In this document: positions 1 through 64,000 of the stretch, in pieces
How positions within the stretch are numbered: position 1 is the stretch's first letter
Layout of the letters: each line of letters opens with the position of its first letter
Assembly (NCBI GenBank): GCA_016125275.1
Contig: WGMB01000002.1
Span: 1-64,000, forward strand
DNA length: 64,000 nt
Direction: 5' to 3'
Source of the DNA: Acidobacteriota bacterium
GTDB lineage: Bacteria; Acidobacteriota; Terriglobia; Bryobacterales; UBA6623
Program-made: the position numbers and the translations under genes
The notes under the pieces: model-generated
The model's input: only the letters and a program-made list of their open reading frames with translations
What the model was told of the DNA's origin: nothing
The model's database searches: none

Positions 1-1147
<1,147 letters not shown>

Positions 1148-1286
1148 GAATGCACCGCTGGACGGCGGGGAGGGGACAGATACAACCGGGCTTCGTGGCG
1201 GAAACCGGTTTGTCTGGGGAAAGGGCCGCGCGAGATCTCACGCAACCAATCGACAGCATACCGCAGCGGATAGGCGACGGCAACGC

Positions 1287-2930
1287 CTAGCGCAGGTAGG
1301 CCGCCAACGCCTCGATGTTCTTGGCGAAGGTCTCCGACACGATCATCCTCTCCACGACCGGCGCGGAACCGCGAAAGACCTCCACCGTGGCGTCGTCGGG
1401 AAGGGGGATCGTACGGCCTCCGATGCGCACCACCATGGGCTCGGCGGCGTAAACGCTGGCGACGCGATCGGCCCGGCCCGCCACGCCGTCCTCGACCCAG
1501 ACGCCGCGTCCGTCGCGCGAGTCCAGGATGCGCCGTACCTCGGCGTCACTCGGCTTCGGCGGAGCCGCATCGCCCGACCAGGGCGAGAGCCCGTGCAGCC
1601 GAGCCGGCCGCCGAATGCTCGCCGGGTCAGTGGCGCTCAAGCGCTGGTAGTCGGCCTCGATCGCCGCCAGCGGCCGGCCGCTGATCCACATGCCGTAGTG
1701 CGTGATGGTGTGGTGGTCGTCATAAGTGACCTTGTAGCCGTCCGGGCGCACCAGTTCGCCGCCCGCCACGCGGATCATCGTGCCGCGGGTGATGAACAGC
1801 CCGCGATTGGTGTGCAGTTCGAAGAAGCGCGCCAGGCAGAGAGTCCCTGGGGGACAGGTCCGTGCCTTGCGCGCGGGCGGATGGGGATCCGCGGGCAGCC
1901 CTGAAGCCTTCAGATACGCCAGCGCCTTGGGGATCGGCTCGAGGTACTTGCGGTCGCCGGTTTCGCGGTAAATCGTCAGCAGCACGCGCATCGCGCTCTG
2001 CGACTCTCCGCCGGTCACCGAAGGCGGCTCGAACACTCTGGCCCAGGCCGGATGCATGTCCCGATCGTACTGTTGCGCCCAAGCCGGCTGCGGGTCGGGC
2101 ATCTGGGCCAGCAGCAGGAAGTCCCCGCCGCGGCGCGCGACGTCGAGGTAGCGCGGCTGGTCGTAGATGCGGGCGGCCTCCAGGTAGGCGTCGATCATGT
2201 CGGCCAAAGTGTTGTCGTTGAGCGTGTAGTGCGAACGGTAGTCCTCGCCGGGCCATTCCCGCGCCCAGGTCTCCGGATAAGAGGCCCTCTTGACGGGGAA
2301 CTCGGCCGGATCGGGAAAGCGCACGTAGCGCTGGGGCCAGGCTCCGTTGGGATACTGCGCCTTCAGCAGAGACTCCAGCGCGAACAGTGTGGCTTCGTGG
2401 ATCGCTTCGTCCTTGAAGCCGAGCTCGCGGTCCACGCGCATCATCAGCCGCAGCGCCGCCTGACTGACGTTGTCGTCCAGCGTGGTGTCGAGCTCCGGAC
2501 GGTTCTCACACGGCCCGTCGGCGCGATAGGGGTAGTCCTTCCGCTTGGAGGCGTCGAACTCGATCAGCTTGTCCCACCCGCCGTTGCAGAGCTGTCCCCG
2601 CACCAGAGCCCCGGCGGTCTCGCGCGCGGCTTCCAGGTAGTAACGGTCGCCGGTGGCTTCATAGGCTTCCAGGTAAGCCATGCCGACGCGCGGCGTGCCG
2701 GCTCGCTGAATGCTCACCTGGGTGGGCCCCTGAGCGTGCTCGGAGCGGCCATAGCTCAAGTCCTCGGCGTATTGGAAGTGGTAGCCGCCGCCGGTGGAGA
2801 CCTGGGTCCGAAAGACTTCCACGGCCTGTCGCAGAGCGTCCGCCGCCTCCTTGTTCAGGTCAGCCCCGGCCAGGGGGGCGGCCAGGACCAGCGGAGCGGC
2901 GACGGCCAACCGAAAAATCCAGCGCGACAC
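1287..2930 (-). CDS. pelA: Secreted pectate lyase, PL10-like
   Basis: Probable periplasmic or secreted polygalacturonate lyase that cleaves pectin backbones by beta-elimination. From the GTG at 2930 the protein is 547 residues and starts with a signal peptide (hydrophobic LAVAAPLVLAAPLAGA, then DLNKEA). The first half carries alpha/alpha-toroid landmarks of PelA enzymes: GGGYHFQYAED, LDDNVSQAALRLMMRVD, YPNGAWPQRYVRFPDP and YTLNDNTLADMIDAYLEAA. Further on, LARFFELHTNRGLFITRG matches the family's conserved ARFYE.xTNRP.F segment. At 547 residues it is longer than typical PelA (about 330-400); the last 150 residues show no recognised domain. The start is uncertain: a TTG at 2939 and frames up to 3275 are open, but those would precede the signal peptide and overlap the divergent gene at 2997. 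Family call is from motif memory, not a search. Confidence 0.82.
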   Translation of the reverse strand: MSRWIFRLAVAAPLVLAAPLAGADLNKEAADALRQAVEVFRTQVSTGGGYHFQYAEDLSYGRSEHAQGPTQVSIQRAGTPRVGMAYLEAYEATGDRYYLEAARETAGALVRGQLCNGGWDKLIEFDASKRKDYPYRADGPCENRPELDTTLDDNVSQAALRLMMRVDRELGFKDEAIHEATLFALESLLKAQYPNGAWPQRYVRFPDPAEFPVKRASYPETWAREWPGEDYRSHYTLNDNTLADMIDAYLEAARIYDQPRYLDVARRGGDFLLLAQMPDPQPAWAQQYDRDMHPAWARVFEPPSVTGGESQSAMRVLLTIYRETGDRKYLEPIPKALAYLKASGLPADPHPPARKARTCPPGTLCLARFFELHTNRGLFITRGTMIRVAGGELVRPDGYKVTYDDHHTITHYGMWISGRPLAAIEADYQRLSATDPASIRRPARLHGLSPWSGDAAPPKPSDAEVRRILDSRDGRGVWVEDGVAGRADRVASVYAAEPMVVRIGGRTIPLPDDATVEVFRGSAPVVERMIVSETFAKNIEALAAYLR

Positions 2931-2996
2931 GTCGAGCAATGTACCAATTCCAGCCCCGCGAACGTGGTATTTTCTCCAGCAGACGGGACTCGACCG

Positions 2997-3323
2997 ATGC
3001 CGAACCGCCACCTCTGCTCGCATCTGCTGGAGATCTTCATCGAAGGTCAGTCGCAGTTGCCGGGCGTCGTCAATCTCGAGCAGATCGGCCCCAACGACGC
3101 CATCGTGGCGTCCGAGCAGGCGTTGCCGACGCACGCCGAGGTCATCCTGCGAACCGAGGGGTTCACCGCACCCGCCTCCGTGGAGGTGTGTTTCCGCCGG
3201 GAAACCGACTACGAAGCCCTGCTGGTCTTCCGCGACGGCTTCCGCTGGTCTGCCGAGGCGTGGACGCCTGATCACCTCTTCCGGGTCGAGCAGATCGCCA
3301 AGGGCGCCGCCGGCTCCCAGTAA
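2997..3323 (+). CDS. Small hypothetical protein (108 aa)
   Basis: No family recognised. The protein starts MPNRHLCSHLLEIFIEG and has a mixed alpha/beta look with no signal peptide, membrane segment or cysteine cluster, so it is probably cytoplasmic. The segment ending in VEVCFRRETDYEALLVFRDG reads like a small beta-barrel or sandwich of alternating hydrophobic strands. It is divergent from the pectate lyase with a 66-bp gap. The ATG at 2997 is chosen because upstream the same frame merely runs antisense through the lyase. Coding bias and the clean stop at 3321-3323 support it as real. Confidence 0.6.
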   Translation: MPNRHLCSHLLEIFIEGQSQLPGVVNLEQIGPNDAIVASEQALPTHAEVILRTEGFTAPASVEVCFRRETDYEALLVFRDGFRWSAEAWTPDHLFRVEQIAKGAAGSQ

Positions 3324-3351
3324 GCCGCCCCGTCTGGGATCGGAGCCGGTC

Positions 3352-4263
3352 CTATAGGGCCAGCTCGCCTTTGTAGACCAGGTCCTTGAGCTTGAAGCGC
3401 GCCTTGATCGGCAGGCCGCCGCCTCGCCGCGGGTTTTCGCTCTGCTCGGCTTCCTGCCCGGCCTCGCCCTCGGGCTGCCGCCGCCCTTGCCCCGCTCCGG
3501 GACCGCCGCCCATGCGGAGGGTGAGCGCGAACTCGACCTGCTTGTCGTCGAGCACGATCGGGTCGGTCTTGGGGAAGAAGAAATACAGCTCGACGGCTTG
3601 CTCGTTGGCGCGGCCCTCGGCCTTGACGGCGGCCAGCGGGTCCTTGCCCTTTCTCTCCAAGTGCGCCTCGGGAGCCAGACGGCCGGCGTTCTCGGCCAAA
3701 CGGCTCATGCGGGCCGGAAAGCCCGAAACCGCCACGATGTAGTGCTCGCCGGGAGCATCGAGAAACTTCTGCTGGTCGGCCGTGATCTCTCCGCCCTCGG
3801 CGCCCATGCGGCTCCGCAGGATGGCTTCCTTCACGGGACGCGCCGTCTGCCAGCGCACATAGAGCGGGCGTTGGGCGAAACCGCCGCCACCGCCGCCCAT
3901 GCGGCCGCCACCGCCGCCGCCTCCAAAGCCACCGCCTCCTCCGCCACCGCCGCCGAAACCGCCGCCGCCGTCCGTATCTCCGCCTCCGCCGCCGAGACCG
4001 CCGCCTCCTCCCGCGCCGCCGCCGGCCCCGCCGAAGCCGCCGCCGCCACGGCCGCCTCCGCCGCCGCCTCCCGGTCCGCCGGAGCCGCCGGGCGGGCTGA
4101 GCGCGACCTGCGATACCCAGGGCGACTTGAACAGCATCTGCTGGACGTTCTCCATCGACCAATCGCGAAAGTCGGGAGTCTTGTCCCAGAAATCAGCCGC
4201 CCGCAAATCCCAACTCGCTGCCAGCGCCAGGGGCGCGGCTCGCAGGACCTCTCGTCTCGTCAT
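3352..4263 (-). CDS. Secreted glycine-rich hypothetical protein
   Basis: 303 residues. The N-terminus MTRREVLRAAPLALAASWDLRAA is an export signal with a twin-arginine-like RR. Then comes DFWDKTPDFRDWSMENVQQM, a segment I associate with uncharacterised acidobacterial secreted proteins (a 'FWxxK...W...EVxxxL..SPW' opening). Residues about 58-122 are almost pure glycine with scattered R, A, F and D, encoded by GGC/GGA-type repeats at roughly 3895-4090. The C-terminal half returns to normal composition (VKEAILRSRMGAEGGEIT...). The tract is flexible or disordered and prone to length variation. It converges on the small gene ending at 3323 and is divergent from hisS. No function is assigned. Confidence 0.7.
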   Translation of the reverse strand: MTRREVLRAAPLALAASWDLRAADFWDKTPDFRDWSMENVQQMLFKSPWVSQVALSPPGGSGGPGGGGGGGRGGGGFGGAGGGAGGGGGLGGGGGDTDGGGGFGGGGGGGGGFGGGGGGGRMGGGGGGFAQRPLYVRWQTARPVKEAILRSRMGAEGGEITADQQKFLDAPGEHYIVAVSGFPARMSRLAENAGRLAPEAHLERKGKDPLAAVKAEGRANEQAVELYFFFPKTDPIVLDDKQVEFALTLRMGGGPGAGQGRRQPEGEAGQEAEQSENPRRGGGLPIKARFKLKDLVYKGELAL

Positions 4264-4368
4264 GGCTGGCGTCCTCCGTACGGAACCGGGCTCAGCTTAT
4301 CACCGCCCGCGGCGCGTTTGGGCGAAGAATCGGGTCGCGGGTTACGGTGCTACCCTGGGCTTTCCGAG

Positions 4369-5784
4369 ATGAAGATCGAAGCGCGTTTGTCCCGCGGTCT
4401 GCGCGACCTGTTCCCCGAGGAGATGATTCCTCGCCAGCGGATGCTCGACGTCATTCGCGGCGTCTACGAGAGCTACGGCTTTTCGCCGCTGGAGACGCCG
4501 GCGGTCGAGTACCTCGACGTGCTGTCGGGTTCGGCGGGCGAAGAGGCGCAGCAGTCGATGTTCCGGGTGACGAACCCGGAAGAAGAAGCCCTGGGACTGC
4601 GCTTCGACCTCACCGTGCCGCTCTCGCGCGTGGTCTCGCAGTACGGACAACAGATCGACTTCCCCTTCCGGCGCTACCAGGTCTCTCCGGTGTGGCGCGC
4701 CGACAAGCCGGCGCCCGGCCGCTTCCGGCAGTTCACGCAGTTCGACATCGACTCGGTCGGGGCGCCGTCGGAAATCGCCGACGTCGAGATCATGGCCGCC
4801 ATGTGCGACACGCTTGACGCGCTGCAGGTCGGCCGCTACCGGGTACGCTTCTCGTCGCGCAAGATCCTGAACCTGCTCCTTTCCTACGCGGGTATTCCGG
4901 AGGATCAAGGCGTCCACGTCTTCCGCGTGCTCGACAAGCTCGACAAGATCGGCCTGCCGAAGGTGAAGCTCGAGCTGACCACCGGCTATACGGACGAATC
5001 CGGCGCGCCGATCTCGGGCCTGGGACTGTCGGACAGGCAGGCGGCGCAGATCGAGACTTTTCTGGGCATCACGGGCGAGACCCGCGCCGAAGCGCTGGGC
5101 AAGGTGCGCGAGCTGTTCGCGTCGGTCGAAGGCGCGACCGCAGAGCTCGATGAGATCCAGACCATCTCGGATCACTTGGAGGCGCTGGGCTACGGGTCCG
5201 ACCGCGTGATGCTCGACGTCTCCATCGCGCGCGGGCTGGCCTACTACACCGGCCCCGTCTTCGAGGCAAACCTGCTGGACGCTCCCGAGTTCGGGTCGGT
5301 CTTCGCCGGCGGGCGCTACGACAACCTCGTGACGCGCTTCGGCGGCCAGCCGATTCCCGCCACGGGGGCCTCGATCGGCGTGGACCGGCTGCTGGCGGCG
5401 CTGGTGCACTTGAAACGCGTTTCGCAGCCCAAGACCACGGCCCAAGTGCTGGTGACGGCCATGGACGGCAGCTTGATGAGCGAGTACCTGGCGATCGCCT
5501 TCGAGCTGCGGCGCGCGGGCGTGCGGACCGAAATCCACGTGGGGCGGCCGAAGAAGCTGGGCAAGCAGCTCCAACGGGCCGATCGGCTGCAGATCCCCTA
5601 TGTGGTCATCATGGGCGGCGACGAAGCCGCGCGCGGCGTGGTCACCCTCAAGCAGATGGAGGTCGGCCGCGAGGAGTCCGAGACCGTACAGAGTCACGAG
5701 GAGTGGAAGGCGGCGCGCTTCGGCCAGCAAGAAGTGCCGCGCACCGAGCTCGCGGCGACCCTCCGGCGTCTGCTCGGCCACTAG
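4369..5784 (+). CDS. hisS: Histidyl-tRNA synthetase
   Basis: Charges tRNA-His with histidine (class II aminoacyl-tRNA synthetase, cytoplasmic dimer). 471 residues from the ATG at 4369. Start: MKIEARLSRGLRDLFPEE. Class II motif 2 region is FRRYQVSPVWRADKPAPGRF followed by RQFTQFDID. The histidine-specific HisA motif is RGLAYYTGPVFE, and motif 3 is ATGASIGVDRLLAAL. The C-terminal anticodon-binding domain (about 380-471) includes VLVTAMDG and KKLGKQLQRADRLQIPYVVIMG. It is slightly longer than the usual 420-430. The frame is open further upstream, but that part is antisense to the glycine-rich gene. A strong hairpin with a T-run follows at 5805-5843. Confidence 0.96.
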   Translation: MKIEARLSRGLRDLFPEEMIPRQRMLDVIRGVYESYGFSPLETPAVEYLDVLSGSAGEEAQQSMFRVTNPEEEALGLRFDLTVPLSRVVSQYGQQIDFPFRRYQVSPVWRADKPAPGRFRQFTQFDIDSVGAPSEIADVEIMAAMCDTLDALQVGRYRVRFSSRKILNLLLSYAGIPEDQGVHVFRVLDKLDKIGLPKVKLELTTGYTDESGAPISGLGLSDRQAAQIETFLGITGETRAEALGKVRELFASVEGATAELDEIQTISDHLEALGYGSDRVMLDVSIARGLAYYTGPVFEANLLDAPEFGSVFAGGRYDNLVTRFGGQPIPATGASIGVDRLLAALVHLKRVSQPKTTAQVLVTAMDGSLMSEYLAIAFELRRAGVRTEIHVGRPKKLGKQLQRADRLQIPYVVIMGGDEAARGVVTLKQMEVGREESETVQSHEEWKAARFGQQEVPRTELAATLRRLLGH

Positions 5785-5804
5785 CGGGATCTTCGGGAAA
5801 AGCA

Positions 5805-5843
5805 GAACGGGGGAGGCCGGCTTGGCTTCCCCCGTTCGTTTTT
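5805..5843. terminator. Bidirectional intrinsic terminator between hisS and sodA
   Basis: A 14-bp stem with one G-T pair (5805-5818 with 5824-5837) and a 5-base loop is followed by TTTTT at 5839-5843, as expected for hisS termination. On the other strand the stem is followed by a T-rich stretch (complement of aaaa at about 5798-5801), so it can also serve the convergent sodA gene. Confidence 0.85.
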
Positions 5844-5862
5844 CCGGCTCGACCGGGTCCGA

Positions 5863-6471
<609 letters not shown>

Positions 6472-6751
6472 GGGGTTCTTGCTCCTTCTTGGTACTTTGT
6501 CGTGGACTCGTGAGTGAGGTCGGACGTTACAGCCCCCGGCTCGGGCCCGAGCTCACAAGGCCGGCGTCGGGAGAAGCGCAAAAGACCGTTAGTGTACAAC
6601 ACGAACTGCGGGAGCCGACTTTTCCCGCACGCGCCGTTCCAGGGCGGTAACCTGACCGGACCAAAACGGCGTCTAGATGATCGGGCGGTAACCGAACGGA
6701 CCAAGCCGTCTGCTAACATCCATATCGATAATCTCTAGCTGTACTGAATCC
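6472..6751. other. Divergent intergenic region, sodA / adaptor
   Basis: 280 bp without a convincing ORF. It must hold the sodA promoter (leftward) and the adaptor-gene promoter (rightward). A GATAAT at about 6726-6731, shortly before the ATG at 6752, could be a -10 element. No clear operator palindrome seen. Confidence 0.4.
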
Positions 6752-8158
6752 ATGAACGCGCCCGCCCTGCCATTCCACCTGACCTTCTTTGGCGCAGCTC
6801 CGCACTTGCCCGAGCCGGCCCTGCCGCAGACGACGCCGGAGAGCGATCCGGGCGCGCCCGACCCGACTCCTCCTGAAAAGAAGGGCTCCTGGGGTCCCTG
6901 GCTGCTGCTGTTGGGCATTCTGGGCGGCGCAGCGACATGGGCGCTGACCAACCAGGCCAAGATCGGCGGCCCCAGCGGCCCGGTGGCGGTCGCGAACACA
7001 GTGGTGGTGAAGGCGGGCGAGCTCGACAAGAAGCTGCGCGTGGGCGGCACGATCACGGCGACCGAGTTCGCGGCGATTACCTCGCCCCGCATGCGCGGTC
7101 CGCGCGACGCCGGCCGCAGCTCACTCACACTGATGTCGCTGGCCGAGCCCGGCTCGATGGTCCATGCCGGCGACAACGTGGCCGAGTTCGAGCTCAAGTG
7201 GCTGGAAGATCACATCGACGACCGCACCTCGGCGGTGGTGCAGAGCAAGGCGACGGTAGCCAAGCGCAAGGCGGACATCCTGCTGGAGCAGGAGACCTCC
7301 CGGCAGGCCGCCGTGACCGCCCAGGCCGAGTACGAGAAGGCCAAGCTGGACCTGCGCACCGCGCCGGTCCGGTCGCAGATCGAAGCCGAGGTTCTGAAGA
7401 ATACGGCAGAGGAAGCCGAGGCGACCTGGAAGCAGCTCGAGGAAGAGCGCAAGCTGAAGGAGACATCCCAGAAGGCTGAGCTGCGGGCCGCCGAGATCGG
7501 CGTGGAAGAAGACGTGCTCCATCTGCAGCGTCACCAGAACGACTTCTTGAAGATGAAGGTGGCCGCCCCGGTGAGCGGCCTGGTCGTGATCGAGCCGATG
7601 TACAAGGGCGGCGGACAGTTCCAGCAGGCCGCCGAGGGCGACCAGATCTATCCCGGCGCCCTGTTCATGCGCATTGTCAACCTCGACCACATGGTCTTGA
7701 CGGCCTCGCTCAATCAGGTGGACGTGCACTCGATCCACATGGGCCAGACGGCGAAGGTGCACTTGGACGCCTACCCGGAGCTGGAGCTCGAAGGCCGCGT
7801 GGTGAGCATCGGGGCGATCGCGTCCGAGTCCAGCGGCGGCGGCTTCGGACGCGGCGGCTCGGGCCTCTACGTGAAGTCGGTGCCGGTGGAGATCGCCATC
7901 CACTCCGACGACACCCGCGTGATCCCGGACCTGTCGGCCAGCGCAGACATTCTCCTCGAAGATCCTTCCTCCGGCTTGCTGGCGCCTCGCGAAGCGATCC
8001 GAGAGGATGACAAGGGCTCGTTCGTACTGGTCCGCACGGGCCAGAAGTTCGAACGCCGCAACGTGACCCTCGGCGAGCAGAACACGACGCACGTTCTGAT
8101 CAAGGACGGCGTGGCCGAGGGAGACGAGCTGCTCATCGGAGCGCCGCCGGAGGTCTGA
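6752..8158 (+). CDS. HlyD/RND-type efflux adaptor (membrane fusion protein)
   Basis: 468 residues. A proline-rich cytoplasmic N-terminus is followed by one transmembrane helix (about 50-66, WGPWLLLLGILGGAATWAL). Then come a biotinyl/lipoyl-like half (VKAGELDKKLRVGGTITA), a long coiled-coil hairpin (about 150-265, rich in K, E, A, Q), the second lipoyl half (LKMKVAAPVSGLVVIEPMY) and a beta-barrel (VLTASLNQVDVHSIHMGQTAKVHLDAYPELELEG). This is the order of periplasmic adaptor subunits of ABC or RND exporters. No inner-membrane pump or outer-membrane channel is adjacent; the next gene, 23 bp downstream, is a sensor kinase. It therefore either works with a distant pump or belongs to the signalling cluster. 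Substrate unknown. Confidence 0.85.
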   Translation: MNAPALPFHLTFFGAAPHLPEPALPQTTPESDPGAPDPTPPEKKGSWGPWLLLLGILGGAATWALTNQAKIGGPSGPVAVANTVVVKAGELDKKLRVGGTITATEFAAITSPRMRGPRDAGRSSLTLMSLAEPGSMVHAGDNVAEFELKWLEDHIDDRTSAVVQSKATVAKRKADILLEQETSRQAAVTAQAEYEKAKLDLRTAPVRSQIEAEVLKNTAEEAEATWKQLEEERKLKETSQKAELRAAEIGVEEDVLHLQRHQNDFLKMKVAAPVSGLVVIEPMYKGGGQFQQAAEGDQIYPGALFMRIVNLDHMVLTASLNQVDVHSIHMGQTAKVHLDAYPELELEGRVVSIGAIASESSGGGFGRGGSGLYVKSVPVEIAIHSDDTRVIPDLSASADILLEDPSSGLLAPREAIREDDKGSFVLVRTGQKFERRNVTLGEQNTTHVLIKDGVAEGDELLIGAPPEV

Positions 8159-8181
8159 CGCAACCGCGTCGCGACTCTCGA

Positions 8182-10041
8182 GTGTCCCGCTATTCCGGGC
8201 TCTGGGCGTACGCCGCCGCGCTCGGCGGGGCGGCCCTGTTCGGGCTGCTGTTGAGCTTCACGCCCATCGGCGGCCAGCTCGATTACTGGACCTACGACCT
8301 GCTGCTGCGGCTCTTCCCTCCCCCTGCGCGGCAATCCTCGGCCGTTATTCTCGCCATTGACGAACGCACGCTGGCCGCCTCGGGCGGCCTGATGAATTTG
8401 CGCCGTCCGGTGGGCGAGGCACTGCAAATTCTAGAGCGCTACGAGCCGGCCTCCATCGCCATCGACATCGTGCTGTCTGAGCGACGCGACGATGCCGAGA
8501 ACGAAGCACTGGCCCGCGCCATCGCCACCGAGCCGCCCACCGTCCTGGCGGCCAATCTGCGCGCTGACGGACAGGGCTGGGAGAACCCCGTCGAGCCCTT
8601 CTCGAGCGCCGCGGCCGCCCTCGGGCACGTTCACGCCGAGCCGGACGCCGACGGCGTCTGCCGCCGCATCCTGCTGGCCAAGGCCGCCGGGCGCGAGCGG
8701 CGCTGGGCGTTGGGCCTGGAAGCTTTTCGGCTGGCCCGCGACGCGACCGATATCCTGCAAACCGAGGACGGCCTGCAAGTCGGCGACGCCTTCATCCCCG
8801 CCCCCTATCGTCGGGACCAAGAGCTGCTGCTGCGCTACGCCAACCCGGCCTCGCCGATCGAGCGCTTGTCGCTGCAAACCGTGCTGGAGGATCCCTCCGC
8901 CGCCGAGGCGGTGCGCGGCCGAGCGGTCTTCGTGGGCGTGCTGGTGCTCGGGGGCCTCGACCGCTATCTGATGACGCCGTACTCGTTCGGCGAGCCGATG
9001 GCCGGCGTGGAGATCAACGCCAGCGTGTATGAGACGTTGGCTCGGGGCGAGTTTCTGCGGCCGGTCGCGCCCTCGACGGCGCTGGCGGCGGCGCTGTTGC
9101 TGGCGGGCGCGTTCGCGCTGCTGTTCCGCCGGTTGTCGGGCTGGCGCGCCGTGGCCGCCGGCGCGGGCCTGTTGGCGCTGGCGCAGACTCTGCCGGCGCT
9201 GCTGTTCCAGCAGGACCTGGTCTTCCCGGCCGCCCAGACGACCTTCGTCGCGTGGGCCTGCTTCCTCACCGGCGCCTCGTACCACTATTTGGTCGTGCGG
9301 CGGCAACTGGAAGTCTCCGAGGCGCAGACCAACCGCTACCAAAAGGCCGTCCACTACGTCACCCATGAGATGCGCACGCCGTTGACGGCCATCCAAGGCT
9401 CGAGCGAGCTCATCAGCCGCTTCAGCTTGCCCGAAGACAAACAGCGTCAGATCGGCGAGTTGATCCATAAGGAGTCCCAGCGGCTGGCCCGCATGGTGGA
9501 GATCTTTCTCAGCGTGGAGAGGCTCAGCGCCGGTCAGTTGGAGCTGCGCCGCGAAGCCGTCTCGGTGAGCGACGTGCTCGAAGAGTGCGTCCGAAGGGTG
9601 CGGCCTTTGGCCGACCGCAAACGCATCGCCGTCTCTTGCGAGGCGCCGCCGCATCTCAGGGTCGACGGAGACCACGAGCTACTCGAATATGCCTGCTATA
9701 ATTTGATTTCGAACGCTGTCAAATATTCGCCCGCCGAGACAGCGATCGACGTCCGCGCCTGGTCCTCTCCGGACCGCATCTTGATTGCCGTACGCGATCA
9801 AGGTTACGGGATGGACTCCTCCGAGCTTCGTAAGATCTTCCAACGTTTCTATCGCGCCCGCACGGCGCAGCAGTCGGGAGAAAACGGCAGCGGACTAGGT
9901 CTGGCGATCGTCGAGGAGATCGTCATACAACACCAAGGCTCGATTTCGGTCGAGAGTCAACCCGGCGAGGGCTCCTGCTTTACCGTGTCCTTGCCGCGCG
10001 GCGTTCTGGAATTGGAACCAAAAGCGGCCCGACATGCCTGA
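8182..10041 (+). CDS. CHASE2-domain sensor histidine kinase
   Basis: 619 residues from a GTG. Layout: TM1 (about 6-25), an extracytoplasmic CHASE2 sensor (about 35-285; AVILAIDERTLAASGG and YEPASIAIDIVLSERRDD are typical), and two or three closely spaced TM helices (about 290-370). Then a HisKA domain with phosphoacceptor His395 (VTHEMRTPLTAI) and a HATPase domain with N-box ACYNLISNAVKYSP, G1 DQGYGM and G2 GSGLGLAI. It autophosphorylates in response to an unknown periplasmic signal and donates phosphate to the regulator. The next gene starts before this one ends (8-bp overlap), which implies translational coupling of kinase and regulator. Confidence 0.93.
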   Translation: MSRYSGLWAYAAALGGAALFGLLLSFTPIGGQLDYWTYDLLLRLFPPPARQSSAVILAIDERTLAASGGLMNLRRPVGEALQILERYEPASIAIDIVLSERRDDAENEALARAIATEPPTVLAANLRADGQGWENPVEPFSSAAAALGHVHAEPDADGVCRRILLAKAAGRERRWALGLEAFRLARDATDILQTEDGLQVGDAFIPAPYRRDQELLLRYANPASPIERLSLQTVLEDPSAAEAVRGRAVFVGVLVLGGLDRYLMTPYSFGEPMAGVEINASVYETLARGEFLRPVAPSTALAAALLLAGAFALLFRRLSGWRAVAAGAGLLALAQTLPALLFQQDLVFPAAQTTFVAWACFLTGASYHYLVVRRQLEVSEAQTNRYQKAVHYVTHEMRTPLTAIQGSSELISRFSLPEDKQRQIGELIHKESQRLARMVEIFLSVERLSAGQLELRREAVSVSDVLEECVRRVRPLADRKRIAVSCEAPPHLRVDGDHELLEYACYNLISNAVKYSPAETAIDVRAWSSPDRILIAVRDQGYGMDSSELRKIFQRFYRARTAQQSGENGSGLGLAIVEEIVIQHQGSISVESQPGEGSCFTVSLPRGVLELEPKAARHA

Positions 10042-11353
10042 CAAGCCTCACATCCTCCTCGTGGAGGACGATCCTTCTCTCTCCACGACCTGCACGCTCG
10101 GCCTCGAATCGCAGGGCTATTCGGTCGAAGCGGTGGATTCCACCGAGCAGGCTCTCCGCAAGCTCGCCAACGGAATCTATCCCCTGGTGGTGACCGATAT
10201 TTATCTCGATGAGCGCACCGGCCTGGATGTGCTCAAGGCGGCCAAGGATTACAACCCCTCCTGCCAAGTGATCGTGATTACCGGGCAAGGCACCATCGAG
10301 ACCGTCATGAAAGCGACGGCCGGGGGCGCCTTTGACTATTTGGCAAAGCCGTTTGATTTCTCCAAGCTCCTCGACGCCGTACAGCGGGCCGAGCGGCTAT
10401 TTGAGCAGGAGGCGCGCTCGGTTCCGGCGCCGGAGATCCCTCACACCGAGATGGTCGGCTTCTCGCCGCAGATGATCGCCGTCTACAAGACGATCTCGCG
10501 GGCCGCGCCGACCGACGCCCCGGTGCTGATTACCGGCGAGTCCGGCGTGGGCAAGGAGCGCATCGCGCAACTGCTGCACAGCCACTCCAAGCGCGCCCAC
10601 GGGCCCTTTGTGGCGGTCGATTGCGGCTCCATCGCCCCCTCTCTAATGGAGAGCGAGCTGTTCGGAGCCGTGCGGGGCGCCTACACCGGCGCTGAACGCG
10701 ACCGCGCCGGCCTGTTCGAAGCCGCCGACGGGGGCACGGTGTTTCTGGACGAGATCGGCGAGATCGAGCCCGGCTTTCAGCTCAAGCTGCTGCGGTTCTT
10801 GCAGGAGCGGGAGGTCCGCGCCTTGGGCTCGGCGCGCGCCAAGAAGCTCGATGTGCGGGTGATCGCCGCCACCAACCGCAATCTCAAGAAGATGGTGGAT
10901 GACGGCGAGTTCCGCGAGGATCTCTGGTTCCGACTCAACGTCATCCACATCCCGGTGCCGCCGCTGCGAGAGCGGCGCGGCGACGTGGGGGTGCTGGCGG
11001 GCTTCTTCCTGGGCCAGTTCAACCAGCGCTACGGCCGCGACGTCCGGCTGACGCCGGAGGCGCTACGGGCGCTCGAGGAGCACGCCTGGCCGGGTAACGT
11101 GCGGCAGCTCCAGCACACCCTCGAGCGGATCGTCGTACTAAGCCCCGTGGAGAGCATTCAAGCCGAAGCCGTGCACGAGGCGCTCGACAGCTCCGAGCCC
11201 AAGGACCGCCCCGTGCAGTCGCTGGCCGACGCCGAAGAGGAACAGATCCGCAAGGTCCTGGCGCAGACCGGCGGCAACAAGACGCGGGCCGCCAAGATCC
11301 TCAACATCGAGCGCAAGACCCTCTACCGCAAGCTCGAACGCATGGGCCTGTAG
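10034..11353 (+). CDS. Sigma-54-dependent response regulator (NtrC type)
   Basis: 439 residues. The receiver domain (about 1-120) has acidic residues in LLVEDDPSL and phosphoacceptor Asp55 (PLVVTDIYLDE). The AAA+ domain (about 140-375) has Walker A GESGVGKE at about 168, sigma-54 loop GAYTGA (the classical GAFTGA with a conservative Tyr), Walker B GGTVFLDEIGE and LRERRGDV. The C-terminal Fis-type HTH is NKTRAAKILNIERKTLYRKL. It activates sigma-54 promoters after phosphorylation, almost certainly by the overlapping CHASE2 kinase. Targets are unknown; the neighbouring adaptor and the dehydrogenase-subunit gene are candidates by position only. Confidence 0.95.
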   Translation: MPDKPHILLVEDDPSLSTTCTLGLESQGYSVEAVDSTEQALRKLANGIYPLVVTDIYLDERTGLDVLKAAKDYNPSCQVIVITGQGTIETVMKATAGGAFDYLAKPFDFSKLLDAVQRAERLFEQEARSVPAPEIPHTEMVGFSPQMIAVYKTISRAAPTDAPVLITGESGVGKERIAQLLHSHSKRAHGPFVAVDCGSIAPSLMESELFGAVRGAYTGAERDRAGLFEAADGGTVFLDEIGEIEPGFQLKLLRFLQEREVRALGSARAKKLDVRVIAATNRNLKKMVDDGEFREDLWFRLNVIHIPVPPLRERRGDVGVLAGFFLGQFNQRYGRDVRLTPEALRALEEHAWPGNVRQLQHTLERIVVLSPVESIQAEAVHEALDSSEPKDRPVQSLADAEEEQIRKVLAQTGGNKTRAAKILNIERKTLYRKLERMGL

Positions 11354-11370
11354 GGTATACTCACGCTCTG

Positions 11371-11907
11371 ATGGAACGTCGACTCGTCCTTCGCCTCATC
11401 GCAGCGGGCTTTCTGGCGCCGGAAGGCTTGGTGACGATCGCCCAGGCCCAGACGGCGCAGGCCTACAAGCCGTCGTTCTTCAGTGCCGACCAGATGACGA
11501 CGCTCGATCGTCTGACCGAGATCCTCATCCCCGCCGACGACCACTCCCCCGGCGCCGGCGCGGCGCTGGTCAACCGCTACATCGACGTAATGGCGAGCGA
11601 CGGGCCGGCGTCCGGCCGGACGGCTTGGACCAAAGGCCTGCAGGCGGTCGACAAGGAGTCCCAGCGACGCTTCGGCAAGCCCTTTCGTAAGATCTCCGAG
11701 CCGCAGCAGGAGGAGGTCGTGGCCGCAATGGCCGAAAACGAGGCCGCGCCCAAGACCGAGCTGGAGCGCTTCTTCCGCACCCTCAAGCGGGCGACGATCG
11801 ACGGCTACTACACCTCGAAGATCGGCATCCACGACGACCTGCAGTACCAAGGCAACACCGCGTTGGCAGAGTTCCCCGGCTGCACACACCCCGAGCACCA
11901 GGCCTGA
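11371..11907 (+). CDS. Gluconate 2-dehydrogenase subunit 3 family protein (orphan)
   Basis: 178 residues. An export signal (MERRLVLRLIAAGFLAPEGL..AQAQ) is followed by the family core: FSADQMTTLDRLTEILIPADDHSPGAGAA, then VNRYIDVMASD, and a C-terminal part with GYYTSKIGIHDDLQYQGN. Known members are small subunits of membrane-bound GMC-type sugar or sugar-acid dehydrogenases, exported via Tat with their flavoprotein partner. Here no GMC oxidoreductase or cytochrome subunit is adjacent, so the partner is encoded elsewhere or lost. It starts 17 bp after the NtrC-type regulator on the same strand and may be in its operon. Confidence 0.85.
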   Translation: MERRLVLRLIAAGFLAPEGLVTIAQAQTAQAYKPSFFSADQMTTLDRLTEILIPADDHSPGAGAALVNRYIDVMASDGPASGRTAWTKGLQAVDKESQRRFGKPFRKISEPQQEEVVAAMAENEAAPKTELERFFRTLKRATIDGYYTSKIGIHDDLQYQGNTALAEFPGCTHPEHQA

Positions 11908-11917
11908 GGCGGGCCGC

Positions 11918-13513
11918 TCAGTAGTCGGCCATCGTGGGATACCGCAGCTTCGGCGGCTGATAGCCCTTCTTGCGCTCGACCGGCCAGGGCAGCACGCCCA
12001 CCCGGGCGGCCCAGGCCTCGTACATCCCGATCATCTTCTTACGGATCGCCGGGTTGGCCGCGCCCACGTCGTGCATCTCCGTGCGGTCGGCGGTCATGTC
12101 GTGCAGCCGCCAGGCCTCGCCGTGCATGGCGACTAACTTCCACTTGCCCATCCGCACCGCTCGGTTGCCTTCGTGCTCCCAGTAGATCGCTTCGCGGTCG
12201 ATCGGCCGGCCCGCAAACGCCGGCCGCAGGCTCTTGCCCTCGTAGGGCTGAATCTCCTGGCCGCCGTAGAATTTGGGGTACTTGGCCCCGGAGACGTCGA
12301 TGGCCGTCGCCATCAGGTCGATCAGGTGCGCCGGCTCGTCGATCCAGCGGCCGCCGCCCTCGATCGCCGCCGGCCATTGCGCCACCAGCGGCGACGCGAT
12401 GCCGCCTTCGTCCACCCAGTGCTTGAAGCGGCGGAACGGCGTGTTCGAGGCGTTGGCCCAACTCTGGCCGTAACTGTGGCTGTAGCCCTCGCCGGTGACC
12501 ATATTCGACGCGGGGCCGCGGCCGATCATGCCGCCCTCCGCGCAGCCGCCGTTGTCAGAGAGGAACAGGATCAGCGTGTCGTCGAGCTCTTCCCGCTGCC
12601 GCAGCGCCTCCACCAGACGGCCGATGTTCTGGTCCATGCGGTCGATCATGGCGGCGTAGACGGCCATGCGGTGGTCCATCTCGTCGCGCAGGCTCTCCGG
12701 CAGAATGTCCCACGGCAGGGAGTTGGGCTCGGTCAGCTCCCAAGCCCCGTCGAGCAGCCCGATCTCCCGCATCCGGGCGAAGCGCGATTGGCGCAGGGCT
12801 TCCCAGCCCTGCAGGTACTTGCCGCGATACTTCGCCACGTCGTCGGGCCAAGCGTGCAACGGCCAGTGCGGGCTGGTGTAGGCGAGGTAGAGGAAGAAGG
12901 GCTGGTCGTCGTCGAGGTCGTCGGATTCCTCGACGAACTCGATCGCATGATCGGTGAAGGCGTCGGTGGCGTAGAAGCCCGCCCCGGGTATGGCGCGTTC
13001 GCGGTCGAGCGTGAGCAGCTTATCGGGGGCCGGGCGAAAGAAGTTCGCCGCGCCCCGGATGATCCCGAAATAACGGTCGAAGCCGCGGTCGACCGGCCAC
13101 ATCCCCTCGTAGGTGCCGACGTGCCACTTGCCGGCCATCAGCGTGCGGTAGCCGGCCGGTTCGAGCGCCTCGGCGATCGTCACGCAATGGCGGTTGAGCT
13201 GGCCGCTGTAGGCGCCGTAGCCCTGGTCGAAGCGGAAGTCCTGCTCGTTGGTCATGTGGCCGATGCCGGCCTGGTGCGCGTAAAGACCGGTCAGCAGCGA
13301 AGCCCGCGTGGGGCAGCAACGACCGGCGTTGTAGAACTGGCGGAACCGCACGCCGCCCTCGGCCAGCGCATCGATGTTCGGCGTCCGAACCTCGCCGCCA
13401 TAGCAGCCGATGTCCGAAAAGCCCATGTCGTCGGCCAGGATGACGATGATGTTCGGCCGCTCGGCGGCCGCCGCCCCAACGCACAGCAGCAGAAAAAGGA
13501 ACAGTCCGCGCAT
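11918..13513 (-). CDS. Secreted sulfatase (arylsulfatase family)
   Basis: Hydrolyses sulfate esters, probably on sulfated glycans. 531 residues with signal peptide [17 protein letters not shown]. Metal-binding start [22 protein letters not shown]. The formylglycine signature is C66-C-P-T-R ([13 protein letters not shown]); C66 must be converted to formylglycine by a maturase not seen in this window. Further conserved parts are [12 protein letters not shown] and FLSDNGG. It follows the second sulfatase gene by 6 bp, so the two form an operon transcribed away from a LacI regulator. Confidence 0.95.
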
Positions 13514-13519
13514 TCCCTC

Positions 13520-14917
13520 TTACCTCCGCTCCGGCGGAGCGCCTTGGGCCGGCTCTTCGGGGTTGGCCAGCAGGCGCGGCTCGGCAAAATACTTGCGCTG
13601 ATCGTTCTGCAGCGCCATCCACTCGTCTAGCTTCGCGCGCAGCTCGCCCTTCAGCGCCGCGAGCGCCGGGTCGTCGGCCAGGTTGTGCATCTCGTACGGA
13701 TCGCTGGACAGATCGAAGAGCTCCTCGGCCGGTCGCTCATGATAGGCGCGGATGATGCGGGCCGCCGCCGGGTCCTGCTTCGCGGCGTCCTCCCACGAGT
13801 ACCAAAACTCCAGACCGTCGGGATTCTTGCCCTTGTCGATATGCGTGGTGTACCGGAACTCCGGGTAGAGATTGACGATCAACTTGTAGCGCTCGGTGCG
13901 AATCGCGCGGCAGGGATAGACGTTCATGCGACCGTCGCCCGAATGCGTGGCGTAGACCTCGTCGCGGTGCTTACGCGATTCGCCGCGCAGCACCGGCAGG
14001 AACGAGCGGCCGTCGATCCAGCCGGGCGGGCGGGCGCCGGCCATCTCGACGAACGTCGGCAGAAAGTCTACGAAGCTGACCAGCGCGGGGTTGACGGAGC
14101 CGGCCTGGATCACGCCGGGCCAGACGGCCAGCAACGGCGTACGAATGCCCGAATCGTACAGATTCCACTTGCCGAAGGGCCACTGCGCGCCGTGATCGGA
14201 GGTATAGACGAACAGCGTATTGTCGCCCAGATGCTTTCGCACGGCGTCGTAGACCACGCCCAGGCGCTCGTCCATCAAGCTGATGTCGGTGTAGTACATC
14301 GTGCGGTACCGGCGGGTCTCCGGCGTGTCGATGAAGTTCGGCGGCAGCTCGACCTCCTTGGGGTCGTAGCCGTTGTTGGGCGGCCAGTAAACGTGCGGGC
14401 TGTGCGTGCCCACCATCAGAAAGGCCGGCCTGTCCTTCGAGCGCCCCTCCAGGTACTCGACCACCTTCTCCGGCTGCAGGTCGAGATCGAGAGGGCCGTG
14501 GCGGATCACCGCATCGTGAACATAGGGGTCCCAGCGCGGGTCCTTGCCGTGAGCGACCTTGCCGAACAGGGCTACGTCGTAGCCCAGCGCGTCCATCGTT
14601 TGCGGCAACACCTTCAAACCCTCGCGCGGCGCGGTGTGGTTGGCTTCCACGCCGTTGCGGGCCGACATCAGGCCCGTCAGCAGGATGGCTCGCGACGGTG
14701 CGCACGAGGGCGATCCCACGAATGCGTTCGTAAACTTGGCGCCGGCCGCGGCGATCTTCTCCAGATTTGGCGTCCGCACGGCCCTCGATCCGTACACCGG
14801 TGAATCCAGATATCCGTGATCGTCGGAGATGAAAAAGACGACATTCGGTCGTTCCGCCGCCTGCAATACGCAATGGAGTAGTAAGGCGAGCGTGGCCAAA
14901 CGTGGTAGGATCTTCAT
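13520..14917 (-). CDS. Secreted sulfatase, first gene of the pair
   Basis: 465 residues with a signal peptide ([20 protein letters not shown]). Core motifs are [18 protein letters not shown], formylglycine signature C72-A-P-S-R ([14 protein letters not shown]), ALFGKVAHG in place of the usual GKWH lysine motif, and [14 protein letters not shown]. It resembles heparan N-sulfatase or choline-sulfatase-like relatives by layout; the substrate cannot be told from sequence alone. It is the promoter-proximal gene of a two-sulfatase operon. A LacI-type operator lies 13-26 bp before its ATG, so repression by the divergent LacI protein is likely. Confidence 0.94.
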
Positions 14918-14929
14918 AATTTTCGCTCT

Positions 14930-14943
14930 TGCAAGCGTTTACG
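14930..14943. promoter_or_regulatory. LacI-family operator
   Basis: TGCAAGCGTTTACG is a near-palindrome around a central CG and matches the general LacI/GalR consensus TGNAAACGNTTNCA well. It sits in the 125-bp gap between the sulfatase operon (start 14917) and the divergent LacI gene (start 15043), close to the sulfatase start where bound repressor would block transcription. Confidence 0.7.
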
Positions 14944-15042
14944 CCCCCGCAAGTGTAGCGGGGAGCGGATGGTCTGTCAAAGCGCCCCAACGATCGTGGA
15001 GACTGACGTAAACCGCGCATAGCGCAACGAAAGCAGGTTGCT

Positions 15043-16035
15043 ATGACACTCAAAGAAGTCGCCGAACGGGCGGGCGTTTCGATCGCGACGGCCTCGAGAG
15101 CCCTCAACAAACCAGGGGTCGTGCAAGACGTGACGCGCCGGCGGGTGCTGCAGGCCGTCAAGGAGCTGCACTACCGCCCCAACCGCTTCGCCCAGAGCTT
15201 GGCCGGCGGACGGACCAATGCGTTGGGCGTGATCGTTTCGAACATCGAAAACCCCTTCTTCCTCGACATCCTGCACGCCCTGGAAGAGGAAGCCACGCGC
15301 AAGGGCTTCGAGCTCATCTACGAGAACACGGACTACCGCCCGGAGCGACTGGCGGGAGCGGTGGAACGCATGTTGGGCAGGCCGCTGGCCGGCCTGGCGC
15401 TGATCGTCTCCGAACGCGACGACGAGGCCGTGGCGATGCTCGAGGACTGGAACCAGCCGGTCGTGCTGTTCGATTCCGTCCACACGCCGCCGGTCGGCGT
15501 GACCATCGAGCTGCGCTACGAGAAAGCCATGCAGCGGACGGTGGAGTATCTCTATTCGCTGGGCCATCGCCGCATGGCGTTTATCGGCCACCACAGTGCA
15601 CTGGACCCTTTGCGAGAGCGCGAGAACGCCTTCATGGCGACCGTCTCCGGCTTTCCCGACGTGGAGTCGGCCACGGCGGCCAGCAACGACAGCCTCGCCG
15701 GTGGGCGGCAGGCGATGCAGCAACTGCTGGCGTCCGGCTTCGACCCCACGGCGGTGATGTGCGCCAACGACTTCATGGCCGTGGGCGTGCTCCGCGAGCT
15801 GCGCGAGGCCGGCCTGCGAACGCCCGAGGACGTCTCGGTCACCGGCTTCGACAACATCGAGCTTTCCGAGTACCTCTATCCGGCATTGACGACGGTGAAC
15901 ATCCCCCGCCAGCGGATCGGTCAGTTGATCTTCCACGCGCTGGTTCCGGGCGAGAGCGGACAGCCCTCGCGGCGGCCGATCGTGATCGAGCCGGAGCTGG
16001 TGCTGCGGGATTCCACCGCGCCTCCGCGACGCTGA
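15043..16035 (+). CDS. LacI-family transcriptional regulator
   Basis: 330 residues. The N-terminal HTH is MTLKEVAERAGVSIATASRA followed by LNKPGVVQDVTRRRVLQAVKE, including the hinge helix RPNRFAQSLAGG. The periplasmic-binding-protein-like ligand domain has LGVIVSNIENPFFLDILHAL, AVMCANDFMAVGVLRELREAG and DVSVTGFDNIELSEYLYPAL. It should be a sugar-responsive repressor. Divergent position and the operator at 14930-14943 suggest it controls the sulfatase pair and itself; the inducer is probably a sugar released from a sulfated glycan. Confidence 0.95.
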   Translation: MTLKEVAERAGVSIATASRALNKPGVVQDVTRRRVLQAVKELHYRPNRFAQSLAGGRTNALGVIVSNIENPFFLDILHALEEEATRKGFELIYENTDYRPERLAGAVERMLGRPLAGLALIVSERDDEAVAMLEDWNQPVVLFDSVHTPPVGVTIELRYEKAMQRTVEYLYSLGHRRMAFIGHHSALDPLRERENAFMATVSGFPDVESATAASNDSLAGGRQAMQQLLASGFDPTAVMCANDFMAVGVLRELREAGLRTPEDVSVTGFDNIELSEYLYPALTTVNIPRQRIGQLIFHALVPGESGQPSRRPIVIEPELVLRDSTAPPRR

Positions 16036-16092
16036 AGGGCCGGTCCGCGCGGCATTGCGTCCCCCCGGCGGCGTCCGTAAACTGGGGACCTT

Positions 16093-17997
16093 GTGATGCC
16101 CGCCCTGCTGCCCCCGCTTGCCCTGTCGGCGTTGTTTTTGGCGCTCGTCAGCCGCGGGTCGGAGTGGCGCAGGGGGTTTCTGCTCGCCCTGCTGGGCGGC
16201 GCCCTTTGGGTCTGGCTACTCACGGAAGGTTTGAGCCTGTTCGGGGCTTTGGGTCAGCCCGCGCTGGCGGTCGGATGGGGCTTGGCCGCCCTGGCGGCGC
16301 TGGCTTGCGTCCGCTGGCGAGAGCTCTCCTCTCCGTTTGGCGGGATGTCGCGCCCCTGGCTGGACACGCTGTTGCTGGCGACCACGGTCGTCGTAGCGGC
16401 CTTCAGCGCCTCGGCGGCGTTTCTCTCTGCGGTCTACGGCGCTCCGAACTTGGCCGACGTGCTCTACTACCACCTGCCGCGGGTCGTCTATTGGCTGCAG
16501 AACGGCTCAGTCGAGTTCTTTCCGGCGAACTATTACCAAGAGCTCTCTCTGCAGCCGATGGCGGAGTACATGATGGCGCAGATGTTCGCGCTGGGAGGCG
16601 GGGACCGCTTCGTGCAACTGGTGCAGTGGACCTCGTTTCTCGGCTCGATCGCGGGGGTTTCGCGACTGGCTGCTTTGCTCGGCGCGGGTTTTGCGGGTCA
16701 GGCGATCGCGGCCGGGCTGGTTGCGGTTGCGCCGAATGCCATCCTGCAGGCCTCCGGGGCCAAGAACGACCTGACGGCAGGGTTTTTCTTGGTGGCGGCG
16801 GCGTGCTTCGCGCTGGAGGCGGCCGAAACCAGATCCCGCGGCAGCGCGCTCGCCGCCGGCTTGGCGGCCGGCTTTGCCCTGCTGACCAAGGGCACGGCCT
16901 ATCTGTTCGCGCCCGGCTTGGCGGTGGGAGTCCTGCTCGGGCTCGACGCCGGCGGGCGCCGCGCCCTGCTGCGGCTCGGCCCCGTCATTGCTGTGGCGGC
17001 GTTGGCGGTAAACCTGCCTCACGCCGTCCGCAACTATGCCTACAACGGACACCCGCTTGGCGAAGGATCGTCCGACGGCGGCGGCGTCAGCCGCTACTCC
17101 AACGAGCGCTTCGGCGCCGACGTACTCCTCTCGAACCTGCTGCGCAACGCCTTCCTCGAACTGGCGACCACGCCCGAGCGCAATGAGGAGTTGGTGGACA
17201 CGATCCTCGGCTGGCACGAAGCGCTGGGGATCGACCCGCACGACCCGGACACGAGCTTCAACCGGGAGCCGTTCCGAGCCTTCCACGTCACCGGCCATCC
17301 GCACCACGAGGTCATCGCTCCGAATCTCCTGCAGACGCTGCTGCTGGTTCCGTTGGCGGTGTGGCTGCTCTGGCGGCGCCGGCTGGACGCGGCCGCAGGT
17401 CTGTCGATCGGCGTCCTGCTGGGGTTCGTCACCTTCTGCGCGATCCTCAAGTGGCAGCCCTGGCACGCACGCATGCATACGCCGTTGATGCTGCTGGCCT
17501 GTGCGCCGATCGGGATGATGCTGGGCGCGCCGCGCCGCCCTTGGCTGGGCTTGGCCGTTCTGGTCGGAGCGGCAAGCTACGCCTTTCCCATCGCGCTCGA
17601 CAACGAGAATCGGCCGCTGTCCGGGCCGAACAGTGTGTTCGCCGCGGATCGCTACGAGCAATACTTTCTGGAGTTTCGCGGCCAGTCGGTGGAGCAGTAT
17701 CTGGCCGCCGAATACGCGCTGCACAAAGGTTGCCGGCGCGTCGCCATCGATGCCCAGCGGGACTTCGGCCAGTACGCAGTGCAGATCGCCCTGCTGGAGG
17801 CCGACCCGGCGACGCAGTTGCGGCTCAGCGGAGTGTTCAACCCGTCGAACCGCTACCGCCCGAAGGGCTGGTTCGACGACGCCTGCGCCGTCATCTGCCT
17901 CCGTTGCGGGCCCGACCCCAAGGCTCGTGAGCAGTACGGGGAGTACGGCAAGCCGGCCCGGTTCGACGACGTGCTGGTGTTCTTGAAGCAACCCTAG
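16093..17997 (+). CDS. Multi-pass membrane glycosyltransferase-like protein
   Basis: About 634 residues with around 11-12 hydrophobic segments. After the first TM helices comes a conserved loop with GAPNLADVLYYHLPRVVYWL and NGSVEFFPANYYQE, which I associate with GT39/ArnT-like (GT-C fold) transferases that take sugar from a polyprenyl-phosphate donor at the outer face of the inner membrane. The soluble C-terminus (about 520-634) has no recognised fold. GTG at 16093 or ATG at 16096 are both possible starts. It stands alone after the LacI gene (57-bp gap) and converges on a small secreted gene. Confidence 0.78.
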   Translation: MMPALLPPLALSALFLALVSRGSEWRRGFLLALLGGALWVWLLTEGLSLFGALGQPALAVGWGLAALAALACVRWRELSSPFGGMSRPWLDTLLLATTVVVAAFSASAAFLSAVYGAPNLADVLYYHLPRVVYWLQNGSVEFFPANYYQELSLQPMAEYMMAQMFALGGGDRFVQLVQWTSFLGSIAGVSRLAALLGAGFAGQAIAAGLVAVAPNAILQASGAKNDLTAGFFLVAAACFALEAAETRSRGSALAAGLAAGFALLTKGTAYLFAPGLAVGVLLGLDAGGRRALLRLGPVIAVAALAVNLPHAVRNYAYNGHPLGEGSSDGGGVSRYSNERFGADVLLSNLLRNAFLELATTPERNEELVDTILGWHEALGIDPHDPDTSFNREPFRAFHVTGHPHHEVIAPNLLQTLLLVPLAVWLLWRRRLDAAAGLSIGVLLGFVTFCAILKWQPWHARMHTPLMLLACAPIGMMLGAPRRPWLGLAVLVGAASYAFPIALDNENRPLSGPNSVFAADRYEQYFLEFRGQSVEQYLAAEYALHKGCRRVAIDAQRDFGQYAVQIALLEADPATQLRLSGVFNPSNRYRPKGWFDDACAVICLRCGPDPKAREQYGEYGKPARFDDVLVFLKQP

Positions 17998-18013
17998 TCC
18001 GGCACGCCCGCCC

Positions 18014-18445
18014 TTAGAGCAGCGGCCGCATGCCGTAGTAATCCGCGAGAACGTTGAGGTTGTCGACGATTTCGGCCCACTCGTTCTCGAGCCGGTGGCT
18101 GAAGCGGCGCTCCTTCATCACCAGGTGGATGTCGTTGGCCAGTTGCAGGGCCCTGTCGAGTTTCTTGCCCGCCCCTGCGAGGTTGCCGCCCTTGAGCTTA
18201 TCGCGCACGTCGTCAAGGGCTCTGCGGAGCTTCTCGGCGCGCTCATCGAGCTTGCCCTTCAGGGGCGTGTCGTCCAGAAAGCTCTTGTCGAGCTCGTGGT
18301 CGAAGTGGTCGGAGAAGTCGGCGGCGGTCTTCTCGAGAACCTTGGCGATCTCCCGCAAACGCGGCAAGTCGCCGTCCTGAGAGGCCGGCGCGACGGCCGA
18401 CAGCAGCCCGAAACAGGCCAGAAACACAGATACCTTTCGCAGCAT
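18014..18445 (-). CDS. Secreted helical hypothetical protein
   Basis: 143 residues with a signal peptide (MLRKVSVFLACFGLLSAVAPA). The rest is charged and helical (LREIAKVLEKTAADFSDHFD, KLDERAEKLRRALDDVRDKL), reading as a three- or four-helix bundle with heptads. No cysteines, no known family. Probably periplasmic. A similar-looking secreted helical protein is at 29108-29614, but I see no clear sequence relation. Confidence 0.65.
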   Translation of the reverse strand: MLRKVSVFLACFGLLSAVAPASQDGDLPRLREIAKVLEKTAADFSDHFDHELDKSFLDDTPLKGKLDERAEKLRRALDDVRDKLKGGNLAGAGKKLDRALQLANDIHLVMKERRFSHRLENEWAEIVDNLNVLADYYGMRPLL

Positions 18446-18533
18446 TGCGCCCCCTTATTCTTCCTCTATCAGACGGCCCATTCTCGCCGGATGGTTTCAC
18501 CGTGGGCCGCCCTGGGTTACGCTGGGAGGGCCG

Positions 18534-20618
18534 ATGCGGCTCTTTCTGTGCTGCCTTTTGGCCTGGCCGACGCTGTGCGTCGCCCAAACGGCCACCGATC
18601 TCGAGATCCTGCACCGGCGGGCGCAACCCGTCGCCTATGTGAGCGAGCGCCTGGGCCCGGAAGCGACGGTCGACGCCACCGGTTCGGCCGCCATCTCCTA
18701 CGGCAACGGCTCACCGCACACACTGCTCGTGGCGGGGATCGACCAGCCGGGCTACGCCGTCTCCGGCGTCACCGAAGACGGCTATCTGCGGCTGCAGCGG
18801 CTGGCAGAGCCGCCGCCGAGCTATCAGTTCGACGGCCTGTGGCAGGGCCAGCCGGTCGAGATCCTGCGCTGGGGCCGGTCGCCTCTCCCCGGCGTGATTC
18901 TGGCCCCCTCGGTCCACTTCGCCGGCGACCGCGGCGCGTCGACGGGCGGTGCGCTGGACAGGCTCTATGTGGACATCGGAGCCGCCTCGGCGGACGAGGT
19001 CGCCGCCGCGGGAGTGACCTTGCTGGACCGCGTTCGGCTGCGGCAGGGAGCCGTACCGTTCGGACGGGAAGGCCTCGCCGGCCCCTGGCTTTCGAGCCAA
19101 GCGGGAGCGGCGGTTCTACTGGCTCTGGCGGACCGCTGGCGCCAGAATCCTCCGGCGGGACGCGTAACGCTGGTCTTCGCGGACCAGCAGCACTATCACA
19201 ACGCCGGGCTGCTGCGGACCTTGCGCCGCTTCGCCGCCGAGCCGCCAGATCGCATCGTGGCGCTGCGGCCCACGGGCAACGACGGCCTCGAGGGAGCGGC
19301 GGCGAGCCCGGGCGGCGACCAAATTCTGCGCGACCTCATCGCGCTCGGCCGCGAGCGTTCCGTGGAGATCCATCCCCGCGCAACCGCCACCTTCTCGTTC
19401 GGACCATTCGAGACCGCCAGCCCCTGGCCCGCTCCGGCGGCCGCCGTGAACCTGGGTCCGGCCAACGCCGGCTCCAGCGCGGAGTACTACTCCTGGGAGG
19501 AGTTGGGACAGGCGACAGGCCTGCTGGCGGCGTTCGCCGGCGATTCCAGCGACACCGACTGGACGGCCGCGCTGCGCCGCCACCGACCCGCTCCGGCCGA
19601 GCAAAGGCCGACTTCCCCGCCCGACCCCTTGTTCGACCTGCTCTCCGAGCTGATCGAAGCGCCCGGCGTCAGCGGTGACGAAGGCGCCGTCCGCGAGCTG
19701 ATTCAGCAGCGCTTGCCCGCCTGGGCTCGGGAGCGCAGCGAGACCGACGAGGCCGGCAACCTGATCGTGCGGCTGGGTCGCGGAGACGAACCCAAGGCCG
19801 TCTTCATCGCGCACATGGACGAGATCGGCTTTCGGATCTCCCGCATCGACGCCACCGGACGCATCGCCGTCGACTCGCGCGGCGGCCTCAGCGATGAGCT
19901 CTTTGCTTTCCGGCCCCTGATCCTGCGCACGCCGAACGGCGCTCGAACGGCCTGGATGGAGCGCGCAGGGTCCGTGCGGCTGGGTCCCGGATTGCAGGCC
20001 GAAGCCGAGGCCTTGGGGGCCGAGGTCGGCCAGACCCTCACACCACCCAAGAAGCTCATCCGCTTATTGGGTGAGAGGATCAACGGACGTTCGCTCGACG
20101 ATCGGGCCGGCTGCGCCGCGCTGCTGCTGGCGCTGCTGGCGCTCGACGGGAACAAGCTCGCAGCCGAGGGCGCGCCCGTCTGGTTCGTCTTCTCGAGCGA
20201 AGAGGAGGTCGGGCTGCTCGGCGCCGAGGCTTTCGCCAAGGCGCATCCGCCCGAACGGGTCTACGCCGTGGACAGCTTGGTGACCTCCGACTCGCCGCTC
20301 GAGCCCAAGCGGCTGGGCTATCTGCGGCTCGGCGACGGCGCCGCGTTGCGAGCGCTCGACAACTCCGGGCTCACGCCCCGGGCCGCCGTCGAGGATGTTC
20401 TGGCGCTCGCGAGGCAAGCCCAGATCCCCGTGCAGATCGGCGTCACCGCCGGCGGCAACGATGGCTCGAAGTTCACCCAGTACGGCGCGGTGAACATTCC
20501 GCTGAGCTTCCCGCTGCGCTCCTCGCACACCTCCGCCGAAACCGCCGACCTGCGGGACCTGCGTGCGCTCACCGCCCTGGTCGAGCTGCTGGCCAACCGC
20601 GAGATCAGCAGCCGCTGA
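18534..20618 (+). CDS. M42-like aminopeptidase with a degenerate N-terminal copy
   Basis: 694 residues with a signal peptide (MRLFLCCLLAWPTLCVAQ). The C-terminal half (from about 365) is a complete M42/M20-fold dinuclear zinc aminopeptidase: H427 in FIAHMDEIGF, D522 in GRSLDDRAGC, the Glu pair 556-557 in FSSEEEVGLLGAE, the Asp in AVDSLVTSD and the His in LRSSHTSAE. The N-terminal half keeps the same order but loses the metal and catalytic residues: GIDQPGYAV replaces HMDEIGF, GPWLSSQAGAAVLLALADRW replaces the LDDRAG segment, and FADQQHYHNAGL replaces FSSEEEVGLLG. This looks like a tandem duplication with one dead copy. Exported, probably a peptide-scavenging enzyme. Typical M42 proteins are about 350 residues. 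Confidence 0.85.
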   Translation: MRLFLCCLLAWPTLCVAQTATDLEILHRRAQPVAYVSERLGPEATVDATGSAAISYGNGSPHTLLVAGIDQPGYAVSGVTEDGYLRLQRLAEPPPSYQFDGLWQGQPVEILRWGRSPLPGVILAPSVHFAGDRGASTGGALDRLYVDIGAASADEVAAAGVTLLDRVRLRQGAVPFGREGLAGPWLSSQAGAAVLLALADRWRQNPPAGRVTLVFADQQHYHNAGLLRTLRRFAAEPPDRIVALRPTGNDGLEGAAASPGGDQILRDLIALGRERSVEIHPRATATFSFGPFETASPWPAPAAAVNLGPANAGSSAEYYSWEELGQATGLLAAFAGDSSDTDWTAALRRHRPAPAEQRPTSPPDPLFDLLSELIEAPGVSGDEGAVRELIQQRLPAWARERSETDEAGNLIVRLGRGDEPKAVFIAHMDEIGFRISRIDATGRIAVDSRGGLSDELFAFRPLILRTPNGARTAWMERAGSVRLGPGLQAEAEALGAEVGQTLTPPKKLIRLLGERINGRSLDDRAGCAALLLALLALDGNKLAAEGAPVWFVFSSEEEVGLLGAEAFAKAHPPERVYAVDSLVTSDSPLEPKRLGYLRLGDGAALRALDNSGLTPRAAVEDVLALARQAQIPVQIGVTAGGNDGSKFTQYGAVNIPLSFPLRSSHTSAETADLRDLRALTALVELLANREISSR

Positions 20619-20700
20619 GGCGAATTGGCGCGACGGGATCGGTCGAAACCCTGCGGGCCGATAGCCGCCTCCGCCGATAGACTCATGCTGGAGAGTTATC

Positions 20701-22212
20701 GTGCGACTGGTCCTGATCCTTGTGTCGGCCGCGAGCCTGGCGGCCGTCTCCCCCGCGGCGGAGTTGCGGCTCAACGTGTTGGACGAGAGCGGCGCCGAGG
20801 CGTGGGCGCGCTTCGAAGTCCGTGGTCCCGACGGCAAGATGCACCAGCCCCTGGGGGCTTTGCGTGACATCACGGCGTCGAACCGTGCGTCGGGCGAACC
20901 CTGGTATGTCGGCTCGTTCGTCGGACGCGGCCCTCAGGTGATGGACCTGCCCGCCGGCCGCTACCTCGTCGTCGTCGAGCGCGGTCCGGAGTTCGAGCGC
21001 GTCGAGGAGGAGATCACGCTGGCGGGCGAACCGATCGAGAAGACGATCCGCCCCGCGCGCTGGATCGACATGAACGAGCTCGGCTGGTACTCCGCTGACT
21101 TCCACATCCACCGCCCGCTCGAGGACGTCCCCAAACTGATCCAGGCCGAGGATCTCAACCTCGGAGTCGTCTTCACCCTCTGGAACCAGCGTGACGCCTT
21201 CGAGAAGAGCGCTTGGCCGGCGAACCCGGTGGTGAAGGTCGACGGCCGCCACCTCTACACTATCCTGAACGCCGAGGACGAGCGCGGCGGCGGCGCTTGG
21301 ATGCTGCACATGCTGCGCCAGAAGATCGACCTGAAGGTTCCGGGGCGCTGGTATCCGCCGGGGCTGAAGTTCATCCGCGAGGCCGTGGCCCAGCGCTACG
21401 TACCCACGGGTTTTCCCTGGATCGAAGTGGAAAAACCCTTCTGGCTGGAGGCGCCGGTGGTCATGGCGCTGGCGACTCCGGACTCGATCGGCCTGCTGCA
21501 CAATCACTTCGAGCAGTACGGCATGCTCGACAACGAAGCCTGGGGACGTGCGCGTGACGCCAAACGCTACCCCGGGCTGCAGGGCTTTGTGGAAGCGAGC
21601 CTGGAGATCAACTATCGCTTCTGGAACCTCGGCTTCGAGGTTCCGGCCTCGGCGGGTTCGGCCTCAGGGGTGCTGCCCAACCCGGTCGGCTACAACCGCC
21701 TCTACGTTGAGGTCCGCGAGCCGTTCGACGTAGAGCCGTTCTACCGCAACCTGCGCCAGGGCCGCAGCTTTGTCACCAACGGCCCGATGCTGTTCTTCGA
21801 AGCGACCGAGATGCCCGGCCGGCGCGTTTCGCTCGAGGTCGACGTGCGTTCACGCGAGCCGCTGGACAAGGTGGAGATCGTGGCCAACGGCGTGGTGATC
21901 GAAACCTTCGCCGCCCCGCCCGGCAAGACTCGCTTCGAGACCGAAGTCTCCCTGCGGGAGGGCCTCTACACCTGGGTCGCGGCCCGCGCCTTCACGCGCA
22001 ACGAGTCCACCATCCGCATGGCGCACTCCCAGCCGCTGCGACTGCAGGGCTTCTGGCCAACCCAGGACGACGCGGCCTTCTTCATCCGCTGGATCGACGA
22101 CCTGATCGCCGACTCCCAAGCGGACTCTTCGCGCTTCGCCAACGAAGCGCAGCGGGACGAGGTGCTGGAGATCTATCGCCAGGCCCGGCAGTTCTACGCG
22201 GACCTGCAGTAG
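20701..22212 (+). CDS. CehA/McbA-family metallohydrolase
   Basis: 503 residues from a GTG, with a signal peptide (LVLILVSAASLAAVSPAAE). The N-terminal part looks like a beta-sandwich (ELRLNVLDESGAEAWARFEV). Then comes a PHP-like metal-binding core with the paired histidines of SADFHIHRPLEDV and later GLLHNHFEQYG; the C-terminal part (RQGRSFVTNGPMLFFEATE) is also typical. Named family members hydrolyse aryl carbamates or phosphoesters, but secreted acidobacterial members are uncharacterised, so no substrate is claimed. It ends in Leu-Gln-stop inside a perfect palindrome shared with the convergent GntP gene. Confidence 0.78.
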   Translation: MRLVLILVSAASLAAVSPAAELRLNVLDESGAEAWARFEVRGPDGKMHQPLGALRDITASNRASGEPWYVGSFVGRGPQVMDLPAGRYLVVVERGPEFERVEEEITLAGEPIEKTIRPARWIDMNELGWYSADFHIHRPLEDVPKLIQAEDLNLGVVFTLWNQRDAFEKSAWPANPVVKVDGRHLYTILNAEDERGGGAWMLHMLRQKIDLKVPGRWYPPGLKFIREAVAQRYVPTGFPWIEVEKPFWLEAPVVMALATPDSIGLLHNHFEQYGMLDNEAWGRARDAKRYPGLQGFVEASLEINYRFWNLGFEVPASAGSASGVLPNPVGYNRLYVEVREPFDVEPFYRNLRQGRSFVTNGPMLFFEATEMPGRRVSLEVDVRSREPLDKVEIVANGVVIETFAAPPGKTRFETEVSLREGLYTWVAARAFTRNESTIRMAHSQPLRLQGFWPTQDDAAFFIRWIDDLIADSQADSSRFANEAQRDEVLEIYRQARQFYADLQ

Positions 22213-22227
22213 CCCGGGCTACTGCAG
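22204..22227. terminator. Perfect palindrome covering two convergent stop codons
   Basis: 24 bp, fully self-complementary, with half-site CTGCAGTAGCCC. It contains the last two codons and stop (CTG CAG TAG) of both the rightward metallohydrolase gene and the leftward GntP gene. It probably acts as a bidirectional terminator, although no T-tract follows. Confidence 0.6.
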
Positions 22228-23577
22228 CGGCAAAACGATCGACAAGATCTGCGAGACGACGTACCCGGTCAGTCCCAGCACGGCCAGCAAAGGCGTCCAG
22301 GTCTTGAGCGACTCGGCCTCGGTCAGGCCCGACATCTTGGTGTAGACCCAGAAGCCCGAGTCGTTCATCCAGGAGCCCACGAGCGACCCCGAGCCGATGG
22401 CGCAGGCGATGTAGACGGGGTTGTAGGGCAAGCCCGTCTGCACCAACGGCGCCATGATCGCGCTGACGGTGATCATCGAGACCGTGCCCGAGCCCTGGGC
22501 GACCTTGAGCAGGGCGCCGAGCAGAAAGCTCATCATCAGCATCGGGACGCCCATCTGTGCGCTCATCTCGCCCAGCACCGCACCCACGCCGGCCTTCTGC
22601 AACATGCCACCGAAGGAGCCGCCGGCCGCGGTAATCAGGATGATCAGGCCGCCGGAGGCGAAGGCGGTCTCCACCGTGCCCTGCATCTCCGACAGCGCCA
22701 ATCCCTTCTGCTTCATCAGGATGTAGACCGCCAACACGGTCGAGACCAGCAGCGCGAAGTTCGGATTGCCGATGAAGGCGGCGAAGTCCGCCAGAGGCCC
22801 TTGCACGCCCAAGGCTCCGCTGAGGGTGTTGAGCGTGATCATGATGACGGGCAGGATGATCGGCGACATCGACAGGGCAAAGCCCGGTAGCTCGCCTTCC
22901 TGCTTAGCGGCCAGAATCTCGAGCTCCTGCAAGGTCATCCCCGGGGTTTCGCGCAGCGGCACATCGAGCTGCTGGTTGCGCAGCTTGGAAAAGGCCAAGC
23001 CCACCAGCGACATCGGGACGCCGACGATCGCACCGACCAGAATCATCACGCCCAGGTCGATGCCCAATGTGTCGGCCATCGCCAGCGGCCCCGGGGTCGG
23101 GGGCACCATCGAGTGCGTCACCGCGCCGCCGGCGCAGATCGACATCAGGAACAGCAGGTAGTTCTTGCCGGTCCGCACGCGCATGGCCCGGGCCAGCGGC
23201 ACCAACAGGTAGAAGACGGTGTCGAAGAAGACCGGCACGGACAGCACGTAGCCGCTGGTCATCAGCGACAAGGAGGCGTTCTTCTCACCCAAGCTGCGCA
23301 CGAAGACACGGACGATCTTGTCCGCCGCGCCCGACTCCATCAAGCACTGGCCGATGAGCGCCGCCAGGGCGATCACGATGCCGATGCCGCCGCAAACTCG
23401 TCCGAAGGCCGAAGCGACCTCGGGCATCACCTCTCCCCAACCCACCTGCGACGACAACACGCCCACCGTCATGGCGGCGGTGATCAACGCCACGAAGGCG
23501 TTGATCTTCATACGGATGATCAGGAGGAAAACGACGCAGATGGCGATGGCTAGAACGAGTAGGGGATGAAGCTCCAT
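22219..23577 (-). CDS. GntP-family gluconate/sugar-acid permease
   Basis: 452 residues with about 12 hydrophobic segments. Family signatures: an N-terminal helix pair with IRMKINAFVALITAAMTVGV, then GFGRVCGG-type GIGIVIALAALIGQCLMES, GGAVTHSMVPPTPGPLA and a C-terminal GSGSLVGSWMNDSGFWVYTK. It imports gluconate or a related sugar acid with protons. The divergent neighbour (68-bp gap) encodes an SMP-30/gluconolactonase-type protein, so lactone hydrolysis followed by uptake is a sensible joint role. Confidence 0.93.
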   Translation of the reverse strand: MELHPLLVLAIAICVVFLLIIRMKINAFVALITAAMTVGVLSSQVGWGEVMPEVASAFGRVCGGIGIVIALAALIGQCLMESGAADKIVRVFVRSLGEKNASLSLMTSGYVLSVPVFFDTVFYLLVPLARAMRVRTGKNYLLFLMSICAGGAVTHSMVPPTPGPLAMADTLGIDLGVMILVGAIVGVPMSLVGLAFSKLRNQQLDVPLRETPGMTLQELEILAAKQEGELPGFALSMSPIILPVIMITLNTLSGALGVQGPLADFAAFIGNPNFALLVSTVLAVYILMKQKGLALSEMQGTVETAFASGGLIILITAAGGSFGGMLQKAGVGAVLGEMSAQMGVPMLMMSFLLGALLKVAQGSGTVSMITVSAIMAPLVQTGLPYNPVYIACAIGSGSLVGSWMNDSGFWVYTKMSGLTEAESLKTWTPLLAVLGLTGYVVSQILSIVLPLQ

Positions 23578-23645
23578 GGCTCGGGAAAGCTTAGCAGAGC
23601 AGGACGCCTGTTCGCTGTTTCCGGCCGGGGTTATACTGGGCGGCG

Positions 23646-24614
23646 ATGCGCTCCATTGCGGCCTCGACTCTGCTCCTCTCGCTGCTCGGTTGCAGCGCGG
23701 CTCCGACCCCGGAGGCGGCTCCGAAAGCTTCGGCGGACGATCCCCGAGTCGAGGTGGCCGCCTCGATCACCTTCACCGAAGGGCCCACCGTCTACAAGGA
23801 CGGTTCGGTGTTCTTCAGCGAGATGCGCTCCAACCGCACCATGCGCTACTTTCCCGAAGACGGCCACTACGAGACCTTCCGCGCCGACGCCCACGGGGCC
23901 AACGGCCTGCTGTTCGACTCCGAATGGCGCCTGATCTCGTGCGAGACTACGCCGCCGCGCATCACTCGCACCAACGTGGAGACCGGCGAGGTCGAAGTCC
24001 TGGCTGACAGCTACGAGGGCAAGCGGCTGCACCAACCAAACGACGTGACCTTCGACGCCAAGGGCCGGTTGTACTTCTCCGACCGTCCCGGCGAGACGAT
24101 CGAGCCCGATCAGACCGGCGTATTCGCCGTCTACCGCATCGATCCCGATGGGACGATCGACCGCATCCTGTCCTCGCCGGACATCCAAATGCCGAACGGC
24201 GTCATCATCTCACCGGACGACAAGATCCTCTATCTGATCGAGGCGCACCCGGACGCCGACCACGCCCGCATGATTCGCGCCTACGATCTGGCCGAGGACG
24301 GAACCGTGTCGAACATGCGGGTCTTCCACGACTTCTATCCGGGGCGCTCGGGCGACGGCATGACGATTGATGCGGAAGGCAATCTGTGGGTTTGCGCCGG
24401 ACTCCTGCGCACGCGAGGCACCAGCGAAACGCTCGACACCCAGGCCGGCGTGCACGTGTTCGCGCCCTCGGGCGAGCGCATCGACTTCTATCCGGTCTGG
24501 GAGGACACGATCACGAACGCCGCGTTTGGCGGCCCGGACCTGAAGACGCTGTACGTGACGGCCGGCAAGACGCTGTTCCAGATCCAATCGCCCCGCCCCG
24601 GCACGCGGCGCTAA
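23646..24614 (+). CDS. SMP-30/gluconolactonase-like lipoprotein
   Basis: 322 residues. A lipoprotein signal (STLLLSLLGC, lipobox Cys about residue 16) is followed by a six-bladed propeller of the SMP-30/LRE family: ITFTEGPTVYKDGSVFFSEM, LHQPNDVTFDAKGRLYFSD, IQMPNGVIISPDDKILYLIE and GDGMTIDAEGNLWVCA. The Glu, two Asn and Asp metal ligands of the family are present (TEGP, QPND, MPNG, SGDGM). It probably hydrolyses a sugar lactone at the cell envelope; the divergent GntP permease would take up the acid. Confidence 0.9.
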   Translation: MRSIAASTLLLSLLGCSAAPTPEAAPKASADDPRVEVAASITFTEGPTVYKDGSVFFSEMRSNRTMRYFPEDGHYETFRADAHGANGLLFDSEWRLISCETTPPRITRTNVETGEVEVLADSYEGKRLHQPNDVTFDAKGRLYFSDRPGETIEPDQTGVFAVYRIDPDGTIDRILSSPDIQMPNGVIISPDDKILYLIEAHPDADHARMIRAYDLAEDGTVSNMRVFHDFYPGRSGDGMTIDAEGNLWVCAGLLRTRGTSETLDTQAGVHVFAPSGERIDFYPVWEDTITNAAFGGPDLKTLYVTAGKTLFQIQSPRPGTRR

Positions 24615-24631
24615 TTGGCGGCAACAAAGTA

Positions 24632-24663
24632 AGGCCGGGACCGCGTCGAGCGCGCCCCGGCCT
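24632..24663. terminator. Hairpin between convergent genes
   Basis: AGGCCGGG (24632-24639) pairs perfectly with CCCGGCCT (24656-24663) across a 16-base loop, between the gluconolactonase-like gene and the convergent PEP-CTERM gene. No clear T-run, so termination may be weak or Rho-assisted. Confidence 0.5.
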
Positions 24664-24681
24664 CGAGAGAGCCTGCTCCGC

Positions 24682-25377
24682 CTACCGCTTGCGGCGGACA
24701 GCGGCCATCCCCAGCAGGCCCAAGCCCAGCAGCAGCACCGTGCCGGGTTCCGGAACTGTTGGGCCCACGGCGGTCCCGGTGCGGAAGTTATCGAAGACGA
24801 TCCGCTGGCCGTCCACCAGATTGCTGAAGGACAGGTTGATCTGCTCGACGCTGTTGAAGTCGCCCCCTAGTCCGAACGGCGAGAACGAGGCGAAAGGAAT
24901 CTCGATCGTCGTCGGAGTCGACACGTTGAACGGCAGGTCCACTTGCGCACCGGCGCCGTCGTTGATGGTCTCGTAGATCTCGACGCGCAGTATGGTCGAC
25001 AACGTAGTCCCGGAGATCTCGAGCAAGTCGAGCAGAAAACGGTCCGCCAGGCCGCCCTCATCGACAGCCGCGCCTCCGAGGCCCAAGCTGGCGACATTGC
25101 TGGCGTCGCTTCCGTCATAGAGCAGAAAGGCGAAAGAGGACACGCCGGTCCCGGTCGGGCTGGTTGCGACGATCGTCGCTTCGCCGCCGGTCGCCTCGAA
25201 GGAGATGCCGTCGGCGAGATTGACGTCTCGCTCGCCGCCCAGGATGTCCCCGCCGGCGGCGAAGTTCCCGATGCCGGTGACGGCCGGAGTCTGGCTCGTC
25301 GAGAAGTCGTCGATGGTGAGCGCCACGGCCGGAAGAGAGGCGGCGGCGACGAGTGCGATGAATCGGATGAAAGTCAT
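24682..25377 (-). CDS. PEP-CTERM sorting-domain protein
   Basis: 231 residues with a signal peptide (MTFIRFIALVAAASLPAVA), a beta-rich body (IDDFSTSQTPAVTGIGNFAA ... VEIYETINDGAGAQ) and a C-terminal sorting tail: VPEPGT, a hydrophobic helix LLLGLGLLG and RRKR. Known PEP-CTERM proteins are processed by an exosortase and are often linked to exopolysaccharide. No exosortase lies in this window. The body resembles anchor-type extracellular beta-sandwich proteins; no ligand can be assigned. The frame is open upstream to 25638, but the ATG at 25377 directly precedes the signal peptide. Confidence 0.88.
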   Translation of the reverse strand: MTFIRFIALVAAASLPAVALTIDDFSTSQTPAVTGIGNFAAGGDILGGERDVNLADGISFEATGGEATIVATSPTGTGVSSFAFLLYDGSDASNVASLGLGGAAVDEGGLADRFLLDLLEISGTTLSTILRVEIYETINDGAGAQVDLPFNVSTPTTIEIPFASFSPFGLGGDFNSVEQINLSFSNLVDGQRIVFDNFRTGTAVGPTVPEPGTVLLLGLGLLGMAAVRRKR

Positions 25378-25648
25378 GAGTGAGCTCCGCCGACCCTCCC
25401 CAGGGCGGCCTCCCCATGGAATCAGCCCCCGGCGCGCCCTACAACCGACCAGAGGCGACAATACGCGACAAGCGCCGCTCCGGACCGAACGACAGAAACG
25501 ACAGTCCCGACACTGCCCCCGCATGTCATTGATAAATCGAAGCTTCCTAGTCCACTGCTGACGGCCGGCCGGTTCGCGATTTGCCGGGTCGATCCGAAGC
25601 CCGCTACGCTGGAGCGGTCGGCGGCTCGGTCGTCGCAACAGCCCAAGG
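25378..25648. other. Divergent intergenic region with CGACA repeats
   Basis: 271 bp between the PEP-CTERM gene and the HTH-propeller gene. Around 25455-25520 the motif CGACA recurs five times in loose direct order (CGACAATACGCGACAAGCG, then CGACAGAAACGACAGTCCCGACA). This could be a regulator site, or chance in GC-rich DNA. Otherwise nothing seen. Confidence 0.35.
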
Positions 25649-27685
25649 ATGTCGCAGACTCCGCCGCATGAGCCTGCTCCGGAATCGTCGGATCAGGTGC
25701 TGAGCTCCTGGAAGGAGATCGCAGCGTATCTGGGGGCCACCGATCGGACCGTCCAGCGCTGGGAGAGGCAGGACGGCCTGCCCGTCCACCGACTGCCCTT
25801 CCGCAAGCGCGCAGCGGTCTTCGCCTATCGCTCGGAGATTGATGAGTGGCTGCGGCGCGGCCGTTCCGAACAGGGACGCATCGCCGAGCCCTCGGAAGAA
25901 TCGGCTGCCTTCGCCGACGAGGAACCGCGGCGGGCGCGGACGCTCGCCATCGCGGCGGCGGCGGCTTGTTTCGTCGCGGCGGTCTCGGCTTGGAGCCTAT
26001 GGCCGTCGGGCGACGACGTGGCCTTCGGGCCGTCCGAGCCGCTGCTCGACCTCCCCGGGCTGCAGGCTTCCCCGGCGCTGTCGCCCGATGGGACCCGGCT
26101 GGCCTTCTGCTGGCGGACGCCGGAAGCGCAGGACTACGACGTCTACGTGGTCGACCTGGCGGGCGGCGAGCCGCGCCGCCTCACGCAAAGTCCGGACGAC
26201 GACCTTGGGCCCTCTTGGTCCCCGGACGGCGAGACGCTGGCCTTCACGCGGCACCATTGGAGCCGCCGCCGCTGGACAGGCGGTGCGATGGACATCCTGC
26301 TGGTTCCAGCGGCCGGCGGCGCCGAGAAGCTCGTCGCGAGCGTGACCGAACCGATCTCCTTCTACCCCTGGCCCGGCCCGTCGGTGGCTTGGTGGCCCGA
26401 CGGTTCGAGTCTGGTTGCGCCCGATACGCCGGGCTCGGCCGGACAAGGCCTGTTTCGATTCGACTTGGACGGCAAGCGTCTCGATCAGCTCACAGCGGGC
26501 GCCAGGGGCTCGGGCGGCGACGCCAGCCCGGCCGTCTCTCCCGAAGCCGACAAGTTGGCGTTCCTGCGGCGCAGCGCGGCCGGCTCGCACGTCTATATCG
26601 TGGACATCGGAGGCGATCCCAAGCTTCCCACGTTGCTGGCAGGCGACATTGGTTGGGCCACCAGCCCGCGCTTCTCACCCGACGGCGGCGAAGTCTGGGC
26701 CTGGATGGGAGGCGCGGACGGCGCCAAGCGGCGGCTATGGAGCCTCGACCCGCGCGGAGAGCGGCCGCCAAAGGTTCTGTTGGAGCCGGAGGGTCGCGCC
26801 TTCGAGCTCTCGATCGGCCACTCCGCGGAGGGCGACCTCGAGATCATCTACCCCTCCGCGGCTGTCCGCACCAGTCTCTGGCTGCTCGACTTGACCAACC
26901 CGGACGCCAAACCCCAGCGGATCGCGCCGTCCGACGGCCTCAGCGAGTATCCCAGCTTCTCGCCCGACGGACGCCTACTGGCCTTTTCGTCAGACCGCTC
27001 CGGCGCCCCGGCGCTGTGGATTGCCGAGGCCGATGGCTCGAATTCCCGGATGTTGACCGACCAGTTGGGCGACATCGGCGGCTCGTTCGCCTGGTCGCCC
27101 GAGGGGGACCGCTTGCTCGGGTCGGCCCGCGACGACATGGGACTCCATATGTTCCTGGTCGACGCGGCCAACGGGGAATCCAAGCGCATCACCAGCGGGC
27201 CGTACATCTACCAGAATCCCACTTGGCCGGAATCCGCAGCCGCGTATGTCGCCTCGGACGTAGGCGGAGGACGGGCGCTGCTACGGTTCGACCCCGACGC
27301 CTTGGAGCCGGAGGAGGCGTCTCCGCGCGGCGCTCTGTCGATCCGCTTCTCGCCCGGCGGAGAGCACGCGGTCTTCTACATGGGAGAAGGCGCCCTGATC
27401 GCGGCGCGCAGGGGCTCGCGCGAAGGCGTGCGGGTGGGTTGGGTGTATCAGCCGCAATCCTTTGACGCGGCTCGCCAGTTCTTCTGCTTCCTGGCGCGTG
27501 AGCACGACGGCAGCGGCCGCGCCACCCTCTACCGCCGGCCGTTCAGCGGCGGAGAGCCCCAGTCGCTGCTCACGATCGAGCGGCCGTGGCGGGGCCTGGC
27601 GGTCAGCCCGGACGGCGCCCGGCTGGTGTATTCCGCCGTGGATGAAGAGTCCGGCAAGCTGCTGCGCTCCCGCCACGGGCGTTAA
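25649..27685 (+). CDS. Membrane-anchored HTH / TolB-like beta-propeller protein
   Basis: 678 residues. The N-terminal DNA-binding domain (about 17-72; SSWKEIAAYLGATDRTVQRW then VFAYRSEIDEWLRRG) looks MerR/excisionase-like. One TM helix follows (about 98-118). Then a long extracytoplasmic propeller has repeated WD40/TolB-type blades, each with SPDG or a variant: ALSPDGTRLAF, SWSPDGETLAF, RFSPDGGEVWAW, SFSPDGRLLAFSSD, AWSPEGDRLLG. This cytoplasmic HTH plus external propeller suggests a one-component transmembrane regulator sensing something in the periplasm. Alternatively the HTH is a vestige and the propeller a scaffold. The targets are unknown. Confidence 0.82.
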   Translation: MSQTPPHEPAPESSDQVLSSWKEIAAYLGATDRTVQRWERQDGLPVHRLPFRKRAAVFAYRSEIDEWLRRGRSEQGRIAEPSEESAAFADEEPRRARTLAIAAAAACFVAAVSAWSLWPSGDDVAFGPSEPLLDLPGLQASPALSPDGTRLAFCWRTPEAQDYDVYVVDLAGGEPRRLTQSPDDDLGPSWSPDGETLAFTRHHWSRRRWTGGAMDILLVPAAGGAEKLVASVTEPISFYPWPGPSVAWWPDGSSLVAPDTPGSAGQGLFRFDLDGKRLDQLTAGARGSGGDASPAVSPEADKLAFLRRSAAGSHVYIVDIGGDPKLPTLLAGDIGWATSPRFSPDGGEVWAWMGGADGAKRRLWSLDPRGERPPKVLLEPEGRAFELSIGHSAEGDLEIIYPSAAVRTSLWLLDLTNPDAKPQRIAPSDGLSEYPSFSPDGRLLAFSSDRSGAPALWIAEADGSNSRMLTDQLGDIGGSFAWSPEGDRLLGSARDDMGLHMFLVDAANGESKRITSGPYIYQNPTWPESAAAYVASDVGGGRALLRFDPDALEPEEASPRGALSIRFSPGGEHAVFYMGEGALIAARRGSREGVRVGWVYQPQSFDAARQFFCFLAREHDGSGRATLYRRPFSGGEPQSLLTIERPWRGLAVSPDGARLVYSAVDEESGKLLRSRHGR

Positions 27686-27704
27686 GCCCGCGTGCGGCTC
27701 GACC

Positions 27705-28307
27705 CTATCCCCAGCGATACAGGAAGACCTCGTGCAAGGGGATCTCCGGGTCTTCGTCCACCAGCTCTTCGACCCTCTCCGGCGTCCAACCGGGCAAGGG
27801 GAACTTGTAGGCGACCAAGCGCGTTCCCGGACGCAGCGTCTGCTCCAGCCGGGGCGTGACCTTGGCCAAGCCTTCCGGCGTGAGGAACGTCGAGATCACG
27901 TCGGGCGCGGAATAGTCGGCCAGGATCAGATCCTCGTTGCGGATCTCGGCGCGGTCTTCGACGTCGGCCGCCTTGATGGCGCTGCGGCTCTCGGCGATCA
28001 ACAGCTCATCGATCTCATAGCCCACCGCGTGGGCGCCGAACTCGCGGGCCGCCATCAGTACGATGCGGCCGTCGCCGCTGCCCAGGTCGTAGAGAAGGTC
28101 CCCGGGGCGCAAGCCGCTCATCTCGAGCATGAGCCGCACCACCGGTAACGGCGTGGGATAGTAGGTGGCCAGCAGCTCAGGCCCTTCCGGCGGCTCGGCG
28201 GCGAGCGACTCGGTTGCAGGCGCCTCGGTGGCGACCTCCGCGCCTCGGCAGCCCCAGGACAGTCCGGCCGCGGCGGCCAGCAGCCGTCTTCTCGAAAATT
28301 TCACCAT
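27705..28307 (-). CDS. Exported SAM-methyltransferase-like protein 1
   Basis: 200 residues from the ATG at 28307. The N-terminus MVKFSRRRLLAAAAGLSWGC combines a twin-arginine-like motif and a lipobox-like Cys. The body has a class I methyltransferase fold: motif I LLYDLGSGDGRIVLMAARE, then HAVGYEIDELLIAESRS and NEDLILADYSAPDVISTFL. The preceding YYPTPLPVVRLMLEMSGLRPG is shared with the next gene. The two genes are 14 bp apart and likely arose by duplication. SAM is cytoplasmic, so an exported SAM enzyme is odd; the signal may be misread, or the protein may do something else. No substrate claimed. Confidence 0.75.
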   Translation of the reverse strand: MVKFSRRRLLAAAAGLSWGCRGAEVATEAPATESLAAEPPEGPELLATYYPTPLPVVRLMLEMSGLRPGDLLYDLGSGDGRIVLMAAREFGAHAVGYEIDELLIAESRSAIKAADVEDRAEIRNEDLILADYSAPDVISTFLTPEGLAKVTPRLEQTLRPGTRLVAYKFPLPGWTPERVEELVDEDPEIPLHEVFLYRWG

Positions 28308-28321
28308 GGGAGAGGGGTCGG

Positions 28322-28915
28322 CTACCGCTGGTAGATATAGATCGTGTGCGGCAACCCGTCGATCTCGTTCTGCTCGTCGTGCTCCACGCGCCGGGTCGGC
28401 TCCCACTCCGGAATCTCGAAGTCGTGGGAGACCACCACGGCGCCCTTTTTGAGCTCGCGCTCGAAGATTGGCCGGAGCATCTTCAGCGCCCGCGGCAACA
28501 GATAGACCGTCACCAAGTCGGCCTCGGCGAGGTCGGCCTGGAACAGGTCCTGCTGGATGATCTTGGCCTGCTCGGCCAGGCCCATCTCGTCGATCTGACG
28601 GCGGCTGCTGATCACCAGCTTGGGATCGAGCTCGTAGCCGACCGAGCGCGCTCCATAGTTCCGCGCCGCCAGGATCACAAGGCGTCCGTCGCCGCTGCCC
28701 AAGTCAATGTGCAACTGCCCCGGCTGCAGCCCGCCCTCTTCGAGCATCGCCTTGGCGACCTCGATCGGAGTCGGGTAGTAGGGCGCCACGTTGCCCTTGG
28801 GCGCTCGGGCGGGAGCCTCGGCCGCCGGCAGAGATCCTAGCGCCGACAACAAACACAGCAGAGCGAGCGTCGCCGCCGCGCGAGTCCGCCGCCGGCCTGT
28901 TTGGGGCGATTTCAC
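28322..28915 (-). CDS. Exported SAM-methyltransferase-like protein 2
   Basis: 197 residues from the GTG at 28915, chosen because it directly precedes a signal-like N-terminus (KSPQTGRRRTRAAATLALLC..GSLPAAEA). Body: PYYPTPIEVAKAMLEEGGLQ, motif I LHIDLGSGDGRLVILAARN, SVGYELDPKLVISSRRQID, QDLFQADLAEADLVTVYLLP and a C-terminal DFEIPEWEPTRRVE. It is paralogous to the downstream gene over the entire fold. It is the first gene of the pair and divergent from the small helical gene at 29108. Confidence 0.75.
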   Translation of the reverse strand: MKSPQTGRRRTRAAATLALLCLLSALGSLPAAEAPARAPKGNVAPYYPTPIEVAKAMLEEGGLQPGQLHIDLGSGDGRLVILAARNYGARSVGYELDPKLVISSRRQIDEMGLAEQAKIIQQDLFQADLAEADLVTVYLLPRALKMLRPIFERELKKGAVVVSHDFEIPEWEPTRRVEHDEQNEIDGLPHTIYIYQR

Positions 28916-29107
28916 ACTGCGAGTATAAACCAGCCGGCCGGCCGGCCCCAGCCCGCCCCGCTCGGGCCGGATCGTCAATGTGAGATCGCATCCATTTAAC
29001 GCGCATTTAACTGCATTTCCTGCAACCAAATCGAGCCCCCAGGCGCCTAACAAGAAGAAGGCGAGGCGCTGGATTCATCAGCAAGCGCCCAAGCGAGGAG
29101 ATGTAAG

Positions 29108-29614
29108 ATGTTCAATAAGTTACACGTGCGCCACTGGGCTCTTCCGGCAGCCGCACTGTTGCTGGCGCCGCTGGCCTTGACGGCGGCAGACACGGGAGTT
29201 TCCACGGAAATTCGCAACCAGATCGAAGTCGCGCACCACGAAGCCGAGGCCCTGCGCCATAGCGCCGACAACCTCGCAATGCTGGCGCGCACGCCGCTCA
29301 AGTACTCCAAGGTCGCCCACGCCACCGAGCTGCATCGCTCGCTGAGCCGTTTGGCTGACCTGCAGGCGACGGTGAAGTCGTTGACGGCGATAGAGGCCAA
29401 GGCCACCCCCGCCGAGCGCGGCGAGATCGATCACCTGAAGGCGGACCTCCGGCCCGTCGTAGTGGACGCTCACAAGGCCCTTCGCACGTTCCATGACAAC
29501 GGCGTCAACGGCCTTTACGCGCCGGACTATCAAAACAGCGTCCGCGGCCTGTACGAAGGGGCCAAGGCCCTCGTGGCCGAAACCGCCGTCCCCGTAGCCG
29601 CAGCCGCCGACTAG
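29108..29614 (+). CDS. Secreted helical hypothetical protein
   Basis: 168 residues. Signal peptide (WALPAAALLLAPLALTAAD), then an all-helical body rich in Ala, Leu, Glu and His (IRNQIEVAHHEAEALRHSAD, LADLQATVKSLTAIEAKATP). An AGGAG-type RBS (gcgaggagatgtaag) precedes the ATG. No known family; probably periplasmic. A hairpin terminator follows at 29641-29668. Confidence 0.7.
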   Translation: MFNKLHVRHWALPAAALLLAPLALTAADTGVSTEIRNQIEVAHHEAEALRHSADNLAMLARTPLKYSKVAHATELHRSLSRLADLQATVKSLTAIEAKATPAERGEIDHLKADLRPVVVDAHKALRTFHDNGVNGLYAPDYQNSVRGLYEGAKALVAETAVPVAAAAD

Positions 29615-29640
29615 TCCGGATTTGCGCCCCGCCCCCCAGC

Positions 29641-29677
29641 AGCGGTCGAGCCTTCGGGTTCGGCCGCTTGCCTTTTA
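29641..29677 (+). terminator. Intrinsic terminator with TTCG tetraloop
   Basis: A 12-bp stem with two G-T pairs (29641-29652 with 29657-29668) is closed by a stable C(TTCG)G tetraloop and followed by TGCCTTTTA. It lies just after the helical protein gene and before the end of the convergent oxygenase gene. Confidence 0.8.
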
Positions 29678-29686
29678 GGGGTCTCG

Positions 29687-30754
29687 CTACTGCTGTTGCT
29701 GCTGCTCGGCCTGCCGGCGCGCTTGCGTGGCCTCTTCGCCAAAGAAGAAGGTCAGCAGCGCGAAACGTCGGCCGCGCGTCACGTCGGTGGCCTCGTGCAG
29801 ATGGGCGCAAGAGAAGACGATGGCGGCCCCGGTCGGCGGGTTGTAGAGCTCCGGGCCGAACTCGGGGAAGCGCAGAAATCCTCCGTCGTACTCGCCCGCG
29901 TTGAGGTTGAGCGTCATCGCGAAGCGCCGATGCCGGGCGTCCGGCGTGAGGTTATCGCGATGCAGGCGGAAGTAGCCGGCCTGCCGCTCGGCTTCGTTGG
30001 CCTCGTAGCAGACCACCTTGAACTTCTCGAAGCGTGTGACCGGATAGAAGAAGGCCTTCTGGATCTCCGGCAGCACCCGCCGCGCGATGCGGTCGCTGAG
30101 CAGATTCAGCAGATCGGGGTCCTCGACGGTGTGGTCGCGCCGCACCTTGCGGGCGGCGTCCGGGACCAGCTCGATGGCGCCGTCGACGAACCGCACCATC
30201 CCGGACTCCGTGTTGTCGGACTCGTAGGCGTCGATGCACGCCTGGATCAGCTCGGGCTCGAGGACGTTGGGCACGATCAGCACCGGGGCCGTCGAGCCGA
30301 CGATGCGCCAGGCGCGCGCTTCCTCGTTGGCCTGCGGCGCGATAGAAGCAGCATCGTCCACGGTCTGCGCCACGGCGTCGATCCGCACCGTCGGATCGAG
30401 CGCGAAGAAGCGCGCCGGCCGGTTAGGCGCCCGTCCCAAGCAGGCCGCCACGGCGCGGCCGTCGTCCACCACCACCGGAGTCTTGATCTGGTTCTCGGTC
30501 ACGAAGGATTGCAACTCCGGCAGCGCCCCCGCGGCCACGATCGCGGCGTTGTAGTGGGTCTGCTCGCTCACCAGGCGGTCGAAGGCGATCAGCGTGGCGG
30601 CGTCGGCGACCACCGACGACGACACGGCCACCAAGGCCGGCTCGCCCACCAGAAACTCGTACAGAGCGATGGCGCGGCCGTCAGGCCCTTGCCGGATGAT
30701 TTCGGGGAAGCGGTCGCCGGCTTCGAGCGGCCGGGCGGGATCGGGCGTACTCAT
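29687..30754 (-). CDS. 2OG-Fe(II) oxygenase with N-terminal thioredoxin-like domain
   Basis: 355 residues. Residues about 10-140 resemble a peroxiredoxin/thioredoxin-like fold (LEAGDRFPEIIRQGPDGRAI ... VVDDGRAVAACLG) but lack an obvious catalytic Cys near the usual position. Residues about 160-340 are a prolyl-4-hydroxylase-type double-stranded helix: HxD in YFRLHRDNL, a distal His in CAHLHEATDV and the 2OG-binding Arg in RGRRFALLTFFF. It hydroxylates an unknown protein or small molecule, probably in the cytoplasm. The C-terminus ends in QQQQQ, encoded by a short CTG/TTG-type repeat. It converges on the helical protein gene through the terminator. Confidence 0.85.
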   Translation of the reverse strand: MSTPDPARPLEAGDRFPEIIRQGPDGRAIALYEFLVGEPALVAVSSSVVADAATLIAFDRLVSEQTHYNAAIVAAGALPELQSFVTENQIKTPVVVDDGRAVAACLGRAPNRPARFFALDPTVRIDAVAQTVDDAASIAPQANEEARAWRIVGSTAPVLIVPNVLEPELIQACIDAYESDNTESGMVRFVDGAIELVPDAARKVRRDHTVEDPDLLNLLSDRIARRVLPEIQKAFFYPVTRFEKFKVVCYEANEAERQAGYFRLHRDNLTPDARHRRFAMTLNLNAGEYDGGFLRFPEFGPELYNPPTGAAIVFSCAHLHEATDVTRGRRFALLTFFFGEEATQARRQAEQQQQQ

Positions 30755-30801
30755 GAAGCTTCAATTGTACGAAGCCGGCTCAGCGAACCCGGGACCGCGC
30801 T

Positions 30802-31680
30802 CTAGCGAGGAGCGCAGGCCTGCTTGTCGAACAGGGACCCGATCGAGACCAGCTCGATCCCCTTGCGCTCGATCTCCGCGCGCACCTCGGGGTCCGTCCA
30901 GGCCGCCAGCACGGAGCTACGCCGCTCCGCCCACCACACGCCGTCGTTCGTATCCACGGCCCGCAGCTCGGGCGCATCCTCGGCGGGATGCCCCACGTAC
31001 AGATACAGTCCGGGTTCGAGCTCTCTTAGAGCCGTCAGCAGAGCCTTCTTGATGCCGGCCCGCGTCGTATCCGGGTACTTGGGGCTGAAGCGCTTCTCAC
31101 CGAACATCCCCCCGCCGGAGATTCCCAGGCAGTATTGTTGCGCCAGCTTCTGGGTGATGGGCAGCAAGTCCTCGCGGCAAGCCATCGCCATGTGGCAGTC
31201 CACGTAGTCCAGTTGGAGGCCCAGCCCCAGAGCGCGCTCAATCTGCGCGCGAAACTCATGCTCGGCTTCCACCGGGTTGGGAGCGTGCTCGGCCCAGGGA
31301 GCGCCGTCGGCCTTCCAGTCCGCCGGCCGCGGCGCGCGGTAGCCGAACCCATAGAGATAGCCGTCCGGCGCCACCAGACTCGGCACGGCGCTGATGGGAG
31401 ACACCGGCCGCCAGCGCAGGGTGTTCCATTCGCTGGTGATGGTCAGGTGGACTCCGACGCTCCATTCCGGATGCCCCCGGATGATGCGCGCGGTCTCGCT
31501 GAACCAGGGCCCCGGCGTCAGCAGGCTCGCCGATTGCATCACCCCGTCCTCGAAAGCCTTCTCCAAAGCCATGTTCGAAGCGTGGGTATAGCCGAAGTCG
31601 TCGCCGCGCACGATCAGCCGAATCGGTTCAGCGGCCTGGCAGATCCAGACGGCCCACAGGGCGAGAACGAGCGCGCGCAT
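30802..31680 (-). CDS. Secreted ChbG/YdjC-family deacetylase
   Basis: 292 residues with a short signal peptide (MRALVLALWAVWICQAAE). Family motifs: RLIVRGDDFGYTHASNMALE (metal-binding DD), VGVHLTITSEW (the H and ligands of the NodB-like pocket) and LDYVDCHMAMA. Known ChbG enzymes remove one acetyl group from chitooligosaccharides; this member is exported, unlike E. coli ChbG, so an extracellular amino-sugar oligosaccharide is likely. It follows the oxygenase on the same strand order with a 47-bp gap. Confidence 0.85.
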   Translation of the reverse strand: MRALVLALWAVWICQAAEPIRLIVRGDDFGYTHASNMALEKAFEDGVMQSASLLTPGPWFSETARIIRGHPEWSVGVHLTITSEWNTLRWRPVSPISAVPSLVAPDGYLYGFGYRAPRPADWKADGAPWAEHAPNPVEAEHEFRAQIERALGLGLQLDYVDCHMAMACREDLLPITQKLAQQYCLGISGGGMFGEKRFSPKYPDTTRAGIKKALLTALRELEPGLYLYVGHPAEDAPELRAVDTNDGVWWAERRSSVLAAWTDPEVRAEIERKGIELVSIGSLFDKQACAPR

Positions 31681-31696
31681 CGGTAAAGAGTATACC

Positions 31697-31761
31697 GGCG
31701 GTAAATTTTTCGCACCGTTCCCGCAAAAATTTCCTCACGCTATTACGACTCGTTTACCGCC
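31697..31761. promoter_or_regulatory. Nested inverted repeats in AT-rich divergent region
   Basis: GGCGGTAAA (31697-31705) is inverted at TTTACCGCC (31753-31761). Between them AAATTTTTCGC (31703-31713) is imperfectly inverted as GCAAAAATTT (31723-31732). The stretch is far more AT-rich than its surroundings and lies between the ChbG-like gene and the coiled-coil gene, so it may hold divergent promoters with an operator. Confidence 0.5.
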
Positions 31762-31911
31762 AAAAGCAGGCCCTTGCCCGGGGTCCAAAGCACTAACCCT
31801 CTCATCCTGCGTGGGATAGCCGATTTCTCTCGATCCGCTCCTGAGTTTGGCCCCCCGTGTGCCTTATTGGGAGGCACGAGGACGAAAGGTTCAAACAGGA
31901 GATCCGCCGCC

Positions 31912-32796
31912 ATGAATTCGATTCAATCCAGCTCTTCCCAGCCCATGCAGCCGAGCCGCCGTCCCGGCGGAACGGCCATGAAGCTCGGTCTCGCCGGAGT
32001 CGCGATCATGGCGCTCGCATTCAACATCTACTTGATCTCCAAAGTGAATTACGTCGAAGGAAAGGCTGAATCTCAGCGCGAGTCCCTGGAGATGGAGATC
32101 AGCGCGCTGCAGGAGCGCCTGGCCGTACAGCACAGCAAGCAGCAGCAAACGCTGGCTGAGCTACGCGCCAGCATCGACGACACCTCGCGCAACGCCTATT
32201 CGCAGGCCCGCAACGAGTCGCAGAAGCGCGCCACCGATGTGGCCAAGGTCGTCGCGGCCAAGCAGAAGGAACAGCAGGACATGTTTCTGCAGGAAATCGG
32301 CGGCGTGAAGGATAAGGCCGCTACGAACGCGCAAGGACTGGAAGTCGTGCGCGGCGAGGTGGCCGGCGTGTCCACGAAGATCGACGACACGCGGCGGGAC
32401 CTCATGGAAACCGAGGACGTGCTGCTGCATACCCAGGACCAGTTGCTGGGCGTAAATACGCGGATGGACGAGCATGCCTCCGACATCGCCCGGCTCCGGG
32501 ACCAGAACGAGCGCGCCGTCACGCCTTTCCAACTGGACAAGAGCAAGGAGCGCACGCGGGTGGACGACGTGCACATCCGGCTCAAGAGCGTGGATGTGGG
32601 CAAGAACCGCTACACGGTCGAGATTCTGGCGGATGACAAAGTGATCGTGCAGAAGGACAAGTACCTCAACGAGCCGGTCGAGTTCTACGTGACCGGCGCC
32701 GACCGGCCCTACGAGATCGTGGTCACCGGCATCGAAAAGGACAAGGTCAGCGGTCACTTGAGCAAGCCGAAGTTTGCAGCGCTGGCGCGGCGCTGA
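31912..32796 (+). CDS. Membrane-anchored coiled-coil protein
   Basis: 294 residues. A short cytoplasmic Ser/Gln-rich tail, one TM helix (about 25-45; LGLAGVAIMALAFNIYLI), then a long coiled coil (about 55-205, AESQRESLEMEISALQERL and onward, many K/E/Q/D). A compact C-terminal beta-domain follows (about 215-280; VDDVHIRLKSVDVGKNRYTV, EILADDKVIVQKDKYL). The topology is that of a periplasmic tethered rod. The ATG at 31912 is preceded by AGGAG-like cagGAGatc. No family recognised. The gene directly precedes the hairpin array, which therefore lies in or just after its 3' untranslated region. Confidence 0.75.
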   Translation: MNSIQSSSSQPMQPSRRPGGTAMKLGLAGVAIMALAFNIYLISKVNYVEGKAESQRESLEMEISALQERLAVQHSKQQQTLAELRASIDDTSRNAYSQARNESQKRATDVAKVVAAKQKEQQDMFLQEIGGVKDKAATNAQGLEVVRGEVAGVSTKIDDTRRDLMETEDVLLHTQDQLLGVNTRMDEHASDIARLRDQNERAVTPFQLDKSKERTRVDDVHIRLKSVDVGKNRYTVEILADDKVIVQKDKYLNEPVEFYVTGADRPYEIVVTGIEKDKVSGHLSKPKFAALARR

Positions 32797-32841
32797 GAGA
32801 AGTTTGGACCGGGAGCTTCGGCTCCTGATCCAGACGGCGGG

Positions 32842-33777
32842 CGAGGTCCCCTGATCGGGCGCTAGGGGGCCTCGTACCAGCCGACCAAGGGTTTGAGGTC
32901 GAGCGAGCTTGGCTTGCCGATCTCAGGGCGGAGTGAGGTTTCCGTGGTTCGGGCGCTCCACGGAAACCTCGCTCCAAAAGCCCGAAGCGGGTTTGAGGTC
33001 AGTGGGGTTTCCTGCTGATCTCGGGGCGGAGTGAGACTTCCGTGGTTCTGGGCGCTCCACGGAAGTCTCGCTCCAAATGCCCCGAAACGGTTCGAGGTCA
33101 GCGGGGCTCTTCCTTCTGACCTCGGGGCAGAGTGGGACTGGCGTGGTTCTGGGCGCTCCACGCCAGTCTCGCTCCTACCAAGCCCCAGCGAGTTTGAGGC
33201 CCGGCGGGCTTGCCTGCCGACCTCAGGGCGGAGTGAGGTTTCCGTGGTTCTGGGCGCTCCACGGAAACCTCGCTCCGGAAGCCCAGCGAGTTTGAGGCCG
33301 GTCAAGCGAGCTTGCCGGTCTCAGGGCGGAGCAAGGTTTCGGTGGTTCTCGGGCGCTCCATGGGAACCTTGCTCCGATCGCCCTTTGAAACGGGTTTGAG
33401 GACGGGCGGCTTCGGCCAACCGCTCCTTGAGGGTGGAACGGGGTTGTTCATGGTTTCGGGCGCTCCATGGCGACTCCGTTCCCACACCCTCCGGTTACGA
33501 GTTTGAGCAGGGCGGGCGCTCTGTTCAAGGGACTGGGCGAGGTTTTCATTCGGGCGCGTTGGAGACCTCGTCCAGCCCACCAAGGTTTGCGAAACGGGTT
33601 TGAGTCGAGCCGGCGACGGCTCGGCTCATGACGGGAGGAACGGGGTGAAACCCTATCGGGCGCTGGGAATCGCCCCGTTCCGACCGACTTCCCGGTTTCT
33701 TTCGAGTTTGGGCAGGGCGCAAGCTCGGCCCGAGCGGTAACGGGGTCCTCTTCATCGGGCGCGAAGAGGGCCCCGTT
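32842..33777. repeat. Array of ten covarying hairpins, about 100-bp period
   Basis: Non-coding, 936 bp. Ten stem-loops at 32842-32874, 32930-32975, 33028-33074, 33129-33175, 33230-33276, 33328-33375, 33435-33482, 33533-33575, 33637-33681 and 33739-33777. Stems are 11-19 bp. Loops are 9-12 bases with an invariant GGGCGC core (commonly TTCTGGGCGCT). Stem arms differ between copies but stay complementary: left arms are GGAGTGAGGTTTCCGTGG (copies 2 and 5), GGAGTGAGACTTCCGTGG (copy 3), AGAGTGGGACTGGCGTGG (copy 4) and GGAGCAAGGTTTCGGTGG (copy 6), each with a matching right arm. Connectors carry GTTTGAG (or GTTCGAG/GTTTGGG) at 32891, 32991, 33090, 33192, 33290, 33394, 33501, 33598 and 33706. A second, smaller stem-loop often follows the connector. 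The period is not a multiple of three, so it is not a protein repeat. No T-tracts follow the stems. I recognise no named element. Confidence 0.92.
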
Positions 33778-33817
33778 TCTGTTTGCCGGTTCCGGTCCTT
33801 CTCCTCGCAGTACGATA

Positions 33818-35482
33818 ATGGGGCGCATGAATCGTCGCCAGTTCGCCGCCTTCTGCGGACTCATTCTTTCGACCCGCTGCGGCGGCGACCCGCCCGAATC
33901 AACCCCCTCGCCCGCCATGAATTTAGAAACCAAAGTCGAGCAATACGTCCCGTTTCGCCTGCAAGCCGACCTGGGAGGCCTGAGCGCCAACCAGCGCAAG
34001 ATGCTGCCGCTGCTGATCGAGGCCGCGCAGATCATGGACGGTTTGTTCTGGCGCCAAGCCTACGGCGACAAGCAGGCCTTGCTGAGCTCGCTCGACGGCG
34101 CCGCGCGGCGCTTTGCGGAGATCAACTACGGCCCCTGGGACCGTCTCGGCGACAACGAACCGTTCCTGCCCGGCGTCGGCCCCAAGCCGCCCGGCGCGGA
34201 GCTCTATCCGCACGATGTGACCAAGCAGGAGTTCGAGGCCGCCGTCGCAGCCTCCTCCGATGAGGGCAAGGCGCTCAAGAGCCTCTACACGGTGGTCGAG
34301 CGAGAGGGCGGAGCGCTGGTCGCCAAGCCCTACGGCCAGGTCTTCGGCCCGGAGCTCGAGCAAGCCGCGGGCAAGCTGCGCGAGGCCGCCGCGCTGGCCG
34401 AGGACGAAGGCTTCCGCAAGTACCTGACGCTGCGCGCCGACGCCCTCGTCCACGACGACTATCAGCCGTCAGACATGGCCTGGATGGACATGAAGTCCAA
34501 CCAGATCGACCTGGTCATCGGACCGATCGAGACCTACGAAGACCAGCTCTACGGCTACAAGGCGTCATTCGAGGCCTACGTACTGCTCAAGGACATGGAT
34601 TGGAGCGGCCGGCTTGCCAAGTACGCCGCGCTGCTGCCGGCTCTGCAACAGGGGCTGCCCGTACCGCCCGAGTACAAAAAGGAAGATCCCGGCGCGGACT
34701 CCGACCTCAACGCCTACGACGTGCTCTACTACGCCGGCGACTGCAACGCCGGGGCGAAGACAATCGCCATCAACCTGCCCAACGACGAGGAAGTCCAGCT
34801 CGCCAAGGGCGCCCGCCGCCTGCAGCTCAAGAACGCCATGCGGGCCAAGTTCGAGAAGATTTTGCTCCCCATCGCCGGCGTGCTCATCGCCGAGGACCAG
34901 CGCGAGCACGTGGACTTCGACGCCTTCTTCGCCAACACGATGTTCCACGAGGTGGCCCACGGCCTGGGCGTGAAGCAGACCCTGACCGGCAAAGGCATGG
35001 TGCGCGAAGCCATGAAGGAGAAGGCTTCGGCCCTGGAAGAGGGCAAGGCCGACATCCTGGGCGTCTACATGGTCACCAAGCTCATGGAGATGGGCGAGCT
35101 CGGCGACGACGTCGACCTGATGGACAACTACGTCACCTTCCTGGCCGGCATCTTCCGCTCCATCCGCTTCGGCGCTTCCAGCGCGCACGGCGTCGCCAAC
35201 CTCCTGCGCTTCAACTTCTTCGCGCAGATGGGGGCGTTTTCCCGCGATGAGGCCACGGGAACCTACCGGGTCAACCCGGACGCCATGGCCGCGGCTGTCG
35301 AAGCTCTGTCACGCAAGATCCTCACCTTGCAGGGCGATGGAGACTACGACGGGGCCGCGGCGTTCGTCGCCGAGATGGGCCGGATCGGCCCGGATCTCCA
35401 GGCGGACTTGGACCGCCTGGAAGCGGCGTCAATCCCGGTGGACATCGTGTTCGAGCAGGGCGTCGAGGTTCTTGGGCTCTAG
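33818..35482 (+). CDS. M49-like (dipeptidyl-peptidase III-type) lipoprotein metallopeptidase
   Basis: 554 residues; a second ATG at 33827 is equally possible. The N-terminus MNRRQFAAFCGLILSTRC has a twin-arginine-like start and lipobox Cys. Catalytic region: HEVAHGLG (HExxH, about residue 378) and further on EEGKADILGVYM, supplying the third ligand Glu and following Asp. That pattern, plus VLYYAGDCNAGAKTIAINLP and GKGMVREAMKEKASALEE, fits the bacterial DPP3-like family; eukaryotic DPP III has HExxxH instead. It would be an envelope-attached peptidase. It is the first gene after the hairpin array, with its ATG about 40 bp beyond the last stem. Confidence 0.85.
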   Translation: MGRMNRRQFAAFCGLILSTRCGGDPPESTPSPAMNLETKVEQYVPFRLQADLGGLSANQRKMLPLLIEAAQIMDGLFWRQAYGDKQALLSSLDGAARRFAEINYGPWDRLGDNEPFLPGVGPKPPGAELYPHDVTKQEFEAAVAASSDEGKALKSLYTVVEREGGALVAKPYGQVFGPELEQAAGKLREAAALAEDEGFRKYLTLRADALVHDDYQPSDMAWMDMKSNQIDLVIGPIETYEDQLYGYKASFEAYVLLKDMDWSGRLAKYAALLPALQQGLPVPPEYKKEDPGADSDLNAYDVLYYAGDCNAGAKTIAINLPNDEEVQLAKGARRLQLKNAMRAKFEKILLPIAGVLIAEDQREHVDFDAFFANTMFHEVAHGLGVKQTLTGKGMVREAMKEKASALEEGKADILGVYMVTKLMEMGELGDDVDLMDNYVTFLAGIFRSIRFGASSAHGVANLLRFNFFAQMGAFSRDEATGTYRVNPDAMAAAVEALSRKILTLQGDGDYDGAAAFVAEMGRIGPDLQADLDRLEAASIPVDIVFEQGVEVLGL

Positions 35483-35510
35483 GACAGAGCCGATAGCCGC
35501 CGGCCGCCAG

Positions 35511-35900
35511 CTATCGATCGTGCTCGACCTTCGGTCGGCTTTGCGCGATGTGCCAGAGTATGCCGGAAGGATCGACGACATAGGCGATTCGCAGCCCCCA
35601 GGGCTGCATCGCCGGCGGTTTGGGGGCGGGCACGCCGAACCGCGCGGGCAGATCCAGTGACACAACGTGGGACCACCAAGCGTCGAGGTCGTCCACCACG
35701 AGCTGCATCATGAAGTTCTCCGCCCATTCCTTTTGGAAGTAATTCTGGAGGATGAAGCTGCTCGCCCCGATTCGGAAGATCGCGACCTCGCCATCCAAAA
35801 CCTTCTCAAAGCCAAACGCCTCATAGAAACGCTTGGACTCTTGGAAATTCTTGGCCGGGAGAAACGGCCGGCTCAACTCCGTACCAACTGGGACGCTCAT
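35511..35900 (-). CDS. VOC (glyoxalase/bleomycin-resistance fold) protein
   Basis: 129 residues: SRPFLPAKNFQESKRFYEAF at the N-terminus, MMQLVVDDLDAWWSHVVSLD and WGLRIAYVVDPSGILWHIAQ at the C-terminus, the usual order of a single-module VOC protein. It probably dimerises. The metal-ligand pattern is incomplete, so enzymatic role is unclear. It converges on the M49-like gene with a 28-bp gap. Confidence 0.85.
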   Translation of the reverse strand: MSVPVGTELSRPFLPAKNFQESKRFYEAFGFEKVLDGEVAIFRIGASSFILQNYFQKEWAENFMMQLVVDDLDAWWSHVVSLDLPARFGVPAPKPPAMQPWGLRIAYVVDPSGILWHIAQSRPKVEHDR

Positions 35901-35947
35901 ACGATTCTTGGGACCCTCGATGAAGCCGATGCTCCGGTTGTCTCGAT

Positions 35948-35979
35948 TCTAACTCCACACGTCTCTAGCTCCACACGTC
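35948..35979. repeat. Tandem 16-bp direct repeat
   Basis: TCTAACTCCACACGTC is immediately followed by TCTAGCTCCACACGTC (one mismatch). It lies in the 191-bp divergent gap between the VOC gene and the propeller/transglutaminase-like gene, 48-144 bp from the two starts, so it could be a paired regulator site. Confidence 0.6.
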
Positions 35980-36091
35980 GAGGATCCACCCGGTGGAGCG
36001 CCCTCCCGGAGCCCCCCGAAAACGCGCCGAATTTCCACAGATGCTCCGTGGAGTTCCGCGGAGCGGATCGAGTATTGTTTGGAATTTCACC

Positions 36092-38308
36092 ATGCCGGAC
36101 TCATCCTATTCCATCGCGGTCCTGGGGACGACGTCCCGAGGCGAGAGCAACGTCTTCACGCTCTCCCCAGGGGCCGCCGCCGCCCTCGCCCACACTTTCC
36201 CCGCCGAGCCGGACGTCCGCTATTCCGGCTTGGCTTATGCGCTGTTCGAGCCGGAGCGCAGCGGCCCGGACACGCCTCCCTGGCGCAAGGGAGACATCCT
36301 GGTCGCGCGTAGCGAGGCGTCGCGCGCGGCGCAGACCCGCGGCATCGTTCGGCTGCGCCCGACGCCCGTCAGGGCCGGCCAGTTCGAGTACCGGGCCGAG
36401 ACGCTGCTGCTGACCAAGGGCAAACCGACGGGCGGATTGGCGTTCGATCCCTTTGGCCGCCTCTACACCGCCGACCTCAGCGCCCGGCGGATCCTACGCA
36501 TCGACTTTGGCGCCGGAGGCGCGCTCGACGAGACGCCCTGGTTCGACGTGCCGCCCGCAATCGACTGGAATGGAGACTTTGCACTCTCCCCCGACGGAGC
36601 TCTGTTCCTGTCGGGCGGCGTCGGCTCCAAGGGGCGCCTCATCAAGCTCTCGCTCGGAACCGATCCCCGCCCCGGCGCCCCCTCGAACCCTCCGGTGCTG
36701 CATCGTCCGGCCTACATCGAGAACAGCGCGATCCAGGGTTTCAGCTTCTACGACAACGACCGCGTGCTGTTCGCCGACGGCTCCGGGGCCTACGCTCTGG
36801 CTACGATCGACCCGGCCTTCGACCCAGCCCGCAACGCCGCGGCGCCGGCGGGGTCTGCGCCGCGCTATGCCGCCCCGGAATTGGCGCGCACGGCCATCGT
36901 GGACGTCTCGGTGATGCGAAACGCTTGGCAGGACTACCTGCAGGCCCAGCCCATCGTCGCAGACGCCATTTCCTGGTCGCCCCAGCCTGCGAACGCGGTT
37001 CCTTACCGCCGGTGGGACGCGGAACCGCCGACCGCGGACCTGGACCGCCGTCTCCACCGGATGTACGGCTGGATCGCCGCCGGGGAGTCCGCGCCGTTGG
37101 CCTACCGCTGGCAGATCGACCCGCTCACCGGCCAAACGCGGATTGGGCCCGAGACGCTGCAGATGTGGACCACGATCAGCCGGGACGACGCCGTCGACGC
37201 CTACCTGTCCTACCTCGCGCACTGCCTCTGGGTGCAGGTCCACAAGCAGACGCCTTGGAAGCTGCACGGCTACTCCCAGTCGGACCTGGATCTGCTGTTT
37301 CGCGGCGAAAACCTCTACCAGCCCAAGGACGCGACAGGCGCCCTGTTCCGCCTCAACGAGGGCGTTGTGGCCAACGCCATCCTCGGCGACCCCGTGCAGT
37401 CCTTCGCCTTTCTGACCGGGTCGGACCCCTCGGTTCGTCGCGGCCCTTCATTCATCCAGGCCAACCAGCGAACGACGATCTTTGCCCTCACGCGCTGGGT
37501 CATGGACCACATCCTGCACGGCTCCAACCCTTCCAGCAACGGCGTGGTCGCAGCCTACGGCTATATGGGATACGCCCCGGTGGAGACGGTTTTCCGGCGA
37601 AGGATCGATCCCGGCGGGCAGGGGCCGGTCGGCATGGTTCCCCGGCACTGGGCTTGGGCCGGATGCCATACCAGCGCCGGCTTCATGGTCCACTTGGCGC
37701 GGCTCCTCAACATCCCCGTGCGCCGCACGAAACTCTATGATTGGATTCCCGGCGCCACGGACTTCGGCTTCCACGGCGGGATCGACTTTCCGACCGAGCG
37801 GCTGGCCTGCTTCCACACCGACAGCTTCTACGCGAGCGGGCTGTTGTTCGACCCCTACCTCTCTCCCGAGCAGATCTACAACGGCGGGCCGCAGGCCGAC
37901 TATGCCGCCTACCTGCAACAGTACGGCGCCGTGCCCAGCACGCCGGCCGAAGCGACCGCGGGCAATCAGGCGTACGCCCGTCTCGACGCCAGAATCGCGG
38001 CGCGCAACGCAACTCACCCATTGCTCCGGGAGGTCTGGCGGGCGGTCGCCTACTCTTCCAACCCGCCGGAGGTTCCCTGCGCGCAGCGCTACGCGAGCGC
38101 CATTGCGCTGCTGACAGCGGCGGGACTGAGCGCCGCCGAAGCCGAGCAATTGATCTGTGACAACGTTCAGACGTACCTGAACTTCATCGCGGACTTTCGA
38201 GCCCGCCACGCCGCCGAGTTGCCCACCTCCGGGACCGAGCAGCAGCAAGTGCAAGCCGCCTACCAGCTCTACGAACAGCTCCACGCCCAGTGGGAGATCG
38301 CCCGCTAA
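36092..38308 (+). CDS. Beta-propeller plus transglutaminase-like protein
   Basis: 738 residues from the ATG at 36092 (the frame is open from 35993). There is no signal peptide. The N-terminal third reads as propeller blades (GGLAFDPFGRLYTADLSARR, WNGDFALSPDGALFLSGGVG, GFSFYDNDRVLFADGSGAYA). The C-terminal half contains WAWAGCHTSAGFMVHLARLL-N-IPVR, a strong match in spacing to the Cys-containing helix of transglutaminase-like enzymes, followed by a His in DFGFHGGIDF and HTD in LACFHTDSFYASG. That supports a Cys-His-Asp type active site acting on protein or peptide amides. The fusion is not one I recognise. Assignment rests on the local motif alone. Confidence 0.65.
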   Translation: MPDSSYSIAVLGTTSRGESNVFTLSPGAAAALAHTFPAEPDVRYSGLAYALFEPERSGPDTPPWRKGDILVARSEASRAAQTRGIVRLRPTPVRAGQFEYRAETLLLTKGKPTGGLAFDPFGRLYTADLSARRILRIDFGAGGALDETPWFDVPPAIDWNGDFALSPDGALFLSGGVGSKGRLIKLSLGTDPRPGAPSNPPVLHRPAYIENSAIQGFSFYDNDRVLFADGSGAYALATIDPAFDPARNAAAPAGSAPRYAAPELARTAIVDVSVMRNAWQDYLQAQPIVADAISWSPQPANAVPYRRWDAEPPTADLDRRLHRMYGWIAAGESAPLAYRWQIDPLTGQTRIGPETLQMWTTISRDDAVDAYLSYLAHCLWVQVHKQTPWKLHGYSQSDLDLLFRGENLYQPKDATGALFRLNEGVVANAILGDPVQSFAFLTGSDPSVRRGPSFIQANQRTTIFALTRWVMDHILHGSNPSSNGVVAAYGYMGYAPVETVFRRRIDPGGQGPVGMVPRHWAWAGCHTSAGFMVHLARLLNIPVRRTKLYDWIPGATDFGFHGGIDFPTERLACFHTDSFYASGLLFDPYLSPEQIYNGGPQADYAAYLQQYGAVPSTPAEATAGNQAYARLDARIAARNATHPLLREVWRAVAYSSNPPEVPCAQRYASAIALLTAAGLSAAEAEQLICDNVQTYLNFIADFRARHAAELPTSGTEQQQVQAAYQLYEQLHAQWEIAR

Positions 38309-38324
38309 CCAAGCTCGATGCGCG

Positions 38325-39098
38325 CTACGGCGGGGGCGGTGCGGCCGGCGGCGGGTCCGGGGCCTGCTCGTCGCCGGGGACCGGACGCGGCGTCGGAGTC
38401 GTACCGCCGCCTGTTCCGCCGCCGCTGCCGGTGCGATTGCCGATCTGCTGCCAGATCGAGGCGGCGATGCGGGCCACGTCCTCGGCGATGTTCGCCGCCT
38501 TCACGCCGTCCATGCCGGCCTTTGCCAGCGGCGTATTGGCGTCGATCGTCAGCGACTGCCCCGCCCCGACGGGCGTCTCCTTGTTGCTCGGCAGAATGCG
38601 GTGCCGCACGCCCACCAAGCCTTCGGTCACCGAGACTACGGTCGTCTCATACTCGTTGACTTCCACATCAAAGGTGGTGCCGCGCACCGAGATGACCGCC
38701 GTGGGCGTGAAGATGCGATGCGGGTTCGGCTGGCCGCCCAGTTTCTCGATGTAAATTCTGACGCGGCCCAGGAACACGTCGATCAGGTCGCGTAGATTGC
38801 CGGGATTCTTCCGAAAAATCACCCGTGAGTTCGGATAGACCAGAAAGTCGGCGCCGTCTTCCACGGCAAGGTGCGCGAAGCCGTCGTCGCCGGTGAGGAT
38901 CATCTCGCCCACCGCCACGCGGTCCCCGGTGAATAGAGCCCACTCCTGCTCATGCCGAATGACGGAGACGTCACCCTGGGCTTCCACGACCTCCGCCGCC
39001 GTGGGCGCCTCGGTCGCGGCGATCTGGGCATGCAGATACATCGGCGCCAGAAGCAGCGCCAGCGCGGCCAGAGAACAACTTTGGAGGCGGGCGATCAC
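38325..39098 (-). CDS. FecR-domain secreted protein
   Basis: 257 residues, signal peptide MIARLQSCSLAALALLLAPM..HAQ. The FecR domain (about 38-175) includes EVVEAQGDVSVIRHEQEWAL, GDRVAVGEMILTGDDGFAHL, NSRVIFRKNPGN and the hallmark TPTAVISVRGTTFDVEV. A Gly/Pro-rich disordered tail ends the protein (GGGTGGGTTPTPRP ... PPPAAPPPP). Unlike anti-sigma FecR proteins it has no cytoplasmic part or TM helix, so it is more likely a periplasmic structural or sensing protein. It converges on the preceding gene with 16 bp between. Confidence 0.88.
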   Translation of the reverse strand: MIARLQSCSLAALALLLAPMYLHAQIAATEAPTAAEVVEAQGDVSVIRHEQEWALFTGDRVAVGEMILTGDDGFAHLAVEDGADFLVYPNSRVIFRKNPGNLRDLIDVFLGRVRIYIEKLGGQPNPHRIFTPTAVISVRGTTFDVEVNEYETTVVSVTEGLVGVRHRILPSNKETPVGAGQSLTIDANTPLAKAGMDGVKAANIAEDVARIAASIWQQIGNRTGSGGGTGGGTTPTPRPVPGDEQAPDPPPAAPPPP

Positions 39099-39234
39099 GA
39101 GACTCCCGAAACCCCATTATCGCGGGCGCCGTCACTCATGCACGCGAAAAACCATAGGGCGCGGCGCCGAAGTCTCGGGTTTTCTTTCGATTCCGTCGAT
39201 GGATGGCCGTGCGCTAGTCTGGTTAGGACATACC

Positions 39235-39255
39235 ACCGTGTCGGGATGACACGGT
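39235..39255. promoter_or_regulatory. 8-bp perfect inverted repeat upstream of propeller gene
   Basis: ACCGTGTC and GACACGGT surround a 5-base loop, 62-82 bp before the ATG at 39317 in the divergent gap with the FecR-domain gene. Could be an operator or a leader hairpin. Confidence 0.45.
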
Positions 39256-39316
39256 CGGTAGCGCGACTCGCCGTCGGGGGCGCGGCGCGTCCTCTTACGG
39301 TAGCCCCCTGGTCCGT

Positions 39317-41245
39317 ATGCTCCTTCGAGGAACGTTGGCGGTCGCAGTGGTTGTGGGTCTCGCCACGGCCGGGCCGTTGCGCGCCGAAGGGCCCTGGACG
39401 CTGCTCGGAGACCACGGCTTGACGGCCGGTTTGGCCGGCCCGCGCGGCGCCGGCGTGAGCTTCGTGGGCGTCTCGGTCGACGGCCGCACGCTGGCCGCCG
39501 TCACCGCGAGCGGCAAGGCCTGGGAGTCCTCCGACCAAGGTGCGAGCTGGCGCGCCGTCGAAGCCATCGACGCCACGACGCTTCTCCATCCGGAGAGGGC
39601 CGAGGCCGCCCCGCCCGGAGTGCCCGACGCCCTTACCATCCGGCATCCCTACCGGGCCGGTTGGCTCTACGCCCTAGCCGACGATCTCTACCGCAGCGAG
39701 GACGACGGCGCGACCTGGGTCGGGCTGACCGACGAGGCGGCCTTGCCGATGATCGGCGCGACGCCTTCCGCGATCGCCTTCGACCCCGCCGACCCGGAGC
39801 GGATCTTCGTGGCCACCGAGGCCGGACTGTGGCGCTCGGCCGACGCCGGTCTGACCTGGGTGGGGCTCAACGCGACGCTACCCAACTTCCCCGCCGGGCT
39901 CTTTCGCCCGCTCGATGACGGCGCTCCGCCTTTGCTCGAGATCGAGGGCTTGGGGCCGGCGCTGCTGCCGGGCGGCGCGCCCCGCTGGATTCTAGCCGCG
40001 CAACCTTCTCCGGCGGCCCCCGCCGACGCGCGCACGGCCTTTGAGGTGTTTCTCGCTGGAGGCGCCGTCGGCGGCTCCGGCCGCGCTGGATCGGAGGAAG
40101 CCGTCACCGCTCTGGCCGTCTCTGGCGGCCCCGAGCCGTTGCAGTTCGTGGGCATGCGCGACGGCCGGGTGTGGATCTCCGCCGACGCCGGAGCCTCCTG
40201 GCGGCCCGCGGGCGAGGGACTGCCGCGCGACGGTCGCAGCGTCGTGGACCTTTGGGCGGACCCCGGCGCGTCGCTGGCGGCGATCGCCGTCTTCGCGGGC
40301 CCGTCCGGCGGACGCGTCTTCCGCACGGTCGATGGCGGGAGATTGTGGGACGACCTGACCGCCGACTTGCCGGCCGGAGAGATTCGGGCGGCGACGGCCT
40401 CAGCCGACGGCGAAGCCGTCTACGCGGCCGGCGACGACGGAGTTTTCTTCGCGTCAGCATCGCTGCGCAGCCCAACGCCGGCCACGAGCTGGCAAGCGGT
40501 CGGCGACGAGCTGCCCGTCGCGGCGCCGCGCGACCTCTTCGTCAACTCCCGTACGGGCCAACTCTACGTCTCGCTCGAAGGCTACGGCGTCTACCGCCGG
40601 CGCGCGCCGGACGTGCTGCGCTCCCTGCGGCTACTCAACGCCGCCGATCTCAGTGACCGGCCTGTCGCCCCGGGCGGCCTGCTGACGGTAGTCGGCGCGG
40701 CGGTGGGAACGGCCACCATCGACGGCGCCCCGGCGCCGGTGCTGTTCGCCTCGCCGGAGGAGTCGCAGATCCAGGCGCCGTTCGACGCCGCGGCAGGCCG
40801 TGCGGCGACCGTGCGCCTGTCGACCTCGGAAGGCGTGGAAACCCTGCGCTTTCCCGTCCAATCCCTGGCCCCGGCCATCTTCACCACGGACGGCGAGCCG
40901 TTGGTGGTGGACGCCGGCACGGGCCGCCTGCTCGACCTGACGCGTCCGGCCCGCCCCGGCTCACGCGTGCTGATCCTATCGGCCGGCCTCGGCGCAGTCA
41001 ACCCGACTTGGCCGGCCGGCGTGGCGGCGCCCACCGAGAACCCGCCCGCCGTGGTCGCGGCCGTCTCCGCCTTTCTCGATGGCGTTCCGCTCGAAGTCGT
41101 CGGCGCTTCGCTGGCCGGCGGCTACGTCGGCGCTTACTGGGTGGAGGCGCAACTGCCGAGCTCGCTGCGGGGCGGGCTGGGGCGGCTCGAGATCGAAGCC
41201 GGGGGCCGACGCAGCAACACGGTCCAGCTCTTCCTGGCGCCTTAG
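39317..41245 (+). CDS. BNR/sortilin-like propeller with Solibacter-type C-terminal domain
   Basis: 642 residues with a signal peptide (MLLRGTLAVAVVVGLATAGPLRAE). Residues about 30-430 are BNR-like propeller repeats with the Asp-box spacing: AWESSDQGASWRAVEA, LYRSEDDGATWVGLTD, LWRSADAGLTWVGLN, VWISADAGASWRPAG and VFRTVDGGRLWDDL. Residues about 435-642 match the C-terminal domain common in Solibacter proteins (LRLLNAADLSDRPVAPGGLL, SPEESQIQAPFDAA, FTTDGEPLVVDAGTGRL, LILSAGLGAVNPTWPAG). It is exported, and the domain is strongly tied to Acidobacteriota. The function of the tail is unknown. Confidence 0.9.
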   Translation: MLLRGTLAVAVVVGLATAGPLRAEGPWTLLGDHGLTAGLAGPRGAGVSFVGVSVDGRTLAAVTASGKAWESSDQGASWRAVEAIDATTLLHPERAEAAPPGVPDALTIRHPYRAGWLYALADDLYRSEDDGATWVGLTDEAALPMIGATPSAIAFDPADPERIFVATEAGLWRSADAGLTWVGLNATLPNFPAGLFRPLDDGAPPLLEIEGLGPALLPGGAPRWILAAQPSPAAPADARTAFEVFLAGGAVGGSGRAGSEEAVTALAVSGGPEPLQFVGMRDGRVWISADAGASWRPAGEGLPRDGRSVVDLWADPGASLAAIAVFAGPSGGRVFRTVDGGRLWDDLTADLPAGEIRAATASADGEAVYAAGDDGVFFASASLRSPTPATSWQAVGDELPVAAPRDLFVNSRTGQLYVSLEGYGVYRRRAPDVLRSLRLLNAADLSDRPVAPGGLLTVVGAAVGTATIDGAPAPVLFASPEESQIQAPFDAAAGRAATVRLSTSEGVETLRFPVQSLAPAIFTTDGEPLVVDAGTGRLLDLTRPARPGSRVLILSAGLGAVNPTWPAGVAAPTENPPAVVAAVSAFLDGVPLEVVGASLAGGYVGAYWVEAQLPSSLRGGLGRLEIEAGGRRSNTVQLFLAP

Positions 41246-41261
41246 GCGCCGTCGCGAAGCG

Positions 41262-42842
41262 ATGTCCCAGAGGCTGCATAGCGCGCTGTGGACCGGCGGC
41301 GCGTTGCTGTTGGTCCTGCTGGTCTACGGCCAGTCTGTCTATCGCTCGCCCGCCTTCGGCTCGCTCGCCGACCAGGGCTATCACTTGGCCGCTCAGGAGT
41401 CCTTTGCCGCCGGCTGGGCAGCCGGCGAGATCCTGCCTTCCTGGGACGCCGCCGCCAACGGCGGCCGCGGCAGCCCCGGCTTCGTGCTCTACCCTCCGCT
41501 GTTCGCCGGCCTGGGCGCGGCGCTGGCGAAGCTCGTGGGCGACCCGGTCGAGGGCCTGCGGCTGGCGTTTCTGCTGGCGACAACGGCGGTGTTCGGCGGA
41601 GTCTTCTACCTCGCATGCGGCTGGGCGACGCCCCGCTTGGCTGCCTCGGCGGCGTCCTTGGCGCTCCTGTTGCCCGGGGCGACTTTCCCCAGCTTGGCTC
41701 GGGGGATGTATCCGCAGTTCCTGGCGCTGGCGTGGATTGCGCTGCTGCTGGGTGCGCTGGATCGCCTGGCCGCCGGCCGCCGCCCCAACCGCTCCGCCGC
41801 CGTGCTGGCCATCGCGGCGGCCGGGCTGATTCTCACGCACACGCTCAGCGCCTACATGCTGCTGGCCCTGCTGCTCGTCGGCGCCCCTTGGTGGTTCCGG
41901 GCGCTGGACCGGCCGGCCCTGATCCGCGCGGCGCTCGCCGGCCTCGTGGCGCTCGCCGCAACGGCTTGGTTTTGGGTTCCGATGCTGCTGGTCGCGGGCG
42001 AGGCGCAGACGGACTTTCTGGCCCAAGCCCACCCCTACGCCCGCAGCCTCTGGTTCGGGCCGCGCGCCGAAGCCACGGCGCTGGAGCGGAGTTGGGCGAC
42101 CACCAACGCTTTCGGACAGGCACTGGCCGCGGCGCAACTCGTCCTGGCCGCGCTGCTGGCCTGGGTCCTCCGTCGCCAACCGAAGCCGCCCTCGCTGGCG
42201 GCGTTGCCGGCCGTCGTCGGCTTCGTCGCCTGCGCAAACCTGTTTCCCGTCGGCGAGTGGCTGACCTCGCTTCCCGGGTTCTCCAAGCTCCAGTTTGCTT
42301 GGCGCTGGCAGGGTCCGCTGGCGGTGCTGTGCGCCGCCGGCTGGGCCGCCGCCCCGGCGCCGGAGCGGCGCGGCCTCGGCGTCCTGGCGGGGCTGATCGC
42401 CCTGGCCTTCGCGCCGTTGGCGCTGCCCGCCAAGCGGCAGCCGACCAAGCTTCCCAGCGACCTCTCCCGCGTCTACGAGCTCGACGAGTTCGAGCAAGTC
42501 GAGCCCGCCGTGCGAGCCGCCTACCTGGGCAATCGCATCGAGATGCGGCCGCTCGGCGCCGACCGCCGCATCTATCCTCCGGGAGCCCCGGGCCGCTGGG
42601 AGGTCATCGAGGGCTCCGCCGACGTCGCGCTGGAGTCGCTCGCCCCCAGCCGCCGGGTCTACCGAATCTCCGCCACGACTCCGGTCCGGCTCCGCCTGCT
42701 CACCTACGCCTTCTCCGGCTGGCGAGCCTCCTGGAACGGCCGGCCGCTGCCGATCGAGCCCGAGCCCGGGTCGGGCCTCCAACTGCTTCGCCTGCCCGCC
42801 GGCGAAGGCCGGCTCGAGCTGCGCTTTCATCGCTGGCCATGA
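41262..42842 (+). CDS. Multi-pass membrane protein, glycosyltransferase/PTPS-related type
   Basis: 526 residues from the ATG at 41262. About ten TM helices. The first loop has SLADQGYHLAAQESFAAGWA and WDAAANGGRGSPGFVLYPPL, resembling the acidic/aromatic extracytoplasmic loop of GT-C-type transferases and of the membrane family called 6-pyruvoyl-tetrahydropterin-synthase-related. The soluble C-terminal part (about 420-526) ends in a small beta-sandwich (RLRLLTYAFSGWRASWNGRP), as in O-antigen or lipid-linked sugar transferases that carry a carbohydrate-binding tail. Starts 16 bp after the propeller gene, so possibly one operon. The sugar substrate is unknown. Confidence 0.72.
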   Translation: MSQRLHSALWTGGALLLVLLVYGQSVYRSPAFGSLADQGYHLAAQESFAAGWAAGEILPSWDAAANGGRGSPGFVLYPPLFAGLGAALAKLVGDPVEGLRLAFLLATTAVFGGVFYLACGWATPRLAASAASLALLLPGATFPSLARGMYPQFLALAWIALLLGALDRLAAGRRPNRSAAVLAIAAAGLILTHTLSAYMLLALLLVGAPWWFRALDRPALIRAALAGLVALAATAWFWVPMLLVAGEAQTDFLAQAHPYARSLWFGPRAEATALERSWATTNAFGQALAAAQLVLAALLAWVLRRQPKPPSLAALPAVVGFVACANLFPVGEWLTSLPGFSKLQFAWRWQGPLAVLCAAGWAAAPAPERRGLGVLAGLIALAFAPLALPAKRQPTKLPSDLSRVYELDEFEQVEPAVRAAYLGNRIEMRPLGADRRIYPPGAPGRWEVIEGSADVALESLAPSRRVYRISATTPVRLRLLTYAFSGWRASWNGRPLPIEPEPGSGLQLLRLPAGEGRLELRFHRWP

Positions 42843-42849
42843 AAATATT

Positions 42850-42873
42850 TGACGCGTCATTCATCGTCATGAC
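42850..42873. promoter_or_regulatory. Palindromes in MarR promoter region
   Basis: TGACGCGTCA (42850-42859, perfect 10 bp) and GTCATGAC (42866-42873, perfect 8 bp) lie 13-36 bp before the MarR GTG start. TTGACG at 42849 would overlap a -35 box. Both fit autorepression by the MarR-family protein. Confidence 0.6.
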
Positions 42874-42885
42874 ATCATTCTTGAT

Positions 42886-43410
42886 GTGGAGCCCCAACGC
42901 AGCGCCCTTCAGGATGAGATCCGGCAACAGCGGCCTTTCCCGTCGAAAGCGCAGGAAGCCGCGCTCGGCCTTCTCAAGACCGCCGATCTGGTTCGACGCC
43001 TGATCGCGCACGTTCTGGAGCCCCATGGCGTCACGCCGCAGCAGTACAACGTTCTCCGCATCCTGCGCGGCGCCGGAGCAACCGGCATTCCGACCCTGAC
43101 CATCGCCGAACGCATGATCGAGCAGACCCCCGGGGTGACCCGTCTGCTCGACCGCATCGAGGCCAAGGGCTGGGCCGAACGCAAACGTTGCTCCGGCGAC
43201 CGTCGCCAGGTGTTGTGTTTTCTGACTCCCGCCGGGGCGGAGCTGCTTTGCCGCCTCGACGAACCCGTGGAACGGATCGACCGCGAAGCCGTCGGAGACC
43301 TCTCCGACGACGATCTCGGAACCCTGATCCGCCTACTCGATACGATCCGGGCGGCTCATGCCGCCCCGCCCCCTGAATGCGAACCGCAAGGAGATTCAAG
43401 CCATGAGTGA
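42886..43410 (+). CDS. MarR-family transcriptional regulator
   Basis: 174 residues from a GTG. Winged-helix MarR fold: KTADLVRRLIAHVLEPHGVT, PQQYNVLRILRGAGATGIPT, LTIAERMIEQTPGVTRLLDR, IEAKGWAERKRCSGDRRQVL and CFLTPAGAELL; the conserved DRR of the wing is present. It likely responds to a small phenolic or other stress ligand and represses its own operon. The next gene overlaps it (ATG at 43403 inside the stop region, 8 bp), so the SnoaL-like protein is co-translated. Confidence 0.93.
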   Translation: MEPQRSALQDEIRQQRPFPSKAQEAALGLLKTADLVRRLIAHVLEPHGVTPQQYNVLRILRGAGATGIPTLTIAERMIEQTPGVTRLLDRIEAKGWAERKRCSGDRRQVLCFLTPAGAELLCRLDEPVERIDREAVGDLSDDDLGTLIRLLDTIRAAHAAPPPECEPQGDSSHE

Positions 43411-43762
43411 TTTCAAGCAACTCGACCAGGAAGTGGACAACTCCATCCTCACCGGAACGGCCCTGGAGGCCTTCGACAAGTTCTACGCCGACGACGTCGT
43501 GATGGTCGAAGGCGACGGCAAGACCTTCGAAGGCAAAGCCGTGAACCGCAAGCGCGAGGAGGAGTTCTTCGGCTCCGTCGAACAGTTCCACGGCGCCGAG
43601 ATCCTCGCCAAGGCCTACGGCGACAACGTCTCGTTCGCCGAATGGGTCTATGACGTGACGTTCAAGGGCGGCCAGCGCGTGAAGATGGAGCAGGTCGCGG
43701 TGCGCCACTGGAAGAACGGCAAGATCGTCAAGGAGCGCTTCTACTACTTCGGCGCCCACTGA
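43403..43762 (+). CDS. SnoaL/NTF2-like protein
   Basis: 119 residues. SnoaL-type alpha+beta cone: LTGTALEAFDKFYADDVVMV, EGDGKTFEGKAVNRKREEEF, FAEWVYDVTFKGGQRVKMEQ and VAVRHWKNGKIVKERFYYF. An AAGGAG RBS inside the MarR gene precedes the ATG. Members bind or transform small hydrophobic compounds, or are steroid/polyketide isomerases or cyclases; here the link to a MarR sensor suggests a role in handling its ligand. Confidence 0.88.
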   Translation: MSDFKQLDQEVDNSILTGTALEAFDKFYADDVVMVEGDGKTFEGKAVNRKREEEFFGSVEQFHGAEILAKAYGDNVSFAEWVYDVTFKGGQRVKMEQVAVRHWKNGKIVKERFYYFGAH

Positions 43763-43775
43763 CGCCAGGGACCCT

Positions 43776-43802
43776 GACCCCGAGGCCTTCAGCCTCGGGG
43801 TC
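43776..43802 (+). terminator. 11-bp perfect hairpin after SnoaL gene
   Basis: GACCCCGAGGC pairs perfectly with GCCTCGGGGTC across CTTCA. It follows the SnoaL-like stop by 13 bp. No T-run, so it may act as a weak or Rho-assisted terminator or an mRNA 3' end. Confidence 0.65.
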
Positions 43803-43981
43803 GCCGCCAAGCCCCCTCTCTCGTTTGCGGGCCTGGGATCATCGGGATAGCGGACTGCCAAGGACCTGCCGTCCCGGATCTGCAGCTCCCATTGGGCTCA
43901 CTTTCCCGCTGAGATCCAGGCCGCGAGCGGCGGGGGCTCCCAATATTGCGGAAACGACGGTCATCAAATATACTTCAGCGC

Positions 43982-45319
43982 ATGAATAGACGGACAGCCT
44001 TGTCGCTTCTTTCTACCGGTTCGACCGCGGGCGTCGTTGGCGCCTCCCTGTGCCAAAATGAAGCGCGCGCCGCGGATTTCAGCGCCGCCACGCCGGCGAT
44101 GGAGCGCATCAACATTACCAGGGTAAAGATGATCAATACCCATCCGAATGGGATAGGGTTTGGCATCGTAAAGGTAGAAACTAGCGAGCCCGGGCTTTGG
44201 GGCATTGGCTGTGCGACGGGAGTGCGGCGCTACGCTACGCTGACCACCGCCGTCGAGGAATATCTGGACCCGCTGCTGCGGGGGAAGGACCCGGATAATA
44301 TCGAGGACATCTGGCAGACCGTAAACCTCAGTAGTTACTGGCGCAACGGACCGATCTTGAACACCGTGCTGGCGGGTCTGGACCAGGCCCTGTGGGACAT
44401 CAAAGGTAAGCGGGCGGGTCTGCCGGTCTACCGGCTGCTGGGCGGTAAGTGTCGGTTCGCTGTCGACTGCTACGGGCATGCAAGCGGAGGGGACATGCCG
44501 GCGCTGAAGGACAGCATCGCCCGGCTCCGAGAACAGGGCTTTCGTCATATTCGTATTCAGCTAGGCGCCTACGGTTCTCCGCAACTGGCCAAGCCCAACC
44601 CGGACTTCCGCGCGGCGGGTTTCGGAGCCGCCAGCGATACGGTTGCGGAAATTCGGCCCTATATGAAGATCGTTCCTAAGATCTTTGAAATGGCGCGCAC
44701 CGAGTTCGGGGATGAGCCGGAGTTCCTTCATGACATTCATGAAATGCTTCCTCCCATCGACGCGATCAATTTGGTCAAGGAGCTTGAGCAGTATCGGCCC
44801 TTCTTTATCGAAGACCCGTTCTCGCCGGAGGACATCGCCTATTTCAAGATTCTGAGGCAACAGACGGCGTGCCCGATCGCGATGGGCGAGCTTTTCAATA
44901 ATCCGCAGGAGTGGTTGGGATTGATCACCGATCGTCTCATCGATTTCATCCGCATCCACCTGTCTCAGATCGGCGGAATCACGCCGGCGATGAAGGTGGC
45001 CCGGCTGGCCGAGTGGTTCAACGTCCGGACGGCTTGGCACGGCCCCGGCAACACGTCCCCGATCGGTCACGTGGGGCAAGCCCACATCGACCTGGCGATC
45101 TGGAATTTCGGAATCCAGGAGCAGGTCCACTGGGGACCTGAGACGCATGAAGTGTTCTCGGGCCTGCCGAAGTTCGAAAACGGCTACATGGTCGTCAACG
45201 AAGCGCCCGGTTTCGGCGTCGAGTTGGATGAAGCGGCGGCCGCCAAATACCCGTTGCCCGACGAACCGTGGTTCCGTCCCATCGTCCGGCGGCCGGACGG
45301 CACGCCGGTTCGGCCGTAG
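43982..45319 (+). CDS. Mandelate-racemase/enolase-family dehydratase, ManD/RspA-like
   Basis: 445 residues from the ATG at 43982. The N-terminus MNRRTALSLLSTGSTAGVVG suggests Tat export, unusual for this family. Core: capping-domain VKMINTHPNGIGFGIVKVET, barrel with LHDIHEMLPP, FFIEDPFSPED and CPIAMGELFNNPQEW (three metal ligands D, E, E), then the WHGPGNTSPIGHVGQAHIDL segment typical of mannonate/gluconate dehydratases of the ManD or RspA type. Probably dehydrates a sugar acid such as mannonate or gluconate, but exact specificity cannot be read. GC is visibly lower over parts of this gene than in its neighbours, a hint of more recent transfer. The next gene is DUF1080. Confidence 0.85.
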   Translation: MNRRTALSLLSTGSTAGVVGASLCQNEARAADFSAATPAMERINITRVKMINTHPNGIGFGIVKVETSEPGLWGIGCATGVRRYATLTTAVEEYLDPLLRGKDPDNIEDIWQTVNLSSYWRNGPILNTVLAGLDQALWDIKGKRAGLPVYRLLGGKCRFAVDCYGHASGGDMPALKDSIARLREQGFRHIRIQLGAYGSPQLAKPNPDFRAAGFGAASDTVAEIRPYMKIVPKIFEMARTEFGDEPEFLHDIHEMLPPIDAINLVKELEQYRPFFIEDPFSPEDIAYFKILRQQTACPIAMGELFNNPQEWLGLITDRLIDFIRIHLSQIGGITPAMKVARLAEWFNVRTAWHGPGNTSPIGHVGQAHIDLAIWNFGIQEQVHWGPETHEVFSGLPKFENGYMVVNEAPGFGVELDEAAAAKYPLPDEPWFRPIVRRPDGTPVRP

Positions 45320-45402
45320 GGCAAGAGCTCGTTCGCAGAGCAGCGTCAGCATGTGCAAGAACAGATCCGAGGGTTCGGTGACGTCCCTGATGGGGCCACG
45401 AC

Positions 45403-45416
45403 ACGAGCCGGCTCGT
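45403..45416. promoter_or_regulatory. 14-bp perfect palindrome
   Basis: ACGAGCCGGCTCGT lies 59-72 bp before the DUF1080 start, in the 155-bp gap after the dehydratase gene. A possible dimeric regulator site or terminator stem; no loop, so operator is more likely. Confidence 0.45.
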
Positions 45417-45474
45417 CGGCGCTGAGGCGAGATCCGGGCCGAGGGCGCGCAGCCACTTCCGCTACAATCGCCGG

Positions 45475-46230
45475 GTGATGCTCGCGCGACGGCCCTTTCT
45501 GGTTTCCCTGCTGGCGGCGCCCCTGGCCGCTCAGCAGTCCGAACCCTACGTTCCCAAACAGAGCGACCGGCCGGAGCTGCTCGACGGCGACGAGCCCGGT
45601 TTCCGGCCCATCTTCGACGGCAAGACGCTCGACGGCTGGAAGGGCGATCCCACCTATTGGCGGGTCGAGAACGGCTCGCTGGTGGGCGAGATCACGCCCC
45701 AGACCGTCGTCAAGAGCAACACCTTCATCATCTGGCAGGACGGCAGGCCCCGCGATTTCGAGCTCAAGCTCGACTACCGCATCACGCCGGACGGAAACTC
45801 CGGCGTCAACTACCGCAGCGTCGTCATTCCCGACCCCGTGACGCCTTCCAACCGCTTCGCCATGCGCGGCTACCAGTGCGACCTCGACGGCAAGAAACGC
45901 TACACGGGCAACAACTACGAGGAGAAGGGCCGCCGCTTTCTGGCTGTCCGGGGCCAGCAGACCCACGTGGTGGGCGGCCGCAAGCCGATCATCCTGTCCA
46001 CCTTCGCCGATGCCGACGAGTTGGCCGGGTATGTCACCGACGACTGGAACGAGATCCACCTGATCGTCCGCGGCAACATTCTCACGCACATCGTCAACGG
46101 CCGCCTGATGAGCCAAGTCGTGGACGACGATGCGCCGCACCGCCCGGCCGACGGCCAGATCGGCGTGCAGGTCCACGTCGGACCTCCGATGCAGGTCGAG
46201 TACCGCAAGATCCGCCTCAAAGAGTGGTAA
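45475..46230 (+). CDS. DUF1080 (3-keto-disaccharide hydrolase) domain protein
   Basis: 251 residues from GTG 45475 or ATG 45478. A short signal-like N-terminus (LARRPFLVSLLAAPLAAQ) precedes the LamG-like DUF1080 domain: GFRPIFDGKTLDGWKGDPTY, WRVENGSLVGEITPQTV, DFELKLDYRITPDGNSGVNY, MRGYQCDLDG, and DDWNEIHLIVRGNILTHIVN. Members cleave 3-ketoglycosides or bind glycans. The dehydratase upstream points to use of plant- or microbe-derived saccharides. Confidence 0.92.
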   Translation: MMLARRPFLVSLLAAPLAAQQSEPYVPKQSDRPELLDGDEPGFRPIFDGKTLDGWKGDPTYWRVENGSLVGEITPQTVVKSNTFIIWQDGRPRDFELKLDYRITPDGNSGVNYRSVVIPDPVTPSNRFAMRGYQCDLDGKKRYTGNNYEEKGRRFLAVRGQQTHVVGGRKPIILSTFADADELAGYVTDDWNEIHLIVRGNILTHIVNGRLMSQVVDDDAPHRPADGQIGVQVHVGPPMQVEYRKIRLKEW

Positions 46231-46244
46231 GGCGGCCTCGTTCG

Positions 46245-47792
46245 ATGCGAAATCCTCGCCTGGCCCTCGCTCTAGTCGTCGTCGCATGGGCGACAGCCGC
46301 CTTTGCCCAATCCGGCCCCGAGGCGGCGCGCGCCTACCGCGAAGCGCACGAGTCCGCCATTCTGCGGGACTTCTCGGAGCTGCTGCGGCGCCCCAACCGG
46401 GCCTTCACGCCGGAGGCGCGCGGCACGGCCCTCTTCATCCGCGACCGCTTGCGGGAGGTCGGCGTCGCGAGCCGCCTGCTCGAGGCCGAAGGCGCCTCGC
46501 CGGCGGTCCTGGGCGTCCTCGAAGTTCCCGGCGCGCAGCGTACGCTGGGCGTCTACGCCCACTATGACGGCCAACCGGTCGACCCGTCCCAGTGGACCCA
46601 CCCGCCGTTCGAGCCGACGCTCTATTCACGGGCCCTGGAGTCCGGCGGACAGCCGATCGACTTCCCGGCGGACGGCGCGCCGGTCGACCCGGAGTGGCGC
46701 CTCTACGCACGGTCAGCCGGAGACGACAAGGCGCCGATCGCGGCGGCGCTCACGGTTCTGAGAGCCTTTGGGGAAGCCGGCATCCGGCCCACGTCGAACC
46801 TCGTGTTCCTGTTCGACGGCGAGGAGGAGGCCGGCTCGCCGCACCTGGGCGCGTTTTTACGGAACGAGTCGAAGGTCTTCGACGCCGTCGACGGCTGGCT
46901 CTTCTTCGACGGACCGTCCCACGCCAGCGGCCGCCCGCAGCTCGTCTTCGGCGTGCGCGGCTCGTTCGGCCTGGAGATCACCGTCTACGGCGCGACACGC
47001 AATCTGCACTCGGGACACTACGGCAACTGGGCGCCGGACACCGGCAACATCCTGGCGCGGCTGCTGGCTTCGATGAAGGACGACGACGGGACGGTGCTGG
47101 TGAAGGGCTGGTACGAGAGCTTCGAGCCGATCGGAGCCGAGGAGCGCGCCGCCCTCGCAACCATGCCGGACTGGGACGCCGAGCTCAAGCGCGAGCTGGG
47201 GTTGGCGCGGACCGAGGGCCAACCCCAGAGCCTGCCCGAGCGACTGCTGGCGCCGGCGCTGAACGTCCGCGGCATCAGCAGCGGCAATACCGGGTCTTTG
47301 GCGCGCAACGTCATTCCCAATACCGCCGTGGCCGCACTGGGCGTCCGCTTGGTCAAGGGCAACACCGTGGCGCAGCTCCGCGGGCTGATCCTCGATCACA
47401 TCCGCGCCGAAGGCTTCCACATCGTGGAGCGCGAGCCAACGATGGAGGAACGACTGGCCCATTCGCGGCTGGTGAAGGTCACCGGCGGAGAGGGCGGCTC
47501 GGTGGCGGCGCGCACCTCCATGGCGGAACCTTTCGCGCAAAGCGTCATCGGTGCGGCGCGTGCGGCGGCCGACCGGGCCTTCGGCGAAGGCTCGCTGGTG
47601 CTGGCGCCGGGCATGGGCGGCACTCTGCCCCTGCACCTGTTCACGGAGTTGGGCAAGCCGGCCGTCATCACGCCGATCGCCAACCACGACAACAACCAGC
47701 ACGCGGCCGACGAGAATCTGCGGGTGGCCAACCTCTGGTACGCGATCGACCTGTTCGCGGCCCTGACAACGATGCCGCCGACCGACCGCTGA
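46245..47792 (+). CDS. Secreted M20-family metallopeptidase
   Basis: 515 residues with a signal peptide (MRNPRLALALVVVAWATAAFAQ). M20 motifs: LGVYAHYDGQPVDPSQW (His and first Asp), RSAGDDKAPIAAALTVL (bridging Asp), FLFDGEEEAGSPHLG (Glu base and Glu ligand), the dimerisation lid SFGLEITVYGATRNLHSGHY and a C-terminal DNNQHAADE with the last His ligand. It likely acts as a dipeptidase or aminoacylase outside the cytoplasm. It begins 14 bp after DUF1080, so probably one operon with it. Ends convergent with the small-transporter pair. Confidence 0.92.
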   Translation: MRNPRLALALVVVAWATAAFAQSGPEAARAYREAHESAILRDFSELLRRPNRAFTPEARGTALFIRDRLREVGVASRLLEAEGASPAVLGVLEVPGAQRTLGVYAHYDGQPVDPSQWTHPPFEPTLYSRALESGGQPIDFPADGAPVDPEWRLYARSAGDDKAPIAAALTVLRAFGEAGIRPTSNLVFLFDGEEEAGSPHLGAFLRNESKVFDAVDGWLFFDGPSHASGRPQLVFGVRGSFGLEITVYGATRNLHSGHYGNWAPDTGNILARLLASMKDDDGTVLVKGWYESFEPIGAEERAALATMPDWDAELKRELGLARTEGQPQSLPERLLAPALNVRGISSGNTGSLARNVIPNTAVAALGVRLVKGNTVAQLRGLILDHIRAEGFHIVEREPTMEERLAHSRLVKVTGGEGGSVAARTSMAEPFAQSVIGAARAAADRAFGEGSLVLAPGMGGTLPLHLFTELGKPAVITPIANHDNNQHAADENLRVANLWYAIDLFAALTTMPPTDR

Positions 47793-47803
47793 CGCAGGCG
47801 GGC

Positions 47804-48163
47804 TCAGCGATTGCCGGCGGCGATGAAGATTACGCCGATCAGCACCAAGCCCACGCCGGCCAGCTTCGTCTTGTTGAGCGGCTCGCCGAAGAAGATCTTC
47901 GACCAGACCAAGGTCCAGACGTAGCCCAGTGACACCATCGGGTACAGCACGGTGAGGCTGCCGTCCTTGATGCCCCAAATATAGAAGACCGACGAGAGCA
48001 GAAACAGCGCCACCCCGGCGGCCAGCCGCGGGATGGCCGTCTTCAGCGACTCCCGGGAGCGGTGCAGGTGGTTGGCGCCGGCTTTCAGCAGCACGCTGGC
48101 GAACGAGCCGATCAGGCTGGCGAACAGCACCAGCGCCATCGACGAAACGGGGGTGGGGCTCAT
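47804..48163 (-). CDS. Small four-helix transporter subunit 2 (SMR/EamA-like)
   Basis: 119 residues, four TM helices (MALVLFASLIGSFASVLLKA, AAGVALFLLSSVFYIWGI, VLYPMVSLGYVWTLVWSKIF, LAGVGLVLIGVIFIAAG). The sequence is in the SMR/EamA superfamily and closely resembles paired ArnE/ArnF-like subunits. Its ATG overlaps the stop of the paired gene by 4 bp (48160-48163), so the two are co-translated, probably into an antiparallel heterodimer. The substrate could be a lipid-linked sugar, polyamine or cation; sequence alone does not say. Confidence 0.8.
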   Translation of the reverse strand: MSPTPVSSMALVLFASLIGSFASVLLKAGANHLHRSRESLKTAIPRLAAGVALFLLSSVFYIWGIKDGSLTVLYPMVSLGYVWTLVWSKIFFGEPLNKTKLAGVGLVLIGVIFIAAGNR

Positions 48164-48597
48164 CGCCGGCTCCCCAATCCGATCAATGACACGCCGCCCA
48201 CGATGAAGCCGACGCCGACGATCTTGTACAGGTTCAGCTCGTCCGGAAACAGCATCGGCGACAGGATCGTGACCCACACGTAGGTCAGCGCAATGATCGG
48301 ATACAGCACTGACAATTGGCCCTCGCGCAAGGCCACCACCAGCAGCAACGTATTGGCCGCCAGGCAGGCGTAGCCGGCGAGCAGGGGCCAGTTCGTCAGC
48401 AAGCCCATCAGGCCGGTTTCGCTCGAGAGATGGTCCGCCCCCCAGCGCATCAAAATCTGGGCCGCCGCGCCGATCAAGGTGCACAGAATCACCAGCACGA
48501 TCGACCGCAGGGCGGTGGATTGCGACTTGGCGGCGACGGTCACGGGCGCTTGCGGGGCGGCGTCAACGACAGGGATGGCGGCTGCCGGGCTCGACAT
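48160..48597 (-). CDS. Small four-helix transporter subunit 1 (SMR/EamA-like)
   Basis: 145 residues from the ATG at 48597; a GTG at 48615 would add six. A cytoplasmic Ala/Pro-rich tail of about 35 residues, then four TM helices (SIVLVILCTLIGAAAQILM, GYACLAANTLLLVVAL, LSVLYPIIALTYVWVTILS, IVGVGFIVGGVSLIGLGSR). Paralogous to its partner: both share VLYP..(S/A)L.YVWT near helix 3. It is first in the pair. Confidence 0.8.
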   Translation of the reverse strand: MSSPAAAIPVVDAAPQAPVTVAAKSQSTALRSIVLVILCTLIGAAAQILMRWGADHLSSETGLMGLLTNWPLLAGYACLAANTLLLVVALREGQLSVLYPIIALTYVWVTILSPMLFPDELNLYKIVGVGFIVGGVSLIGLGSRR

Positions 48598-48670
48598 GTT
48601 TTCGGAGTCTATCACGAGGATTCGGGGCGGCCCCTAGGGGGAAAAACTCGATTCGGAGGCCCGCCGGCGC

Positions 48671-49987
48671 TTAGGGCTTCGGACGCTCCCGGCCAAGGAG
48701 AAACGCTTCGATCTCATCGGCTTCGCGCGGCATGCGGGGTCCCAGCCGCCGCGCGCCGTCGGCCGTCACTACCAGCATATCCTCGATGCGCACGCCAAGT
48801 CCTTCGTCGGCCAAATACAAGCCTGGTTCCACGGTAATCACCATCCCTTCCTCGAGCGGTTCTCGCAGCGTCCCCGGGTCGTGCACGTCGAGGCCCACGT
48901 AGTGTCCCACGGCATGAGGGAATTGGGCCGCCAGGCGCGGGCTCTTCTTCCGAAAGACCTCTTCGGCGATCCGCGACAGACTCTGCGGACCGCCGCCGGT
49001 GAGCCGCATGCCGGGCTTCACAGCCGCCACCACGGCGTCTTGTGCGGCCAGCACCAGATCGTAGATTTCTCGTTGACGCTTGCTGAAGCGGCCGTTCACA
49101 GGGATGGTCCTGGTGATGTCGGCGGCGTAGTGCCCGTACTCGCCGCCCACATCGGCCAGCAGCAGATCGCCGTCTTCGAGGATGCGCGTGTTGCGGGTGT
49201 AGTGCAGGATCACGCTGTTGGGACCGCTGCCTAGGATGGGCGGGTAAGCCGGCCGCAGGCAGCCGCGCTCCAGCAACACCGGGGCCATCGCGGCATAGAC
49301 CTGATACTCCGCCAGCCCCGGCCGGACCACGCGCCAAGCCGCCAGATGAGCCTCCGCCGTCGCCGCCACGGCCTTCTCCAGCAGAGCCACCTCGCCGGGA
49401 GACTTCACGCGCCGCATGGCGCCCAGAATCGGCCGCACGTCGCCGCGCTGCGCCGTCCCCAGCAAAGGGTCCAGGCGCTCCGCCGGATCGGGTTGCAGCG
49501 GCTGCATCTCGCCGTGCTGGGAATGGGCCGAGAGCGCCCAGGCCTTGCCGAAGCGGCTCAGGTTCCGAGAGACCTCCTCGGCCAACTCGTCCATCGGAGC
49601 GACCTCGGCCACGCCCGTCAGAGCGCGCGCAGCGGGGTCGCCCGGGTCGAGACGTGGGCCGTCCCAGCGCTCGTGTGCGGGGTCCCGGCCGGGCAGGAAC
49701 AGGATCTCGCGGTACTCCTTTTCGCCCGAGGCCGGCGTCAGCAGCAGCGCCGCGCCCGGCTCGTTCCAGCCGGTCAGGTAGTAGAAATTGTTCTCTTGGC
49801 GGAATCCGTCGCGCCCGGACTGGCCTTCTTCGTCACGAAAGCCGAAGAGGAGGATCAGCCCGTCGTCGCAACGCTCCGCCAAGGCTCGGCGACGCTGCTC
49901 AAATGCGTCGCGCGGTTCGCGCTCGATCGCGACCGTCGACGTCGCCAACAGCACGGCCGCGACGGTAAGCCAAAGCCAACGCAACAC
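48671..49987 (-). CDS. Xaa-Pro aminopeptidase (M24B), exported
   Basis: 438 residues from a GTG, with a signal peptide (MLRWLWLTVAAVLLATSTVA). N-terminal creatinase-like domain, then the pita-bread M24 domain with five metal ligands: D in LLADVGGEYGH, D in AADITRTIPV, H in HAVGHYVGLDVHD, E in ITVEPGLY and E in RIEDMLVV. It releases N-terminal residues next to proline. A secreted copy fits the other peptide-scavenging enzymes in the window. Confidence 0.95.
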   Translation of the reverse strand: MLRWLWLTVAAVLLATSTVAIEREPRDAFEQRRRALAERCDDGLILLFGFRDEEGQSGRDGFRQENNFYYLTGWNEPGAALLLTPASGEKEYREILFLPGRDPAHERWDGPRLDPGDPAARALTGVAEVAPMDELAEEVSRNLSRFGKAWALSAHSQHGEMQPLQPDPAERLDPLLGTAQRGDVRPILGAMRRVKSPGEVALLEKAVAATAEAHLAAWRVVRPGLAEYQVYAAMAPVLLERGCLRPAYPPILGSGPNSVILHYTRNTRILEDGDLLLADVGGEYGHYAADITRTIPVNGRFSKRQREIYDLVLAAQDAVVAAVKPGMRLTGGGPQSLSRIAEEVFRKKSPRLAAQFPHAVGHYVGLDVHDPGTLREPLEEGMVITVEPGLYLADEGLGVRIEDMLVVTADGARRLGPRMPREADEIEAFLLGRERPKP

Positions 49988-50118
49988 TTAACCCAGTATA
50001 GGGTCAGCCCGAGGCGCGTCGCAGCGCCAAGCCAAGCGACGGATTCAACGATACGTTGGATGAGCGGGGAACATCGCGGGCGCCACCGTCGTATGTCGCT
50101 GGAAGGAATTCCCCTCAC

Positions 50119-52590
50119 ATGCACGAGCTGCTTCGCGACATCCGCCACGGCGTCCGCTCCCTCGCGCGGGACAGAGCCTACTCATCCACCTTTATCGCCA
50201 CCATCGCCGTTTGCTTTGCGGCCAACTCGGCTACCTACACCATTGTCGATTCGGTCCTGTTGCGGCCGCTACCGGTCCCGGACTCGGAGTCGATCCTGCT
50301 GATGGCCAACCGCTACCCGGGCGCGGGGGTGACTGATTCGTTCAATAGCGGGGCGGGCGACTACTTTGACCGGCTGGAAGCGATCTCGGTTTTTCAGGAG
50401 CAGGCCATGTTCAATATGGGCGGCCAGACGATCGAGATCGCCGGGGCGCCGCGACGGGTCGACGCCATGACGGCCACGCCGTCGCTGTTCGGGCTGCTGC
50501 AGGTTCCGCCTGCGCTGGGCCGAACCTTCGACGAGGAAGAGGGCGAGATCGGCTCGGAATCGAAGGTCATCCTCAGCTATGGGCTTTGGCAGGAGCTCTA
50601 CGGCGGTGATCCTAGCGCGGTCGGACGGGAGCTGCGGTTGAGCAGCAAGCCGCACACGATCATCGGCGTGATGCCACAAGACTTCTTGTTCGTTGACCCC
50701 GACATCCGGTTGTGGACGCCGCAGACGTTCACCCCGGAGGACAAGCTGAGCCACCACAACAACAACTTCTACAACGTGGGCCGACTCAAGCCCGGAGCGA
50801 CGCTCGAGCAGGCCCAGGCGCAAGTGGACGTGCTCAACGCCGCTAATCTGGACAAGGAACCCGAGCTGCGCCAACTCCTCATCGACGCCAAGTTCCACAC
50901 CAAGGTGTTGCAACTGCGGGAGATGATGGTCGGGGACGTACGCAGCATTCTCTACCTGCTGTGGGGCGGGGCCTTGTTCGTGCTGCTGATCGGAGTCCTG
51001 AACATCGTCAACCTGTCGCTCGTGCGCCTGACCCTGCGCCGCAAGGAGCTCGCCACCCGGCAGGCCTTGGGCGCCGGGGTCGCCCAGTCGATGCGCCAGC
51101 TCATCCTCGAGAACGTGCTGGCCGCCACGGCCGGCGGCGCACTGGGCGTCGCCCTCGGGGCGGCGCTCCTGAAGGCGTTGCGCTCGTTCGGTCTCGAGCA
51201 GTTGCCCCGCGCCGCCGAAATCCACATGACTGAATCGGTGGCGCTGGCGGCGCTGGGAATCGCCGCGGCCGTCGGTTTGCTGATCGGCTGCGCGGCTCTC
51301 TCCCAGGGCTACCGAACCAGCTTGAGCCAGACCCTGCGGGCTGACGGCCGGGGCGGCTCGACGGGCCGAGGGACCAACCGTGTGCGGCAGAGCTTGGTGG
51401 CGGCTCAGATCGGCTTCGCGTTCGTGCTGCTGCTGGGCGCGGGGCTGCTCGCGGCCAGCCTCCGCGAACTACTTCGCGTCAACCCCGGCTTTCGAACGGA
51501 AGGAGTACTGACGCTTTCCACCAGAGCCCCTTCGACAGCCTACCCGGAAGATCAAGACCGCAGGACGCTGCTGCGGCGCTCCCTGGCGGCGATCCGCGCC
51601 CTGCCGGGCGTCGAGTCGGCCGGCGCTACCAACACCATCCCGTTTGGAGGCAATAACAATAACAGCGTCATCTTCGCCGAGGGCTATCAGATGAAGCCAG
51701 GCGAGTCCGTCGTCTCACCGCGACAGTTGCGGGTGACGCCGGGATACTTTGAGACGATGGACATCCAGCTCGTCAAAGGACGTTTCTTCAACGAGCATGA
51801 CGACGAGAACGCCACGCCGGCCATCATCGTGGACGAGCGCCTAGCCGAACGATTTTGGCCGGGGGAGGATCCCATCGGCCGACGCCTGTATCAGCCGGAC
51901 AATGCGAAGGAAATCCTGCAAACCAACGAGAACACCCGCTGGCTGACCGTGGTGGGAGTCGTGCCGTCGGTACGGCTCGATAGCCTGGAGGGGTCGGGGA
52001 ATTTGATCGGCGCCTACTACTTCGCCCTGGCGCAGTCGCCGCAATCGTTCTTTACCATCGCTGTGAAGGCCGCCGCCGGATCGGAGCCGAGCGCGGTGAC
52101 GCGGGCCGTGCGCGAGACGATGGCGCGGATCGACCCGGAGTTGGCCCTGTTCGACGTCCACACGATGGACGAGCGAGCGGATCTCTCGCTGGCGTCGCGT
52201 CGCACGGCGATGGCCCTGGCGATGGGCTTCGGCGGGGTGGCGCTGTTCCTATCGGCTATTGGGATCTACGGCCTGCTGGCCTACCACGTCACCCTACGGC
52301 GGCGCGAGATCGGCATCCGGATGGCGCTGGGGAGCACCAGCTCCGGCATCGTCAACTTGGTCTTGCGCGAGGGCTTTCTTCTAGCGGGGGCGGGACTGCT
52401 CCTCGGCGCGGTTGGGGCAGCCGCCCTGCAAAAGGTCATCGCCAACGAGGTCTACGGCGTGAGCGCGCTGGACCCGCTGGTCATCGTTAGCGTTGCAGCG
52501 CTCCTGGCGACTGTTGTGGCGACAGCCTCCGCGGTCCCGGCACGCCGGGCCGTCCGCATCGACCCCTCACGCGCCATCAACTGCGATTGA
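50119..52590 (+). CDS. MacB/FtsX-type ABC permease, acidobacterial orphan type
   Basis: 823 residues from the ATG at 50119. Layout: first TM near MHELLRDIRHGVRSLARDRA..., a MacB-type periplasmic domain (DSVLLRPLPVPDSESILLMA ... RRVDAMTATPSLFGLLQVPP), an FtsX block of three TM helices (LLWGGALFVLLIGVLNIVNL; RLTLRRKELATRQALGAG), then a second periplasmic domain and second FtsX block (HVTLRRREIGIRMALGST). This duplicated permease without a neighbouring ATP-binding subunit is very frequent in Acidobacteriota. The substrate is unknown. No PadR regulator sits upstream here. Confidence 0.93.
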   Translation: MHELLRDIRHGVRSLARDRAYSSTFIATIAVCFAANSATYTIVDSVLLRPLPVPDSESILLMANRYPGAGVTDSFNSGAGDYFDRLEAISVFQEQAMFNMGGQTIEIAGAPRRVDAMTATPSLFGLLQVPPALGRTFDEEEGEIGSESKVILSYGLWQELYGGDPSAVGRELRLSSKPHTIIGVMPQDFLFVDPDIRLWTPQTFTPEDKLSHHNNNFYNVGRLKPGATLEQAQAQVDVLNAANLDKEPELRQLLIDAKFHTKVLQLREMMVGDVRSILYLLWGGALFVLLIGVLNIVNLSLVRLTLRRKELATRQALGAGVAQSMRQLILENVLAATAGGALGVALGAALLKALRSFGLEQLPRAAEIHMTESVALAALGIAAAVGLLIGCAALSQGYRTSLSQTLRADGRGGSTGRGTNRVRQSLVAAQIGFAFVLLLGAGLLAASLRELLRVNPGFRTEGVLTLSTRAPSTAYPEDQDRRTLLRRSLAAIRALPGVESAGATNTIPFGGNNNNSVIFAEGYQMKPGESVVSPRQLRVTPGYFETMDIQLVKGRFFNEHDDENATPAIIVDERLAERFWPGEDPIGRRLYQPDNAKEILQTNENTRWLTVVGVVPSVRLDSLEGSGNLIGAYYFALAQSPQSFFTIAVKAAAGSEPSAVTRAVRETMARIDPELALFDVHTMDERADLSLASRRTAMALAMGFGGVALFLSAIGIYGLLAYHVTLRRREIGIRMALGSTSSGIVNLVLREGFLLAGAGLLLGAVGAAALQKVIANEVYGVSALDPLVIVSVAALLATVVATASAVPARRAVRIDPSRAINCD

Positions 52591-52624
52591 CCTGCCTCCG
52601 GCGGAGAGTCGGCCCGAACCGGGA

Positions 52625-53338
52625 CTACTGAGGGACCGACATCCCGCGCCGAAGGCTTGCTCTCTGCCGGCGGAACCGATCGAGCGCTTCCAAGGCCTGG
52701 ACTGAGTCTTGGTTGTAGCTGACGATAGCCCAGAGCGGCGCATCGAGGGAGTCGTCCGCCTGCACGCCGCCGTCCGCCAGCCAGAGGCCGCCGTTGGGCG
52801 CCGCGGTGATGATCTTCGACAGAATCGTTCGGACCGATCCATCGTGGAGATTCAAGGGGCCGATCGATGGGGTTCCGGGCGGAATGCCCATGCTCCCGGC
52901 GACGCCCGGTCGGGGAGTCGGGTCCAGCGTCTGTCTCAGGCTTTCGTGGAGCGCCCAGCTCAACATGGGCAGATTCGCCCGGTGGCTTCCAAAGTCGGAA
53001 ATCACCGTATCCAGCGCGTTCCGCGACCGAGTAGACGAACGGACGAGAATGACGCCGTCTTCTTCCGCAACGACGAGCTGCGAGCCGCCTCCCACAATCC
53101 GCCGCACGACGGCGAGAGCCGGCTCGCGCCCATCCCATCGGGTGGACGATTCACGCTCGAGAACCGTCCAATCCACGATCTCCAGCCCAATCGGAGTGTG
53201 AGCCGCCGCCCCGTAGGCATAGATGGCTGCGAGCCGATCGCTTCGGATGAGCGGGGCTTGCTCTGTCTGCGCGACGCCGCCGCAAACGGGCAGAAGCCAC
53301 ACGGAAACGGCTAGGAGCCACCGAGTCAGCTCGGTCAT
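52625..53338 (-). CDS. Secreted hypothetical protein
   Basis: About 237 residues from the ATG at 53338 (an earlier ATG at 53353 adds five). Signal peptide MTELTRWLLAVSVWLLPVCG, then a compact body in which HTPIGLEIVDWTVLERESST and RRIVGGGSQLVVAEEDGVIL look like a small STN-type beta-alpha unit. The rest (HDGSVRTILSKIITAAPNGG, QALEALDRFRRQR) has no match I recognise. Ends convergent with the permease (34-bp gap). Probably periplasmic. Confidence 0.62.
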   Translation of the reverse strand: MTELTRWLLAVSVWLLPVCGGVAQTEQAPLIRSDRLAAIYAYGAAAHTPIGLEIVDWTVLERESSTRWDGREPALAVVRRIVGGGSQLVVAEEDGVILVRSSTRSRNALDTVISDFGSHRANLPMLSWALHESLRQTLDPTPRPGVAGSMGIPPGTPSIGPLNLHDGSVRTILSKIITAAPNGGLWLADGGVQADDSLDAPLWAIVSYNQDSVQALEALDRFRRQRASLRRGMSVPQ

Positions 53339-53377
53339 ATCGAGAGCATTCACTGCGCTTGGCGGCGCGCGCCGGGC

Positions 53378-55540
53378 CTACAGCCAGCCTTTGCTGATGG
53401 GCCGCGACAGCAGCTTGGGCCGCCGCACTTCGGACTTGCCGGCCCGCTCGATCAGCGTCGCTTGGCTGTCCACGACCTTCTCGCCCTCCAGCGGGATGGC
53501 GCGCGCGTAGCCGCCGTGCGACTGCATGATGCGCGCCCGCATGTTGTCGGCCAAGTAGGTCTCCAACACGTCGTCGCGCAGGTACCTCAGAATCGCCTGG
53601 GACCGCACCGGGAAGACCGTCTCCACGCGGAAGTTCAGGTTGCGCGGCATCAGGTCCGCGCTGCCCAGGTAGACTTCCTCGTCGCCGGCATTGTGGAAGT
53701 AGTAGATGCGGCTGTGCTCCAGGAAGCGCCCCACCACGCTGATGACGCGAATGTTGTCGCTGACGCCGGGAATGCCCGGACGCAGGCAGCAGATGCCCCT
53801 CACCAGCAGGTCGCACTTCACGCCGGCCTGCGAGGCGCGGTACAGCAGCTTGATCATCCGCCGGTCGACCAGGCCGTTCGTCTTGAGGATGAGCCGTCCC
53901 TGCCGGCCCTGGTGCTGGTGCTCGATCTCTCGCTCGATCAGCGCTTCCAGCCGCTCCCGCAACGACACCGGAGCCACCAGCAGCTTCTGGTAGTGATGCT
54001 CCTCGGCGTAGCCGGTCAGATAGTTGAACAGCCGCGTGGCGTCTTCGCCGATCTCTTCGTCCGCCGTCAGAAAACCGATGTCGGTGTAGAGGCTGGCCGT
54101 GACGGCGTTGTAGTTGCCGGTGGAGAGATGTACATAGCGGCGGATGCGCGAGCCTTCCTGCCGCACCACCATGGCGATCTTGGAGTGGATCTTGAGGCCG
54201 ACCAGGCCGTAGACCACGTGGACGCCCTCGTCTTCCAACTGCCGAGCCCACTCCATGTTGGGCTCCTCGTCGAAGCGAGCCTTCAGCTCCACCAGCACGG
54301 CCACCTGCTTGTGGTTCTCCTGCGCTTCGAGCAGAGCCTTGACGACCGGGGAGTCCCGACCGACGCGGTAGAGCGTCATCTTGATCGCCAGCACGTCGGG
54401 GTCGCGGGCGGCCTGCTGCAAGAAGTCCACCACGGGCTCGAACGAGTCGTAGGGGTGGTGCAGCAGGATATCCTGCCGGTCCACGGCCGAGAAGATGTTC
54501 TCGTCCTTGCCGAAGGCCTTGAGCCCGGGCGGAATGCGCGGCACGATGGCCGTGTCCTTCAGGTCCGGACGGTCGATCTTGATCAGCTCCATCAAGCGGT
54601 TCAGCGCCAAGGGGCCGTTGAGTCGATACACGTCCTGCTCGGTGATCTCGAGGTTCCGCTTGAGCACCCGCAGAATGTGCTCCGGCATATCGCTGGAGAC
54701 GCACAGCCGGACCACGGAGCCGAAGCGCCGCCGCTTGACCCCCTCGGCCACGGTCTCGAGCAAGTCGTCCGCCTCGATCTTCTGGATCGCCATCTCGGCG
54801 TCGCGCGTGACGTGGAAGGGGTGGGTCTCGATGATCTGGAGGCCCGGAAACAGCAGCCGCAAGTTCGCCGCGATGATCTGCTCCAGCCACACGAAGACCA
54901 GCTCGCCGTTGGCGCTGCGACCGTACGGTTTGGGGCCGATCCGCACCAACTGCGGCATGTTGCTGGGAACCTTGACCCGCGCGAACCGCTCGGCGCCGTC
55001 GTGGCGGCGGATCACCACGGCCAGGTTCAACGACAGGTTCGAGATGTGCGGAAAGGGCCGACCGGGGTCGAACGCCAGCGGCGTCAGGGTCGGGAAGACG
55101 CTCTCAGCAAAGTAGGCGTCGGCCGAGGCCTTCTGTTCCGGCGTCAGGTCGCCGTAGCTCACCACCCGAATGTCTCGTTCGGCCAGCCCCGGCTCGATCT
55201 CATCCTGCAGGCACTCGCGGCTCTGCGCCATCAACTCGTCGACTTCCGGCCGAATCGACTTGAGCTGCTCGGAAGGCGGCATCTCGCCGCTGCCTTCCCA
55301 CACGCCGGCCGCCACCTGGTCGAGCAAACCCGCCACGCGCACCATGAAGAACTCGTTGAGGTTCGAGCTGACGATGGCCAGAAACTTGATCCGCTCGAGC
55401 AGCGGCAGCCGCGGGTCCTGAGCCTCTTCGAGCACGCGACGCTGAAACTGCAGCAGGCTCAGCTCCCGATTCAGATAGAGCGAGGGATCGTCCAGAGACA
55501 GGGGTTCCACGGACACAGCAGGTTGCGGGTTGGCCGACAC
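53378..55540 (-). CDS. ppk: Polyphosphate kinase 1
   Basis: Reversibly makes polyphosphate from ATP. 720 residues from the GTG at 55540 (the frame is open to 55747, but PPK proteins normally start just before YLNRELSLLQFQRRVLEEAQ). Landmarks: FLAIVSSNLNEFFMVRVAGL at the N-terminus, the active-site histidine region YVHLSTGNYNAVTASLYTDI and the second His in GRFLEHSRIYYFHN. Size agrees with the family (about 690-720). It follows the secreted hypothetical gene's opposite end; the divergent neighbour is a YVTN-type propeller. Confidence 0.96.
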   Translation of the reverse strand: MSANPQPAVSVEPLSLDDPSLYLNRELSLLQFQRRVLEEAQDPRLPLLERIKFLAIVSSNLNEFFMVRVAGLLDQVAAGVWEGSGEMPPSEQLKSIRPEVDELMAQSRECLQDEIEPGLAERDIRVVSYGDLTPEQKASADAYFAESVFPTLTPLAFDPGRPFPHISNLSLNLAVVIRRHDGAERFARVKVPSNMPQLVRIGPKPYGRSANGELVFVWLEQIIAANLRLLFPGLQIIETHPFHVTRDAEMAIQKIEADDLLETVAEGVKRRRFGSVVRLCVSSDMPEHILRVLKRNLEITEQDVYRLNGPLALNRLMELIKIDRPDLKDTAIVPRIPPGLKAFGKDENIFSAVDRQDILLHHPYDSFEPVVDFLQQAARDPDVLAIKMTLYRVGRDSPVVKALLEAQENHKQVAVLVELKARFDEEPNMEWARQLEDEGVHVVYGLVGLKIHSKIAMVVRQEGSRIRRYVHLSTGNYNAVTASLYTDIGFLTADEEIGEDATRLFNYLTGYAEEHHYQKLLVAPVSLRERLEALIEREIEHQHQGRQGRLILKTNGLVDRRMIKLLYRASQAGVKCDLLVRGICCLRPGIPGVSDNIRVISVVGRFLEHSRIYYFHNAGDEEVYLGSADLMPRNLNFRVETVFPVRSQAILRYLRDDVLETYLADNMRARIMQSHGGYARAIPLEGEKVVDSQATLIERAGKSEVRRPKLLSRPISKGWL

Positions 55541-55667
55541 GAGTCTCAGCCTAACCCAAAACACGACATAAAGCTCGTGTTTATGCCCCAGGGACGCGAA
55601 AGAGACCTTAGACGCGGGCCGATTCTGAAGCCTTGCTTCCGATCCCCTCCGGCAGTACACTCCAGCC

Positions 55668-56759
55668 ATGCTACGGCGGACCCTGTCGATCGCCTCCCTC
55701 CTCTCCCTCGCTCTGCTGCTACCCGGCCCGACGCGCTCCCAGCCCAAGGACGGCCGCTACCTCTACATGAGCCAGCCCGACGGAGCCCAGAAGGAGGGGC
55801 GAGCCGAAGACGCCGGCATCTATGTCTACGACATCGACCATGGCCATAAGTTCGTCCGCTTCATCCCCGTCCCGATCTTCGAGGAAGGCTTGCGCGGCTT
55901 CGCCGGCAATGTAGCCAAACACGCGGTCTACTACTCTTCCACCAACCATCGCGTCGGTATGTTCGATGTGGAGACTGAGAAGGTCGTCTGGGAGAAGACG
56001 TTCGACGCCGGCGCCGATCGCTCCTCGGTCACCCTCGACGGCAAGAAGGTCTACGTGCCCACCGGCTGGTGGTATTCCGGCGACGACAGCGGCCTGCTGG
56101 TGCTCAACGGCGAGACCGGCGAGCTCATCAAGCGCATCACCGTCGGTCCGCAGGCGCACAACAGCATTGTGAGTCTCGACGGCAAGCGGCTCTACCTGGG
56201 CACCCGCACGATGGTCTCGATCTTTGATACCGCCGATGAGAAGCTGATTCGCGAGATCCCCAACGTGGGCGAGCGCGGCATCTTCCCTTATACCTTCGAC
56301 AGCCAGCAGAAGATCGGCTACGTCTGCCTGGGCGACCACATCGGCTTCGACGTGGTGAACCTGCAAACCGGCGAGGTGCTCGACCGAGTGTTCGCCCCGG
56401 GCGAAAAGATCCCGAACCGCACCCACGGCGCGGGCCTCACGCCCGACGAGACCGAGCTGTGGATCAGCGACCAGAAAGGTCAGCACCTGTTCATCTTCGA
56501 CGCCACGCAGATGCCGCCCGCGCCCAAGGCGCACGTCGAGCTCAGCCAAGGCGGGCACGGCTGGGTGGCGTTCAGCCTCGACGGCAAGTACGCTTGGTCG
56601 CACACGCCGGACATCTTCGACGTGAAGACCAAGAAGAAGGTGGCGACCTTCCTCGACCCGAACGGCGAGCCGGTCAGCGGCTCCAAGTACATCGAGATCC
56701 ATTTCAAGAACGGTAAGGTCGTGGAGATGGGTAACGAGTTCGGCCTGGGGCGGAAGTAG
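55668..56759 (+). CDS. Secreted YVTN-type beta-propeller protein
   Basis: 363 residues, signal peptide MLRRTLSIASLLSLALLLPG...RS. Seven-bladed propeller of the YncE/YVTN kind: GIYVYDIDHGHKFVRFIPV, RVGMFDVETEKVVWEKTFDA, VTLDGKKVYVPTGWW, SLDGKRLYLGTRTMVSIFDT, DVVNLQTGEVLDRV and GLTPDETELWISDQKGQHLF. It probably serves as a periplasmic binding or scaffold protein. Ends 2 bp before the next ORF. Confidence 0.85.
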   Translation: MLRRTLSIASLLSLALLLPGPTRSQPKDGRYLYMSQPDGAQKEGRAEDAGIYVYDIDHGHKFVRFIPVPIFEEGLRGFAGNVAKHAVYYSSTNHRVGMFDVETEKVVWEKTFDAGADRSSVTLDGKKVYVPTGWWYSGDDSGLLVLNGETGELIKRITVGPQAHNSIVSLDGKRLYLGTRTMVSIFDTADEKLIREIPNVGERGIFPYTFDSQQKIGYVCLGDHIGFDVVNLQTGEVLDRVFAPGEKIPNRTHGAGLTPDETELWISDQKGQHLFIFDATQMPPAPKAHVELSQGGHGWVAFSLDGKYAWSHTPDIFDVKTKKKVATFLDPNGEPVSGSKYIEIHFKNGKVVEMGNEFGLGRK

Positions 56760-56761
56760 GA

Positions 56762-57298
56762 GTGTGGCCCCGCTCAGGGCCGAGACGGCTGGACACGACG
56801 AACCTTCTGGGCGATGTCCGGCGAGAGCTCTACTTCCTGATTCGAGAGCACGGCTTCTCGATCGAGGAGCCCAAAGTCGACCTCGTCAGATGTACCAACG
56901 GCCGCGCCTTGATACGCGTTGAAGTATCCGACTACGGATTCTTCCTCGGCTTGAGCATCATGCGGCCCGAGGACGAGGGTGACCGAGCTCGTCACTGTGA
57001 CATTGGATCGATCGTGCGGTGCTTCTCCGAAGATCCTCAAACGAAGAAAGGAGATTGGTGGCGCCACGGTGGGGGCCTCTCGCTCCGTCAGAGCCTCAGA
57101 GCCTTCGCGTGGTATCTCGAACGGTATGGCGAGCCGCTCCTGCGGGGCGACTCCGCGGCTTTTGAGGAGCTGTACGCTTTCCGTAAACACGAGATTGAGC
57201 TGTACAACCAAATGGGACCGACCGCTTGGTCGAAACAACTTCCAAGGCAGACTATATCCTGGAGGCGTCGCCTGCTGCTCATGGTGGGGCGAGCCTAA
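56762..57298 (+). CDS. Hypothetical protein (178 aa)
   Basis: From a GTG. The start (MWPRSGPRRLDTTNLLGDVR) is uncertain; later starts are possible. Body: RRELYFLIREHGFSIEEPKV, DYGFFLGLSIMRPEDEGDRA, a Trp/Gly-rich turn (KKGDWWRHGGGLSLRQSLRA) and EELYAFRKHEIELYNQM. The ending is very basic (WRRRLLLMVG). The pattern of a small soluble alpha/beta protein with aromatic loop resembles contact-toxin immunity proteins, but I cannot assign one. Composition is less GC-rich than the adjacent genes. Confidence 0.55.
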   Translation: MWPRSGPRRLDTTNLLGDVRRELYFLIREHGFSIEEPKVDLVRCTNGRALIRVEVSDYGFFLGLSIMRPEDEGDRARHCDIGSIVRCFSEDPQTKKGDWWRHGGGLSLRQSLRAFAWYLERYGEPLLRGDSAAFEELYAFRKHEIELYNQMGPTAWSKQLPRQTISWRRRLLLMVGRA

Positions 57299-57335
57299 CC
57301 AGCCTGCTCCAGCGGTATAGGATGTTGTGTGGTAC

Positions 57336-58544
57336 ATGCGCGCCCTCCTGTTGCTGCTCTTCGCCTCCGCCTCCTTCGCCCAGGCGCCTCACTTTGAGCG
57401 AGGCGAGGTCCACGGGCGCGACGCCTACATCCTCGACAACGGCGTGATCCGCGTGGCCGCTCTGCGCGGCGCCGGCCACATCGCCGAGTTGCGCTTCCTG
57501 TCTGACGATCCGCGCCTTGCCGTCAACCCGATGCGCGTGCCGCACTTCCCCACCATCGAGCCTTGGGAGTACGACCCCGCCCAGCATGACGCCGTGTACG
57601 GCGGCGGCCCGAACAAGATCCTGCAGTCGGGCTACATGGGCCACCTGATGAACTTTCCCACCTTCGGCGTACCGTCGCCCGACGAGACCGCCAACGGCCT
57701 GGGCAGCCACGGGGAGGCCTTGGCCCGCGAATGGAAGCTCGACCGGGTGGAGTCCGACGAGAACCAAGCCGTGCTGTGGTACTCCGCACACCTGCCGAAG
57801 ACGCAGTACCAGGTGGGCCGCGCCTTGACCATCCGCAAAGGCGAGTCAGTCGTCTACTTCGAGGAGTGGGTGCAGAGCCTGACCGACTACGACCGCCCGG
57901 CGATGTGGGTGGAGCACGTGACGTTCGGCCCGCCGTTCGCCGAACCGGGCAAGACCTTTCTGGACATGTCGGCGACGCGCGGCGAGGTGCGGCGCGGCGG
58001 CGAGGAGACCAACTCGCTGGCTCCTGGCGAAGTGACCTGGCCGGAAGGCAAGGCCGCCGACGGCTCCCCGACCAGCCTGCGGCCCCTGCAGCCCACGCCC
58101 AATGCAGGGACCTACGTCGGCTACCGCATGGACCCGGCTCGCGAAACGGCCTGGTTCACGATGTACAACGAAGACTACCGCGCGCTGGTCGGCTACATCT
58201 GGAAGACGGCGGACTTCCCCTGGATCGGCGACTGGCAGGAGAACGGCCGCAACAAGCCGATCCCTTGGGAGGGCAAGACCAAGGCCCGCGGCATGGAGAT
58301 CGGCACGACGCCGTTCGGCGCCTCGATGGAAGCTGTCGTCTCGGCCGGCCCCTTGTGGGGAACGCCGACCTACCGCTGGATCGGCGGGCGCCAGAAGGCC
58401 GAGACGCGGTACGTGGCCTTTCTGCTGGAGATCCCTGAAACCTTTCGAGGCGTGGCGGACGTACAAGTCCAAGACGGAGCGATCGTGGTCGTCGAGCGCG
58501 GCACAGCCCAACGGTTCAACGTGCGGAGCGGCAAGAAGTGGTGA
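57336..58544 (+). CDS. Secreted galactose-mutarotase-like protein
   Basis: 402 residues from the ATG at 57336 (GTG at 57327 also possible). Signal peptide MRALLLLLFASASFAQ. The body is a beta-rich supersandwich: FERGEVHGRDAYILDNGVIR, VAALRGAGHIAELRF, LMNFPTFGVPSPDETANGLG..HGEAL, WVEHVTFGPPFAEPGK and TPFGASMEAVVSAG. The HGEA and EHVTFGPPF segments are like those of aldose-epimerase-fold proteins that bind a sugar. Catalytic residues cannot be mapped with certainty. The next gene's start overlaps its stop by 4 bp. Confidence 0.72.
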   Translation: MRALLLLLFASASFAQAPHFERGEVHGRDAYILDNGVIRVAALRGAGHIAELRFLSDDPRLAVNPMRVPHFPTIEPWEYDPAQHDAVYGGGPNKILQSGYMGHLMNFPTFGVPSPDETANGLGSHGEALAREWKLDRVESDENQAVLWYSAHLPKTQYQVGRALTIRKGESVVYFEEWVQSLTDYDRPAMWVEHVTFGPPFAEPGKTFLDMSATRGEVRRGGEETNSLAPGEVTWPEGKAADGSPTSLRPLQPTPNAGTYVGYRMDPARETAWFTMYNEDYRALVGYIWKTADFPWIGDWQENGRNKPIPWEGKTKARGMEIGTTPFGASMEAVVSAGPLWGTPTYRWIGGRQKAETRYVAFLLEIPETFRGVADVQVQDGAIVVVERGTAQRFNVRSGKKW

Positions 58545-59365
58545 GGCGGCTGGCGGCCCCGACGCGGCTGTGCGTGGCTGCGCTGCTGTGCGCCGGGATG
58601 CTGGCGGCGCAGGACGCCAAGCTGTGGGTGACGGCCTTCGATGAGAAGACCGGCGAGGTCCTGCGCGGCCTCGGCCCGCAGAACTTCACCGTGTCCGACG
58701 GCTCCACTCCGCTGCGCGTGGTGGAGGCGGAGTACTCCGAAGACAAGCTCGACGTGGTGCTGCTGGCCGACGCCAGCGCGATCGGCGAGGGCGTGCGGCC
58801 GTTGGTGGCGCCAGTGATCGAGCGGCTGGCGCAGGGCGACCAGATGGCCCTGGTGGCCTTCGAGCAGTCCGCCACGCTGCTGCAGGACTTCACCGGCAGC
58901 AAGGATCTGCTGCTGAGGGCCTGGGGCTCGGTGCGCTACGGCAACAACCCGCGCATCCTCGACGCGCTGTACGCCGTACTCGACGGCGGCTTCGAGGGGA
59001 CCGTGGGCCGCCGCGCGGCGATCGTGATGGCGACGGGCGTGGAAGGCTCCAGCGAGACCGGCCTGCGGGAAGTGCTGCAGTTGGCGCGCCGACGCGGCGT
59101 CCAGATCCACTTCGTCTATCGCGAGGGGGCCGACTCCGGGCTGTTTGAGAAGGCGGCCGGCGGCTCCGGGGGGGCCTACTTCTTCGCCAAGAAGCTGGAC
59201 CTGAAGCCGGACGAGCTGGCCGCCCGCGTCTACGCCGCCGCCAAGGGACGCTACGAGCTGCAAGTGGACGGCGTGAGCGCGCTGGGAGACCGCATCAAAG
59301 TGGAGATCGCCGGGCTGGAGAAAGGCAAGGGCAAGCCGGTGGCGACAGCCTTGGCGGTGGAGTAG
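58541..59365 (+). CDS. Secreted VWFA-related-domain protein
   Basis: 274 residues from the GTG at 58541, whose GTGA overlaps the previous stop. Signal peptide (PTRLCVAALLCAGMLAAQ). The fold is that of acidobacterial VWFA-related proteins: LWVTAFDEKTGEVLRGLGPQ, NFTVSDGSTPLRVVEAEYS, VVLLADASAIGEG (position of the MIDAS DxSxS, here D-A-S-A-I, so only partly conserved), ALYAVLDGG and ARRRGVQIHFVYREG. Probably binds a protein or cell-wall ligand. Translational coupling to the mutarotase-like protein suggests joint function. Confidence 0.82.
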   Translation: MRRLAAPTRLCVAALLCAGMLAAQDAKLWVTAFDEKTGEVLRGLGPQNFTVSDGSTPLRVVEAEYSEDKLDVVLLADASAIGEGVRPLVAPVIERLAQGDQMALVAFEQSATLLQDFTGSKDLLLRAWGSVRYGNNPRILDALYAVLDGGFEGTVGRRAAIVMATGVEGSSETGLREVLQLARRRGVQIHFVYREGADSGLFEKAAGGSGGAYFFAKKLDLKPDELAARVYAAAKGRYELQVDGVSALGDRIKVEIAGLEKGKGKPVATALAVE

Positions 59366-60215
59366 ACCTGGGCCTGACGCCACGAATGTCGCGAAATGTC
59401 GCGGTTTGTCGCGGAGCTTTGTTTTTGGAAGGGCGACGAAGAGTGAGCGGAGATGGACCTCCGGCGCGCGAGCGCCGTTGGATGGATAAGCCGAACGCCC
59501 GGCGCGTCCTTGGGACGGATCGGCCGGGCGTTGGCCTGGGAATGGGGTGGGCTCCTTTACGCCGGAGCCCTGTCTATCTCTTTCAGCCGGCTGACGATCG
59601 GATTACGGCGCGTAGGCCGAGGCGGGCGTTCGATTGATGGGCCTCAAACGCCAAAAAGGCCGCTACGGCTCACTTTTTCCCTTCCCGGGTCAGGGCGAAG
59701 GGAAGACCTGCAGGCGTGCGCCGGGCGGTTGCCGATTGCCCAGCGCTCTTCGCCTTCAGGATACCGGCGGTGTCAAGGGGCGGCGCTTGCCGATGGCATC
59801 CGGGCTGACGGAGCCGCGGGCGTAAGCCCGCGACCAAGGTTTGTTCCAGGCCTCCGTGGTCGCAACCTGACGGTTGCGGCTCTGTTGCGCGAATTGGCTG
59901 GCTGCCACCGAACTGCCTTGACTTGGAGGCCAACTGTCCGGATCTGTCAGGTTCTCGGGAGTTTGCCTCTTGGCGCCTGAGACCGGAGCCACGCCTTCAG
60001 GATAGCCGGGCTGTCAAGCTGCACGACGATCTATCGATGATAGATCGGGCTCCATCCTGGAACTGCCCCTTGGGTGTACCCACACCCGCTCATCCTTCCC
60101 TATGGTAGTTGTAACTGGATTCGCACCAGCGGGCCTGGATCCTCAATCAGGGGTCGGCAGCGTGGACAATCCAACAATACTCGCTAATCGCTCTCCAAGC
60201 CGACTGACTGGCCTT
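59366..60215. other. Gene-poor junction with hairpins and direct repeats
   Basis: 850 bp with no convincing ORF. TGTCGCG recurs at 59387, 59397 and 59407, exactly 10 bp apart. AACGCCCGGC pairs with GCCGGGCGTT around 59493-59532. CGCGGGCgtaaGCCCGCG is a tight hairpin near 59816-59833, and GCAACC/GGTTGC follows near 59862-59877. CGCCTTCAGGATA occurs twice, near 59751 and 59992. CGATCTATC-GAT-GATAGATCG is a 9-bp stem at 60027-60047. GC drops sharply toward 60100. It looks like the scarred edge of an inserted segment. Confidence 0.6.
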
Positions 60216-61124
60216 CTAGCTCGAAAACTCATCCAATTGGACTTCAGCAGCCCTTCTCACGATCCGCAGCAGTGCATCGGGGAGTTCCGTATAACTGCCC
60301 AACTCCTTCGCGTATACGCCTCGATCCGCCCATGCACTACTGTCGACGGACTCCCCGGCGGTTTTGAAAGCAACTCCCCACGCAGCATGCCCCTCTTTTA
60401 GGGCGATGTGTCGACTTCCCACCATGTCGATTATTGCATCGAATCGCTCATCTTTCAGAGAAATTCCAACAAACAGACAAAAATGCGTGCGCATAATCGT
60501 TGATATCTCTTCAATCCACTTATCTCCCCCTTCAGTTAGAAGCCTATTATATGATCTACGATCGAGCACGATGTCGAAGCTCCTCGGCAGCTTATCATTG
60601 AATGGCAAATATCCGTGAGGGTGATGAATGGAGACATCAACATCATTAATCCAATGCGACGGATCGAAAATTGGCTCGACGGCCAAGCCGCAGGAAACGA
60701 GATAACGTTCAAGTAGGTCATCATAATTATACGTCACCACATTTGTTGCCGTTCCGCGTTTTGATGACAATAGAAAACTCGACAACGCCGTCAACGTCTC
60801 TTCGCGGCGAAGCACCGCCAGATCTGGATTGTGCGACTCATACAACGCAGCATGCACCTTCTCGAGAAACACTTCTCGATCACCTTTGCACACGCGGCTT
60901 CGAAACATTTCCGCCATGAGCTTGAGGTCAGTTGTATCGGGCTTACCAACGGACTCTGCGGAAAACATCCTATCTAGAAGCACTTCCCAGCTTGGCAAGT
61001 CCGATCCGTAGCTAATACCCGATCCTAGGACAAGCGCGAGCCGACCGCGCCGAAGAAAGTGAGCCACCCAAGGGAGAAAAATCTCTTCCACTGAGAGTTC
61101 CGCAAAGGTCCGTCGTACGTGCAT
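60216..61124 (-). CDS. SIR2-family protein (putative NAD-hydrolysing defence effector)
   Basis: 302 residues. SIR2_2-type Rossmann fold: GSGIS at residues 34-38 (LALVLGSGISYG), N134 in VVTYNYDDLLERYL (the catalytic Asn position), H171 in HHPHGYLPF (catalytic His position) and LFVGISLKDERFD (about 218-230) in the second lobe. No zinc ribbon as in deacetylating sirtuins. Stand-alone SIR2 proteins with these motifs are known NAD-depleting effectors in several anti-phage systems. It is third in a minus-strand operon, 34 bp after an unknown protein gene. GC and codon use are lower and less biased than in the rest of the window. Confidence 0.85.
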   Translation of the reverse strand: MHVRRTFAELSVEEIFLPWVAHFLRRGRLALVLGSGISYGSDLPSWEVLLDRMFSAESVGKPDTTDLKLMAEMFRSRVCKGDREVFLEKVHAALYESHNPDLAVLRREETLTALSSFLLSSKRGTATNVVTYNYDDLLERYLVSCGLAVEPIFDPSHWINDVDVSIHHPHGYLPFNDKLPRSFDIVLDRRSYNRLLTEGGDKWIEEISTIMRTHFCLFVGISLKDERFDAIIDMVGSRHIALKEGHAAWGVAFKTAGESVDSSAWADRGVYAKELGSYTELPDALLRIVRRAAEVQLDEFSS

Positions 61125-61158
61125 CGTCTACCCCCTGCAAAAGGCCCCAATGGCACAC

Positions 61159-61896
61159 TCACGCAAAATACGGAGAAAGCAATTGGGCTTCTCGCAACAG
61201 CTCGATGACTTTATCCAAAGTATGCAACGTCGCAGGCGAAGGCGCCACTCTCATAGAGATATGCCCTAGGGATCCCACTTTTACCAGGTCATCGCTACTA
61301 GCTAATCTGCGAAGTTCGCATGAGACTGATGTCAGGGACTTCATATTGGCTCTAAACAACTCTCCATGGCCGATGTCCGATCCCGAAAACTCAATATTAT
61401 TAATACGCTGATCAAGCGACGCAGGCACGACGCAATACACAGAAACCAGGGCAAAACGCGACTCCAGCTCTCGGCGCGCAGCACCGGACGGCCCAGAATA
61501 AAACCCCCGAGAATCCGATGATTTATTGGGACTTCGATAGTATCCAGAGATTATTTGGGTCAGAAAATCAGTATCGATCTTAATATTAAACAACGGAACT
61601 CCGAACTTCTTTATTACGTCGAGCGCATCCTGGGCAATTCGCTTCGATTGCGCTAGCAAGAGCACATACCCACTCACCACTTTAATCAGAATCTCATACG
61701 TGTAAGGTGGTGACGATTCAACAACATACTCCTCGCCCAAAAGCGCCCTCGGAGAGTCATAGTAATACAACCCCCACTCATTTACAGCCGAACAGATTCT
61801 GAACTCAGGGGGAAACACTAGCGAAGTGGCGGCGGCATCACTACTCCATCCATAGTGGAGCAAGTAACCACTGAGGCGAGTAAGGGGCTTAGTCAT
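61159..61896 (-). CDS. Unknown 245-residue protein of the SIR2 operon
   Basis: No family recognised. The ATG at 61896 (MTKPLTRLSGYLLHYGWSSD) is chosen because it overlaps the stop of the upstream gene by 8 bp (ATGACTAA); the frame is open to 61959. The chain is mixed alpha/beta, with VNEWGLYYYDSPRALLGEEY, IKVVSGYVLLLAQSKRIAQD, LDVIKKFGVPLFNIKIDTDF and a C-terminal helix TLHTLDKVIELLREAQLL. No signal peptide. Position between a HExxH protein and a SIR2 effector suggests an adaptor or sensor, by inference only. Confidence 0.8.
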   Translation of the reverse strand: MTKPLTRLSGYLLHYGWSSDAAATSLVFPPEFRICSAVNEWGLYYYDSPRALLGEEYVVESSPPYTYEILIKVVSGYVLLLAQSKRIAQDALDVIKKFGVPLFNIKIDTDFLTQIISGYYRSPNKSSDSRGFYSGPSGAARRELESRFALVSVYCVVPASLDQRINNIEFSGSDIGHGELFRANMKSLTSVSCELRRLASSDDLVKVGSLGHISMRVAPSPATLHTLDKVIELLREAQLLSPYFA

Positions 61897-64000
61897 ACCG
61901 TGGTTCGCAAAATGCCAGCATTGTAAGAATCCACGCTGAATGATCCGATCTAGGCGCACAATTACTCGTAAATGAATCTATAAACTCCAGTGGGCTTTCA
62001 ACTGGGGCATCAGGGAATCTATTAGGACGAATCTGTGGATCTAACTTTCTTCTGCTTCGGCTAGGCACGATGTCGCGATGCAGTTGAGCCGAAACCGACT
62101 CGGAGTAAAGAAAAGTCTTCACAATTTGAATCAGAGGCAGTCGGTGCCCAACGCGCTCTTCTATTAAAGCCCAGTCGTTGTCAATCAAACTAACCGCCTT
62201 CGCCACATGGGCCAAGCCTGGATTGGCATCCCTGATCGCCACAAGATGCGCTCGAACGATGTCGCGAGCCCTATATATGGAATTCCCGGGGTCTGAAATG
62301 TGGAGCGCGACAACGGCGGCGATCGTGCGAATAAGATAGAAAGATACTCGATTACCCACATCTGGTATAACCCCCCACGAATGCCATATGCTCGAAATAT
62401 ATTTTTGAGGTTGACCGCGATAAAAATACAGGAAGTCAAACACGTGCACCATAATCTCCGTGACCTCTTCGTAATGACGGGTAATAATGTTAGCAAGTTT
62501 ATCACTGTCGAGATTCTTTACGATTAGCCTACTTGGATTGCCAGCGTCAGATTTGCCGGCGAGCGTAAGAAAAGTCAAGAGGAGATATTGACGAATGGAA
62601 TCAAGCAAGTTGTCAGGCCGAGTAGCTCCCTCAATAAGACTCAACGCCAGGGCGGCATCACCAGAAATTATCCCATCAGTCGGAGAGAATTCTGGAAGCA
62701 ACGCGTTGAAAACACCGTCAATGAAGCAATGCGAGATTTCGTGAGTCAATGTCAGAAGGGTCCACGAGAGGGAGTTGCACGAAGTCAAGATCGGACGGGG
62801 CGCACTCAACGTCAAGCCGGTCGTACGGAAGTGGTCGATGTCGCTGAGATACGTCAAGAGGGGATAAATAGGCTCGGACCCCAGGTCCGCGGCGGCGGTT
62901 GCTGACGCGAGGCTCGATCTGTCGATGATATAGGTCTCTGTCCATATCGGATCGTCAGTGGGAAGTCTCGCCAAGGAGCCGATGACCGGTCGTGACGCAA
63001 AACCCTTGAGTTGGCTCGGGATGCGCGCCTCTCCTACGATCTCCTGGACAAAGGCACGAAGGCGGGCCAGAGCCATCTCCGCAATGCCCGTGCCGAGGAG
63101 GGAGTAGAAGCGAGGATGGCCAGAGGACTGGTGTATCGGCGAAGCTCCAGCCAATGCATGGCAGCAGAGGCTTTCCAGAGCGGCGGTGGAATTTGTAACG
63201 ATGGTGAACTGTGTATGTGGATCCTTCTCGCTAGTCAGGTGATGTGACAATTGGATACATGAGTGCGAGACATCGCTAGCAAACCAGGTCGGAGCTATTG
63301 CTCTGGATAGCTCACTAGCAGTAAGAGAAATAGCGGCGAAATCAGAAAGGAGACCGTTCAAGGGTTCGTCGTCCGTGATTGTCGTTAAGGTGACGAGGGT
63401 GTCGCGAATCGCACGGTCACGAGCTATTCGATCTGAGGTATTGGGGGGAGATATAACCTTGCCGTCGAGGATTTCCCATTGCTCGAATTGCAGGGTGTGA
63501 TCGCGACAATAGCGGAGTACGGCATCTGCCGATGCTGGGTCCTTCGAGTGGATGACGATATTGAGGAAACCGAGGGCTAGCCAAGCTTGAGAATCGGGCG
63601 GCAGTAGAAGAGCACGAACGCGAGAAGGAGGTATCGGTCCGAGCATCGTGAGCCAATGCCTACCCGGAAAGTTATTCGCGACCGAATGGCTCAGGCGTTC
63701 TTTTGTGAGCGCGAGCGGAAAAATGGCCGATGACCGACTTGCTGGGCCCCAGTCGGCTAGGACCGAACTCGAATGCGGCTCAAGCCGAACGCTACCGGGG
63801 GCTCCCGAGGGACCGAGGGTGATCAGAAGATGAGTTGAATTGTCACTTATGATCATCTTCGGGCGGTATAACTTGAACGGGTCGTAAGGTACCAGACGAA
63901 TCCCGTACGATCTCGATGATAACGTCGCGCCCGCCCGGGTTGGGGGATGCATCTCCCGAAGAATAAGAGACCTTGTCCCTTGGGCCAACGAACTTGGCTC
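61889..64000 (-). CDS. HExxH-motif protein, N-terminus beyond window
   Basis: At least 703 residues; the frame is open to the right edge. A TTG at 63988 and a later internal ATG are poor starts, so the true start is probably outside. Near the middle LTLTHEISHCFIDGVF contains HExxH (HEISH, 62729-62743), the zinc-binding signature of metallopeptidases, with a possible third ligand Glu in LALSLIEGATRPD 34 residues on. The N-terminal 300 residues (IISDNSTHLLITLGPSGAPG, HWLTMLGPIPPSRVRALLLP) and the C-terminal 250 show no known domain. It is first in the three-gene operon. Lower GC than the core window. Confidence 0.82.
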   Translation of the reverse strand, partial: EPSSLAQGTRSLILREMHPPTRAGATLSSRSYGIRLVPYDPFKLYRPKMIISDNSTHLLITLGPSGAPGSVRLEPHSSSVLADWGPASRSSAIFPLALTKERLSHSVANNFPGRHWLTMLGPIPPSRVRALLLPPDSQAWLALGFLNIVIHSKDPASADAVLRYCRDHTLQFEQWEILDGKVISPPNTSDRIARDRAIRDTLVTLTTITDDEPLNGLLSDFAAISLTASELSRAIAPTWFASDVSHSCIQLSHHLTSEKDPHTQFTIVTNSTAALESLCCHALAGASPIHQSSGHPRFYSLLGTGIAEMALARLRAFVQEIVGEARIPSQLKGFASRPVIGSLARLPTDDPIWTETYIIDRSSLASATAAADLGSEPIYPLLTYLSDIDHFRTTGLTLSAPRPILTSCNSLSWTLLTLTHEISHCFIDGVFNALLPEFSPTDGIISGDAALALSLIEGATRPDNLLDSIRQYLLLTFLTLAGKSDAGNPSRLIVKNLDSDKLANIITRHYEEVTEIMVHVFDFLYFYRGQPQKYISSIWHSWGVIPDVGNRVSFYLIRTIAAVVALHISDPGNSIYRARDIVRAHLVAIRDANPGLAHVAKAVSLIDNDWALIEERVGHRLPLIQIVKTFLYSESVSAQLHRDIVPSRSRRKLDPQIRPNRFPDAPVESPLEFIDSFTSNCAPRSDHSAWILTMLAFCEPRYD

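Follow-up and report, generated by a model that had tools for sequence, protein, structure and literature searches.

A tandem array of two-hairpin units behind a coiled-coil gene in an Acidobacteriota genome: an apparently undescribed structured RNA

Directly behind a coiled-coil protein gene of an Acidobacteriota bacterium lies a tandem run of hairpins that share one loop sequence, which raises the question of whether RNA or DNA is the molecule under selection and what such an array might do. The window analysed here is a stretch of 64,000 nucleotides (positions 1 to 64,000 of contig WGMB01000002.1), and a first-pass annotation had picked out within it, at 32842-33777, ten hairpins with the loop core GGGCGC at intervals of about 100 bp. 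The ten loops are present as described, with start-to-start spacings of 94, 99, 101, 101, 99, 107, 94, 106 and 99 nt (range 94-107 nt). The span had been drawn too short: the array occupies 32800-33787 on the + strand, and unit 1 had been given without its hairpin A and unit 10 without its end. One hairpin per unit had also been assumed. The loop-bearing hairpin is real, but each of the ten units (80-99 nt) contains two, and the overlooked hairpin A likewise stays paired although its sequence varies.

Every unit consists of a linker (mostly CGRGTTTGR), followed by hairpin A with 13 modelled pairs and then by the long hairpin B, with 18 modelled pairs and, in addition, a closing stem of 4 pairs (typically GGGC...GCCC). 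The loop of hairpin B is about 9-12 nt long and has the form UC(N)GGGCGC, with GGGCGC inside. All of the units lie on the + strand. Unit 1 (32800-32883) has linker, hairpin A, hairpin B and the loop ATCGGGCGC, while units 2 (32889-32983), 3 (32989-33082), 5 (33190-33284), 6 (33288-33383) and 7 (33392-33490) are matches of the covariance model described below. Unit 4 (33088-33185) has the linker GGTTCGA, unit 8 (33499-33578) has an extra GGGCGC at 33514 in its hairpin A, and units 9 (33596-33689) and 10 (33704-33787) complete the array. Since the hexamer is also found in hairpin A of unit 10 (33715), the + strand of the array holds 12 copies and the - strand 0. When hairpins of at least 13 pairs with at most one mismatch are counted, 13 are found in the array versus 28 across the rest of the 64 kb.

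The units are related throughout but diverged, with pairwise identities as low as 44% within the window; units 2-6 are closer to one another (62-90%, with 9 of their 10 pairs at 72% or more). When two units from a second genome (see below) are added, all 12 agree in the loop GGGCGC, in a G and a T of the linker and in two columns of the stems. The loop formula UC(N)GGGCGC fits 12/12 units; TCGGGCGC itself is found in 9/12, and the remaining units have one extra base. A constant connector GTTTGAG had been reported between the hairpins. The linker is indeed nearly invariant as RGTTTGR (11/12 units, unit 4 being the sole exception), but the exact heptamer occurs in only 7 of the 10 window units.

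Two alignments were used to judge whether the stems covary. The first, A3, is a structure-blind MAFFT alignment of units 1-8 onto which the structure was then written by hand; units 9 and 10 were left out because MAFFT had misplaced them in an earlier alignment (A1). In A3, 88.3% of the cells are paired, and in 17 of the 35 pairs both sides have changed. None of 500 shuffles reaches any of five measures, the slid controls all drop to 41-55% paired, and a null that preserves the tree and the changes per column yields a mean of 3.9 both-sided pairs and a maximum of 10 in 1000. The second alignment, A4, contains all 12 units (ten from the window and two from the second genome) and leans towards the model because it was fitted to it; there, 92.5% of the cells are paired and both-sided changes occur in 32 of the 35 pairs, versus a mean of 9.7 and a maximum of 19 in 1000 for the tree-preserving null. 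The two examples of compensated stem changes given in the first-pass annotation, between copies 2 and 3 and between copies 3 and 4, were both read correctly.

The arms of each unit are also matched to each other. In A4, stem B is 97% paired with its own arm versus a mean of 76.5% with swapped arms, and stem A 87% versus 62%. Among the near-identical units 2, 3, 5 and 6, some swaps of the stem B arms are paired up to completely, and own-arm pairing in stem A is poor in units 7 (62%) and 8 (55%). A covariance model, R1, built from the eight units of A3, recovers both withheld units when run on the window, unit 10 at 38.9 bits (E=3.6e-6) and unit 9 at 30.2 bits (E=2.5e-4); the best antisense match of R1 inside the array, at 27.5 bits, falls barely under the latter, and both units were missed in a genome-wide search with stricter filters. 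A covariance model and a covariation analysis had been proposed as the check on the structure, and the outcome is divided. The array as a whole far exceeds the null, as just described, but a per-pair G-test on the tree (R-scape-like, 12 sequences, 40 null alignments) finds 0/35 pairs at E<0.05, with the best at 0.051 and 12/35 below 0.5. This is attributed to there being just 12 sequences. Of the 35 column pairs that score highest in that test, just 5 are proposed pairs, so that the statistic alone would have missed the structure. Covariation therefore supports the structure as a whole and not its individual pairs.

The kinds of pairs found in the stems indicate which molecule is folded. Read on the + strand, the stem cells of A4 include 42 G-U versus 9 A-C combinations (two-sided binomial p 3e-6, a value that assumes independent cells, which these are not), and the structure-blind A3 gives 15 versus 1 in stem B and 17 versus 7 in stem A. 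The + strand also folds more strongly, at -618.6 kcal/mol (z -20.4, 20 shuffles), than the - strand, at -502.7 kcal/mol (z -11.9, 20 shuffles). The G-U excess and the stronger fold together argue for selection on RNA of the + strand, and it is nearly certain that the array is a selected structure with this RNA as the molecule. The first-pass annotation had inferred selection for RNA or single-stranded DNA structure and had listed DNA hairpins bound by a nucleoid protein among the possible roles; selection on structure is borne out, but the DNA versions are disfavoured, because DNA should not favour G-T over A-C so strongly.

The location of the array suggests how this RNA is made. The host gene (31912-32796, + strand; the ATG at 31912 was our choice within an open frame that begins at 31774) encodes a coiled-coil protein whose N-terminal hydrophobic segment resembles, by eye, a membrane anchor. 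No Pfam family matches this protein over its cut-off, the best being a sub-threshold match to Filament (E 0.0096). The family is near-universal in the order as sampled, with homologues in 197 of 200 genomes and between one and five matches per genome. Unit 1 begins 3 nt after the stop codon of the host gene, an M49-family peptidase gene follows in the same direction (33818-35482, + strand), and a YdjC gene lies upstream of the host gene on the opposite strand; the first-pass annotation had likewise placed the array after a membrane coiled-coil gene and before an exported peptidase gene. The simplest interpretation of a + strand RNA that starts 3 nt past a stop codon is that it forms the 3' UTR of the coiled-coil mRNA, and for the same reason a 3' UTR or intercistronic RNA is likelier than the free-standing structured long non-coding RNA that had been considered. 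Joint transcription with the coiled-coil gene is assumed in what follows and, judged from the arrangement of the genes, is probable. A promoter scan of 31400-34200 found no sigma-70-like site, which is weak evidence since shuffles yield just 0.2.

A shorter relative of the array, which had gone unnoticed in the first pass, occurs in one genome (G002), which belongs to a different genus of the family. R1, which contains no unit from G002, found it at E 0.003 among 61 genomes, with both units in its locus. The two units lie at 6913-6998 and 7013-7095 of L085 (JAQCLD010000076.1, Acidobacteria bacterium isolate casp40-mb.95, treated as identical to the G002 contig, with which it agrees in offset and bit scores) and start 9 nt after the stop of a gene whose product is 44-45% identical to the window's coiled-coil protein and has no Pfam family at E<=0.01. 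The outer genes differ, with a TgpA/transglutaminase-type gene upstream and an amino-acid permease gene downstream in G002 in place of YdjC and the M49 peptidase, so that what the two loci have in common next to the array is the coiled-coil gene. A two-unit array behind an orthologous gene argues for an inherited 3' UTR element.

Apart from this pair of genomes, the element appears to be rare. A second model, R2, built from all 12 units, matches 2 of 257 genomes of the order at E<=0.01 and 1 of 396 genomes in a sample of the phylum, the latter being the array's own genome. The two carriers in the order are the own genome and G002, both of which supplied units to R2, and these matches are therefore built in; what supports G002 independently is the R1 match and the syntenic position. 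These many-genome searches used stricter filters, with 10-68 candidates scored per genome, and weak or lone units could escape them. Among the loci of coiled-coil homologues, none of 43 others matches R2, and in a set of 29 run with R1 only G002's own locus (L015) falls below E 0.3. BLAST of the array against the 61 related genomes returned its own genome only, and against phages and plasmids it returned no match. A pattern of two loops and one linker fits 6 stretches in viral contigs and at least 116 in genome contigs; when 122 such matches were scored for stems, good hairpins at both loops were found in L085 only. R1 run over 86 of these loci (80 of the at least 116, plus the 6 viral ones) matches L085 twice (8.5e-5 and 4.6e-4), followed by L084 at 0.18. 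One of the viral contigs (L164, IMGVR_UViG_3300032213_002319) fits the pattern through a short tandem repeat of TCGGGCGCGGGTTTGGCCGAGGCT, without comparable hairpins. In two genomes of one other genus (L028 and L039), near-identical long hairpins, CGCTCCGGCGCCCGAAT...GCGCCGGAGCG, follow the coiled-coil homologue at distances of about 1.0 and 1.4 kb, and they contain GCGCCCGA, the reverse complement of the array loop TCGGGCGC, perhaps by chance.

The relationships among the 12 units bear on how the array grew. The first unit of G002 is nearest to unit 1 of the window (69% identity; next 62%), and its second unit is nearest, narrowly, to units 10 and 9 (56 and 55%, versus 54% to unit 1). Unit 1 groups with the first G002 unit in 209 of 300 bootstraps, the second G002 unit with units 9 and 10 in 232/300, and units 2-6 with one another in 280/300, while the two G002 units come together in only 10/300. 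The simplest history would be inheritance of an array whose first and last units differ from each other, with internal duplication giving units 2-6 in the lineage of the window. Loss of units in G002 is the alternative history.

The array does not fall into any of the known classes of repeats or RNAs with which it was compared. It is not a CRISPR, since its units are related along their full length rather than combining a constant repeat with unrelated spacers, and it is not a coding tandem repeat, because the spacings are not all multiples of three and overlapping open frames cover parts of it only. REP elements have been described as palindromic, extragenic and multi-copy (PMC12306157), whereas the array is confined to a single locus as far as searched and has a constant loop with variable stems. 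A REP consensus palindrome is ruled out by stems that vary with compensation and by identities down to 44%, and filtered searches of the own genome, both at the DNA level and with the models, found nothing beyond the array; a linker-loop pattern matches that genome 11 times, 7 times in the array and 4 times elsewhere, versus 5 for a reversed control pattern. On all three of these counts (CRISPR, REP and protein repeat) the first-pass annotation is supported. TIGR arrays have been reported to consist of tandem units that combine short constant pieces with variable ones, one subtype having variable palindromes (PMC12045711); the units here differ in being about 100 nt long with long stems, and adjacent units are near copies, not unrelated spacers. 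The Nop domain of TIGR-Tas (PF01798) was found in neither of the two carrier genomes, while a control matched in 4 of 14 genomes.

Comparison with RNA families leads to the same result. Rfam 15 has no family at gathering score in the window, GOLLD, ROOL and OLE included, and a relaxed search of 32700-33900 yields 16 sub-threshold matches at E<=5, the best-scoring of which reaches 25.9 bits versus a cut-off of 60. Acido-1 and Acido-Lenti-1, structured RNAs that have been reported from Acidobacteria (PMC2864571), are absent from these 16 matches. The scan of genome, order and Rfam that had been proposed at the outset therefore leaves two carriers and no named family. No description of such an element was found among the top-ranked papers of the literature searched, with most subscription journals lying outside it, and the array is provisionally regarded as an apparently undescribed structured RNA.

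Known multicopy small RNAs commonly present their seeds in loops, and the CcsR RNAs carry a CCUCCUCCC-type loop motif. In Rhodobacter sphaeroides, the homologous small RNAs CcsR1-4 have been described as clustered in the 3' UTR of the DUF1127 gene ccaF1, from which RNase E processes them, with a terminator at the 3' end (PMC8625941, PMC10253847). This CcsR, or cuckoo, system is the nearest analogue, as in both of them homologous hairpin RNAs follow one another in tandem immediately after a protein gene and on its strand. The array differs in its host, a coiled-coil protein with no Pfam family over cut-off and not a DUF1127 protein, in its loop, UC(N)GGGCGC in 12/12 units and not of the CcsR type, in having ten units versus four, in its phylum, and in that its processing is predicted from the linker motif and the presence of RNase E/G. 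The LhrC1-5 RNAs of Listeria, compared via Rfam only, resemble the array as interpreted here in being several siblings that share a regulatory role, but each LhrC copy is a gene of its own, and the LhrC seeds are rich in C and U.

The best reading, to which we give slightly less than an even chance, is that the array is a 3' UTR that is cut into sibling small RNAs sharing one loop. It would be transcribed on the + strand along with the coiled-coil gene, and RNase E-type cuts at the linkers would release about ten siblings of about 100 nt with two hairpins each. Recurring RGUUUG linkers between strong hairpins suggest such cutting, as in CcsR1-4. The linkers of 11/12 units contain an RNase E-type motif, RNWTT (RN/WUU), which corresponds to the core of the motif reported for Salmonella RNase E (PMC5222698), and genes for RNase E/G and Hfq are present in both genomes. 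However, only 9 of the 18 RNWUU sites in the array lie within linkers, and in the global fold the mean probability of being unpaired is just 0.04-0.64 for the nine linker motifs of the window, so that the linker sites are not clearly open. Each sibling would then offer the loop UC(N)GGGCGC to one common partner, either an RNA with a GCGCCCGA-like stretch or a loop-binding protein. The RNA is slightly the likelier of the two, given that Hfq is encoded in the genome and that multicopy small RNAs so commonly carry their seeds in loops. The number of units would set the dose of binding sites, and the array would thus act as a multi-copy regulator or sponge. Pairing of the loop with the linkers or with the ribosomal anti-Shine-Dalgarno sequence was dropped on inspection by eye.

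An invariant loop on drifting stems is also what reading of the loop by a protein predicts, and the array might therefore remain uncut and serve as a multivalent scaffold, its ten sites titrating or assembling a dedicated protein. Ten copies of one architecture fit this idea, and CsrA and phage coat proteins provide examples of proteins that read hairpin loops. CsrA sites carry a GGA that the array loop lacks, however, and the other genome has only two units; the scaffold is rather unlikely. Alternatively, the loops might pair with one another, as GGCGCU is self-complementary via GCGC, and so build RNA multimers or condensates. A self-duplex of -9.1 kcal/mol was computed for each of three typical loops, and a precedent exists in the homo-oligomers reported for GOLLD, ROOL and OLE RNAs (PMC12286853). 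The invariant GGGCGC includes a GGG that is superfluous for a GCGC kiss, though, and a selected kissing loop should presumably be a cleaner palindrome, which makes loop-loop kissing very unlikely. A bolder version, unlikely in our estimation, would be a multivalent RNA restricted to this lineage, in which ten identical docking loops on the mRNA of a membrane protein gather a dedicated protein or kiss, the tail building an assembly near the membrane where the protein is made.

The hairpins could also act on their own mRNA, stalling exonucleases or ending transcription, and have been duplicated without any role in trans. The start of the array 3 nt past the stop codon would suit such protective or punctuating hairpins, as would the single strong hairpin with a T-rich stretch after it that some other homologues (L028, L035 and L039) carry behind the gene. 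Unit 10 itself has a weak terminator-like end, in which the 3' arm of hairpin B finishes with CCCCGTT and is followed by the T-rich tail TCTGTTTG; a terminator scan (loops of 3-8 allowed) flagged neither this tail nor any site inside the array. A barrier requires neither an invariant loop nor an invariant linker, and this explanation is judged quite unlikely. Finally, long inverted repeats and the Y1_Tnp genes of both genomes might suggest REP-like DNA hairpins that are bound by a protein or moved by a RAYT/IS200-type transposase. Against this stand the G-U/A-C asymmetry, the single locus in the genome as far as searched, stem sequences that are not conserved, and the related array behind an orthologous gene, and the three Y1_Tnp matches of the own genome are on other contigs. 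A DNA element is extremely improbable.

The array illustrates how one genome can be enough to recognize a structured bacterial RNA, the covariation coming here from its tandem copies. Rfam contains no match to the array, and a single relative turned up in the searches. Should the reading as sibling RNAs be correct, the CcsR principle, in which a 3' UTR provides a dose of siblings, would have arisen again in Acidobacteria with a different loop. If the scaffold reading is correct, the array would be a natural multi-site docking RNA. Under either one, the invariant loop offers a direct handle on the partner.

The window contains no tRNA or tmRNA genes. It does contain other repeats, namely CCG-rich tandem repeats with periods of 3, 39 and 24 at 3881-4090 and, at 35948-35979, two tandem copies (93% match) of the 16-bp unit TCTAACTCCACACGTC in an apparently intergenic position.
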